In this document: in pieces, positions 1 through 42,354 of the stretch
Layout of the letters: the number at the start of each line of letters is the position of its first letter
Position numbering within the stretch: the first letter of the stretch is position 1
DNA from: an uncultured Alphaproteobacteria bacterium
Lineage (GTDB): Bacteria > Pseudomonadota > Alphaproteobacteria > CAAGCB01 > CAG-977
DNA: 42,354 nucleotides
Assembly: GCA_944393745.1 (NCBI GenBank)
Contig: CALYBD010000020.1
Span: 1 to 42,354, forward strand
Direction: 5' to 3'
Position numbers and translations under genes: made by a program
Notes under the pieces: generated by a model
Told to the model about the DNA's origin: nothing
Seen by the model: only the letters and a program-made list of their open reading frames with translations
Databases searched by the model: none

Positions 1-69
1 AACCTAATAAATCTACCCTTTAAAACAACCTTTGTCTATATGGACATTCGTCCTGATCGTAAAAAATAA
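1..69 (+). CDS. Possible 3' end of a gene cut by the window edge
   Basis: Frame 1 is open from the first base to a TAA at 67-69 (22 codons), ending in a basic tail (DIRPDRKK). This could be the C-terminus of a gene that starts outside the window. No domain can be recognised from so few residues and no clear terminator follows. An open run of this length can arise by chance. From here to 301 I see only AT-rich sequence with no convincing gene. Confidence 0.25.
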   Translation, partial: NLINLPFKTTFVYMDIRPDRKK

Positions 70-301
70 AATAATTTTTCTCCGATTTCTTGCGCTTTTT
101 CGAAAAGTAAAATAAAAACAAGACGTTGTTGCGAACGAAGGGAGATTTTTTTCCTTAAGTTTAAAGTTGTTTTAACCGTTAAAAATATGTTTTGGCAAAG
201 CCGGGTTGATCCCTGAACGATCTTTGCTTCATAATGGCGTTAATAACGGCCCTGTTGTTATGATGTTGTTTGGCGGTATCTTTTTGAAGTAGAGTTAATC
301 C

Positions 302-1195
302 ATGCATGATATCTGGAATCCCTGGCACGGCTGTGTGAAAAAAAGCGAAGGCTGTCTGAACTGTTATATGTTCTTTCTTGACCGTCAGCACGGTAAAAAC
401 GGCGCAGAGATTTATAGAGTGGGCAGCAATTTCAATTATCCCCTGCAAAAGGATAAAAACGGACATTATAAAATAGGATCGGGAGAAATGATCCGCGTCT
501 GCATGACGTCTGATTTCTTTTTACCGCAGGCGGATGCATGGCGTAATGAAGCCTGGCAAATCATTAATCAACGTTCCGATGTTATTTTTATGCTGCTGAC
601 CAAACGTCCCGAACGGGTCAAAGACTGTTTGCCCGAAAACTGGGGCAACGGTTGGGAAAACGTTTTTTTTAATGTGACTTGCGAAAATCAAAAACGCGCC
701 GATGAACGTATCCCGATCATGTTGGCTTTGCCGTTTAAACACAAAGGAATCTTTGCGGCGCCTTTTATCGGTCCCCTCAGTCTGAAAAAATATCTGCCGT
801 CGGGACAAATCAGACAAGTCGTCGCCGGCGGAGAAAACTATGACGGCGCCCGTCCGCTGCATTATGAATGGGTCAAAGATTTGTATGATGAATGTGTTGC
901 TTTTAATATACGTTTCTGTTTTATGGAAACGGGAACAAATTTTGTTAAAGACGGCAAAACGTACCATATTTCCTCTAAAACACGGCAAAGTGTTCAGGCC
1001 TTTAAATCCGGACTGCAACATGATGGCAGACCGATTGACTTTAAACTGAAGCCTTTGGCTCAGTTGTCTTTGTTTCGTCCGATTCCTTATGAAAAAAAAT
1101 TCAAACCGTTTTGCGCACAATGCGGCGGACAGATGATCTGCAACGGCTGTTCGTTTTGCAAAGTTTGTCCGAATGATCAGAACGGTTTTTCTTAA
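302..1195 (+). CDS. DUF5131 (phage Gp37/Gp68-like) family protein with C-terminal zinc ribbon
   Basis: A 297-residue protein that opens with the WNPWHGC motif followed by C-x7-C-x2-CY, the signature of the DUF5131 / phage Gp37-Gp68 family. That family is thought to be related to radical SAM enzymes and is common in phages and mobile islands. Further family-like blocks are LLTKRPERV (about residue 100) and a GGE motif near residue 177. The last 25 residues hold CxxC-x4-CxxC-xxC, which looks like a small zinc ribbon. The start at 302 places the conserved WNPW motif at the very N-terminus, as is usual. The substrate is unknown. No phage genes lie nearby, so it may be an isolated acquisition. The family call is fairly firm; the biochemical role is not known. 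Confidence 0.8.
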   Translation: MHDIWNPWHGCVKKSEGCLNCYMFFLDRQHGKNGAEIYRVGSNFNYPLQKDKNGHYKIGSGEMIRVCMTSDFFLPQADAWRNEAWQIINQRSDVIFMLLTKRPERVKDCLPENWGNGWENVFFNVTCENQKRADERIPIMLALPFKHKGIFAAPFIGPLSLKKYLPSGQIRQVVAGGENYDGARPLHYEWVKDLYDECVAFNIRFCFMETGTNFVKDGKTYHISSKTRQSVQAFKSGLQHDGRPIDFKLKPLAQLSLFRPIPYEKKFKPFCAQCGGQMICNGCSFCKVCPNDQNGFS

Positions 1196-1349
1196 AAGTT
1201 CTTATATAAAACGCTTTTAACATACATTTTATTTTGAAAATCATTTCATAAAAACAATAATCGTAATATTAAAGGAAAGTTTGTTGACTTTAATAAAACG
1301 AATCAGGCAAACTATAAGATATTGTTATTTAAATAGTTAGAGGTATTTG

Positions 1350-2903
1350 ATGAAACTGGAAATTTTAATGGCTTTGGGCGGCCTGTTGTTATTGATGTGC
1401 GTGTTTGCAAATAAAATTTCCAGTAAATTGGGAATACCGTCTTTGTTGGTTTTTCTGGCTGTCGGTATGATTGCCGGTTCCGACGGGGCAGGGATTCAAT
1501 TTTATTCGGCAGAGCTGAGTAATTATATCGGTTCGTTCGCGTTGGCTTTTATTTTGTTTTCGGGCGGGCTGGAATCCGGCTGGCCATCGATCAAAAGCGT
1601 TTTGGGGCGCGGTACGTTGCTGGCAACGGTCGGTGTTGCTCTGACGGCATTATTTATGTTCATACTGTCTTATTATTTATTGGAAATGCCTTTTGCGATC
1701 GCGTTGCTGCTCAGCGTGATTTTATCGTCTACCGATGCTCCGGCCGTATTTAATATTTTAAGGACAAACGGATTGTATCTGAATAATCCGAAGCTGAAAT
1801 CCATTTTGGAATATGAATCCGGATCAAACGACCCGATGGCGGTGATTTTGTCTGTCGGCGCCATTGCTTTTTTAACGGCCGGAGACCGGTTTTCAGTATG
1901 GAATTTGACGGCAATGCTGTTTTTACAAATGGGCCTGGGCGTCGTTTTCGGTTATGTGATGGGCATTTTGGCATTAGCTTTTTTAAAAAAGTTTTCTTTT
2001 GTTTATCAGGGACTTTACCCGGTTTTCGGGGTCAGTGTGGTGTGTTTGATTTTTTCGTTGACACAACTGGCCGGCGGCAGCGGTTATCTGGCTTTGTATA
2101 TTGCCGGAATAGTTTTGGGGAACGCTTCATACCCGTATAAAAATCCGTTTATACAATTTCAATCGGCTTTGTCCTGGGTGATGCAAATCTTGATGTTCCT
2201 GACACTGGGGTTATTCGTAAACCCGAAAGAACTGGGCGAATTATTCGGAACGGCTTTAAGCGCAACGGTCTGTCTGGTGATGATTGCGCGTCCTTTGGTC
2301 GTGTTTTTATGCCTGGCCAAAAGCGAATACACCCGCAGCGAAAAACTGTTCATCAGCTGGGCGGGATTAAAAGGTGCCGTACCGATTATTTTGGCGACGT
2401 ACCCGCTGATGAACGATATTGAAGATGCGCGCTATTTGTTTAATGTTATTTTCTTTTTGGTCCTTGTTTCGGTGATGCTGCAGGGGCGAACATTGGGGTC
2501 TTTGGCCGGATTGCTGAATTTAAGCCATGACACCCCGACACCGGAAGAATTACGTGAAATGGGGGATCCGATCGGTGTGCCGACGGGAGATAAAGAACCT
2601 GAAATTTTTGTTTCGTTGAAATCTTCGTTTCTGCGTTTTGTTATGGGAACAATCAAAGGAGTACTGTCTTTGATTGACTGGGAAATTCATGGCGAAGACG
2701 AAAATTTGCCGGCTGCCTTGAAACTGTGGAATAACATTAAGAAAAAAACATATATCTTTTTAAAACAGCTGCATGCGTACTGTTTGGAAAAAGATCTGGA
2801 CGAAGCACGCAAAAAGGCAGAATCCGATCTGGCCGCAAAATCGGCGGCGGAGGAAAAAAACCGCATGTTTATTCGTGTCCGACATATGGATAATGATAAG
2901 TAA
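1350..2903 (+). CDS. cvrA: CPA1-family K+(Na+)/H+ antiporter, NhaP2/CvrA-like
   Basis: An integral membrane exchanger of 517 residues with about a dozen hydrophobic segments in the first 395. It carries CPA1 hallmarks: SSTDAPAVFNILR near residue 125 and an ESGSNDP motif near residue 155 that contains the ion-binding Asn-Asp pair. The C-terminal 120 residues are soluble and charged. They are shorter than the TrkA-C-type tail of E. coli CvrA and I cannot recognise that domain. The expected role is proton-coupled potassium or sodium export for pH and ion balance at the inner membrane. A TTG at 1347 is in frame, but the ATG at 1350 sits six bases after AGAGG and is preferred. It appears monocistronic. 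Confidence 0.85.
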   Translation: MKLEILMALGGLLLLMCVFANKISSKLGIPSLLVFLAVGMIAGSDGAGIQFYSAELSNYIGSFALAFILFSGGLESGWPSIKSVLGRGTLLATVGVALTALFMFILSYYLLEMPFAIALLLSVILSSTDAPAVFNILRTNGLYLNNPKLKSILEYESGSNDPMAVILSVGAIAFLTAGDRFSVWNLTAMLFLQMGLGVVFGYVMGILALAFLKKFSFVYQGLYPVFGVSVVCLIFSLTQLAGGSGYLALYIAGIVLGNASYPYKNPFIQFQSALSWVMQILMFLTLGLFVNPKELGELFGTALSATVCLVMIARPLVVFLCLAKSEYTRSEKLFISWAGLKGAVPIILATYPLMNDIEDARYLFNVIFFLVLVSVMLQGRTLGSLAGLLNLSHDTPTPEELREMGDPIGVPTGDKEPEIFVSLKSSFLRFVMGTIKGVLSLIDWEIHGEDENLPAALKLWNNIKKKTYIFLKQLHAYCLEKDLDEARKKAESDLAAKSAAEEKNRMFIRVRHMDNDK

Positions 2904-3024
2904 TTTTCTGTTTTGAACAGATGCCGATAAATTTTATTGCACGCTTGTGTAATAAAAAATTCATAATTTCATGTAACAAAAACAGTTAAAAATCAAACAG
3001 AGATAAGTGTTTTTCAAGTAACGA

Positions 3025-3038
3025 GGGGGGGGGGGGGG
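3025..3038 (+). repeat. G14 homopolymer tract upstream of the first pilin-like gene
   Basis: Fourteen consecutive G residues in an otherwise AT-rich intergenic region, ending 57 bases before the ATG at 3096 and about 20 bases before an AT-rich element (TAATAA, about 3058-3063) that could be a -10 box. Tracts of this length slip readily during replication and are a classic basis of phase variation. Neither of the two other pilin copies has one. An assembly or sequencing artefact is possible. Confidence 0.9.
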
Positions 3039-3095
3039 CTTTTTCTTTGTTTTTATGTAATAATAAGCAATTAAAATATTGAACGGAGAAATACA

Positions 3096-3476
3096 ATGAA
3101 TAAAAAGATTTTGTTTTATTTGCTGGCGTTGTTCTTATTTTTTGTTTTTATGCCGGACGCCTTTGCAAGGGACGGGTATATTGAAATGTATGACGGAAGA
3201 ACCCCGACTACAGTTATAAATATGGGCGTGAAACTATTATACAATGTCATCGGGGTTGTTATGGTTCTGGGCGGTTTCGGGTTGATCGGAATTGGTGTCG
3301 GTGCCGTTTTCGGCAAAGTAAATTGGAAATGGGCGGCTTATTTGGCCTTTGGTTTATTTGTTTGTGCAATGTTGTTCGGAGTAATCGGATATTTCACCGG
3401 CGGTGCCCTCAGTCAATTTCAGTTGTTGTATGATACAATGGGAGCTCCTGTTGCGACGATTACGGCTTCAAAATAA
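3096..3476 (+). CDS. Small secreted two-TM protein, TrbC/VirB2-like pilin, copy 1
   Basis: A 126-residue protein with a signal peptide (basic MNKK, hydrophobic core, cleavage after DAFA near residue 24). It then has a short variable segment (25-46) and two hydrophobic helices (about 48-68 and 76-96) joined by the small basic loop GKVNWKW. The polar tail is shared with copy 2. Signal peptide plus helical hairpin with a basic loop is the architecture of VirB2/TrbC conjugative pilins, and the size fits. No other type IV secretion gene is present, so the role as a pilin is inference. Two paralogues follow downstream. A G14 tract lies upstream and a strong terminator follows. The ATG is preceded by CGGAG. 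Confidence 0.75.
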   Translation: MNKKILFYLLALFLFFVFMPDAFARDGYIEMYDGRTPTTVINMGVKLLYNVIGVVMVLGGFGLIGIGVGAVFGKVNWKWAAYLAFGLFVCAMLFGVIGYFTGGALSQFQLLYDTMGAPVATITASK

Positions 3477-3501
3477 AGTTGTATGGATTAATTGAAAAAA
3501 T

Positions 3502-3529
3502 CCCCTGTTTTTTACAGGGGACTTTTTTT
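3502..3529 (+). terminator. Rho-independent terminator of pilin copy 1
   Basis: The stem CCCCTG / CAGGGG (3502-3507 and 3515-3520) with a T-rich loop is followed by a run of seven T. It lies 25 bases after the stop codon of pilin copy 1. Confidence 0.9.
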
Positions 3530-3540
3530 ATGGCAGATCA

Positions 3541-3662
3541 TTAAACGGCGATGAAGTTTGATGCCGTGAAAGTCCGATTTGCCGGCCTTGTCAATTAATG
3601 TCTGCGCATTATCCGAACAGCAATCCGGATAATAGCGTGTTTCCATACATCAATTGCCGCCG
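3541..3662 (-). pseudogene. Decayed fragment of the sodB 3' end (copy A)
   Basis: Read on the minus strand, this segment matches the last third of the intact sodB at 5017-5619. A 21-base stretch (3587-3607) is identical to 5062-5082 and encodes AQTLIDK. Flanking codons for the (W)EHAYY, QNRRPDYAQ and C-terminal regions are recognisable but carry substitutions, small deletions and a one-base frameshift after the DK codons, so no frame survives. The terminal TTA aligns with the sodB stop. It lies at the same place relative to pilin copy 1 as real sodB does to pilin copy 3, which marks it as part of an old tandem duplication. Confidence 0.85.
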
Positions 3663-3831
3663 GCAGTGACAAATATCATTGTCTGTCGCTTCGTGTCATA
3701 AAAAATTCACACGATAGGTATAAAAAATCATTATAAATCAAGTAGATATTTTTTTTGAGTGATAAAGAAAAGAACAGAAATTTCTTTATATTTGGTATAT
3801 AATATAATTAAGGGAATAATAGGAGGGTAAA

Positions 3832-4209
3832 ATGAATAAAAAAACTATATTTTATTTTCTGGCGTTATTTTTATTTTTTGCTTTTATGCCGGATGCCTTT
3901 GCAAGGGACTATATTTCTTTGGGAGGTACCAAGGCAAATGTAGTTTTTATGGATAAATGTTTTGAGGTATTATATTACGTTATCGGGGTTGTCATGGTTT
4001 TGGGCGGTTTCGGGTTGATCGGAATCAGCGTCGGCGCCATTTTCGGCAAAGTAAATTGGAAGTGGGCAGCTTATTTGGCGTTTGGTTTGTTTATTTGTGC
4101 AATGTTGTTCGGAGTAATCGGATATTTCACCGGCGGTGCCCTTGATCAACAACAGTTGTTGTATGATACAATGGGAGCTCCTGTTGCGACGATTACGGCT
4201 TCAAAATAA
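3832..4209 (+). CDS. Small secreted two-TM protein, TrbC/VirB2-like pilin, copy 2
   Basis: A 125-residue paralogue of the gene at 3096. The signal peptide ends in MPDAFA and the two hydrophobic helices and basic loop (GKVNWKW) are nearly identical to copy 1. The last 29 residues differ from copy 1 at only three positions. The segment between signal peptide and first helix (about 25-46) is unrelated in sequence to that of copies 1 and 3, so variation is concentrated in one short, presumably exposed region. It has a very strong ribosome binding site (AGGAGG five bases before the ATG) and its own promoter-like TATAAT at 3798-3803. It lacks the poly-G tract and is followed by a terminator. Confidence 0.75.
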   Translation: MNKKTIFYFLALFLFFAFMPDAFARDYISLGGTKANVVFMDKCFEVLYYVIGVVMVLGGFGLIGISVGAIFGKVNWKWAAYLAFGLFICAMLFGVIGYFTGGALDQQQLLYDTMGAPVATITASK

Positions 4210-4234
4210 AGTTGTATGGATTAATTGAAAAAAT

Positions 4235-4262
4235 CCCCTGTTTTTTACAGGGGACTTTTTTT
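4235..4262 (+). terminator. Rho-independent terminator of pilin copy 2
   Basis: Same CCCCTG / CAGGGG hairpin and T run as at 3502-3529, located 25 bases after the stop of pilin copy 2. Confidence 0.9.
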
Positions 4263-4273
4263 ATGGCAGATCA

Positions 4274-4395
4274 TTAAACGGCGATGAAGTTTGATGCCGT
4301 GAAAGTCCGATTTGCCGGCCTTGTCAATTAATGTCTGCGCATTATCCGAACAGCAATCCGGATAATAGCATGTTTCCGTACACCAATTGCCGCCG
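4274..4395 (-). pseudogene. Decayed fragment of the sodB 3' end (copy B)
   Basis: Nearly identical to the fragment at 3541-3662, with the same frameshift and deletions relative to intact sodB. The 21-base exact match to sodB lies at 4320-4340. Because both fossils share the same disabling changes, the fragment decayed first and was then copied together with the pilin gene, or the two copies were homogenised by gene conversion. Confidence 0.85.
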
Positions 4396-4559
4396 GCAGT
4401 GACAAATATCATTGTCTGTCGCTTCGTGTCATAAAAAATTCACACAGTGTCTTTAAAAAATTATTAAAAATCAATAGGATAGATTTTTTCTAAAAAAGAA
4501 CATTTTTGTATTATTGTGTTATCATTATAAGATGAACTCATTAAAAGAGGAAAAATCTG

Positions 4560-4940
4560 ATGAATAAAAAATACTCTTGGTTAGTCGCCTTATTTGTAAT
4601 TTTTATTTTTATGCCGGATGCTTTTGCTGCAAGAGATCATTTAGGTGTACAGGGAAACAACGCATTTGAATTATTCTATTTTATGGGTGAAGGTTTATTG
4701 TACCAAGTTATCGGCGTTGTGATGATTTTGGGCGGTTTTGGATTAGTCGGACTCAGTGTTGGTGCTATTTTCGGTAAAGTAAACTGGAAATGGGCAGCTT
4801 ACTTGGCATTCGGCTTATTCATTTGTGCTATGACTTTTGGAGTTTTAGGATATTTTACCGGAGATCAATTATTTCTTCAACCTCAGATGCTTTATGATAC
4901 AGCTGGAAATCCTACGGTTACAATTACTCCTTCAGAATAG
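4560..4940 (+). CDS. Small secreted two-TM protein, TrbC/VirB2-like pilin, copy 3
   Basis: A 126-residue third paralogue with signal peptide ending MPDAFA, a distinct variable segment (about 25-47), then the conserved hairpin with GKVNWKW between two hydrophobic helices. It is the most divergent copy, with a different tail (YDTAGNP instead of YDTMGAP) and more A/T-ending codons, so it probably split off before copies 1 and 2 separated. It is the only copy facing an intact sodB, which makes it the likely ancestral location. GAGG precedes the ATG, and TATAAG at 4526-4531 may serve as the -10 box. Confidence 0.75.
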   Translation: MNKKYSWLVALFVIFIFMPDAFAARDHLGVQGNNAFELFYFMGEGLLYQVIGVVMILGGFGLVGLSVGAIFGKVNWKWAAYLAFGLFICAMTFGVLGYFTGDQLFLQPQMLYDTAGNPTVTITPSE

Positions 4941-4963
4941 ATTTATCTCAGTTAATAACAAAA

Positions 4964-4991
4964 AGCTCTTACATGCGTAAGAGCTTTTTTT
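4964..4991. terminator. Bidirectional terminator between pilin copy 3 and sodB
   Basis: A perfect nine-base stem (4964-4972 with 4977-4985) around an ATGC loop has A residues before it and T residues after it, so it can stop transcription from both convergent genes. It differs in sequence from the terminators of copies 1 and 2. Confidence 0.9.
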
Positions 4992-5016
4992 AATGCGGGG
5001 TTATTTTGTCGCCTTT

Positions 5017-5619
5017 TTAAGCGGCTGTAAAATTTGACGCTGCAAAATGCCAATTTGCCAGCTTGTCAATTAATGTCTGCGCGTAATCCGGACGACGGTT
5101 TTGATAGTCCAGATAATAAGCGTGTTCCCAAACGTCAATTGCCAGCAGCGGTGTTAAATGGTGGGCGACCGGCGTGTCGGCATTGCCGGTTTTCATGATT
5201 TTGATTTCGCCTTTGTCCGCAACAACCCAGGCCCAGCCGCTGCCAAATTGAGAAACGGCCGCCGCTTTTAATTCTTCTTTGAATTTTTCTTCGTTGGCAA
5301 AAGCGCGCAGAACGGCTTCTTTGAATTTGCCGTCGGGAAGGGCGCCGCCGCCGTTCGGGGTCAGGCTGCTCCAGAAAAACGTATGGTTCCACGTCTGCGC
5401 GGCGTTATTAAAAATACCGACCTTGTCGGTTTTGCCGGCTGTTTTTAAAATGATGGTTTCCAGATTATCGCCGGCCAGATCCGTGTCTTTAATCAGGTTG
5501 TTTAAATTTGTAATATAAGCTTGATGATGTTTTCCGTAATGAAATTCAAGCGTTTTTGCCGACATATACGGTTCTAACGCTTCTTTTTCAAAAGGCAGTT
5601 TCGGTAATTCAAAAACCAT
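5017..5619 (-). CDS. sodB: Iron superoxide dismutase
   Basis: A cytoplasmic enzyme that converts superoxide to oxygen and hydrogen peroxide. The 200-residue length is normal. Metal ligands are visible: His27 (HYGKHH), His79 in AQTWNHTFFW, and the Asp and His of IDVWEHAYY. The Gln in AAQTWNH and the FGSGWAW motif favour the iron type. An in-frame ATG 33 bases further upstream gives a non-homologous N-terminus. The ATG at 5619 yields the standard MVFELPKLPFEK start and has AAAGGA upstream. It follows hpnE by about 40 bases on the same strand, so it may be read with the trmFO-hpn genes. Two decayed copies of its 3' end lie at 3541 and 4274. Confidence 0.95.
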   Translation of the reverse strand: MVFELPKLPFEKEALEPYMSAKTLEFHYGKHHQAYITNLNNLIKDTDLAGDNLETIILKTAGKTDKVGIFNNAAQTWNHTFFWSSLTPNGGGALPDGKFKEAVLRAFANEEKFKEELKAAAVSQFGSGWAWVVADKGEIKIMKTGNADTPVAHHLTPLLAIDVWEHAYYLDYQNRRPDYAQTLIDKLANWHFAASNFTAA

Positions 5620-5662
5620 GTTAAAAATTCCTTTCTTTGTTGTTTCGAACATTGTCCGATTT

Positions 5663-6790
5663 TTAAAAAAAGAAGTAAAGTGATCTTTTGTTTATGCTTT
5701 TTAAAATCAATTGGGCCGCTTTGATGCCGGAACGCACACTGCCTTCAATGGTGCAGGGCAGTCCCGTTGCCGTCGCGTCACCGGCCAAAAAAACAATGTC
5801 GGATCCGATATCCGCTTCCAATCGCCGGCGATTGATTGCGCGGGTTTGCAGAATCGTTGCGCGTTTTTCCGCAATGACGCGATATTCCGGCAGATCAACC
5901 CCCAGATTCAGCAAAGCCGATAATTCGTGCCAGACTAATGAGGCCGCGGAATCCGGAGAAAATTTTTCCAGCAAAGCGTTGGCGGCGCTGATCGTTACGG
6001 ACAAAATGCCGTTTTTAATGAATATCCAATGTCCGGTTAGGCCGATTAAACCGGCAAAAGAATATCCGTCCGGTAAACACGCGTCCGTTCTGTAGTGAAT
6101 ATTGACGATTGTCTGATAAGGCAATTCCGATGCTCCGACAACCAGACGGGACAGATTTTGGGGATCCGTAGCCAGAATTACCCGGTCATTTTGTTGCAGG
6201 TTAATTGTTTCACCGTCAAAAAAAATCAGGCTTTTTTCTTTGATTCGGCGCAGACGTTTACCAAAATGCAAAGAGACATTTTTGTGTTTTAAAAAACGTT
6301 CAACAGGCGCAATAACGCAATCATATAATGACGGATCAGCCAGATAAATCTGCCCGTTTTTTTCTCCGAAACATTTTAAAGCGGTCTTTAAAAATAAAAA
6401 AGTATCGACTTGATGAACAGGAGTGTTCATCACGGATTCGCATAACAGAGAATACAATGCCGGCAGTTTGCGCAAAGCCGTTATCGGGCGGGCGGTATTA
6501 ATTTGAAAGGATTCGCCGTTTTTGTTTAAAAACAAGATTTGATTGCCGGCGTTTTTTAACGGCGTTTCGCACGGGCATTGCGCCAGCATTTCCAATAAAG
6601 CCGTATTTGCCCCCAGCATTAAATGCGTTCCGTTGTCAATCCGGGCGTTCAGTCGTTTGTCGAAAAAAGAATGACATCGTCCGCCCGCACGCGCCGCCGC
6701 GTCGTATAAAACAACGGGAAGCCCTGCTTGCGTCAACGTAAACGCGGCAGATAAACCGGATACCCCCATGCCGATAATATGAACCGTCAT
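5663..6790 (-). CDS. hpnE: Hydroxysqualene dehydroxylase (FAD-dependent, HpnE)
   Basis: A 375-residue flavoprotein of the amine oxidase / phytoene desaturase type. The N-terminal dinucleotide-binding motif GMGVSGLSAAFTL and the following GGRCHS block bind FAD, and a second FAD motif (FLAGDATATGLPCTIEGSV) lies near the C-terminus. In the HpnCDE route HpnE reduces hydroxysqualene to squalene. The assignment rests on motif content and on its place directly after hpnD and hpnC. The hpnD stop and hpnE start are one base apart, so translation is probably coupled. The C-terminal tail (RSLYFFF) is short. Confidence 0.9.
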   Translation of the reverse strand: MTVHIIGMGVSGLSAAFTLTQAGLPVVLYDAAARAGGRCHSFFDKRLNARIDNGTHLMLGANTALLEMLAQCPCETPLKNAGNQILFLNKNGESFQINTARPITALRKLPALYSLLCESVMNTPVHQVDTFLFLKTALKCFGEKNGQIYLADPSLYDCVIAPVERFLKHKNVSLHFGKRLRRIKEKSLIFFDGETINLQQNDRVILATDPQNLSRLVVGASELPYQTIVNIHYRTDACLPDGYSFAGLIGLTGHWIFIKNGILSVTISAANALLEKFSPDSAASLVWHELSALLNLGVDLPEYRVIAEKRATILQTRAINRRRLEADIGSDIVFLAGDATATGLPCTIEGSVRSGIKAAQLILKSINKRSLYFFF

Positions 6791-6791
6791 T

Positions 6792-7673
6792 TTATTTTCC
6801 GAACAGCCAAATGCGCAAAGCCGTTAAGATCATATAAGCTTTTGACGGTTTGGCCCGGGGGGATAAAACGTCCCAGCCCCGTTTTTCCATCAGATCGAAT
6901 ATTTTTTTGTAAACGCATTTCATGATAACGGCCGGTTTCATTTGTTTGGCGTTTAATAAAGCCAGAGCCGCATCGGCTTCGGTGAAACGCAACGCGGCCT
7001 GTTCGGCCAATGCCGTGCGAGCTGTTTTTAATTCCGGGTCTTTTAATACGCGGCTGAGCGGTGTGTCGTCCGTGATTTCGATCCCGGCTTTGGCCAGGCA
7101 TTCCTGCGGCATGTACAGCCGTCCCAATTCCATGTCTTCTTCCATATCGCGCAGAATATTTGTCAGCTGCAGCGCTTCGCCCAATGTGACGGCAAAGCGT
7201 TGCGCCGTTTCGGAATAATCGCCGAAAATGCAGACGGACAACAACCCGACGGCTCCGGCAACCCGGCGACAGTACAGCTGCAGTTCCGTCATCGTCGGCG
7301 CGCGCATACCGTCCGGGATATCCATTTCCATGCCGTCAATCAGGGCGATAAATTCTTCTTTTGGCAAAGCGAACTTTTTAATCGGTTCAATCAGAGCTTT
7401 GGCAACAATTTGTTCGGGTTCGTTACCGTTATACAATCGATCGATGTCGTCCCGCCAGATTTTCAGATTTTTTTTCTTTTCTTCCGTCGGGGCGGGTTCA
7501 TCGGCAATGTCGTCAATTTCACGACAAAAAGCATAAACGGCAAACATGGCATTGCGCTTGTCTTTGCCTAACAGTTTCATCGCCGGGTAGAACGAGGATC
7601 CCGAACGTTTGACAATGTCATTGACCTGCCCGATTATTTCTTCGGCGGTAAAAGATCTTTTTTCCTGATGCAT
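6792..7673 (-). CDS. hpnD: Presqualene diphosphate synthase (HpnD)
   Basis: A 293-residue trans-isoprenyl synthase of the squalene/phytoene synthase family. It condenses two farnesyl diphosphates to presqualene diphosphate. Both Mg-binding aspartate motifs are present: REIDDIADE near residue 50 and NILRDMEED near residue 175. A longer reading frame begins 39 bases upstream, but the ATG at 7673 (MHQEKRSF) gives the family-like start. The first 40 bases overlap the end of hpnC in another frame, which implies translational coupling. It sits in the minus-strand operon trmFO-hpnC-hpnD-hpnE. Confidence 0.92.
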   Translation of the reverse strand: MHQEKRSFTAEEIIGQVNDIVKRSGSSFYPAMKLLGKDKRNAMFAVYAFCREIDDIADEPAPTEEKKKNLKIWRDDIDRLYNGNEPEQIVAKALIEPIKKFALPKEEFIALIDGMEMDIPDGMRAPTMTELQLYCRRVAGAVGLLSVCIFGDYSETAQRFAVTLGEALQLTNILRDMEEDMELGRLYMPQECLAKAGIEITDDTPLSRVLKDPELKTARTALAEQAALRFTEADAALALLNAKQMKPAVIMKCVYKKIFDLMEKRGWDVLSPRAKPSKAYMILTALRIWLFGK

Positions 7674-8518
7674 GATATTTTCTTTCTTCTCAGACCGCCC
7701 CAAACGCCCCACATGCAGGCAATGATCCAGTCTGATTTTTTTAAACCGATTTTGCGTTTTAAAACGTCTTTCTTTTTTAACCGTTTAACCAATCTTTGCG
7801 CCAGACGGAAAATAACGCAGACTTCCATGCGCAAACCGCGGTTGACAATCACCAAAGGCAGGGACGATCCTTCCACCAACAGACTTTCAATGGCATCGGT
7901 CGTGCGGTTAAAAACGCTTTTTAAAGCCGTGCAGCTTTGGCTGTCGTCCAAAGCTTCGTATTTGATTTGAGCTTCTTTAAACCAGTCTTTGGGCAGGTAG
8001 ATCCGATGTTTTTCCTGATAATCTTCTTTGCAGTCCTGTAAATGGTTGTTCATTTGCAAGGCAGCACACAAAGCATCTGACGGCCAGTATGCCGTCGGAT
8101 TTTCCCCGTGCAAATCCAGCATAAATCGACCGACACTGCCGGCCGACCAGCGGCAATACGCCATAACGTCTTCCCAAGTATGATACGTATGCCCTTCGCT
8201 GTCCTGGCGAAAAGCCTTTAACAAATCCAAGGCGTGCTGATTGGTAACGCCGCATTGTTCCAGACTGTTTTTCAGCGTTTCCGCGCATTTTGTCGCGTCA
8301 TCGGATTCTTCTTCGCCCAACAAAACCCGTTCCAGGCGGTTTAAACGATCCAGTTTTTCCTGTTTTGAAATTTCCGTTGAATCGGCAATATCGTCTGCCG
8401 TCCGCGCGAAATCGTAAAAGGCCGCGACATGAGGACGCAACTTTTTAGGGATCAGACACGATCCGACAGGGAAATTTTCATCGGCGGCATTTTTTGTTCG
8501 TTTAATTCGTTTTTCCAT
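7634..8518 (-). CDS. hpnC: Hydroxysqualene synthase (HpnC)
   Basis: A 294-residue squalene/phytoene synthase family enzyme that turns presqualene diphosphate into hydroxysqualene. The first aspartate motif reads ARTADDIAD (about residue 38-46), and the second is the HpnC-typical [11 protein letters not shown] (about 157-167). The C-terminal 40 residues are unusually basic and include a short hydrophobic stretch with tryptophans (ACMWGVWGG), which could help membrane contact. The gene overlaps trmFO by 17 bases upstream and hpnD by 40 bases downstream. Confidence 0.92.
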
Positions 8519-9866
8519 TTATTTCTGCCTTTTGTATCCATACGGCCAAATCGGCCAACGCCCGTTCGCTTTGGGCACGTTTGCGGTCAAGCCCTTTGAT
8601 CTTTTTCTTTCCTTCGGGAACGGGCGGGGGCGGGAACAGCCCGAAATTGATGTTCATCGGTTGAAAACAGCTGTCGTTCGCATTGACCGTAATATGGCGC
8701 AACATTGCCCCCAAAGCCGTTGTTTCCGGCGGCAAAACAGGTGTTTTCCCTTCGGCTTCCCGTACGGCGAACAATCCGGCCATCAATCCGACCGCGGCAC
8801 TTTCGACGTATCCTTCGCAGCCCGTGACCTGTCCGGCAAGACGGATATTGGGGCGCGCTTTTAAACGCAGCGTTTCGTCCAATACTTTGGGCGAACAAAC
8901 GAACGTATTGCGATGAATTCCTCCGAACCGAACAAAAGAAGCATTTTCTAACCCCGGAATGGTTTTAAAAAGACGTTTTTGTTCACCGTAAGTCAGCTTT
9001 GTTTGAAAACCGACCAGATTTAACAGCGTTCCCTGCCGGTTTTCTTTGCGCAGCTGAACAACGGCATAAGGCCTGGCGCCCGTATGCGGATTCGTCAGAC
9101 CGACAGGCTTCATCGGTCCGAACGCCAGTGTTTCACGCCCGCGTTCCGCCATGACTTCAATCGGCAGGCAACCTTCGAAATAAGGTGTGTCTTTTTCCCA
9201 TTCTTTAAAAGCTACTTTCTCGCCGGATAATAAAGCGTCAATAAAAGCATCGTATTGTTCTTTGTCCAACGGACAATTGATATAATCGTCTCCGTTGCCT
9301 TTGTCGTATCGGGATTGTTTCCAAGCCTTGGTCATATCAACCGAATCAGCGGTGACAATCGGGGCAATGGCGTCAAAAAAATGCAACAGATCTTCGCCGC
9401 CCGCCGCCGCCTGAATTTTTTGCGCCAATTCCGGCGTTGTCAACGGCCCCGTCGCAATAATAAAAAAACCGTCCTTTGCATCGGGCAAATCCGTTAATTC
9501 CTCCCGTTCAATCGAAACCAGAGGGTTTTGCCGCAGTTTTTCTTCCACGGTTTTGGAAAAAGCCTCCCGATCAACGGCCAAAGCACCGCCGGCCGGAACG
9601 GCTGTCTGATCCGCCGCGGCCAAAATCAAAGAACCGCAACGGCGCATTTCTTCGTGCAGCAACCCGACGGCATTGTGACCGGCATCATCGGAACGCAAAG
9701 AATTTGAACAAACCAATTCGGCCAAACCGTCCGTTCTGTGGGCGGGAGTCTGTCTGTTCGGGCGCATTTCACGTAAAATAACAGCCTGTCCGGACCGGGC
9801 AATCTGCCAGGCGGCTTCGCAGCCGGCCAGTCCTGCTCCGATAACGGTAATCGGTTTTTGCGACAT
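8502..9866 (-). CDS. trmFO: Methylenetetrahydrofolate--tRNA-(uracil-5-)-methyltransferase
   Basis: A 454-residue folate- and FAD-dependent enzyme that makes 5-methyluridine at position 54 of tRNA. The N-terminal FAD motif ([14 protein letters not shown]) is followed by REMRP and the family motif [23 protein letters not shown] lies near the C-terminus. Length is typical. It is the first gene of the minus-strand group and overlaps hpnC by 17 bases. There is no evident functional link between tRNA methylation and squalene synthesis, so the pairing is probably chance operon packing. The intergenic region up to 9964 must hold its promoter, divergent from the rhodanese operon. Confidence 0.95.
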
Positions 9867-9964
9867 CTTTTCTTTATCCCTTCACAGAATCGGTTTATTG
9901 TTGTCTTGTATATCTTAAAGATAACTATATACTTAAACAAACATAATTTTTTGCGAGAAATGAA

Positions 9965-10423
9965 ATGAACGGAAATTTTGTGTATTTTTTAATTGCTGCC
10001 GTTGCAGTCTATGGTTTGCTGGTTTACGTTTTCCCCCGCGTGAAACGTTTGTTGCGCGGCCGGGACGTCGTTTATATCGATCCCAAGGTGTTGCAGGAAA
10101 AAATGGCTAAAAAAGAAGATATGCTGCTGATTGATATCAGAACGCCTTCGGAATTTTATAATATGTTCGGCCATATTGACGGTGCGATTAACCTGCCGTT
10201 TAAAGAATTTATGATCCGTATAAACGAAACCGCCGATCGTTTGGCCGGTTTTAAAAATATTCCCGTCGTCATTATCGGTCTGCGTGATGAAAACAACGTC
10301 TTTAAGGCATACCAAAATCTGAAACGAAAGGGATTTTCGGATGTCAGTATTTTAAATTACGGTGTTTCTCAATGGCTGCGTCAGGGACTGCCGACGGTAG
10401 AACGTAATGTCCGCAAAGTATAA
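9965..10423 (+). CDS. Membrane-anchored rhodanese-like protein lacking the catalytic cysteine
   Basis: A 152-residue protein with one N-terminal transmembrane helix (about residues 5-23), a short basic stretch, and a rhodanese domain. The domain shows LLIDIRTPSEF, HIDGAINLPF and a C-terminal LNYGVSQWLRQGLP. In active rhodaneses the strand ending in VVVYC-x-x-G-x-R-S supplies the cysteine; here the same place reads VVIIGLRDENNV, with no Cys. It is therefore unlikely to transfer sulfur and may act as a binding or scaffold domain. The stop overlaps the next gene by 17 bases, tying it to the pentapeptide-repeat protein. Confidence 0.85.
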   Translation: MNGNFVYFLIAAVAVYGLLVYVFPRVKRLLRGRDVVYIDPKVLQEKMAKKEDMLLIDIRTPSEFYNMFGHIDGAINLPFKEFMIRINETADRLAGFKNIPVVIIGLRDENNVFKAYQNLKRKGFSDVSILNYGVSQWLRQGLPTVERNVRKV

Positions 10424-12698
10424 AAAAAGCCTTTTGTTTTTAGGCGCGTTTTTGTTTTCTTCCGCCGTTATTGCTGCGGTTGAACCCAAAAATGTGATTG
10501 TTTTTTTTCTGCCCGTTCGTGATAATGCCGGCATTCATTCGCTGCAAGAAGCCGTCCAGACGCCTTTGCCTGTCGGCGTTTCTGCCGGGTTGCGGGCAGG
10601 CAAAGACTTTGAAAAAGACCCCAATCAGGAAAAACACGGCATAAATACACCTGTCGGGGTTTCTTTGTATGATAAAGGAAGCGTTCCTTTGGATCAGGCA
10701 ACCGAAAATATTTTGGCGCCGGCCCGGGTGTTAATTCTGCCGCCGGAAGAAATAAAAAAAAGACAATCGGAAAAAGTCGCCGGCCTGCCCGAAAGCGTTA
10801 CGCCGGACAAAATTCGCGTTTTCCCGATGACGGATCCCGCCGCGGAAATGAAAAAAGCGGCGCAGGAACGTCCGATTGTCGTTCGGTATCAAAAATTAAA
10901 ACCGCCGGCGGATACCCGCGAAAAAAGACCGCGTGACGAATCGCAATGGACAGGCTGGATTCTGCGCCAGTTGCAGGAATGTAATATGGACGCCCAAACG
11001 GTTCTGCCGACACTTTATTGGTTGACGGCCAATCGAAAATTAACGGACGGCAAAACCGATTGCGATATGAAAGCGGCTGTTGCCGGATATCTGCGCAAAT
11101 GCCACCCGTGGCCGGTCGTTTACTATACGCCGGTCAATAACGATGTTCCTGTTCGTCCGGCCGTTCAGATGGCGGCCGAATATCTGGAAAGTGCTTTTGA
11201 TTCGGGCAATTGTCCCGTTCTGGATTTGTCGGGCGTTAATTTTGAAAAAACGGAATTTCTGGAAGGAAGTTTGAAAAATGCGGATTTTTCAAATTCTTAT
11301 TTCCAAGAAGCGACTTTTTCCGGCATTGATTTGTCCGGGGCTGTTTTTAATCAGGCACAAATGGATAATGTCTTGTTTCAGGACGTTAATCTGTCGACGG
11401 CCGTATTCGAAAAAACACGCATGAAGTACGCGCATCTGCACCGGGTGAACGCCGTTTCGGTTAAATTTGATGCTGCCGATCTGCAGAACACGCAATTCCG
11501 TGATGTTAATTTTTCATTGTCTTCGTTTAACAATGCCGTTTTGCAAAATACCGCCTGGTTTGATGTGCGTGCATACAAAATGAATGCCGGACAGGCTGAT
11601 TTTTCAAAAGCGGGGTTTGACAACGTTCTGCTTAATCAGCTGCAGGCCGACAAAACAAATTTTGACAATATTTCGTGCAAAGAATGCGTGTTTGACGGCG
11701 CGGATTTGAAAAGAGCGGATTTTTTCCGGGCTGTTTTTGACGATGCATCATTTGATCGTTCCGATCTGTCATATGCCCGGTTTCATTCCGCCGTTTTCGA
11801 AGACGATATTTCGTTTGATGATGTGTATTTGTACAAGGCGGATTTCAAAAATGTTGATTTAAAACCGCTCGGTAAGCTGCCGATTGAACGGCTGACGCAA
11901 ATGCAGATTGATCGCAGAACGATTTTACCGGATCATTTGTCGGATTTCGATTCCGCGGTTTTTGATGTCGAACTGGAAAGCGCCGATATGTCCGCGACAA
12001 AAGAAGTCAATCGCTATACATGTTCGAAAAGAACGTGTGAAGAACGTCTGCTGGGGCGGGCAACCAATCAAAATCTGGCCGTGCGTGCCATGACGATCCT
12101 GAGCAACCCGTCGGAAAGTCTGAATAAGCAGATTTGGGCTTTGTGTACAATGGGGTGCATAGCCCGGGAAGATAAAAAACTGGAAAATTCCCAGATTGAT
12201 TTTTTGGCGAACTTTATTAAGCGCAAACGCCCCTGGAATCCCGAAACGGATTTGTTTAAGCCGTATCGGCCGATAGAACCCGAAGTTCAAATGGCTCTGT
12301 ATGTTTTAACCGATCCGCAGTTGCAGCGTGATTTGGGGCATGATGTTGATTTAACGGGAACGGATCTGCGAACAGCCGATTTGTCCGGCGCGGATCTGCG
12401 GACGGTTAATTTGTCGGGATCGCATCTGGGAGGCACCGATTTGCGCCATTCAAAAACAGACCAGACATATAGGCGTTTTGATCAGGCTGTCATTGATGAA
12501 TTTACGTTGTTTCCGACAGGAATGGAGCTTTTTAAACCTTTCCGGTTGCCCGATTCGGAAACGCCGCCCTGGTGGAAACCGAAAACTGTTCGCGTGATCC
12601 GTGACGGAACGCATTTATGGACAGTGACGACAGAGGATATTCCTTTTTCGGACGAATTAATTGTTGCGCCCGAAAACAAACAGGAGAAAAAGAAATGA
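10407..12698 (+). CDS. Exported pentapeptide-repeat protein
   Basis: A 763-residue protein with a signal peptide (hydrophobic residues 8-20, cleavage probably after AVIAA). Residues up to about 260 are non-repetitive, with a paired-cysteine region. From about 270 to 485 come many A(D/N)LXX-type pentapeptide repeats (LSGVNFEKTEF, NADFSNSYF, LSGAVFNQAQ and others). A spacer with four cysteines follows, then a second short repeat block (LTGTDLRTADLSGADLRTVN) near residue 650. Such repeats form a right-handed quadrilateral helix and usually act by protein contact rather than catalysis. The predicted location is the periplasm. It overlaps the rhodanese-like gene, and the next gene starts within its stop codon. 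Specific function is unknown. Confidence 0.85.
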   Translation: MSAKYKKSLLFLGAFLFSSAVIAAVEPKNVIVFFLPVRDNAGIHSLQEAVQTPLPVGVSAGLRAGKDFEKDPNQEKHGINTPVGVSLYDKGSVPLDQATENILAPARVLILPPEEIKKRQSEKVAGLPESVTPDKIRVFPMTDPAAEMKKAAQERPIVVRYQKLKPPADTREKRPRDESQWTGWILRQLQECNMDAQTVLPTLYWLTANRKLTDGKTDCDMKAAVAGYLRKCHPWPVVYYTPVNNDVPVRPAVQMAAEYLESAFDSGNCPVLDLSGVNFEKTEFLEGSLKNADFSNSYFQEATFSGIDLSGAVFNQAQMDNVLFQDVNLSTAVFEKTRMKYAHLHRVNAVSVKFDAADLQNTQFRDVNFSLSSFNNAVLQNTAWFDVRAYKMNAGQADFSKAGFDNVLLNQLQADKTNFDNISCKECVFDGADLKRADFFRAVFDDASFDRSDLSYARFHSAVFEDDISFDDVYLYKADFKNVDLKPLGKLPIERLTQMQIDRRTILPDHLSDFDSAVFDVELESADMSATKEVNRYTCSKRTCEERLLGRATNQNLAVRAMTILSNPSESLNKQIWALCTMGCIAREDKKLENSQIDFLANFIKRKRPWNPETDLFKPYRPIEPEVQMALYVLTDPQLQRDLGHDVDLTGTDLRTADLSGADLRTVNLSGSHLGGTDLRHSKTDQTYRRFDQAVIDEFTLFPTGMELFKPFRLPDSETPPWWKPKTVRVIRDGTHLWTVTTEDIPFSDELIVAPENKQEKKK

Positions 12699-13750
12699 AA
12701 CATACTTTAATGACGGCGTTTTTTTTGGCGATCTTGACTTTTTCCGTTAATGCGCAGGAAACGGATACGGACGTTTTGCGTGCCCGGGCTTCAAACGGGG
12801 ATATTCAGGCGGCGGTGCTGTTGGGAAAATATTACTATGATATGGAAAAAGATCCAAAGCAGGCAGAAAAATGGGTCAGTGTTGCCGCTGATGCCGGCGA
12901 TGCCGAAGCTTTGTATTATCTGGCACGTATTTATGACGAATCGCGGGAAGGCAAACACCCGAATAAAGAGGTCGTTGCCGTTTTGGAAAAATCGGCCGGG
13001 CAGGGATATGCGCCGGCTCAGGTTATGTTGGGCAAGATATATCAGTTCGGTCGCCGCGGTATTCCGAAAGATTTGAAAAAAGCCAGAATGTGGTACGAAA
13101 TGGCTGCAGCCAAAGGAGCCAATGAAGCGATGGCTCAAATTAATGTCATTTACCAACAGGCCGGAGATTCCGCAGCCAAAGCCGCCATGGTTGACGATAA
13201 TGTCGAATGGCTGGAACTGGGGGTTAAACAGGGAAACGTTGAAGCAGCGTTAAATTTGGGAAAGATGGCTGAAACGGGACGCGGCGTTCCGCAGGATTAT
13301 AAACGCGCGGCAGAGCTTTATCAAATGGCGGCCGAAGAGGGAATTGTTCAGGCTCAATCGGCTTTGGGCAGGCTGTATGCAAACGGAGACGGTGTCGATC
13401 AGGATAATTCAAAGGCTGTTTTCTGGCTGAGTAAAGCCGCCGAAGAAGGGTATGTCGAAGCACAAAGAAAACTGGCACAGGTTTATACGTATCAGTATCC
13501 GGATCCCGCACAGGCCTATGCCTGGCAGGTTGTTTCTTTGTCGGCCTTATTCCCGCAGGCAAAAGACCTGGTGGCCGTTTCTCCTGATCTGGAACGACTG
13601 ATTCGTTCAATGACGCCGGAACAGATTAAGGACGGTCAGTCTTTGGCGGTCAAACTGGTCGAAAAGATTAAAATTAATAAAAGAAAACAGGAAGAAGAAC
13701 AAAAAAAGCATATTGAATATCTGCTGCAATATCGGCAGGAAACGGAATAA
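12695..13750 (+). CDS. Exported Sel1-repeat (TPR-like) protein
   Basis: A 351-residue protein. The ATG at 12695 overlaps the stop of the preceding gene (ATGA) and follows AGGAG; it gives a clean signal peptide ending VNAQE. The mature part contains Sel1-like repeats of about 36 residues, e.g. AAVLLGKYYYD, AEALYYLARIYDES, AALNLGKMAETGRGVPQDYKRA and AQSALGRLYANGDGVDQDNSKA. Sel1 arrays form alpha-solenoids that recruit partners and are common in secreted or periplasmic regulators. The C-terminus is charged and probably helical. It is the third gene of the rhodanese / pentapeptide / Sel1 operon and is followed by a terminator. Confidence 0.88.
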   Translation: MKHTLMTAFFLAILTFSVNAQETDTDVLRARASNGDIQAAVLLGKYYYDMEKDPKQAEKWVSVAADAGDAEALYYLARIYDESREGKHPNKEVVAVLEKSAGQGYAPAQVMLGKIYQFGRRGIPKDLKKARMWYEMAAAKGANEAMAQINVIYQQAGDSAAKAAMVDDNVEWLELGVKQGNVEAALNLGKMAETGRGVPQDYKRAAELYQMAAEEGIVQAQSALGRLYANGDGVDQDNSKAVFWLSKAAEEGYVEAQRKLAQVYTYQYPDPAQAYAWQVVSLSALFPQAKDLVAVSPDLERLIRSMTPEQIKDGQSLAVKLVEKIKINKRKQEEEQKKHIEYLLQYRQETE

Positions 13751-13762
13751 CGCAATAAAAAA

Positions 13763-13786
13763 AGCCCCGGTTGGGGCTTTTTTTTT
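13763..13786. terminator. Bidirectional terminator between the Sel1 gene and elbB
   Basis: The stem AGCCCC / GGGGCT around a GGTT loop (13763-13778) is flanked by seven A and about nine T, so it serves both convergent genes. Confidence 0.9.
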
Positions 13787-13789
13787 ATT

Positions 13790-14446
13790 TCAGTTCAGTA
13801 AAGCCATTAAATCCTTTACGGCGTTTGATGTGCTTTGTGCAACGTCTTTCAGACTTTTATCCAGCATATAGCACGGCGTCGTGATAATTTTGTTTTTCCG
13901 GTCAATACAAACCTGAGCCGATGAACAAATTTCCGGTGTGCCGCCCATGGCTTTGATGGCCATGGAGGTTTCGGGATCATTTCCGATTGTTACCGTGATG
14001 TTTCCCAAAATACGGGTAATCAAAACCGGCGCAATGCACAGCGCGACAATCGGTTTGCCGGCGGCGTGCATTTCTTTGACGACGCGTTCCACGTCCGGAT
14101 GAACAAAACAGTTTGTGCCCTTATGCGCAAAGTCGCACAAATTTAAAACGGCTCCCATGCCGCCCGGAAACAAAACGGCATCATAATCCGAAACTTTGAA
14201 CGATTTCAAAGACGAGATATTGCCGCGCGCTATTCTGGCGGCTTCGACGGGCATACGCCTTTTTTCGTCGGAAGGTTGTTTTGTTACATGATTGATGACG
14301 ACGCTTTGTTCGCCTTCGGGGGCAAAGCAATGATAAGTCCCGCCCTGTTGTTCAATTGCCAGCATGGCCGTAACGGCTTCATGAATTTCGGATCCGTCCA
14401 TGACGCCGCAACCGGATAAGACAACGGCGATTTTTTTTGTGTTCAT
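13790..14446 (-). CDS. elbB: ElbB family DJ-1/PfpI-like glyoxalase
   Basis: A 218-residue protein of the ElbB branch of the DJ-1/PfpI superfamily. It shows the start VVLSGCGVMDGSEIHE, the HCFAPE region, and the nucleophile elbow VALCIAPVL with the conserved cysteine near residue 137. E. coli ElbB has weak glyoxalase activity and was once linked to isoprenoid synthesis. The physiological role here is uncertain. It is divergent from thrC across about 100 bases and convergent with the Sel1 gene. Length matches the family. Confidence 0.9.
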   Translation of the reverse strand: MNTKKIAVVLSGCGVMDGSEIHEAVTAMLAIEQQGGTYHCFAPEGEQSVVINHVTKQPSDEKRRMPVEAARIARGNISSLKSFKVSDYDAVLFPGGMGAVLNLCDFAHKGTNCFVHPDVERVVKEMHAAGKPIVALCIAPVLITRILGNITVTIGNDPETSMAIKAMGGTPEICSSAQVCIDRKNKIITTPCYMLDKSLKDVAQSTSNAVKDLMALLN

Positions 14447-14486
14447 GTGTTTCTCCTCACAGTGGTAAAAATCTTTGATGTTGTAA

Positions 14487-14513
14487 TTATATACAAGATG
14501 TATTTATATACAA
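14487..14513 (+). promoter_or_regulatory. Direct repeat TTATATACAA in the elbB/thrC divergent promoter region
   Basis: The ten-base sequence TTATATACAA occurs twice (14487-14496 and 14504-14513) with a 17-base period, in the middle of the gap between the divergent elbB and thrC genes. It could be overlapping -10 elements or a regulator site. No experimental basis is visible. Confidence 0.35.
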
Positions 14514-14543
14514 TAATCGTAAAGTATTGTAACGGAGTTGGTT

Positions 14544-15938
14544 TTGAAATACATCAGTACGCGGGGAAATGCTCCCGCCATAGGATTCGAAGATGTCTTG
14601 CTGGCAGGCCTGGCCCCGGACGGCGGTCTGTATGTGCCCGAAGAATATCCGCAGTTTTCACCGGACAGTATGCGCCAAATGCGTTCTTTGACTTATGCCG
14701 AACTGGCTGCGGAAGTCATGGCGCCGTTTACCGAAGGTTGCCTGGATAAAAAAGATTTGCTTGATATTGCAGTGCAGGCTTACGGCGGTTTTTCTCATAC
14801 GGCGGTCGCGCCGTTAAAGCAAATCAGCGATTCCTTATGGGTTATGGAGCTGTTTTACGGACCGACGCTGGCGTTTAAAGATTACGCGCTGCAGGTGGTC
14901 GGGCGTATGTTTGATAAAGTTCTGAAACGAACAAACAAACGTATTACGATTGTCGGGGCGACCTCAGGAGATACCGGATCGGCAGCGATCGAATCCTGCA
15001 AAGGCTGCGACCATCTGGATATCTTTATTTTGCACCCGCACAACCGCGTTTCCGAAGTCCAACGTCGCCAGATGACAACAACGATCGCGCCGAATGTTTT
15101 TAATATCGCGCTGGAAGGGACTTTTGATGACTGTCAGTCGATTGTCAAAGCTTTGTTTTCTGACGAAGATTTTCGTACCAGACACAATCTGTCGGCCGTT
15201 AATTCAATCAACTGGGCCAGAATTATGGCGCAGATTGTTTATTATTTTCGCGCCGCTTTGGCTTTGGGCGCACCGGACAGAGAAGTGTCTTTCGCCGTAC
15301 CGACAGGCAATTTCGGCAATATTTTTGCCGGCTACGTTGCAAAACGTATGGGCTTGCCGATTAAAAAGCTGATACTCGGGTCTAACGAAAACGATATTTT
15401 GCCGCGTTTTTTGGAAACGGGCGTGATGGAAAAACGTGCGGTAAAACCGTCAATCAGTCCGTCCATGGATATTCAAGTGTCGTCTAATTTCGAACGTCTG
15501 CTGTTTGAAATGCTGGATCGCGATGCCGCGGCCGTTTCTCATTTAATGGAAACGTTTAAATATGAAAAAAGTTACGGCGTCGATACGGAAGTATTGAAAA
15601 AAATCAAAAATATTTTTGAAGGTGTCCGCTGTACGGACGAAGAAACAAAAATCGAAATCGGAAAAATTTATAAGGCTGCCGGTGAAATTGTTGATCCGCA
15701 TTCCGCCATTGGCTTTGTTGCCGCCGAAAAATTCGGTGAAACAGGGCTTCCTTGCATTGTTTTGGCAACGGCTCATCCGGCAAAGTTTCCCGTTCCCGTG
15801 CGCACCGCAACCGGTATCACGCCGTCTTTGCCGGCCAGGCTGTCTGATCTGATGACCAGACGGGAAAACTTTACCGTTTTGCCCAATACGCAGGACGCAA
15901 TTAAATATTTTATTGATACGGCTGAAAAAAGGATCTGA
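14544..15938 (+). CDS. thrC: Threonine synthase
   Basis: A 464-residue PLP enzyme that converts O-phosphohomoserine to threonine, the last step of the pathway. The PLP lysine lies in PTLAFKDYALQ near residue 110, and GATSGDTGSAAIE (about 140-152) holds the phosphate-binding loop. Two in-frame TTG codons compete for the start. The one at 14544 gives the family-typical MKYISTRGNAP and lies six bases after ACGGAG, whereas the one at 14538 would overlap that site. No ATG fits. It begins a plus-strand run that continues with an M16 peptidase five bases later. Confidence 0.95.
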   Translation: MKYISTRGNAPAIGFEDVLLAGLAPDGGLYVPEEYPQFSPDSMRQMRSLTYAELAAEVMAPFTEGCLDKKDLLDIAVQAYGGFSHTAVAPLKQISDSLWVMELFYGPTLAFKDYALQVVGRMFDKVLKRTNKRITIVGATSGDTGSAAIESCKGCDHLDIFILHPHNRVSEVQRRQMTTTIAPNVFNIALEGTFDDCQSIVKALFSDEDFRTRHNLSAVNSINWARIMAQIVYYFRAALALGAPDREVSFAVPTGNFGNIFAGYVAKRMGLPIKKLILGSNENDILPRFLETGVMEKRAVKPSISPSMDIQVSSNFERLLFEMLDRDAAAVSHLMETFKYEKSYGVDTEVLKKIKNIFEGVRCTDEETKIEIGKIYKAAGEIVDPHSAIGFVAAEKFGETGLPCIVLATAHPAKFPVPVRTATGITPSLPARLSDLMTRRENFTVLPNTQDAIKYFIDTAEKRI

Positions 15939-15943
15939 TCTGA

Positions 15944-17200
15944 ATGACCAAAAAAATGACCGTTCTGCCGAACGGGCTGCGCGTTGTAACCGACAGTATG
16001 GACGAATTGGATACGGTTTCTTTGGGAATATGGGTCGGTATCGGTTCCATGTATGAACCGGCCGAAATAAACGGTATTTCTCATTTATTGGAACATATGG
16101 CCTTTAAGGGCACGACACACAGGACAGCACGCCGGATTGCCGAAGAAATCGAAAATGTCGGCGGGTATATTAATGCTGCCACATCACGCGAAACAACGGC
16201 ATATTATATCAAGGTTTTAAAAGAAGATACGGCTTTGGCCGTGGATATTTTGGCCGATATTTTGCAAAACTCTGTTTTTGATCCGGAAGAATTCGCGCGT
16301 GAAAAAACGGTGGTGTTACAGGAAATCAGCCAGTCAATTGATACACCGGACGATATTATTTTTGATCATTTTCAATCCTGCGCTTTTCCGGATCAGCCGG
16401 TTGGCCGTCCCGTTCTGGGCAGCGTTGAAACAGTTAAAGGGATCAGCCGGGAAACGCTGGATTCCTATATGAAAACAAACTATACCCCGGTCAGAATGGT
16501 TGCTTCCGCCGGCGGCAGGATTGATCATGACGAATTTGTCGGTATGATAAAAGAATCTTTCGGATCCATGAAGGACAGGGATTCTCTGGCGCTGCCTGAT
16601 GTTGTTTATAAAGGCGGAGAGTACCGTGAAAATAAATCTTTGGAGCAGGTCAATCTGATTTTGGGATTTCCGGGGGTATCCGTTCTGGACAAAGAATATT
16701 ATACGGCGCACGTTCTTTCAACGATTTTGGGCGGCGGAATGTCTTCTCGTCTTTTTCAGGAAATACGGGAAAAACGCGGTTTGGTTTATTCGGTATATTC
16801 TTTTAACGCCGCCGCGATAAAAGGCGGTCTGTTCGGCATTTACGCAGGGACGGGCGAAGAAGAAGCCGCGGAATTGTTGCCGGCAGTCTGTGAGGAAATT
16901 CAAAAAATCAGGCTTTGCGTGACCGAAGAAGAGTTAAATCGAGCCAAAGCGCAACTGAAAGCGGGAGTCTTGATGTCCATGGAACATCCGACGGCGCGGG
17001 CGGAACAAAATGCGGGGCATCTGTTGATGTTCGGGCGTCTGATTGATAAAGAAGAAATTTTGCGGGAAATCGCTAAGACAACGGTTAATGATGTTATTGA
17101 TCTGGCCGCGCGGATTTTTTCCCGGAAACCGTCATTAGCCTGTTTGGGACCTGTTAAACGGGTCATGTCGTATGATAAGCTGGAACAGGCGTTGAAATAG
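15944..17200 (+). CDS. M16 family zinc metallopeptidase (mitochondrial processing peptidase-like)
   Basis: A 418-residue protein with the inverted zinc motif HLLEH (about residues 47-51, in GISHLLEHMAFKGT) and the downstream glutamate region ENVGGYINAATSRETTAYY. The C-terminal half has the GGGMSSRLFQEIREKRGLVYSV block typical of bacterial PMPCB/YmxG homologues. These cytoplasmic peptidases are close relatives of the mitochondrial processing peptidase beta subunit and are well conserved in alphaproteobacteria. It follows thrC by five bases, a common pairing in this class. No export signal is visible. Confidence 0.93.
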   Translation: MTKKMTVLPNGLRVVTDSMDELDTVSLGIWVGIGSMYEPAEINGISHLLEHMAFKGTTHRTARRIAEEIENVGGYINAATSRETTAYYIKVLKEDTALAVDILADILQNSVFDPEEFAREKTVVLQEISQSIDTPDDIIFDHFQSCAFPDQPVGRPVLGSVETVKGISRETLDSYMKTNYTPVRMVASAGGRIDHDEFVGMIKESFGSMKDRDSLALPDVVYKGGEYRENKSLEQVNLILGFPGVSVLDKEYYTAHVLSTILGGGMSSRLFQEIREKRGLVYSVYSFNAAAIKGGLFGIYAGTGEEEAAELLPAVCEEIQKIRLCVTEEELNRAKAQLKAGVLMSMEHPTARAEQNAGHLLMFGRLIDKEEILREIAKTTVNDVIDLAARIFSRKPSLACLGPVKRVMSYDKLEQALK

Positions 17201-17213
17201 GGGGCTGTTCCGT

Positions 17214-17402
17214 ATGGAAAAAGACGGTGAAATTTTAATACAAATTGTTGCAATCGGCAATGCGCTGAAAGTCACGGCCGTTCATGCGGCAACGGGAACG
17301 GAAGTTTCTTTTATGGCGCCTAAAAACACACCGATGCTGTCTTTGAAAATGATGGCGAAGAAAAAGCTGGATTATGTGATGAGAAAAAATAATCTCCCCT
17401 AG
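17214..17402 (+). CDS. DUF6898-type small conserved protein
   Basis: A 62-residue protein with the core IVAIGNALKVTAVHAATGTEVSF and a C-terminal helix (KMMAKKKLDYVMRK). It resembles a small alphaproteobacterial family, DUF6898, that often lies near rpiB and glyA and is sometimes mislabelled serine hydroxymethyltransferase. It has no catalytic motif. It sits 13 bases after the M16 peptidase gene and shares its direction. The function is unknown; the family assignment comes from memory of its pattern. Confidence 0.7.
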   Translation: MEKDGEILIQIVAIGNALKVTAVHAATGTEVSFMAPKNTPMLSLKMMAKKKLDYVMRKNNLP

Positions 17403-17459
17403 CCAAAAGCTTTTGATTGTGCTACTAAAAAACTGACTTTTTAAGAAAGGATTTTTTGT

Positions 17460-17900
17460 ATGTTAAAAAAGATTGCGCTTGCTTCGGATCACGGCGGGTT
17501 TGATTTAAAAAATCTGCTGGTCGAAAAATTGAAAAAAGACGGGTACGATGTTTCGGATCTGGGAACGCATACGAAAGAGTCCGTTGATTATCCCGATATT
17601 GCCGCGCTGATGGCCGATGCAATCAAAGCCGGAAAGGTCGACAGAGGCATTTTATTATGCGGTACGGGAATCGGGATCAGCATTGCCGCTAATCGTTTTC
17701 CGTTTATCCGCGCGGCCTTGGTTCATGACGCTTTCGGGGCGCGTTTGTGTCGTCAGCATAATGATGCCAATGTGTTGGTATTGGGCGGGCGAACGACCGG
17801 CGTGGAAGTGGCTTTTGAATGCGCGGATATCTTTTTAAATACGGACTTTTTAGGGGATCGCCACGCTCGCCGTGTTGAAAAATTATCTCATATGTGCTGA
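17460..17900 (+). CDS. rpiB: Ribose-5-phosphate isomerase B
   Basis: A 146-residue enzyme that interconverts ribose 5-phosphate and ribulose 5-phosphate in the pentose phosphate pathway. Family blocks are IALASDHGGFDLK at the start, CGTGIGISIAANRFPFIRAAL with the catalytic cysteine near residue 64, and RQHNDANVLVLGGR. The ATG at 17460 is preceded by AAGAAAGGA. It stands 12 bases before glyA, a conserved pairing. Confidence 0.95.
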   Translation: MLKKIALASDHGGFDLKNLLVEKLKKDGYDVSDLGTHTKESVDYPDIAALMADAIKAGKVDRGILLCGTGIGISIAANRFPFIRAALVHDAFGARLCRQHNDANVLVLGGRTTGVEVAFECADIFLNTDFLGDRHARRVEKLSHMC

Positions 17901-17912
17901 AAAGGAATTCAA

Positions 17913-19199
17913 ATGACAAATTCGTTTTTTACATTGCCGCTGAAACAGGCCGATCCCGATGTGTATGAAGGGATCGTCAAAGAACTGCGTCGTCAGCAAA
18001 ACCAGATTGAATTAATCGCTTCGGAAAATATTGTTTCCAAAGCCGTTTTGCAAGCGCAGGGGACGATTTTAACGAATAAATATGCGGAAGGATATTCCGG
18101 CAGGCGGTATTACGGCGGCTGCGAATTTGTTGATATTGCGGAAAATCTGGCGATTGAACGGGCAAAAAAATTGTTTGATGCGGCGTTTGTTAATGTTCAG
18201 CCGCATTCCGGAGCGCAGGCAAACGGCGCCGTACAACTGGCTTTATTGCAGCCGGGCGATACGCTGATGGGGATGTCTTTGGACGCCGGCGGACATTTAA
18301 CGCACGGGGCGGCGCCCGCGTTGTCCGGAAAATGGTTTCATTCCGTTCAATACGGTGTGCGCGAAGAAGACGGCCGCATTGATTTTGAACAGGTGGAACG
18401 CTTGGCCAAAGAAAACCGGCCCAAGCTGATTATTGCCGGCGGTTCGGCTTATCCGCGTGCGATTGATTTTGCGAAATTCCGCACGATAGCAGATGAAGTC
18501 GGTGCGTTATTAATGGTGGATATGGCGCATTTTGCGGGTCTGGTTGCCGGCGGGGTTCATGAAAATCCGTTGAAATATGCCGATATCGTAACAACGACAA
18601 CGCATAAAACGTTGCGCGGGCCGCGCGGCGGCATGATTTTAACAAACCGCGAAGATCTGGCGAAAAAGATTAATTCGGCCGTTTTTCCCGGATTGCAGGG
18701 CGGACCGTTGATGCACGTCATTGCGGCCAAAGCCGTCGCTTTGGGAGAAGCGTTGAAACCTGAATTTAAGGAATATGCCAAAAACGTTGTTGCCAATGCC
18801 AAGGTTTTGGGAGAAACCCTGATGGCACGAGGGTTAAATCTGGTGTCGGGCGGTACGGATACGCATTTGGTGTTGGTTGATTTGCGTCCGAAGCATCTGA
18901 CCGGTAAAACAGCTGAAAAAAGTCTGGAACGCGCTCATATGACATGTAACAAAAACGGTATTCCGTTTGATCCGGAAAAACCGACGGTGACCTCGGGAAT
19001 TCGGCTGGGCACGCCGGCGGGAACGACGCGCGGCTTCGGCGTTGAGGAATTTAAGCAGATCGGCCATTTAATCGGTGATGTTTTGGACGCTTTATCCCGG
19101 AATCCGCAGGACAATACCGTTGCCGAAGAAAAAGCGGCAAAATCGGTGCTGGCATTATGTGCCCGCTTTCCGATTTATGACGGTTTGATGGAGGAATAA
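17913..19199 (+). CDS. glyA: Serine hydroxymethyltransferase
   Basis: A 428-residue PLP enzyme that interconverts serine and glycine with tetrahydrofolate, feeding one-carbon metabolism. Visible motifs include [31 protein letters not shown], the PLP lysine in [13 protein letters not shown] (about residue 230) and [16 protein letters not shown]. It lies between rpiB and nrdR with gaps of 12 and 3 bases, clearly an operon. No glycine riboswitch is visible before it. Confidence 0.97.
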
Positions 19200-19202
19200 C
19201 GA

Positions 19203-19691
19203 ATGCGTTGTCCTTTTTGCGGGTATGAAGAAACGCAGGTGAAGGATTCCCGTCCCAGCGAAGATAACTCGGCCATTCGCCGTCGTCGTTTTTGTACGGC
19301 CTGCGGGTCGCGTTTTACAACGTTTGAACGTGTCCAGTTGCGCGAACTGACCGTGATTAAAAAAGATAAAAGCAAAATGCCGTTTGACCGTGATAAATTG
19401 CAGCGTTCCATTACGGTCGCGGTGCGCAAGCGTCCGATCAGTCCGGAACAGGTCGAATTGATTGTCAACAGTATTCAACGTCAGTTGGAAGTATCCGGGG
19501 AAAGCGAAATTCCGTCCGATCAGATCGGGGAAATGGTGATGGAAGCTTTGTCTGCTTTGGATCCGGTGGCGTATGTTCGTTTTGCTTCGGTCTACCGCGA
19601 TTTCAGGGAAGCAAAAGATTTTAAAGCTTTTATCAGCAGCCTGGAGGCCGTTGCCGATGCCGGTTCTCTGGAAGGAGAAAAAGATGCCTAA
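19203..19691 (+). CDS. nrdR: Transcriptional repressor NrdR
   Basis: A 162-residue regulator of ribonucleotide reductase genes. The N-terminal zinc ribbon has the pairs CPFC (residues 3-6) and CTAC (31-34). The ATP-cone domain follows ([21 protein letters not shown] onward), through which ATP or dATP controls DNA binding. It is three bases after glyA and overlaps nusB by eight bases, the usual alphaproteobacterial order. The ribF/ribD genes often found nearby are absent. Confidence 0.96.
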
Positions 19692-20163
19692 AGTTAAAAC
19701 CAACCGCAGTTCGTCACGTCTGGCAGCCGTTCAGGCGTTGTATCAGTATGCGTTTGGCGAAAAAACGATTGACGAAATAGCGCAAGAGTTTATGACCGGC
19801 GCCATTGGCCGCGAAGTCATTGAAGAAGATGAATTGACAGGATCCGAAACGTTTGTTCCCGTTATGCCGGCCGAACCGACTTTGTTTGCGGGAATACTTG
19901 CTTCGTATGCTCAAAATGCCGATCAGATTAATGAAATGATCAACTCTTCTTTTGTTCAGGATTGGCCGGCCGAGCGCGTTGAATTGACTTTGAAGGCTAT
20001 TTTGCAGGCGGGGACGGCGGAATTGCTGGGGTTTCCCGAAACGCCGCTGGCCATTATTATTACAGAATATATTGATATCGCCAAAAGCTTTTATTCCGGC
20101 CCTGAAATTAAAGTAACCAACGGTATTTTGGATCGTTTGGCAAAAATTTTGCGTGAATCTTAA
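19684..20163 (+). CDS. nusB: Transcription antitermination factor NusB
   Basis: A 159-residue all-helical RNA-binding protein that joins the NusB-NusE complex on boxA during rRNA transcription. The start [22 protein letters not shown] and the C-terminal region [18 protein letters not shown]...[12 protein letters not shown] fit the family. The ATG at 19684 lies inside the end of nrdR after GGAG. A longer open frame upstream overlaps nrdR extensively and is not used. An acidic insert of about 30 residues between helices 2 and 3 is typical of alphaproteobacterial NusB. Confidence 0.95.
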
Positions 20164-20169
20164 ATACGG

Positions 20170-20607
20170 TTATTCATCGCGCTGGTGCTCAATAAAACGA
20201 ATCTGCGCGGGATCGTTTTGATCATCGGTTTCTTTGACGCTGTATTCGGGTTCTATATCCTGCGGACGCCTTTTGAAAGGACGAGCAACATAAAAAGGCC
20301 AAAAGGTTTTTTTCCAAAGAACAAAAGAAGCGGTTGTGCCGAATAAAAATAACAGTAAATAAATTAAATACGGCCAGAAAAACAACAACACGGCCAAAAC
20401 AGACGGCCAGCCCCATACGGTAACGGCACCGTATACCCCGGCCAATGGTCCTAATGCCGGAACGAAAACCAGTAAAAGAGCTGCAAAACCCGCAAAAATC
20501 CAGTGTAAACCGAAAAAATGCATAATTCCGTCAATACTGGCAATCAGCTGTAACAGGCTGACGGCAATATAGGCAACAAACAACAAAACAGGTAATTTTA
20601 AATTCAT
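20170..20607 (-). CDS. Small multi-pass membrane protein, function unknown
   Basis: A 145-residue protein with three or four hydrophobic segments in residues 5-110, including a proline- and tyrosine-containing FFWPYLIYLLLFLFG. The cytoplasmic-looking tail is charged (RPFKRRPQDIEPEY...). I recognise no family. It converges on nusB with only six bases between the stops. The start has AAAGGA just upstream on its strand. Confidence 0.7.
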   Translation of the reverse strand: MNLKLPVLLFVAYIAVSLLQLIASIDGIMHFFGLHWIFAGFAALLLVFVPALGPLAGVYGAVTVWGWPSVLAVLLFFWPYLIYLLLFLFGTTASFVLWKKTFWPFYVARPFKRRPQDIEPEYSVKETDDQNDPAQIRFIEHQRDE

Positions 20608-20726
20608 ATACTTTCCTTTTTTTGTTTATCATAGCTGTTTACGAATAAAAAAACATCAGTTTGTTGACGGTAATAAAATTTTAAAAATATCGGTGTATTC
20701 TGAATTTTCCAGAACAGGAAGGACAT

Positions 20727-21092
20727 ATGAGAAAAATTATTCAGGACAGACTTTATTTTGTGTTCCGGGATTCCGACGGCATATTGGGATTTACAATTCG
20801 CTGCTATGACGGAGAACCCGTCAATCCGTGTTTTTTGTATGACGGGGATCAACAGGTGTTTTTATTGCGCCGTCCGGGGCAGATTATTTCGCTGGCTTCG
20901 CTGGGGGAAGAATTCTTTTCTTTTTTGCGGACACTGCAGAAAGTCAGATTTTTGGAAACACCGGAAGATTCTTCGGAAATTATACGCCAGTATGATGTTC
21001 CTGTCGTAAAAATTGACAGTGTTCAATTGTCCGGTTCTCAAATAATCGTTTCCGAAGAATGTCTTTTTTCAGAATTGCCTTGTTCGGCTTAA
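20727..21092 (+). CDS. Small soluble protein of an unnamed family, paralogue of the gene at 29111
   Basis: A 121-residue protein with no signal peptide or membrane segment, predicted to be mostly beta strands. Its first 75 residues align with the protein at 29111-29461. Shared positions include Y-x-x-x-x-x-x-D-G-x-L-x-F/G, P-x-x-P with a following (L/F)(Y/F)(D/N)G, a strand with R and Q before I-x-L, and a final x-E. I know no name for the family. GGAAGG precedes the ATG. The stop overlaps the convergent small gene at 21089 by four bases. Upstream is a motif (20659-20678) also found before the antiporter gene at 1350. Confidence 0.6.
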   Translation: MRKIIQDRLYFVFRDSDGILGFTIRCYDGEPVNPCFLYDGDQQVFLLRRPGQIISLASLGEEFFSFLRTLQKVRFLETPEDSSEIIRQYDVPVVKIDSVQLSGSQIIVSEECLFSELPCSA

Positions 21093-21322
21093 GTGCGTTC
21101 AAAATACCAGTATCTGTCAGAAAAAACGGATTCCTTATTATCTGCTGACGTTGACATCTGTTGTTCCAAAGGATCTAAAAAATCACTTTTCAGATCTTTT
21201 AACCCGTTCAAATAATCAGATAAATCATCGATTTGCAGATTTTGCGCCAGTCTGTTGATCTCTTTGCTGAATTCAGATTCTTTTTTTAAAATTAAAATGA
21301 TTGTTTCACGATCTTTGCTCAC
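21089..21322 (-). CDS. Small helical protein, function unknown
   Basis: A 77-residue charged protein, probably an alpha-helical hairpin (ILILKKESEFSKEINRLAQNL, then LSDYLNGLKDLKSDFL). No family is recognised. The start is a GTG at 21322 with AGAGG five bases upstream. An ATG overlaps it in another frame. An 18-base perfect palindrome lies ten bases upstream of the start. It converges on, and overlaps by four bases, the gene at 20727. Confidence 0.55.
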   Translation of the reverse strand: MSKDRETIILILKKESEFSKEINRLAQNLQIDDLSDYLNGLKDLKSDFLDPLEQQMSTSADNKESVFSDRYWYFERT

Positions 21323-21331
21323 ATCGGCCTC

Positions 21332-21349
21332 TTTTGTTATATAACAAAA
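21332..21349. promoter_or_regulatory. 18-base perfect palindrome upstream of the small gene at 21089
   Basis: TTTTGTTATATAACAAAA is fully self-complementary. It is followed by a further half-site-like TGTTATAA at 21350-21357. The position directly upstream of a start codon suggests an operator. It is not an obvious terminator because no T run follows on the relevant strand. Confidence 0.4.
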
Positions 21350-21464
21350 TGTTATAAAAATAAATCAAAAAGTCAATCACAAAAAATTTTTGTGTTATGT
21401 GTCGGAAAAAGAAACCGTAAAAGGCGGCGTAAGGTTTGCCGGATTGTTTTTAATGAGGGCGATT

Positions 21465-21638
21465 TTACAGGACGTTTTTAACGGCTTCGGAGGTAATGAA
21501 ACGGGGTTGATTGACAGCGGTCGGCGTTCTGGCGCATGTTTTACTCTTTGAACTGATTTTAATGTGTGTCATGGCGCGAAAGAGCGTTTGTTTATAAAGT
21601 TTGTCCGATTTATACGGATTGTAGAAGAGAGGGCACAA
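21465..21638 (-). CDS. Doubtful short reading frame in the gap before the outer membrane protein terminator
   Basis: A 57-codon frame starting at TTG (21638), with an internal ATG that would leave 35 residues (MTHIKISSKSKTCARTPTAV onward). It has no ribosome binding site of note and begins just beyond the terminator at 21639. The composition looks protein-like, but the opposite strand is also partly open here, so chance is likely. The rest of the 21350-21680 gap shows no other gene. Confidence 0.15.
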   Translation of the reverse strand: MCPLFYNPYKSDKLYKQTLFRAMTHIKISSKSKTCARTPTAVNQPRFITSEAVKNVL

Positions 21639-21672
21639 AAAAGCCGGAGCGCTGAACTCCGGCTTTTGATTT
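21639..21672 (-). terminator. Rho-independent terminator of the outer membrane protein gene
   Basis: The stem AAAAGCCGGAG / CTCCGGCTTTT (21639-21649 with 21656-21666) lies just downstream of the minus-strand gene ending at 21683. Confidence 0.85.
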
Positions 21673-21682
21673 TTATTCGGCG

Positions 21683-22228
21683 TTAAAATGCAAAACGCAA
21701 CCCGCCGTAAAATTCATTTGATTTTATTTGCTTTCCTAAATCCTGGAAACGGTATCCGACATCAAAGGTGATGTCTTTTGTAATATCGTATCCGACACCG
21801 ACGCCGCCGCCCCAGGAAAATTTATAGTCTGTTTTTGACGAAACGCCGACATCTTTGATTTTCAGTCTGGACGCACCGACCGCCAGGTTAATGAACGGGC
21901 GCAGAGCCGTGCCGGTCTGAATATCATAATAACCGTTGACCATCAGGCTCATGGTATCGACTTTGTGTTTTGCGCCGATATAGTCGCCTTCGATTTTATT
22001 ACGGTAAGTATATTCCAGTTCAGTACGGATTTCATTTAACTGCATCCCCAAAGCGGCGGATCCTTCCCAGGCATTTTTGTCAATGTGGTTTTTTAACATG
22101 GCAATACCGGTTCTGACGGCGACATAAGGACGATCGCCGCAGGGTTCCTGAGCTTTGGCCGCAGAAGCGCAGGCCGAAAAAGCAATAACGGAAACTGCAG
22201 TTCCGAACAGGACTTTTTTAAGCAACAT
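21683..22228 (-). CDS. Small outer membrane beta-barrel protein
   Basis: A 181-residue protein with a signal peptide (cleavage near SAAKAQE). Alternating strands are consistent with an eight-stranded barrel of the OmpX/Opa or surface-antigen type: YVAVRTGIAML, EIRTELEYTYRN, MSLMVNGYYD, RPFINLAVGASRLK, FSWGGGVGVGYD, ITFDVGYRFQD and FYGGLRFAF. It ends in phenylalanine, the usual signal for the BAM machinery. Ligand and role are unknown. It is monocistronic, with a terminator at 21639-21672. Confidence 0.85.
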   Translation of the reverse strand: MLLKKVLFGTAVSVIAFSACASAAKAQEPCGDRPYVAVRTGIAMLKNHIDKNAWEGSAALGMQLNEIRTELEYTYRNKIEGDYIGAKHKVDTMSLMVNGYYDIQTGTALRPFINLAVGASRLKIKDVGVSSKTDYKFSWGGGVGVGYDITKDITFDVGYRFQDLGKQIKSNEFYGGLRFAF

Positions 22229-22383
22229 AGTTTTCTCCTTTACTGTTCAAATAATACATATATATGTACTGTAAAGAGTGGTTATTAAAAAAAACAACTC
22301 TTCATAACCGACTATGTTACTGTTTTGTTTTGTTTTGTCATTATGCCATTTAAGGCATAATACAATAGAAGTTATTTTTTATT

Positions 22384-22650
22384 CTATTGTATATATTCAA
22401 TTTGATAGAATTTTTTATTTAGTCCGAGATCCTTTTTTATTTTATCCATAGTCGAACAATCGATTTCTTTATATGAATAGAAATCGTATTTTCTTTTTAG
22501 TTCGGCCCAAACGGAATTCGGGTGGCGTTTTTGTTGCTGTGAAAGGCTTTTGACGTGCTGTTTTAAAACACGGACTTCAGAAAAAGAGGATATGCAACTT
22601 TTAGTTGTGTTGTCTTCTTCTTCAAAAGTATGACGCGAAAAAGGGATTAA
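22384..22650 (-). pseudogene. Frameshifted downstream part of the gene at 22647-22916
   Basis: On the minus strand a frame without any usable upstream start runs open from near 22701 to a TAG at 22384. If the T7 tract at 22655-22649 is read with a -1 shift, the upstream protein continues into it (CTLFF then LIPFSRHTFEEED), completing the transmembrane helix and adding 88 residues. The C-terminus (VWAELKRKYDFYSYKEIDCS) is faintly reminiscent of C-terminal domains of phage antirepressor-like proteins. Either the gene is broken, the sequence has an error, or slippage makes two products. Confidence 0.6.
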
Positions 22651-22916
22651 AAAAAGAGCGTGCAGACAATCATGCCTGCAAACAGCGCGTTTTTTTTCTT
22701 TTTATCCCACAGAATATACTGTGATTTTCCCGCAGAGATAATATTGTTATCTCCGTTTACGGAAATAAAGACCGCTTTACCCGATTCATTTAATGCGGGG
22801 GCGTTTTCATTCGGTCTTTCCTGATTTTGGTCTGAAGATTCGCGCAGCAAGTTTTTTAACGAATTCAGACGAGTTTCAAAAGTATCTAATTTCGGTCTAT
22901 TATCTTGTTTGATCAT
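22647..22916 (-). CDS. Partner protein of the XRE regulator, truncated at a T7 tract
   Basis: An 89-residue product starting at the ATG at 22916, which overlaps the XRE gene stop (ATGA), so the two are translationally coupled. The N-terminal half is charged and helical. A block AVFISVNGDNNIISAG resembles NGDNN motifs seen in some phage and plasmid proteins. It ends inside a hydrophobic stretch (ALFAGMIVCTLFF) with a stop right after T7. The -1 frame beyond is open for 88 more codons (see 22384-22650), giving a 177-residue membrane protein if joined. Function unknown. Confidence 0.6.
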   Translation of the reverse strand: MIKQDNRPKLDTFETRLNSLKNLLRESSDQNQERPNENAPALNESGKAVFISVNGDNNIISAGKSQYILWDKKKKNALFAGMIVCTLFF

Positions 22917-23314
22917 GCGACAGCCTCTATTACCCATTCGATTGCTTTTTGAGCATTTTCCGCCGATTCCGATACGATAATATCGTATACAACGGCAACG
23001 ATGCGGGCAGCCCGGTCGGCTGAAAACGATTTATGATGACTTTCTTCGTATTTTTTTAAAAATAAAACGGCGGATTCCAACGCTGTTTTATCGATTTTTG
23101 GTAATTCTGCAGGGGTATTTTCTTCGAATCCGTACAGCCAGTTCGGTGAAACGCCGAATGTACGACAAATTCTGCAAAACATCTGTGCGTCCGGTTCGCG
23201 TTTGTTTTTCAAATACTGATTCAGTCTGCTTTGACTGATTTCAAGCTGATCCGCTGCCCTTTGCTGAGTCAATCCTAATTCGGAAATCCTTTGATATAAG
23301 CGTTCTCCAATCAT
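22913..23314 (-). CDS. XRE-family (Cro/CI-type) transcriptional regulator
   Basis: A 133-residue protein with an N-terminal helix-turn-helix. Recognition elements are RISELGLTQQRAADQLEISQSRLNQYLKNKREPD and FGVSPNWLYG, as in phage repressors. The C-terminal half (residues 70-133) is helical and may dimerise. There is no LexA-like peptidase domain. AAAGGA precedes the ATG. It is divergent from the DUF6456-like gene across a region with repeated TGTGATA-type half-sites, which it probably binds. The next gene is coupled by an ATGA overlap. Confidence 0.88.
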   Translation of the reverse strand: MIGERLYQRISELGLTQQRAADQLEISQSRLNQYLKNKREPDAQMFCRICRTFGVSPNWLYGFEENTPAELPKIDKTALESAVLFLKKYEESHHKSFSADRAARIVAVVYDIIVSESAENAQKAIEWVIEAVA

Positions 23315-23360
23315 GGCAATCCTTTATCTTAGAATTAATCTCTCGAGTATACTGGCACAA

Positions 23361-23439
23361 TTTATCACGAAATAAAATTAACTATTTGTTATTGAAAATA
23401 TAAACTATTTGTGATAAAAAGAGGATATATATCACATTT
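23361..23439. promoter_or_regulatory. Repeated operator-like half-sites between xre and the DUF6456-like gene
   Basis: ACTATTTGT occurs at 23381-23389 and 23404-23412, a 23-base period (about two helical turns). TGTGATA at 23410-23416 faces its inverse TATCACA at 23430-23436. A further inverse TTATCAC lies at 23362-23368. This cluster in a divergent intergenic region beside an XRE gene is the expected form of a repressor operator set. Confidence 0.5.
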
Positions 23440-23451
23440 CGGAGTAAAAAA

Positions 23452-23925
23452 ATGGAAAAATCAGTTCAACTTTGCGTCAAGGACATAAATTCTTCTGAAG
23501 CCGGTGTTTTGTTGAAATTATATAAAAAAGGGCGATTGGGAAAATTTCCGCAGGCCGAAAATCGTTTGACGGCCGGATTGATGTTTATGAAAGATTTTCG
23601 TTTTTCGTTGTTTTCACAAAAAATGACACGAAATTATGACAAATTGTTTGTTCCGAGCGGTCGCGGAAAAAATGATTTTTCCGATCTGCGTTGCGATGCG
23701 GCGGACAGATATCTGCAGGCATTAAAATCAGTCGGAGCCTATCGTGTCTATGCGTTGCATTTTTTGCGCGATGAACAAAACGTCAGGGCTTTTTTGGCGC
23801 GTTATCCGATTTTAAATCAAGGATCCCGGCGTACCTATAAAATGGTGTATCTGGGCATTAATAAGATGTTGGATAAACTGATTGAATTTTATGATTCGCA
23901 GAAAAGTGCAAATAAATGCCTGTAA
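23452..23925 (+). CDS. DUF6456-like protein
   Basis: A 157-residue protein without signal or membrane segment. The pattern L-x-x-L-x-x-x-G-R-L, ENRLTAGLMFMKDFRFS, an ALKSVG block, and a C-terminal KMVYLGINKMLDKLIEFYD match the layout of DUF6456 in larger alphaproteobacterial regulators, where it follows a helix-turn-helix. Here the domain stands nearly alone. Divergent from the XRE gene and preceded by GGAG. Likely a regulatory partner in the same switch; this is inference. The 178 bases after it hold no other gene. Confidence 0.5.
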   Translation: MEKSVQLCVKDINSSEAGVLLKLYKKGRLGKFPQAENRLTAGLMFMKDFRFSLFSQKMTRNYDKLFVPSGRGKNDFSDLRCDAADRYLQALKSVGAYRVYALHFLRDEQNVRAFLARYPILNQGSRRTYKMVYLGINKMLDKLIEFYDSQKSANKCL

Positions 23926-24103
23926 AATAAGAAATTTTATGGAGCTTTCTGAAAAACGGCAAAACGGGTAAATTGATAAAGGAAAAATATACTGATTCGT
24001 TTTTGATTCGATCTGTTCCAAAAAAAAGCGAAAAAGAACGTTTAAGCCGTTTGTTTTTTCGGTATAATATTTTTCCGAAAATTAATATAAGGGCGGCGGT
24101 AAA

Positions 24104-24595
24104 ATGAAAGATTTTTTGAAACTGATTTTTTTCGGGGTGGTCAAAACCCCCAAATTGGAAATGTTTCGTCCTTCGGACGGTGAAAAGAAAAGTATGGCGG
24201 TCGGTTTCAGTTTACAGATTTTGCTGGTCGGCGGTTTTTTCGGGCTGCCGTTGTTTTTTAAACGACTGTGGGGCTGGGCTTGGCTGCTGTTTTTTCTGTG
24301 CACGGTTCAGTTTGTTTCTTTTTATCTGCGTTTGAAAGAAATTCTGTCCGCTTCAACGCCGGAAGACTATTATGCATTACGGGAAACCGACCCGATTGAT
24401 TCCGCGGCCGGTCTTCTTTTGCTGGTATTTACGGTTTTGCTGGCGTTTAAAGGGAATGAGTGGGCAGTAAAAAGGTTGTTGAAAAAAGGCTGGCGTTTTT
24501 CCGATGTGTCTGATCCGTCTGTTCTGGCGGCGGCTAAAAAATGGAAAATTTCCAAACATTACCTCAAACCGGTAAAAGAAGAAGATCAACTTTAA
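24104..24595 (+). CDS. Membrane protein of unknown function
   Basis: A 163-residue protein with three hydrophobic segments (about 31-49, 53-72 and 101-119). The C-terminal cytoplasmic part reads LLKKGWRFSDVSDPSVLAAAKKW. The GW motif after the last helix recalls DUF2628-type small membrane proteins, but the match is too weak to name. GGCGG precedes the ATG, and a TATAAT at 24063-24068 may be its -10 box. It overlaps slt by four bases at their convergent ends. Confidence 0.6.
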   Translation: MKDFLKLIFFGVVKTPKLEMFRPSDGEKKSMAVGFSLQILLVGGFFGLPLFFKRLWGWAWLLFFLCTVQFVSFYLRLKEILSASTPEDYYALRETDPIDSAAGLLLLVFTVLLAFKGNEWAVKRLLKKGWRFSDVSDPSVLAAAKKWKISKHYLKPVKEEDQL

Positions 24596-26547
24596 TTTTC
24601 TGTTTGCGGCGTTTCTTGCTGCTGCCAGCTGTTCAGTTTTTGTTCCGGGCAATTCAGATGCCGCCTGTAAATATGCAGATTTTCCAGAACACGTTGAACG
24701 TAGTTGCGCGTTTCGTTAAAAGGAATACGCTCGATCCAGTCAATCGGATCCATATCTTTTTGCGGGTGTCCGATTGAACGCAGCCATCTGTTCACATTTG
24801 TCGGTCCGGCATTATAGGCGGCAATGGCCAGAATATAAGATCCGTTGAACCGTTTCAGCAGGTCGGCAAAGTAAGTACTGCCCAGTTCAACGTTAAAATC
24901 GGGGTTAGAGTTCAGTTCCTGAACCGAAAAAGATTTCCGTTTTTTTCGGGCGACTTGTTTTGCCGTTGCCGGCATGATTTGCATTAATCCGCGCGCACCG
25001 GCAGAAGAAACGGCATAGGGCGAAAAGCTGCTTTCCTGGCGAATAATGGATAAGACAACGGCCGTTTCGGCGCGTTTGTCATGTTTCAGGTCTCGAACAG
25101 GATAGCCCAAATCAATCATGTCGATACCGTTTTGGCGGGCGCGGCGGGCAATGGTAACGGCCAGATCTTCACGTTTTAAATCATGTGTCAACACGTAGGC
25201 CAGTGCCGTAACGGACTGCGGATCGGCAGCGTCTAAAAACAGGCGGGTTGCAAATAATCCGACCAAATCATACTGTCCGGCGTTTTCCAACATTTTCATG
25301 ACGGCGAACAGCTCTGATTTTCTGAATTTATCAATCAGAGCTTTATCGGGTTGTTTTTCTGGCGGCAAAGGCGTCAGAGGCCGATTTAATTTTCCGGCGG
25401 CCAGTTGACCGTAAATCGTAGTTATGTTTCGGGCGGCTTTTTCATAATGCAGGCGGGCTTGTTGCGAATCGTTTTTTTCTTCATAAGCTCTGCCCAGCCA
25501 ATATTCGCCGCGCGAAACGCTGAGCGGGGAAGAAACAGCCTTTAACATATTTTTAAAATGCTGTACGGCCAGATCTTTCTTTTTTAAATTTTGCAAAGCA
25601 ATCCAGCCGGCTGTCCATTCGGCGTCCGCGAAATCGGCACCTTTGGTCAGGTAATGGTTTTTGGCCAGAGAATATGCGGCATGATATTTTTTATCGGCCA
25701 GAAACTGACGAATCAGAATTGATTTTTCGGTCCACCAGCGTGAAGTCCGCTGTTTTTCGGGCGGTATTTTTTCCAAAAGCTTTGCGGCGGCAGAATAGCG
25801 TTTGTTTGTCCTCAGCCAACGAACCAGATCAAAGAGGAAACCTTCGTCTCGGCGTTGGTTTTCCGGCAATTCGTTGATGTCTTTGCGGGCGTTTTTTTTG
25901 TTTGCGATCAGATCTGCACGCGTCAAAGCCAGTCTTTTTATATAATCCGGCATGAAGGGTATGAAACGGCGCGCCAAAGAAGCCTTGCGTTCATTCAAAA
26001 GCTTTTTTGCCCGGTTGGCAAAATCGCGTTCGTCCAGCAAAAAAAACAATTTTTCCTGAACCAGTTGAGTTTCTTCTTCGTCCAGGTCGCCTTTTGCCCA
26101 CAGGGAATGAAGCATGGGAAGGGCTTTTTCCCAGTCTTTTTTCTTCATCAGAATATCGGCGTATGTCAATACGGCTTTGACGGAAACAGGCGGGTGCTGT
26201 TTGAACCATTTTTCCAGATCGCCCGTTTTTCCCGTTTCCAGCAAAGCCAGTTCGGCATTTCTGCGAATCAAATATATTCGCGGCCAGTCGGGATTTTTTT
26301 TGATAAAATTCTGCGCATCGGCAAAATCCGGAATCTGTTTCGAATCCGTCAGACGAAACCATTCGATCAGTTTGATCAGTTTCGGATCGGCCGTTGTTTT
26401 TGCCGCCTTCATTGCTGCCGAATAGTTTCCGGATGCGGCCAGTCTGATTGAACGGTTATACGCTTGCGCCGCGGGCAAAGCGGCTCCGAAACACGCGGCG
26501 GCGGATAAAAAATAAAAACAGACAAACAGTAAAACGCGATGTTTCAC
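24592..26547 (-). CDS. slt: Soluble lytic murein transglycosylase
   Basis: A 651-residue periplasmic enzyme that cleaves the MurNAc-GlcNAc bond of peptidoglycan with formation of 1,6-anhydroMurNAc. An N-terminal signal peptide is followed by about 430 residues of helical repeats (the doughnut U/L domains). The catalytic SLT domain follows, with Glu about residue 505 in IIRQESSFSP, then GARGLMQIMPATA and AAYNAGPTNVNRW. I prefer the GTG at 26547 (seven bases after AAGGA), which starts directly at the signal peptide. An ATG 48 bases upstream adds a basic extension. Divergent from dapA, a frequent alphaproteobacterial arrangement. Confidence 0.93.
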   Translation of the reverse strand: MKHRVLLFVCFYFLSAAACFGAALPAAQAYNRSIRLAASGNYSAAMKAAKTTADPKLIKLIEWFRLTDSKQIPDFADAQNFIKKNPDWPRIYLIRRNAELALLETGKTGDLEKWFKQHPPVSVKAVLTYADILMKKKDWEKALPMLHSLWAKGDLDEEETQLVQEKLFFLLDERDFANRAKKLLNERKASLARRFIPFMPDYIKRLALTRADLIANKKNARKDINELPENQRRDEGFLFDLVRWLRTNKRYSAAAKLLEKIPPEKQRTSRWWTEKSILIRQFLADKKYHAAYSLAKNHYLTKGADFADAEWTAGWIALQNLKKKDLAVQHFKNMLKAVSSPLSVSRGEYWLGRAYEEKNDSQQARLHYEKAARNITTIYGQLAAGKLNRPLTPLPPEKQPDKALIDKFRKSELFAVMKMLENAGQYDLVGLFATRLFLDAADPQSVTALAYVLTHDLKREDLAVTIARRARQNGIDMIDLGYPVRDLKHDKRAETAVVLSIIRQESSFSPYAVSSAGARGLMQIMPATAKQVARKKRKSFSVQELNSNPDFNVELGSTYFADLLKRFNGSYILAIAAYNAGPTNVNRWLRSIGHPQKDMDPIDWIERIPFNETRNYVQRVLENLHIYRRHLNCPEQKLNSWQQQETPQTEN

Positions 26548-26643
26548 GTTTTTTCCTTTGATAATTCTGTGATACTTCTTTAATTCTTTCGTCATTTCTT
26601 TTAAGATACGGTTAATTAAAACTATTTAATCCGGGGAGGGCTT

Positions 26644-27522
26644 ATGTTCAAGGGACTTTTTACGGCTTTAATCACTCCTTTTAAAAACGGGCAGATTGAC
26701 ACGGATGTTTTTGTTCGTCTGATCGAATTTCAAATTGACGCCGGCGTTGACGGTCTGGTTGTTTGCGGCACGACGGGGGAAAGTGCTGTCATGACGTCAA
26801 AAGAATATGAACAAACGGTCGAACTCTGTATTAAAACAGTTAATAAACGGGTGCCGGTGATTGTCGGTACGGGCAGCAACGACACGCAAAAAACAATAGC
26901 AAACACTTGTTTTGCGGAAAAAGCCGGGGCCGACGGTGCTTTGATCGTGACACCGTATTATAATAAGCCGACTCAGGAAGGATTGTTTTTGCATTACCGG
27001 GCCGTTCATGATGCTTCGAAACTGCCGATTGTTTTGTATAATGTGCCCGGGCGCACCGGAGTTAATATCAGTCCGGAAACGGTCAGTCGGCTGGCACACT
27101 TGACACGCATTGCCGCCATTAAGGACGCAACACCTGATCTGATGCGTCCGCTCAGGCTGCGCGCTGCCGTGGAAAAAAAAGATTTTTCGATTTTATCGGG
27201 TGAAGACGCTTCGATTGTGGCTTTTTTGGCTCACGGCGGGGACGGGTGTATTTCCGTCACATCGAACGTTGCGCCGGCACTGTGTGTTGAATTGCATCGG
27301 GCCTGGGCGAAAAAGGACTGGGATCGGATAGCATACCTGCGTGATCTGTTATTGCCGTTGCATGACGCCATGTTTGTCGAAAGTAATCCCGCGCCGGTCA
27401 AATATGCCGCGGCTCAGCTGGGCTTTGGCGACGGATCTTTGCGTTTGCCGCTGTGCGAAATTTCGGAAAAATCAAAAGAAGTCGTTTTATCGGCCTTACG
27501 CGTCGCAGGAGTATTGAAATAA
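26644..27522 (+). CDS. dapA: 4-hydroxy-tetrahydrodipicolinate synthase
   Basis: A 292-residue aldolase-fold enzyme that condenses pyruvate with aspartate semialdehyde, the first committed step to lysine and meso-diaminopimelate. The motifs GTTGES (about 43-48), YYNKPTQEGL with the catalytic Tyr, YNVPGRTG, and the Schiff-base lysine in IAAIKDAT are all present. GGGGAGGG precedes the ATG. The stop overlaps the smpB start by one base (TAATG). No lysine riboswitch is visible upstream. Confidence 0.97.
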   Translation: MFKGLFTALITPFKNGQIDTDVFVRLIEFQIDAGVDGLVVCGTTGESAVMTSKEYEQTVELCIKTVNKRVPVIVGTGSNDTQKTIANTCFAEKAGADGALIVTPYYNKPTQEGLFLHYRAVHDASKLPIVLYNVPGRTGVNISPETVSRLAHLTRIAAIKDATPDLMRPLRLRAAVEKKDFSILSGEDASIVAFLAHGGDGCISVTSNVAPALCVELHRAWAKKDWDRIAYLRDLLLPLHDAMFVESNPAPVKYAAAQLGFGDGSLRLPLCEISEKSKEVVLSALRVAGVLK

Positions 27523-28001
27523 TGCCCGCACACAAAAGAACGACAATGATCAGTACGGGAATCGTTGCCAAAAACAGAAAGGCGCATTTTAACTATGCGA
27601 TTGAAGAAACGGTGGAAGCCGGCCTGATTCTGACGGGGGCCGAAGTTAAGTCACTGCGTTTGGGGCGAGCCAGCATAAATGAATCTTATGCGGCGGCGCA
27701 GGACGGGGAATTGTTTTTGATCAACGCGTCGATTTTGGAATACGGGTCAATCGGATACATGAAACATACCGCCGCCCGTCCGCGCAAGCTGTTGGTGCAC
27801 AAAAAGGAATTAAAGCGTTTGATCGGTGCGGTTGCCAGAAAAGGCTATACGCTGATCCCGCTGGAACTTTATTTTAATGCGCGCGGGATTGCAAAAGTCA
27901 AAATCGGTCTGGGCGTCGGGAAAAACACCGTTGACCGGCGCGAAGACATCAAAAAACGTGACTGGGATCGTGAAAAACGCCGTTTATTAAAGGGCGGGTG
28001 A
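27522..28001 (+). CDS. smpB: SsrA-binding protein SmpB
   Basis: A 159-residue RNA-binding protein that brings tmRNA to stalled ribosomes. Typical segments are NRKAHFNYAIEETVEAGLILTGAEVKSLR, FLINASI, and the C-terminal basic helix RREDIKKRDWDREKRRLLK. The ATG at 27522 overlaps the dapA stop. An in-frame ATG further upstream inside dapA is not used. The tmRNA gene itself is not in this window as far as I can see. Confidence 0.96.
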   Translation: MPAHKRTTMISTGIVAKNRKAHFNYAIEETVEAGLILTGAEVKSLRLGRASINESYAAAQDGELFLINASILEYGSIGYMKHTAARPRKLLVHKKELKRLIGAVARKGYTLIPLELYFNARGIAKVKIGLGVGKNTVDRREDIKKRDWDREKRRLLKGG

Positions 28002-28073
28002 TTTTAGTTTTTGCATTTTTTAGGGTTTTGTGCTTTCTTTGAACAATGAATTTTTTGCCGGAGGATAAAAACA

Positions 28074-29027
28074 ATGCAAAATTTGCAGGAAAAAATCAAA
28101 GAATTGCTCCTGTTATCGGACGATGATGTTGAACCGTTGCTGAAAGGTGATTTTAAAACGCTGTTGTCCCAAAATAAAGAAGGCGCCGTCCGTGTCGGCA
28201 TTGTTTACGGATCATTCATCGTTGTTTTGTTGTTGTTTTTATCGCTGTTTTCCGTTTTCGGAGCGTTCGGTAAAGTTATACTGAGCTTTATGCTGTTCGG
28301 CGTCATTGCGATTGCGGCTTTTCTGGCCGGTCTTAAGAATCTGCTGCGGATAACGCAATACCCGGCATTTTCGTATTTTCTTTTATTTCTTTTCGGTCTG
28401 ATGACTCTGTCGATGTTTTCGGATATTTCATCGCAGGGGTCTATTTTATCCAAAATGCTGCTGTTTATGATTGTTGCCGGCGTGGTGGCCGGGGCTTATT
28501 CTCTTCGTCAGAAAGCAAAAGAGAACGGTTTGAATCTGATACAGCTGGTTTTGGCGGCTTTATTTGCGGGGGCTTTTTTGCTTTCGATGCAGGCCGCCGC
28601 CGTTCAGTTCGGCATGGACCGCGAAATAGCCATGACCCGTCAGCGTCAGGAAATCCGTCGTCTGCGTGAAGCCGAACAAATGCGCATGAATCAGGCTTCG
28701 ACAAAGATTTGTACGACGGACGAAGAATGCCGCAAAATGAATACAAAAAAGAATACCTATTATGCCGAATATGAAGAAATCGCTCAGGAAACTTGCGAAA
28801 CTGCCGTCGCAAAGGAAATCCAGGGCCGCTTTGAATGGACGGTATCGGCCAGGGATTATAAATTTACCAGTTATGAGGTCGATGTTCTTAAAGACGATAT
28901 TTTATTAATCGGCGACAGGGCACAGCTGATTGCAAACGACGGCACAAAAACAAAAATCACCTATACGTGTCATTACAATACCAAAAAGAAAACGACAACG
29001 GCCGCAATTCAGCAGGTTGTTAAGTAA
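28074..29027 (+). CDS. Membrane protein of unknown function
   Basis: A 317-residue protein with a soluble N-terminal 40 residues and about five hydrophobic segments (roughly 42-60, 65-85, 98-113, 125-142 and 155-172). A C-terminal region of about 140 residues begins as a coiled coil (MTRQRQEIRRLREAEQMRMN) and contains three cysteines (ICTTDEEC, ETCE). I recognise no family. GGAGG precedes the ATG. It lies 72 bases after smpB and could be co-transcribed. Confidence 0.65.
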   Translation: MQNLQEKIKELLLLSDDDVEPLLKGDFKTLLSQNKEGAVRVGIVYGSFIVVLLLFLSLFSVFGAFGKVILSFMLFGVIAIAAFLAGLKNLLRITQYPAFSYFLLFLFGLMTLSMFSDISSQGSILSKMLLFMIVAGVVAGAYSLRQKAKENGLNLIQLVLAALFAGAFLLSMQAAAVQFGMDREIAMTRQRQEIRRLREAEQMRMNQASTKICTTDEECRKMNTKKNTYYAEYEEIAQETCETAVAKEIQGRFEWTVSARDYKFTSYEVDVLKDDILLIGDRAQLIANDGTKTKITYTCHYNTKKKTTTAAIQQVVK

Positions 29028-29110
29028 GTGTTTTTTCTTGATATGAGTAAAAGATATGCTAGTATAACCCGGTCTGTCGGGAAAAACAGACAAGATGACG
29101 GAGATTTAAA

Positions 29111-29461
29111 ATGACCCATACAGCCGTAGAAACAGAAGCTTACTATGATATTCTGGCGAATGCAGACGGGGAATTGTTGTTCTGTTTAAAGGCAAGGGAA
29201 GGCAGCCCGGATCGTCCGCAGATTTTGTTTAACGGCGAAAATCATGCGTTGTTTTACCGTACGGCAGATCAAATGATCGTATTGGATTATATCCACCCGG
29301 AAGTTTGCCCGTTGCTGAACGAAGCATCTTCCGTTCTGGTGGCTGAATTTACGGAACCCGGCGGGGATAATCCGATGAAAGGGATTGTTCGGGAATACAC
29401 GGCTTCTGTCCGTCATGTTTCAAAATTGCCGTTGGTGACGGATATCAAAGAATCGGTTTAA
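29111..29461 (+). CDS. Small soluble protein of an unnamed family, paralogue of the gene at 20727
   Basis: A 116-residue protein without signal or membrane segment. The first 75 residues share a pattern with the protein at 20727: a tyrosine-rich start, DGELLFCLKAREGSPDRPQ against DGILGFTIRCYDGEPVNPC, then LFNGENHALFYR against LYDGDQQVFLLR, and DQMIVLDYI against GQIISLASL. Similar lengths and the absence of other domains suggest a stand-alone beta-rich fold. GGAG precedes the ATG, and a bidirectional terminator follows. TTGATA (29038) and TATAAC (29063-29068) may form a promoter with a long spacer. Confidence 0.6.
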   Translation: MTHTAVETEAYYDILANADGELLFCLKAREGSPDRPQILFNGENHALFYRTADQMIVLDYIHPEVCPLLNEASSVLVAEFTEPGGDNPMKGIVREYTASVRHVSKLPLVTDIKESV

Positions 29462-29476
29462 TGCTTTGGTAAAATA

Positions 29477-29501
29477 AAAGCGGCAGTCGGCCGCTTTTTT
29501 T
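29477..29501. terminator. Bidirectional terminator between the gene at 29111 and kamA
   Basis: The stem AGCGGC / GCCGCT (29479-29484 with 29490-29495) is preceded by A residues and followed by seven T, between convergent genes. Confidence 0.85.
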
Positions 29502-29529
29502 ATGCGGTTTAGATTAAATCAGCCAAAAA

Positions 29530-30654
29530 TCAGTTCTTTTCTACGGGATCCGGATAACGCCAGATTTGATTTTCGAAATTTTTTAATAACAGGAAATCTC
29601 CGTCCCGGCCGATGCAGCGTTGATCATTGATGATAATTTTCCCGCCGCCGCCGGGAATGTCTATTGCATACGTCGGGACGGCATACCCCGAAGTATGACC
29701 GCGCAGAGCGTTGATTAATTCGATACCTCTGGCAACCGGAACACGAAAATGCATAGACCCGACAATCGGATCGCATTGAAACAGATAATAGGGACGAACG
29801 CGAACTTTTAACAGTTCGTGCATCAGTTTTTTTAATGTTTCGGCGTTGTCGTTAACACCTTTTAACAAAACGGTTTGGGATCCGGCGGGAATGCCGGCAT
29901 CGGCAATACGGTTGCAGGCGGCTGCCGTTTCGGGGGTTATCTCGTCAGGGTGCGTAAAATGCAGACTGAAAAAAACGGGGTGATGTCGACGTATGACTTT
30001 CATCAGTTTAGGCGTAATTCGCATGGGCAGGACGGCGGGGACTTTTGAACCGATTCGGATTATTTCAACGTGTTTGATATTGCGTAATTGCCCCAGCAGA
30101 TCGTCAAGCGTTTCATCGCTCATGGTCAACGGATCGCCGCCGGAAACCAGAACATCGCGGATTTCCGGGTGTGATCGGATATAATCAAAGGCTTTTTGCC
30201 AGCTGCGTTTTAAAGCAGGCGAGTCCGGACACGCCGCGTGACGGCCGACCAGTCTGGAACGTGTGCAGTATCGGCAATAAGCAGAGCAGTATTGCGTTGT
30301 TAAAAACAGGACTCTGTCAGGGTAACGATGTATCAGACCGGGGACAACCTGACAGGGTTCTTCTCCCAGCGGGTCATCTGTTTCCCCGGCGGAAATATTT
30401 TTTTCGGCAAACGAGGGCAACATCGTTTTGCGCAAAGGCGATTCCCGCAGCAAAGAAGCATAATATGGTGTAACTGCAGTCGGAAAGGCATCTGTTTGAT
30501 TTAAAGCCTGTGCTTCTTGCGGGGTTAAATCCAGAACACGCGCCATTTGATCATATGTTGTCAGCCGGTTTGCCAACTGCCAGTGCCAGTCATTCCATTG
30601 TGCAACACGGACATCAGGAAAAAAACGTTTGCGAAACAAACCGGCTTTTGTCAT
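29530..30654 (-). CDS. kamA: KamA-family lysine 2,3-aminomutase (radical SAM)
   Basis: A 374-residue radical SAM enzyme. The cluster motif C-x3-C-x2-C reads CSAYCRYC (about residues 122-129). SGGDPL and the PLP-lysine region PGGGGK near the C-terminus are the KamA hallmarks, and WNDWHWQLANR near the start matches lysine 2,3-aminomutases. It should convert lysine to beta-lysine, either for osmolyte or catabolic use or, as in EpmB, for elongation factor P modification. No epmA or efp gene is nearby to decide. The ATG at 30654 follows AAAGGA by ten bases; an upstream in-frame start adds 19 residues unlike the family. Confidence 0.88.
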   Translation of the reverse strand: MTKAGLFRKRFFPDVRVAQWNDWHWQLANRLTTYDQMARVLDLTPQEAQALNQTDAFPTAVTPYYASLLRESPLRKTMLPSFAEKNISAGETDDPLGEEPCQVVPGLIHRYPDRVLFLTTQYCSAYCRYCTRSRLVGRHAACPDSPALKRSWQKAFDYIRSHPEIRDVLVSGGDPLTMSDETLDDLLGQLRNIKHVEIIRIGSKVPAVLPMRITPKLMKVIRRHHPVFFSLHFTHPDEITPETAAACNRIADAGIPAGSQTVLLKGVNDNAETLKKLMHELLKVRVRPYYLFQCDPIVGSMHFRVPVARGIELINALRGHTSGYAVPTYAIDIPGGGGKIIINDQRCIGRDGDFLLLKNFENQIWRYPDPVEKN

Positions 30655-30723
30655 GAAATAAAAATCCTTTCGTAAAACGGATTGTTTTAGTACAGTAGAT
30701 AAATAGACCACAGGAGAGTGAAA

Positions 30724-30993
30724 ATGAAAAAGTTTTTTTTGGCACTCAGTCTGATTTTTTGTTTTTTGCCTTTGTCTGCTCGTGCGGCAACAATTCGGAA
30801 TTTGGATAACAAATCATATTCATTGCTTGTAAAACAAGAAGATAAAACGTTTCAGGTGGTGATTGATTCCAATGGAACGATTGTAGATTTATGTTCTTTT
30901 TGTACAATAGAAGTCATAGGATTCAGTCTGTTGGACGTTGAAGATATCCCCCGCCTGGTGATCCGCGACGGTGTTTTAAAAATACAGGAATAA
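30724..30993 (+). CDS. Small secreted protein, function unknown
   Basis: An 89-residue protein with a strong signal peptide (MKKFFLALSLIFCFLPLSARA). The mature part of about 68 residues is predicted to be beta-rich, with a CSFC pair. A GTG six bases upstream is in frame, but the ATG at 30724 is better spaced from AGGAG. No family recognised. It is divergent from kamA. The 188 bases downstream hold only the inverted repeat at 31073. Confidence 0.6.
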   Translation: MKKFFLALSLIFCFLPLSARAATIRNLDNKSYSLLVKQEDKTFQVVIDSNGTIVDLCSFCTIEVIGFSLLDVEDIPRLVIRDGVLKIQE

Positions 30994-31072
30994 TTTGCTG
31001 TTTTGCGGCTCTTTTCTGTCCGTGAAGGACAACTGTTTTCCTGACGATAACGCCGGTAATGACGTGAAAAAA

Positions 31073-31107
31073 ATATGACCTTGTATAACTTTAGTCATAG
31101 GTCGTAT
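31073..31107. promoter_or_regulatory. Imperfect inverted repeat upstream of the pilin-like gene
   Basis: ATATGACCT (31073-31081) faces AGGTCGTAT (31099-31107) with one mismatch, and TATGAC also pairs with GTCATA at 31094-31099. It lies about 75 bases before the pilin-like start. It could be a regulator site. There is no T run to suggest termination. Confidence 0.3.
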
Positions 31108-31181
31108 GAATTATTGCAGAATTGTTTCAATGAATAATCAGCCTTATTATGAGGGTATAACTCGTACAAGGAGATACTGAA

Positions 31182-31745
31182 ATGAAACTTATGCATTCAC
31201 ATGAATCCGGCCGTTCAATGGTCGAAATGCTGGGTGTTCTGGCGATCGTCGGTGTTTTGTCCGTCGGCGGTATCGCGGGATATTCTCAGGCAATGTCAAA
31301 ATTCAAAATTACAAAGGCAATGGATCAGGTTCAGACAATCATTACGAATATGCGTACGTTGTATGCCTCTTCCAGAACGTATTCCGCTTTAACGGCAAAC
31401 GCCGCCTATGATGTCGGTCTGTTAACGGACGAAACATTTAATGAAGGTGATACGGCCGGTCTTAACCCGTTCGGCGGGGAAATTATTTTTGGGGTCGGAA
31501 ACGACCACAGATCCTTCACCGTTGAATACACGGGGCTTACACCCGAAGCTTGCGTGAAAATTGCAACAGCTGACTGGGGTGCAGATGAATCTTCGGGATT
31601 GATTTCCTTAACGCTGAATGAGAAGAAGCATATCTGGGAATCTCAGGGTGGTACCACCAGTATTCTGCCGATTGACGTCGCAACGGCAATTAGTGAATGC
31701 GGTTCTGCAACGGCTGATACTTCCATTGTTTGGGAATATCGTTAA
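31182..31745 (+). CDS. Type IV pilin-like protein
   Basis: A 187-residue protein with a class III signal sequence. A short basic leader ends in ESGR and is followed by SMVEMLGVLAIVGVLSVGGI, in which Gly-Arg-Ser replaces the usual Gly-Phe and the glutamate sits at about position 5 of the mature chain. The rest is a soluble head with two cysteines (about residues 127 and 174) that could form the C-terminal D-loop of type IVb pilins. No prepilin peptidase, ATPase or secretin lies nearby, so it relies on distant assembly genes. AAGGAG precedes the ATG, and a strong terminator follows. Confidence 0.85.
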   Translation: MKLMHSHESGRSMVEMLGVLAIVGVLSVGGIAGYSQAMSKFKITKAMDQVQTIITNMRTLYASSRTYSALTANAAYDVGLLTDETFNEGDTAGLNPFGGEIIFGVGNDHRSFTVEYTGLTPEACVKIATADWGADESSGLISLTLNEKKHIWESQGGTTSILPIDVATAISECGSATADTSIVWEYR

Positions 31746-31763
31746 TCAAAACTGTTTAACGGA

Positions 31764-31794
31764 AAAACCGGTGAGGTTCTCACCGGTTTTTTTT
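31764..31794 (+). terminator. Rho-independent terminator of the pilin-like gene
   Basis: The ten-base stem AACCGGTGAG / CTCACCGGTT (31766-31775 with 31779-31788) is followed by eight T. Confidence 0.92.
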
Positions 31795-31892
31795 GTATTT
31801 TCTTTTTATCAGTATTTTTTGTGAACGCTGAATAGAAGGGAAATCTTTCGGATGTTTTTTATTATTGATAAATCGGCATAAAGTTCAGGGGA

Positions 31893-31933
31893 TAAAAAAA
31901 TACCGTCCGGTCACGAGCGACAGAACGGTATTC
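31893..31933 (-). terminator. Rho-independent terminator of gcrA
   Basis: ATACCGT (31900-31906) pairs with ACGGTAT (31925-31931). On the minus strand the hairpin is followed by a run of T (31899-31893), 18 bases beyond the gcrA stop. Confidence 0.8.
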
Positions 31934-31948
31934 TTTTATATTGTCTGA

Positions 31949-32383
31949 TCAGCGCAAAGTTTTTGCGGAAACATAAGCAATCGCGGCGTGTTCGGCACAA
32001 TAAGGCTTGTCGGGCAATGCTTCCTTGCCGCAAAAATGAAAATCTTCGTCCTTCGGATCACCGATCGGCCAACGGCAGGAGGAGGCTGTTAAATCGTTAA
32101 CAGTAAAGAATTTTTTCTTTTCCCTGGCGGTTGTTTTTTTTGCCGCAACCGGTTTGGTGTCTTTCTTCTTTTCTGTCGTTTTTTGTGTTGGCGTTTCGGA
32201 ATCGGCCACATTATCGTCTTCGCCGCGGCGAATCGGAGACGGGCGGCTGTTTAATCCCAAACGATGGGCTTTTCCGACAACGGCATTTTTAGAAACCCCC
32301 AAAGCCTTGCCGATTTCGCCGGTTGTCAATCCTTTATCCCAAAGGCGTTTCAGTTCTTCTACCTGTTCGTCTGTCCACCCCAT
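31949..32383 (-). CDS. gcrA: Cell cycle regulator GcrA
   Basis: A 144-residue protein with the family start MGWTDEQVEELKRLWDKGLT, a helix-turn-helix (GEIGKALGVSKNAVVGKAHRLGL), a basic lysine- and threonine-rich linker (about 50-90), and the C-terminal sigma-binding region CRWPIGDPKDEDFHFCG...KPYCAEHAAIAY. In Caulobacter, GcrA works with RNA polymerase sigma70 at promoters methylated by CcrM at GANTC. Here it is the last gene behind an unknown exported protein (11-base gap) and a DUF4139 protein. AAAGGA precedes the ATG, and a terminator follows. Confidence 0.95.
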   Translation of the reverse strand: MGWTDEQVEELKRLWDKGLTTGEIGKALGVSKNAVVGKAHRLGLNSRPSPIRRGEDDNVADSETPTQKTTEKKKDTKPVAAKKTTAREKKKFFTVNDLTASSCRWPIGDPKDEDFHFCGKEALPDKPYCAEHAAIAYVSAKTLR

Positions 32384-32394
32384 TGTTTTTTCCT

Positions 32395-33705
32395 TTAATA
32401 AATGCCGTAAACGGGCGTTTCTATATACATCATGTCTCTGGTCGTAAAGACCTTTCGGATATTATCACCATAATTTTTTACCGCAAGCAGGTTTTCACGC
32501 GTTGTGGTATACATTCCTAAAAACAGCTGAATACTGTCCCAGGAAATCTGCCGGTCACGCGGGGATAACATGTCAAAAGATTTTGGCGGCTTTTTTAACC
32601 GTCGCCAGGCCGCCAGATTTAAGGCGATTGCCGGACTCATTGTCGCGACTCGGCGAGCTTTGATGATTTTATCAACGGTAATTCCCCAGCTGTCAAGGGT
32701 AAAACCGTGCTTGGCAAGGGTTTTTGCAAAGCGGTCTTTTTCAGGCAGGCGTTTGATCTTGTCGACCAGCGTTTGCATCGGATTTAACATTTCACCCATC
32801 AGATTATTGTCGCTGAGCGACATATCGCGCAACGCCGTATGAAATTCGTCAAAACGATTGTTGCCGAATTCTTTTTCAATTTCCTGAAACGAAGCCAGCG
32901 CCGCTTCAACGTCGCCTTCTGTCAGCGCGGAAGTCTGCGTAACCTGATCTGCCGGCGTTTGCGGGCGGACTTTCTTTTGCAGGGCTGCACCCGTTCTGTA
33001 ATTTTCGGGCGAAAGCATTTTATGCTTTTTCAATAAAGTTCTGTTGTTGATCGTAAATAAATCGTCCGGTTTCGTATTTTCGTCAATTTTAATGATTTTG
33101 CTGTATCCTTTGAACGTTGATTTTTCGCGTTCCGGTATGGCCCAGGCTTCCGGCATCAGGTAAATGTACAGGTGCGTTGACATATATTTACCGTATTTTT
33201 TGGCGTATTCCTTCATCTGCGGCGCAATTCGCGTCGGGAATTTCCCTTTGGTTTCCTTGATGCCGGGAATATTTAAAATCCGATCGGACACATAGGGCAT
33301 TTCATGAATGAACGGCCCGATATACTGATAGGCATATTTGGGCAACATTAAAATCAGCCGATAGATATCGTCTTCTAATTGTTCATTGGCTTTCAGCATG
33401 GCGTCCAGTCCGCCGGGATAAGACGTTTCAATCATTTCGACAATGGCCGAATAAACTGTTTCCTGATTGATTGCTTCGACTTTTCTGTTTTTTTTCTTTG
33501 CTTTGTTTTCCACGCTTTCTTTTAATTCGGCCATCAGGCTTTTAAAGCGTCCCTCCGCCTTTTGCAAAGACGAAAGGGCGGAAGATTTTTCTTTTTCGGT
33601 TTCTTCTTCCTGTACAACGGTCACTTCCAGCGGCTGCCAGTTTAAACGTTCCTGTGCAACGGCCGGAAATGAAGACAACAATAAAAAACAGAACAGTTTC
33701 AACAT
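32395..33705 (-). CDS. Exported protein of unknown function
   Basis: A 436-residue protein with a short signal peptide (cleavage after PAVAQ). It is highly charged, largely helical, and without repeats or further membrane segments. Notable stretches are EEETEKEKSSALSSLQKAEG near the start, MLPKYAYQYIGPFIHEMPYV in the middle and PAIALNLAAWRRLKKPP near the end. No family recognised. It starts six bases after the DUF4139 gene stop and ends 11 bases before gcrA, so the three form an operon. The predicted place is the periplasm. Confidence 0.7.
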   Translation of the reverse strand: MLKLFCFLLLSSFPAVAQERLNWQPLEVTVVQEEETEKEKSSALSSLQKAEGRFKSLMAELKESVENKAKKKNRKVEAINQETVYSAIVEMIETSYPGGLDAMLKANEQLEDDIYRLILMLPKYAYQYIGPFIHEMPYVSDRILNIPGIKETKGKFPTRIAPQMKEYAKKYGKYMSTHLYIYLMPEAWAIPEREKSTFKGYSKIIKIDENTKPDDLFTINNRTLLKKHKMLSPENYRTGAALQKKVRPQTPADQVTQTSALTEGDVEAALASFQEIEKEFGNNRFDEFHTALRDMSLSDNNLMGEMLNPMQTLVDKIKRLPEKDRFAKTLAKHGFTLDSWGITVDKIIKARRVATMSPAIALNLAAWRRLKKPPKSFDMLSPRDRQISWDSIQLFLGMYTTTRENLLAVKNYGDNIRKVFTTRDMMYIETPVYGIY

Positions 33706-33711
33706 GGAATC

Positions 33712-35136
33712 TTAAGGCCTTTGTACGCGTACCGTATAGTTTAAAACAGTTTGTCCTTTCGGCGGGACGGTAATTGTCCATTCGGCACGACGCGTTGTCG
33801 GCGTTGTATACGGAACAGAAGAATCCGTAATGGTCCACTGATTTGAAAAATCCTGCAAATAGGTTATCTTGACAGGCGTTTCTTTGGCATTTTTAAAGTT
33901 CAGCGTGTAACCGGCTTCATACGCTTTGTCCGAAAAAGCCGTGTAGGCCGTTTCTTTTCCCTGAACGGTTACGTCAAAAGCATTGCCCAGATCTAACTTA
34001 ACTTTGCCGTTTTCGGGAATATGGTTGATTTTGTCTTCGCCGACAAAGAACATATTCTGTTTTGAATCGGCCTTGTAAACGCGAATAATACCGCCGGGCA
34101 AAGATAATCCCAGATTGGACGCTTTGTCATTATCGAACTGCAAAACGACCTCTGCATTGCGCAGGTCAAATTCGCCGGAACTGCTGCGTCCGCGGTAAGC
34201 GGGGACAATATTTGTAAATTTGTATTCTTTTTTAACTTTGACGCCAAAGGCCGATAATAAAGCCAGCTGTTTCGTCTGATTTGAAGCAATGTCGGTTTTG
34301 CGACCCAAAGAATATAAATGATAATCCATTAATTCTTCTTCGGTCATCGCCGCGCCCAATGCCACGGAATCCATGGCGGCCATGTTGCGCGCTTTCAGCA
34401 TCATCGGTCTGGGGGCGGCCGGAGGACGGACACGGTTGACGGAACCGGCAACGAATTGAATATTTGCATTATTATAGGCAATTCCCGAAGTGTTGGTCAG
34501 TGTGACCCAGCCGTTTAAATTCAATGCGTCTTCGGCATCGTTTAATTCGGCCACGTAATCCGCGCGCCAGCTTAAACCGTTTGTCAAATAGCTCAGTTCG
34601 ACATCGCGCCGGCCGTCGTTATCTGCGGCGACGTTGATTGTCAGGGTTGGTTGATCGTACAGATCTGCCGGAATATCCGGGAAAATCAGCCGACCGTTGT
34701 AATCCGTTTCAATTCGATCGCCGATTTTTAAAACCAATCCCGCGTCAACGGAAAGGACTTTGGCATTTTCAATTGTCTTTTTGCCGCTGATGTAATGCGT
34801 TTCAATGACTTGAATGTCTTTGCCCAAGAATTTACGCAGCAAAGATTCCCGCGACAACAGATCGAAATTAAAATTTTGTTCGCGGACTTTTAACCCGCTG
34901 CCTTCAAACAAAGCCGTTTCCGGTTGAATCTGGGCCGAAACACCTTGAAAAGAAAGAATATTTTTCCCTTTTTTTAAATCAACCGAACGGCTGTCTTTAA
35001 CCAAACCCAGCCCGTTATTATAAACGGTGACGTTTAAAGATTTCACGGCGTCCTGAGAAACTGTCGTATCCGCCCGGGCAGAATATGAGGCAAAACAAAC
35101 GGCAGCCAGCGATAAAAATATTCTTTTTTTCAGCAA
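33712..35136 (-). CDS. DUF4139 domain-containing exported protein
   Basis: A 474-residue protein with a signal peptide (cleavage near SARAD). The N-terminal region LNVTVYNNGLGLVKDSRSVDLKKG and the middle block VELSYLTNGLSWRADYVAELN...LNLNGWVTLTNTSGIAYNNANIQFVAG match the DUF4139 family. That family has beta-rich domains and occurs in many Gram-negative bacteria without a settled function. First gene of the operon with the unknown exported protein and gcrA. Divergent from ugd. Confidence 0.88.
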   Translation of the reverse strand: MLKKRIFLSLAAVCFASYSARADTTVSQDAVKSLNVTVYNNGLGLVKDSRSVDLKKGKNILSFQGVSAQIQPETALFEGSGLKVREQNFNFDLLSRESLLRKFLGKDIQVIETHYISGKKTIENAKVLSVDAGLVLKIGDRIETDYNGRLIFPDIPADLYDQPTLTINVAADNDGRRDVELSYLTNGLSWRADYVAELNDAEDALNLNGWVTLTNTSGIAYNNANIQFVAGSVNRVRPPAAPRPMMLKARNMAAMDSVALGAAMTEEELMDYHLYSLGRKTDIASNQTKQLALLSAFGVKVKKEYKFTNIVPAYRGRSSSGEFDLRNAEVVLQFDNDKASNLGLSLPGGIIRVYKADSKQNMFFVGEDKINHIPENGKVKLDLGNAFDVTVQGKETAYTAFSDKAYEAGYTLNFKNAKETPVKITYLQDFSNQWTITDSSVPYTTPTTRRAEWTITVPPKGQTVLNYTVRVQRP

Positions 35137-35248
35137 AGCGGGGTCTCCTTTATCGAAACGGTTAATTTTTGGTTTATTTTACGAACGGGGGCTTTTTTGT
35201 GCAAGAATTATCTTTTATGTTTCAAAGGCGGCAGGCATAGAAAAAAGT

Positions 35249-35277
35249 TTGCACACGAGCGCGGAAAAACGTATAAC
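35249..35277 (+). promoter_or_regulatory. Sigma70-type promoter of ugd
   Basis: TTGCAC (35249-35254) and TATAAC (35272-35277) are separated by exactly 17 bases, 45 bases before the ugd start. This is the best-formed promoter I could find in the window. Confidence 0.6.
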
Positions 35278-35321
35278 CTAGTCTTTAAAGTTATGTTTTA
35301 TCAAATTTCGGGAATGATCGC

Positions 35322-36620
35322 ATGAAAGTCGGAATCATCGGAACGGGGTATGTCGGACTGCCGACGGGGGTCGGTTTGGCGGAATTGGGACACGATGTCG
35401 TATGCATTGACGCCGCCGCGGAAAAAATAAATGCTCTGAAGGCCGGAAAAATCACTTTGTTTGAAGACGGGTTGGAAGACCTGTTTCATAAAAACGCCGC
35501 TTCGGGCAGGCTGAAGTTTACTTCCGATATGAAAGAAGGCGTTGAAAACGCGGACGTTGTTATTCTGGCCGTCGGCACGCCGCCGCATCCCGTGACCAAA
35601 GAAGCGGATATGCAGTACATTCACGCCGCCGCGCGCGAATTGGCGCTGTATCTGACGGGATATACCGTTGTGGCCAATAAATCAACCGTTCCCGTCGGAA
35701 CCGGCGACGTGGTGGAAGAAATGATCCGTCAAATCAATCCGCAGGCAGATTTCGACGTTGTTTCTTTACCGGAATTTCTGCGCGAAGGCTTTGCCGTTCA
35801 TGACTTTTTCAATCCGGACAGAATTATCGTCGGGGCGAATACGGATCGCGCCGCGGACGTTATCAAAGAATTATATAAACCGTTCGGCGAAAAGGCACAT
35901 ATGCTGTTTGTCAAACGTCGCTCGTCCGAAACGATTAAGTATGCTTCAAACGCTTTTCTGGCGATGAAGATTCATTACATTAATGAAATGGCGAATTTCT
36001 GCGAACAGTCCGGCGCGGACGTTTACGAAGTCGCCAAAGGCATGGGCATGGATACGCGTATCGGGGCGAAATTTTTAAATCCCGGTCCCGGGTACGGCGG
36101 TTCCTGTTTTCCCAAAGACACGAACGCCATGGCCTGTATGGCCAGAGGATACGGCGTTGAAATGTCGTTGATTGAAACGACGATCCGGCAGAATGACGCA
36201 CGTAAAACGCAGATGGCCGAACGTATTTTAAAAGCGGTGGAAGGTATTGAAAAACCGCGGATTGCCGTTTTAGGGTTGGCTTTTAAAGGGGGGACGGACG
36301 ACTGCCGCGAAAGCCCCGCCATGGAAATTATCCGCGAACTGTTAAAGCATAACGTGGAAATTACCGCCTATGATCCCAAAGCCATGGAAACGGCCAGAAA
36401 ACTGGTCGGCGATAAAATCAGCTATGCCGCGGACGCTTTCGCTGCCGCGAAGGGAGCGGACGTTCTGGCAGTTTTAACGGAGTGGGCGGATTTTAAAACG
36501 CTGGATCTGGCTGAAATCAAATCGCTGTTGAACGCGCCGAAGATTGTCGATCTGCGCAATCTGCTGGATAAAGCGCAAGCCGAACGGCTGGGGTTTGATT
36601 ATGTCGGCATCGGCCGCTGA
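35322..36620 (+). CDS. ugd: UDP-glucose 6-dehydrogenase
   Basis: A 432-residue NAD-dependent enzyme that oxidises UDP-glucose to UDP-glucuronate for polysaccharide or lipid modification. It shows the Rossmann motif GTGYVGLPTGVGLAELGH, the STVPVGTGD loop, the active-site cysteine in PGYGGSCFPKDT (about residue 261), and the C-terminal domain motif FKGGTDDCRESP. Residue content fits the bacterial Ugd/TuaD type. No polysaccharide cluster is adjacent. The GNAT gene starts inside its last 20 bases. Confidence 0.95.
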   Translation: MKVGIIGTGYVGLPTGVGLAELGHDVVCIDAAAEKINALKAGKITLFEDGLEDLFHKNAASGRLKFTSDMKEGVENADVVILAVGTPPHPVTKEADMQYIHAAARELALYLTGYTVVANKSTVPVGTGDVVEEMIRQINPQADFDVVSLPEFLREGFAVHDFFNPDRIIVGANTDRAADVIKELYKPFGEKAHMLFVKRRSSETIKYASNAFLAMKIHYINEMANFCEQSGADVYEVAKGMGMDTRIGAKFLNPGPGYGGSCFPKDTNAMACMARGYGVEMSLIETTIRQNDARKTQMAERILKAVEGIEKPRIAVLGLAFKGGTDDCRESPAMEIIRELLKHNVEITAYDPKAMETARKLVGDKISYAADAFAAAKGADVLAVLTEWADFKTLDLAEIKSLLNAPKIVDLRNLLDKAQAERLGFDYVGIGR

Positions 36621-37137
36621 AAATATAATTTTGGAAACGCAAAGGACTTTTCTGCGTCCGTTAAGGCAGACCGACTTTGCCGATCTGGCGGAAATTCTGC
36701 AGGATCCGGCTGTTATGTACGCTTATGAGCATGCCTTTGACGACCGAGAAGTGCAACAGTGGCTGGATCGTCAGCTGCAACGTTATGACAAAGACGGTTT
36801 CGGACTATGGGCGGTTATTTCCAAGGAAACGGGCGGTTTCATCGGCCAGGTCGGCTTGACACGACAGGAAACGCCGCGCGGGACGGAAACGGAAATCGTC
36901 TGGCTGTTGAAAAAATCCTGCTGGCATCAGGGATTTGCAACAAAAGCGGGCGAGGGCTGTCGGCAATATGCTTTTAATGTTTTGAAAAAACAAAAGGTTG
37001 TCAGCATTATCCGCGATACAAATCTGGCATCGCGCAAAGTTGCCGAACGTTTGGGCATGCGGCCGGCGTTTTCTTTTGTAAAGCATTATTACGGCATCAA
37101 TATGCCGCACATTGTTTATGCGGTTACCACCCCATAG
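36601..37137 (+). CDS. GNAT family N-acetyltransferase (RimJ/RimL-like)
   Basis: A 178-residue acetyltransferase. The start LETQRTFLRPLRQTDFADLAEILQDP and the acetyl-CoA-binding region (WLLKKSCWHQGFATKAGEG) followed by NLASRKVAERLGM are typical of the RimJ/RimL group that acetylates protein N-termini or small amines. The substrate cannot be predicted. I chose the ATG at 36601 inside the end of ugd; an in-frame start 57 bases upstream adds residues unlike the family. It converges on the DUF5662 gene with a 14-base overlap. Confidence 0.85.
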   Translation: MSASAAENIILETQRTFLRPLRQTDFADLAEILQDPAVMYAYEHAFDDREVQQWLDRQLQRYDKDGFGLWAVISKETGGFIGQVGLTRQETPRGTETEIVWLLKKSCWHQGFATKAGEGCRQYAFNVLKKQKVVSIIRDTNLASRKVAERLGMRPAFSFVKHYYGINMPHIVYAVTTP

Positions 37138-37603
37138 AATCCAGATTTTTTTCAATCAGCCGAAGAGTATTTTCGGAAAAGACCATTTTGTCGCGTGTGT
37201 TGTTAAAAAATGCGCGCACCTGATTCTTTGTCCATTTTTTTCCCTGTCGTGTCCGGCCGGCACCGGCCCAGTCACAAATCATTTCACGCACGTCCGTTTC
37301 CGTCATGTCCAAAGCTTTATAAGAAACACCGTTGGCCAGAATCCAATGCTGCCAGTGATGACGCGAACGGTTAAAGTGGGATAAAATGGCTCTTTGATAA
37401 TCTTCGGGAGCCGTGCAGGGATCGTAATTGCCGGACGTATCGCGGATTTTGCGGATCTGCGGGTAATATTTGGCATAAACATATAACATGGACGGCAACA
37501 GCAACTTGTCCCAATCGTGCAACAGCCCGCGCCAGAACAGACCGTGCCTGAAACAATAATACATCACCCAGAATTTATGTCGCAGCAAATAAAAAATATA
37601 CAT
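37124..37603 (-). CDS. DUF5662 family protein
   Basis: A 159-residue protein with RHKFWVMYYCFRHGLFWRGLLHDWDK near the N-terminus and SHFNRSRHHWQHW in the middle. These histidine- and aspartate-rich blocks are the DUF5662 pattern and resemble an HD-type metal site. The family is common in phages and gut bacteria, with no known function. It starts four bases after the nnr stop on the same strand, so it is likely co-transcribed. Confidence 0.75.
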   Translation of the reverse strand: MYIFYLLRHKFWVMYYCFRHGLFWRGLLHDWDKLLLPSMLYVYAKYYPQIRKIRDTSGNYDPCTAPEDYQRAILSHFNRSRHHWQHWILANGVSYKALDMTETDVREMICDWAGAGRTRQGKKWTKNQVRAFFNNTRDKMVFSENTLRLIEKNLDSMGW

Positions 37604-37607
37604 ATCG

Positions 37608-39026
37608 CTATTTTAAACAGGCAATGAGGTCTTCTGCAATCAGATTTTCTCCGGCGGTTTCGGCGGCGCGGGAATGCAGCCAAACGCCCGCACAGGCGGC
37701 TTCGAACGGTTTTGAACCTTTTGCCAGCATGGCTCCGATAATACCGTCTAAAACATCGCCGCTGCCGGCTGTTGATAAATCAAAAGAATCCGTGCTGTTC
37801 AGGGCGGCCCGTCCGTCCGGAGCGGCAATGACCGTATCGGCGCCTTTTAAAACAACGGTACAATTCAATGCCGCCGCCGCATTCAGCGCCTGCGTTAATT
37901 TATCTTGTTCCTCTAAATCGGGGAACAGGCGACGAAATTCACCGGCGTGCGGCGTGATAACCGCCCGGGACAGATCTTTTTTGATACCTTTGATAAAAGG
38001 AAGCGCGCCGGCGTCGGCGACAAAAGGCTTTTTTGATTTTGCGATACTGTGCAGCAAAGCTTTTGTCCGTTCCGTTTTTAATGCGCCCATGCCGATGACA
38101 AAAGCACCGGCGTTGGAAGTGTTGATCTGTTTTTCGATTTCTTCCGTCGTGTCTGCCGCCTGTATGACAAAGCCTGGCTCCGCCGTTGTGAATGTCTGCT
38201 CGGTCTTTGATTCGCAGCTGACGGCAACCCAGCCTGCGCCGGCTCTGCGTGCTGCCGCGGCGGCCAACCGGGCGGCGCCTGTCATCTCTGCGGCGCAAAC
38301 CAGAACGGCGCCGCGCGAATATTTATGGTCATAAGGCGTCGGTGCCGGAATATGAAACAGATCCGGCGTATTTTCATAACAATGCGGCATTTGATGCGCA
38401 ACGACTTCATCGGGAATGCCGATCGGGCAGACGATCAGTCTTCCGGTACGTTCTTTGCCCGGATAAAGGAAATGGCCGATTTTCGGACGGCAAAAAGTAA
38501 TCGTCATGTCGCAAAACGGTGCTGTTCCCAAAATTCTGCCCGTATCGGCCTGTATACCGCTGGGGATATCCAGCGCGACACAGGGCAGGGAGGTTTCGTT
38601 TAAGGCATTGAAGAAATCGGCAATATCGTTTTCAATCGGTCGGGTCAGTCCGATTCCGAATACGGCATCAATAAACAGTCCGCCGCTTTTTTCCATTTTT
38701 TTTAACCGGTTGAACGAAGGCGGACGAATAACGCCTTTGAATCTTTTGGCGTTAAGGGCGGCGGCCGGTGATAATTTTTTTTCTTCTCCGACCAAAGCGA
38801 CTTCTGCCGGCCAACCCCAATCCTGCAGGATTCGGGCGACGACAAAGCCGTCTCCGCCGTTATTGCCGGTACCGCACAATACCGTTACGGGCCGTTTTGA
38901 ATAATTTCGGGCAATCCGGCAGGCGGCGGCAAAGCCGGCATTTTCCATCAGTTGCAATTCCGGCACGATTTTTGCATTTGTTTCTTTGTCAGCGCCGTAC
39001 ATTTGGGCGGTTGTTAAAATTTCCAC
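37608..39026 (-). CDS. nnr: Bifunctional NAD(P)H-hydrate epimerase / ADP-dependent dehydratase
   Basis: A 472-residue two-domain enzyme that repairs hydrated NADH and NADPH. The N-terminal YjeF epimerase domain (about 1-210) has CGTGNNGGDGFVVAR and the aspartate of FIDAVFGIGLTRP. The C-terminal ribokinase-like dehydratase domain has VITPHAGEFRRLFP and the catalytic block STAGSGDVLDGIIGAMLAKG. Length is typical of the fused bacterial enzyme. Divergent from the Nudix gene across about 80 bases. Confidence 0.95.
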   Translation of the reverse strand: MEILTTAQMYGADKETNAKIVPELQLMENAGFAAACRIARNYSKRPVTVLCGTGNNGGDGFVVARILQDWGWPAEVALVGEEKKLSPAAALNAKRFKGVIRPPSFNRLKKMEKSGGLFIDAVFGIGLTRPIENDIADFFNALNETSLPCVALDIPSGIQADTGRILGTAPFCDMTITFCRPKIGHFLYPGKERTGRLIVCPIGIPDEVVAHQMPHCYENTPDLFHIPAPTPYDHKYSRGAVLVCAAEMTGAARLAAAAARRAGAGWVAVSCESKTEQTFTTAEPGFVIQAADTTEEIEKQINTSNAGAFVIGMGALKTERTKALLHSIAKSKKPFVADAGALPFIKGIKKDLSRAVITPHAGEFRRLFPDLEEQDKLTQALNAAAALNCTVVLKGADTVIAAPDGRAALNSTDSFDLSTAGSGDVLDGIIGAMLAKGSKPFEAACAGVWLHSRAAETAGENLIAEDLIACLK

Positions 39027-39108
39027 GGGGGAAAGCTCCTGAAGATGTTTGAAGTTTATTAATCTTTGTTCACTATACTACATTCGTTTTGACAGAGGAA
39101 AATAAAAT

Positions 39109-39723
39109 ATGGTCGACAGAACGCCTGAAAATATCGAAGTTATAAAAAAAGAAACACTCTATAAAAAATTTTTCAGGGTGGACGAATATTTTTTTAAATA
39201 TCCGCACTATAACGGAACAATGAGCCGAACAATTTCCCGTGAAGTCATGGAACGCGGCAGTTCCGCCGGCGTATTGCTGTACGATCCCGATCATGACAAG
39301 CTGGTTTTTGTCGAACAACTGCGCATCGGTGTCTATGCGGCCGGCGAATATCCCTGGGTTTTGGAATGCGTTGCCGGCATTATTGATCCCGGGGAAACGC
39401 CTGATCAGGTCGTTGTCAGAGAAGCAAAAGAAGAGGCCGGCGTAACTGTAACGGCCGTTGAACCGATTGTTGATTATTTCGCGTCTCCGGGCGGTATATC
39501 CGAAAAACTGTATGTTTTTTGCGGCCGTGCGGACGTTAGTCATCTTCCTGCTTTTGCCGGTCTGGACACGGAAGGCGAAGATATCCGTGTCGTCGTTTTG
39601 TCTTCGGCCGAGGTTGAACAAATGCTGGCCGAGGGGAAATTTAACAATGCTTTGACGATTATTGCCGTTCAATGGTTTGTTTTGAATAAAGAAAAATTAC
39701 GGAAAAAATGGGGGAAATCATGA
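39109..39723 (+). CDS. Nudix hydrolase, ADP-ribose pyrophosphatase type
   Basis: A 204-residue protein with the complete Nudix box GIIDPGETPDQVVVREAKEEAGV (about residues 90-112), fitting G-x5-E-x7-REUxEExGU. The preceding VFVEQLRIGVYAAGE and downstream FASPGGISEKLYVFCG match the NudF/TrgB group that hydrolyses ADP-ribose. The exact substrate is unproven. The stop overlaps the start of the lipoprotein gene (ATGA). Confidence 0.9.
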   Translation: MVDRTPENIEVIKKETLYKKFFRVDEYFFKYPHYNGTMSRTISREVMERGSSAGVLLYDPDHDKLVFVEQLRIGVYAAGEYPWVLECVAGIIDPGETPDQVVVREAKEEAGVTVTAVEPIVDYFASPGGISEKLYVFCGRADVSHLPAFAGLDTEGEDIRVVVLSSAEVEQMLAEGKFNNALTIIAVQWFVLNKEKLRKKWGKS

Positions 39724-40913
39724 AAATACGCCGTAAATTATCCAAAACGGTCAATGCCGCCGTTTTAACCGTTTCCGCTTTAATTTGCGGATGTTCCACT
39801 CCGGGCAGTTCGTTTTTTAAGACGGACACCGAACAATCCATTCTCAGCTGGTCTGCCGGTAATCATGAAAACGCCGTTCATTATGCGCAAAAGGCTTTGC
39901 AGGATAATCCGAACGATGTATACGCCATGATGGTGGCCGGATTGTCTTATGAAAGTTTGGGATATCCGAACAGAGCACGTGCTTTTTACGAACAGGCCGC
40001 CGCAACCGACAGTGATGCGATCAGTATGTTCGGCGCCGTGCGCAATGTGCCTGCCGAAGAATTAACAAAAGCCGCCGCGACCCGTTTGGCTGCAATGAAT
40101 TTGCCGCAGGCGCCTTTGGCCGTGATTGATCCGGTAACGCAAAGCGCTGCTTTTACGTCTTTTGCTCTGCCGGCGCAGACGGATAAAAACGCGTCTGCCG
40201 TATCGTCTTCTGCTCCGGTACAGCAGGAAGTTGTTAAAGGCGGTCTGGATATGCTGTCCGAAGGCGACAGAAATATCGTGCTGCGCTTTTTAACGTTTAT
40301 CCGGCTGCGTGACGAAAAATATGTGACCGAAGAAGAATGGCAGACCCGGCGCGCCGTTAATTTGGGCGGCTTGTTGCCGTATACGTTATCGCCGGCCGGT
40401 AAAGGGCTGGATATGCCGGCGCCGTCCGGCGATGTGATTGTCGGCCGATTGAATGCGTTGCGCAACGCTTTGGAAATTCGTGCGATCACGCCGCGCGAAC
40501 ACGCTGCGGAACGCGAAATGATTTTAGAGGCTCTGTTGCCGTCTAATCCGTTTTATCGTATGGATCCGGCGCCGGTTCCGCAAGATCTTTTACAGGGGGC
40601 GACGGCTTTGCGCCGTATTGAAATGTTGCAGAATTTAAAATTAATTACGCCGACCGAAGCCAAAAAAGAAAAGGCGGCGATTGAAAAGCTGACGTATGCT
40701 AAAATCGGCATGACCGGTGATGACGGCCAGTCCAGGTCTCAGGCGGCTTCGTGTATTCAAAAATGTCTGAGTGTTCCTTGTACTCCCTGCCAGCCGGTTA
40801 AAAAGACTGTTGCCAAAAAGACAACGGCCAAGAAAAAAACAACAACGAAAAAGGCGGCTTCCAAACCGGCCGTAACGAAAAAAAAGACGTCTCAGGCTTT
40901 GTGTCCTTGTTGA
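39720..40913 (+). CDS. Lipoprotein with TPR-like segment and basic C-terminal tail
   Basis: A 397-residue protein. The ATG at 39720 overlaps the Nudix stop. The signal ends in a lipobox (ALICGC), so the Cys should be lipidated. Residues about 35-95 resemble a TPR pair (NHENAVHYAQKALQDNPNDV, AGLSYESLGYPNRARAFYEQA). A middle helical region carries no known domain. The end has four cysteines (SCIQKCLSVPCTPC), a lysine/threonine/alanine-rich tail like histone H1, and a terminal CPC. The basic tail on an envelope lipoprotein is unusual and may bind acidic polymers such as peptidoglycan or LPS. Confidence 0.75.
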   Translation: MKIRRKLSKTVNAAVLTVSALICGCSTPGSSFFKTDTEQSILSWSAGNHENAVHYAQKALQDNPNDVYAMMVAGLSYESLGYPNRARAFYEQAAATDSDAISMFGAVRNVPAEELTKAAATRLAAMNLPQAPLAVIDPVTQSAAFTSFALPAQTDKNASAVSSSAPVQQEVVKGGLDMLSEGDRNIVLRFLTFIRLRDEKYVTEEEWQTRRAVNLGGLLPYTLSPAGKGLDMPAPSGDVIVGRLNALRNALEIRAITPREHAAEREMILEALLPSNPFYRMDPAPVPQDLLQGATALRRIEMLQNLKLITPTEAKKEKAAIEKLTYAKIGMTGDDGQSRSQAASCIQKCLSVPCTPCQPVKKTVAKKTTAKKKTTTKKAASKPAVTKKKTSQALCPC

Positions 40914-40928
40914 TAAAGGAAATAAAAA

Positions 40929-41705
40929 ATGTTGACACAACCTGCTGTTTTTGCACTTTTTTTAGCTTCTGCCGCCGGTTTGTCAACATTGCTGGGGGCA
41001 GCGGTTTTATGCTGTTCGAATGCGCATAACGAACGCATGCTTTCCGTTGCTTTGGGCTTTGCCGCCGGCATTATGCTCAGTGTTTCTTTTATGGATCTTT
41101 ATCCGAATGCAGAGGAATTGTTCCGTAAAGTTTATTCCGACGGTCGGGCCGTTTCCTTTGCTGTTTTATCTTTAATCGCCGGTTTGCTGATTGCCGCATT
41201 GATTGATAAATTCGTTCCCCACGATTCTTTTGATCCGTTAACCGGTGAAGCGCCGCATAAAAATCTGTTTCGTGTCGGCGTCGTTTCCATGATTGCCATC
41301 GGCCTGCATAACTTTCCCGAAGGTATTGCCACTTTTATGGCAGGGTATAAAAACATTTCTTTGGGGTTTTCGATTGCGCTGGCCATTTCATTACACAATA
41401 TTCCCGAAGGCATTGCCGTTGCCATGCCGATTTATTATGCCACCAATAATAAAAAGAAGGCTGTCTTTTATACGTTTTTATCAGGCATTGCCGAACCTCT
41501 TGGTGCATTGGCCGCATTTTTAATACTGCGCCCGTTTATCAATGATGTTGTTTTAGGGGCAGTTTTTGCCGGCGTTGCGGGGATCATGATCTATATTACG
41601 ATCGAAGAACTGATCCCATCGTCACGACAGTACGGACACGATACGGCGGCTTTGTTGGCAACATTTGCCGGAATATGCCTGATGCCGTTATCGCACGCTA
41701 TTTGA
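40929..41705 (+). CDS. zupT: ZIP family zinc transporter ZupT
   Basis: A 258-residue inner-membrane transporter of divalent metals (zinc, iron and others) with about eight helices. Two copies of the metal-binding motif H-N-x-P-E-G are visible, HNFPEGIATF (about 123) and HNIPEGIAVAMPIY (about 156), as in E. coli ZupT. GGXXEPLG-type sequence (SGIAEPLGAL) follows. It is 15 bases after the lipoprotein gene, and its last eight bases overlap the convergent ankyrin gene. Confidence 0.93.
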   Translation: MLTQPAVFALFLASAAGLSTLLGAAVLCCSNAHNERMLSVALGFAAGIMLSVSFMDLYPNAEELFRKVYSDGRAVSFAVLSLIAGLLIAALIDKFVPHDSFDPLTGEAPHKNLFRVGVVSMIAIGLHNFPEGIATFMAGYKNISLGFSIALAISLHNIPEGIAVAMPIYYATNNKKKAVFYTFLSGIAEPLGALAAFLILRPFINDVVLGAVFAGVAGIMIYITIEELIPSSRQYGHDTAALLATFAGICLMPLSHAI

Positions 41706-42261
41706 CGAACAATAATTCCTGAACCCCCGTTCCGTGCAGATCAAAGTTCATTTTAACGTAATCTGCCGCGACCATACCGCTTTTGTCCCGGATCGTTTTG
41801 TCGGCACCGTTGGCCAGCAGAGTTTTGATGATTTCCGGTGAAGGATTAAACGTTGCAGCCAGCATCAGTGCGGTCTGCCCTTTGTCGTCAACGGCATTGA
41901 TGTCAATTCCGTTGGCCGTTAAAAACGGAATGATTTCAGTGTCCTGATTGTGTTTGACGGCAATCATCAAAACGGTTTGCCCGTCTTGTAAAGGACGTTT
42001 CAGGTTAATGCCGTTTTGTACGGCCTGCTGAATTTCGGAAACATTTCCGTCTTCCATCAGATGAACCAGCATTTCTGTCATTCTGTCCATGCGTACGGAT
42101 CTGGAATGCCCCTTGTTTTCCTGCGCCGGTTGTTGTTCGTTTTGAGGCGGTTTTTCCTCATTTTTCTTTTTCTTGCTGTCGGGATCTGGCGGCGCGACTT
42201 TGATTATTAAAAGTAACGCCAGAACAACAGCTGCGATTCCTGCGATAACAAATCCAAACAT
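41698..42261 (-). CDS. Membrane-anchored ankyrin-repeat protein
   Basis: A 187-residue protein with an N-terminal transmembrane helix (about 3-21), a charged lysine/glutamate/glutamine-rich linker (28-55), and about three ankyrin repeats. Examples are DGQTVLMIAVKHNQDTEIIPFLTANGIDINAVDDKGQTALMLAATFNPSPEIIKTLLANGADKT, quoted by motif as DGQTVLMIAV, DKGQTALMLAA and NGADKT. The repeats should face the periplasm or cytoplasm depending on topology and bind a partner. GGAG lies eight bases before the ATG but inside a predicted hairpin (42270-42296), with a C14 tract (on this strand) just upstream. Confidence 0.85.
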   Translation of the reverse strand: MFGFVIAGIAAVVLALLLIIKVAPPDPDSKKKKNEEKPPQNEQQPAQENKGHSRSVRMDRMTEMLVHLMEDGNVSEIQQAVQNGINLKRPLQDGQTVLMIAVKHNQDTEIIPFLTANGIDINAVDDKGQTALMLAATFNPSPEIIKTLLANGADKTIRDKSGMVAADYVKMNFDLHGTGVQELLFVK

Positions 42262-42269
42262 ATTTTAAT

Positions 42270-42296
42270 CTCCAATAAAATAGCCAGTGATTGGAG
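42270..42296 (-). promoter_or_regulatory. Hairpin covering the ribosome binding site of the ankyrin gene
   Basis: On the minus strand CTCCAAT (42296-42290) pairs perfectly with ATTGGAG (42276-42270), enclosing 13 bases. The GGAG of the second arm is the ribosome binding site of the gene starting at 42261, so folding would hide it. Confidence 0.5.
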
Positions 42297-42298
42297 GC

Positions 42299-42312
42299 GG
42301 GGGGGGGGGGGG
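42299..42312 (-). repeat. G14 / C14 homopolymer tract upstream of the ankyrin gene
   Basis: Fourteen G on the plus strand (C14 on the coding strand), 38 bases before the ankyrin start and two bases from the hairpin at 42270-42296. Same length as the tract at 3025-3038. The remaining bases to 42354 show no gene. Confidence 0.9.
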
Positions 42313-42354
42313 CATCTCAAAGTAAGCCGATTTCTTATTAATACACCGCTGAAA

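Follow-up and report, generated by a model that had tools for sequence, protein, structure and literature searches.

Organization of the locus was analyzed in a window of 42,354 nt, positions 1 to 42,354 of contig CALYBD010000020.1 from an uncultured alphaproteobacterium. Three pilin genes sit between a Na+/H+ antiporter gene and sodB, and relics of sodB lie 3' of pilins 1 and 2 (Table 1). The start of sodB was chosen from relatives whose protein begins MVFELP.

Table 1. Features of the pilin array and its flanks, in positions of the window
Feature	Position	Strand	Basis or remark
Na+/H+ antiporter gene	1347-2903	+	Pfam Na_H_Exchanger 2.2e-49; left neighbor anchoring the locus in relatives (synteny)
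Left end of duplicated unit, leader stretch	2942-2963	+	CGCTTGTGTAATAAAAAATTCA; recurs at 3687-3709 and 4420-4442
Run of 14 G (G14)	3025-3038	+	About 57-71 bases upstream of pilin 1 start
Satellite pilin 1, VirB2/TrbC-like, 126 aa	3096-3476	+	Pfam TrbC 2.2e-6; ancestral variable segment retained
Hypervariable segment of pilin 1	3183-3248	+	Counterparts about 3910-3978 and 4632-4706
Homogenized tract of unit 1	3420-3705		Spans the pilin 3' end, terminator, and relic and runs into the next leader; unit 2 has its counterpart
Terminator-like hairpin 3' of pilin 1	3501-3521	+	Identical hairpin 3' of pilin 2 at 4234-4254
sodB relic F1 (decayed copy of sodB 3' end)	3541-3674	-	Alignment to sodB and genome search
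Relic/leader junction, copy 1	3675-3709		12 unassigned nt, then leader
Satellite pilin 2, 125 aa	3832-4209	+	Pfam TrbC 0.0016, below curated cut-off; 78% identity to pilin 1
sodB relic F2	4274-4407	-	Alignment to sodB; 97.7% identity to F1
Relic/leader junction, copy 2	4408-4442		Same breakpoint as copy 1
Satellite pilin 3, 126 aa	4560-4940	+	62% identity to pilin 1; Pfam TrbC 0.017, below curated cut-off; ancestral terminator retained
Hairpin between pilin 3 and sodB	4964-4985		Ancestral type, present also in G004 (read, then aligned)
Intact sodB, Fe/Mn superoxide dismutase	5017-5619	-	Pfam Sod_Fe_C 1.5e-33, Sod_Fe_N 9.8e-29; copied stretch 5017-5159

The satellite pilins and the core secretion locus

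Pilin 1 scored 28.2 bits against PF04956 (cut-off 27.9), and pilins 2 and 3 fell below the cut-off. Alignment with the core VirB2 proteins of relatives was compatible with a signal peptide and two hydrophobic helices; relative to those proteins, the satellites are extended both in the segment that follows the signal peptide and in the C-terminal tail. A low-confidence model of pilin 1 (pLDDT 61) placed helices at residues 3-17, 37-72, and 77-101. It had no significant structural match in the PDB, and the pilin profile matched none of the PDB sequences.

The core virB2 gene has virB3- and virB4-like neighbors on contig C6; the array, between the antiporter gene and sodB, is outside the type IV secretion system (T4SS) locus. 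The core T4SS (L051:3570-6738) encodes VirB2 (6433-6738), VirB3-like, and VirB4-like proteins on the minus strand. Beside it, a divergent cluster (7048-14778) encodes, by appearance only, a secretin-like lipoprotein and pilus-type proteins.

Decayed copies of the sodB 3' end and their source

F1 and F2 were copied from the final 143 nt of sodB and have since decayed. A preliminary description, made from the DNA letters, had matched them to the last third of the gene; the match is real, but its extent is the last quarter (143 of about 603 nt). Identity to sodB over 131 columns was 75% for F1 and 72.5% for F2, and local alignment scores were 127 and 115, with maxima of 43 and 42 among 1000 dinucleotide shuffles. 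The 21-base exact match that the description had pointed out (5062-5082, 3587-3607, and 4320-4340) is exact at those positions. It had also proposed comparing the sequence outside this match with shuffled sequence; with the 21-mer removed, both flanks of each relic still exceeded all 1000 shuffles. F1 matched only itself, F2 (98%), and sodB 5017-5159 (E 2.5e-15) in the whole genome, and no further relic copies were found there or in the relatives searched.

Both relics carry the same three lesions, a 1-nt insertion, a 9-nt deletion, and a 1-nt deletion, which break the frame and bear out the shared frameshift and deletions noted at first reading. Differences between relic and sodB fell on codon positions 1, 2, and 3 in the numbers 11, 8, and 14, compared with 8, 3, and 23 between the functional genes of this genome and its congener G004. 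This contrast, borderline when taken alone (p 0.05), fits a pseudogene that has lost constraint. Together with the frame-breaking indels, it agrees with the earlier view that the spare sodB piece decayed.

The unduplicated order, for which the preliminary description had looked to related genomes, was seen in G004, an uncultured alphaproteobacterial MAG (public contig CALXTY010000096.1). There, the antiporter gene, one pilin gene (2568-2945), a hairpin of the pilin 3 type, and sodB (3004-3603) follow one another on a single contig of 7275 bp (locus L044). No pilin gene was detected between the antiporter gene and sodB in five further congeners, G001, G002, G003, G005, and G006, all of which have both flanking genes. 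The pilin gene may have entered this gap before the split between this genome and G004, or the others may have lost it. The array is known from one genome, and so is the single-copy state. About 1.5 kb of other sequence separates sodB from the antiporter gene in G001 (L045:5270-6828), and an ORF within it (6116-6544, minus strand) resembles a GNAT acetyltransferase by reading only.

A maximum-likelihood tree placed both relics on the sodB branch of this genome with a support of 99, and three alternative placements were rejected (AU p 0.009, 0.009, and 0.003). Among the 34 sites that differ between the functional sodB genes, the relic has the base of this genome at 24 and that of G004 at 8. Judged from these placements, the relics derive from the sodB of their own lineage, after the split from G004. 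Horizontal transfer of the relics from another species or strain, as part of a foreign pilin unit, would account for how strongly units 1 and 2 differ from unit 3 in the terminator and at the 3' end of the pilin gene. Such an origin of the relics is rejected by the topology tests, which exclude a position outside this genome's sodB branch; the site counts oppose it as well, and the sequence occurs in no other genome searched. These results would still allow a donor strain very close to this one within the lineage, and overall we regard transfer as very unlikely.

Junctions, homogenization, and the variable pilin segment

The match to sodB stops at 5159; in the relics, 12 unassigned nt intervene before a match to the pilin 1 leader begins. 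This leader match (2942-2963 against 3687-3709 and 4420-4442) scored 34; of 2000 shuffles, 1 scored at least as high for the first and none for the second. F1 and F2 are both truncated relics of the neighboring sodB, and they join the leader at an identical breakpoint. With a single common junction, one illegitimate event suffices, and the second copy can be attributed to recombination between units. Third codon positions differed at 44 of 100 sites between pilins 1 and 3 and at 14 of 44 between relic and sodB; the two do not differ (p 0.20), and their agreement within error is what one joint duplication of the pilin gene and the sodB end predicts.

Comparison of units 1 and 2 gave five blocks of unequal divergence: 43% in the leader, 10.6% in the start and signal region, 62% in 3183-3248, 10.5% in the core, and 1% in 3420-3705. 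The last tract has 3 differences in 286 sites and a longest identical run of 217, which none of 5000 permutations matched, and its 1% departs from the 10.5% of signal and core with p 6e-7. Judging by this pattern, the 3420-3705 block, relic included, was homogenized after the core had diverged. The preliminary description had left the choice between a further copying and homogenization; both appear to have happened, a second copying followed by homogenization confined to the 3' part of the unit.

It had also seen the order pilin, terminator, and sodB end three times, with only the last sodB complete. The order holds, but the terminators are not alike: that of units 1 and 2 (TCCCCTG...CAGGGGA) is unlike that of pilin 3 (AGCTCTTACATGCGTAAGAGCT), and the terminator of the single-copy relative G004 resembles the pilin 3 type only. 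Pilin 3 retains the ancestral 3' flank and terminator. A duplication of pilin and sodB end was correctly read in that description, although pilin 3 cannot be named as the copied gene, since ancestral traits are split between pilins 1 and 3.

These data also bear on a possible function of the relics. Transcripts reading through the pilin terminator would be antisense to the end of the sodB mRNA and could damp sodB. The orientation is right, and the relics contain an uninterrupted stretch of 21-22 bases; among permutations of the same differences, 3% have one of this length. The remainder is decayed, with three indels, a terminator-like hairpin precedes each relic, and the relics match no known RNA family; within the window, none was found at gathering score. 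The F1-F2 identity extends into the neighboring terminator and pilin end, which indicates homogenization and not constraint on the relic. We consider an antisense role highly improbable and favor the reading of the relics as inert scars.

The tandem paralogs concentrate their diversity in one terminal segment (3183-3248). Over the 22 residues that follow the signal peptide, pilins 1 and 2 agree at 3 positions, compared with 51 of 54 in the core, whereas pilin 1 and the G004 pilin agree at 15 of the 22. A divergence of 62% over 66 bases, between flanks at about 10%, makes drift alone since the last common copy unlikely. The segment would have been either spared from homogenization or replaced, and a DNA search found no donor cassette for the segments of pilins 2 and 3 elsewhere in the genome. 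Selection appears to keep three pilin variants that differ here. By analogy with Anaplasma and Bartonella, the segment is probably exposed on the filament. The variants could supply the VirB/T4SS encoded elsewhere in the genome, with expression and incorporation into a filament both inferred.

Of the three units, only the first has the G14 tract ahead of its pilin gene, and the G004 pilin has none; from its sequence, the tract may be a promoter length switch. A homopolymer of about 14 G or C in a pilin promoter region recalls the poly-C tract of Bordetella pertussis fim2/fim3 (PMC10172299). Those genes belong to a different pilus class, and for G14 a change of length or a control of transcription is conjectural. 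The array could conceivably act as a small diversity generator, in which identical 3' ends, terminators, and relics anchor exchange of the exposed pilin segment and G14 switches the first copy on and off; we think this unlikely.

The genome has about 20 runs of 11 or more G, among them one in the window at 42299-42312. Many are no more than roughly 100 bases away from where a contig ends, a position that suggests either that the assembly broke at homopolymers or that run length varies within the population. A leader element, TTGTTACACTTTTGTTACAAATATG - C(12-16) - ATGTTTTTATAGATGAAG, has 15 matches, some of them partial, in this genome (G000), at loci L077:58-145, L076, L080, L081, L084, L086, L088, and L089 (contigs C6, C5, C14, C15, C30, C32, and C42); it was matched also in the congeners G001, G003, and G004. 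At L077 and L076, which were read through, it is followed after roughly 90 bases by the likely start of a Cys-rich protein that has a signal peptide, and two other proteins had weak matches to Giardia VSPs, below the cut-off. From their sequences, the genes with this element look like a family of phase-variable surface proteins.

History of the array and comparison with known pilin arrays

The locus would have started with a single satellite pilin gene between the antiporter gene and sodB, as in G004 today. Once this lineage had separated from that of G004, a unit of about 740 bp would have been duplicated in tandem by an illegitimate event, with its left end in the pilin leader (2942) and its right end within sodB, 143 nt from the 3' terminus of that gene (5159). 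This would have produced an extra pilin gene and a sodB tail that was truncated, had no promoter, and decayed free of constraint. The two units would then have undergone homologous recombination to give the third copy, with the same decayed tail and junction. Later, the 3' half of unit 2 (or 1) would have been overwritten by the other, through gene conversion or a second crossover, and the segment encoding the residues just after the signal peptide would have escaped. The order of the later events and the origin of the unit 1 and 2 terminators are inferred. Those terminators, unlike both unit 3 and G004, imply that the stretch was replaced by an unseen event, which counts against this account, as do the 12 unassigned nt at the junction. 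We give the history as a whole, from tandem duplication within the lineage, decay, recopying, and later homogenization to inert relics and retained pilin variants, a probability of roughly 0.87. The overall history in the preliminary description is supported, with the small corrections given above. An artifact of the draft assembly can be set aside as scarcely credible: the assembly is in 60 contigs that often end at homopolymers, but the three units differ throughout their 5' halves, assemblers tend to collapse diverged repeats and not to invent them, and the array lies well inside a 42-kb contig with outer flanks that match G004.

Variant VirB2 arrays have been described in pathogens. Anaplasma VirB2 paralogs have hypervariable segments towards the N-terminus and near the C-terminus (PMC3556328). 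As in those arrays, the pilins here are VirB2-like and in tandem, with variable copy number and with diversity in both of these regions, on either side of a core that in the satellites would likewise consist of two helices (PMC3556328). Unlike them, the present array is apart from T4SS genes, has three copies only, and carries relics of a neighboring gene in its spacers; its host groups with uncultured Alphaproteobacteria and was placed in the Rickettsiales by no test. Copies of Bartonella trwL diversify likewise (PMC2883598), and the two systems have in common a VirB2-type pilin, tandem duplication, fast diversification, and recombination among copies (PMC2883598). The trwL copies are inside the trw operon, whereas the copies here, between the antiporter gene and sodB, are outside the T4SS gene cluster. 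G049, from another alphaproteobacterial family, similarly has VirB2-like genes head to tail, four in number, but these are part of a T4SS locus, immediately 5' of a virB3-like gene (L017:1-1326, G049:C39). No sodB relic was found in the G049 genome.

This is ordinary growth of a gene array, unusually well recorded, and the array class is already known. The bacterium copied a pilin gene in tandem with the tail of a neighboring enzyme gene, and the decayed tails form a fossil record of how the array grew. Relics of a neighboring gene provide a neutral clock beside each copy; here, they set the age of the duplication apart from later homogenization and show one short pilin segment escaping while its surroundings were copied over. 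The known range of variant VirB2 arrays thereby grows beyond pathogens to include a poorly known lineage of uncultured Alphaproteobacteria.
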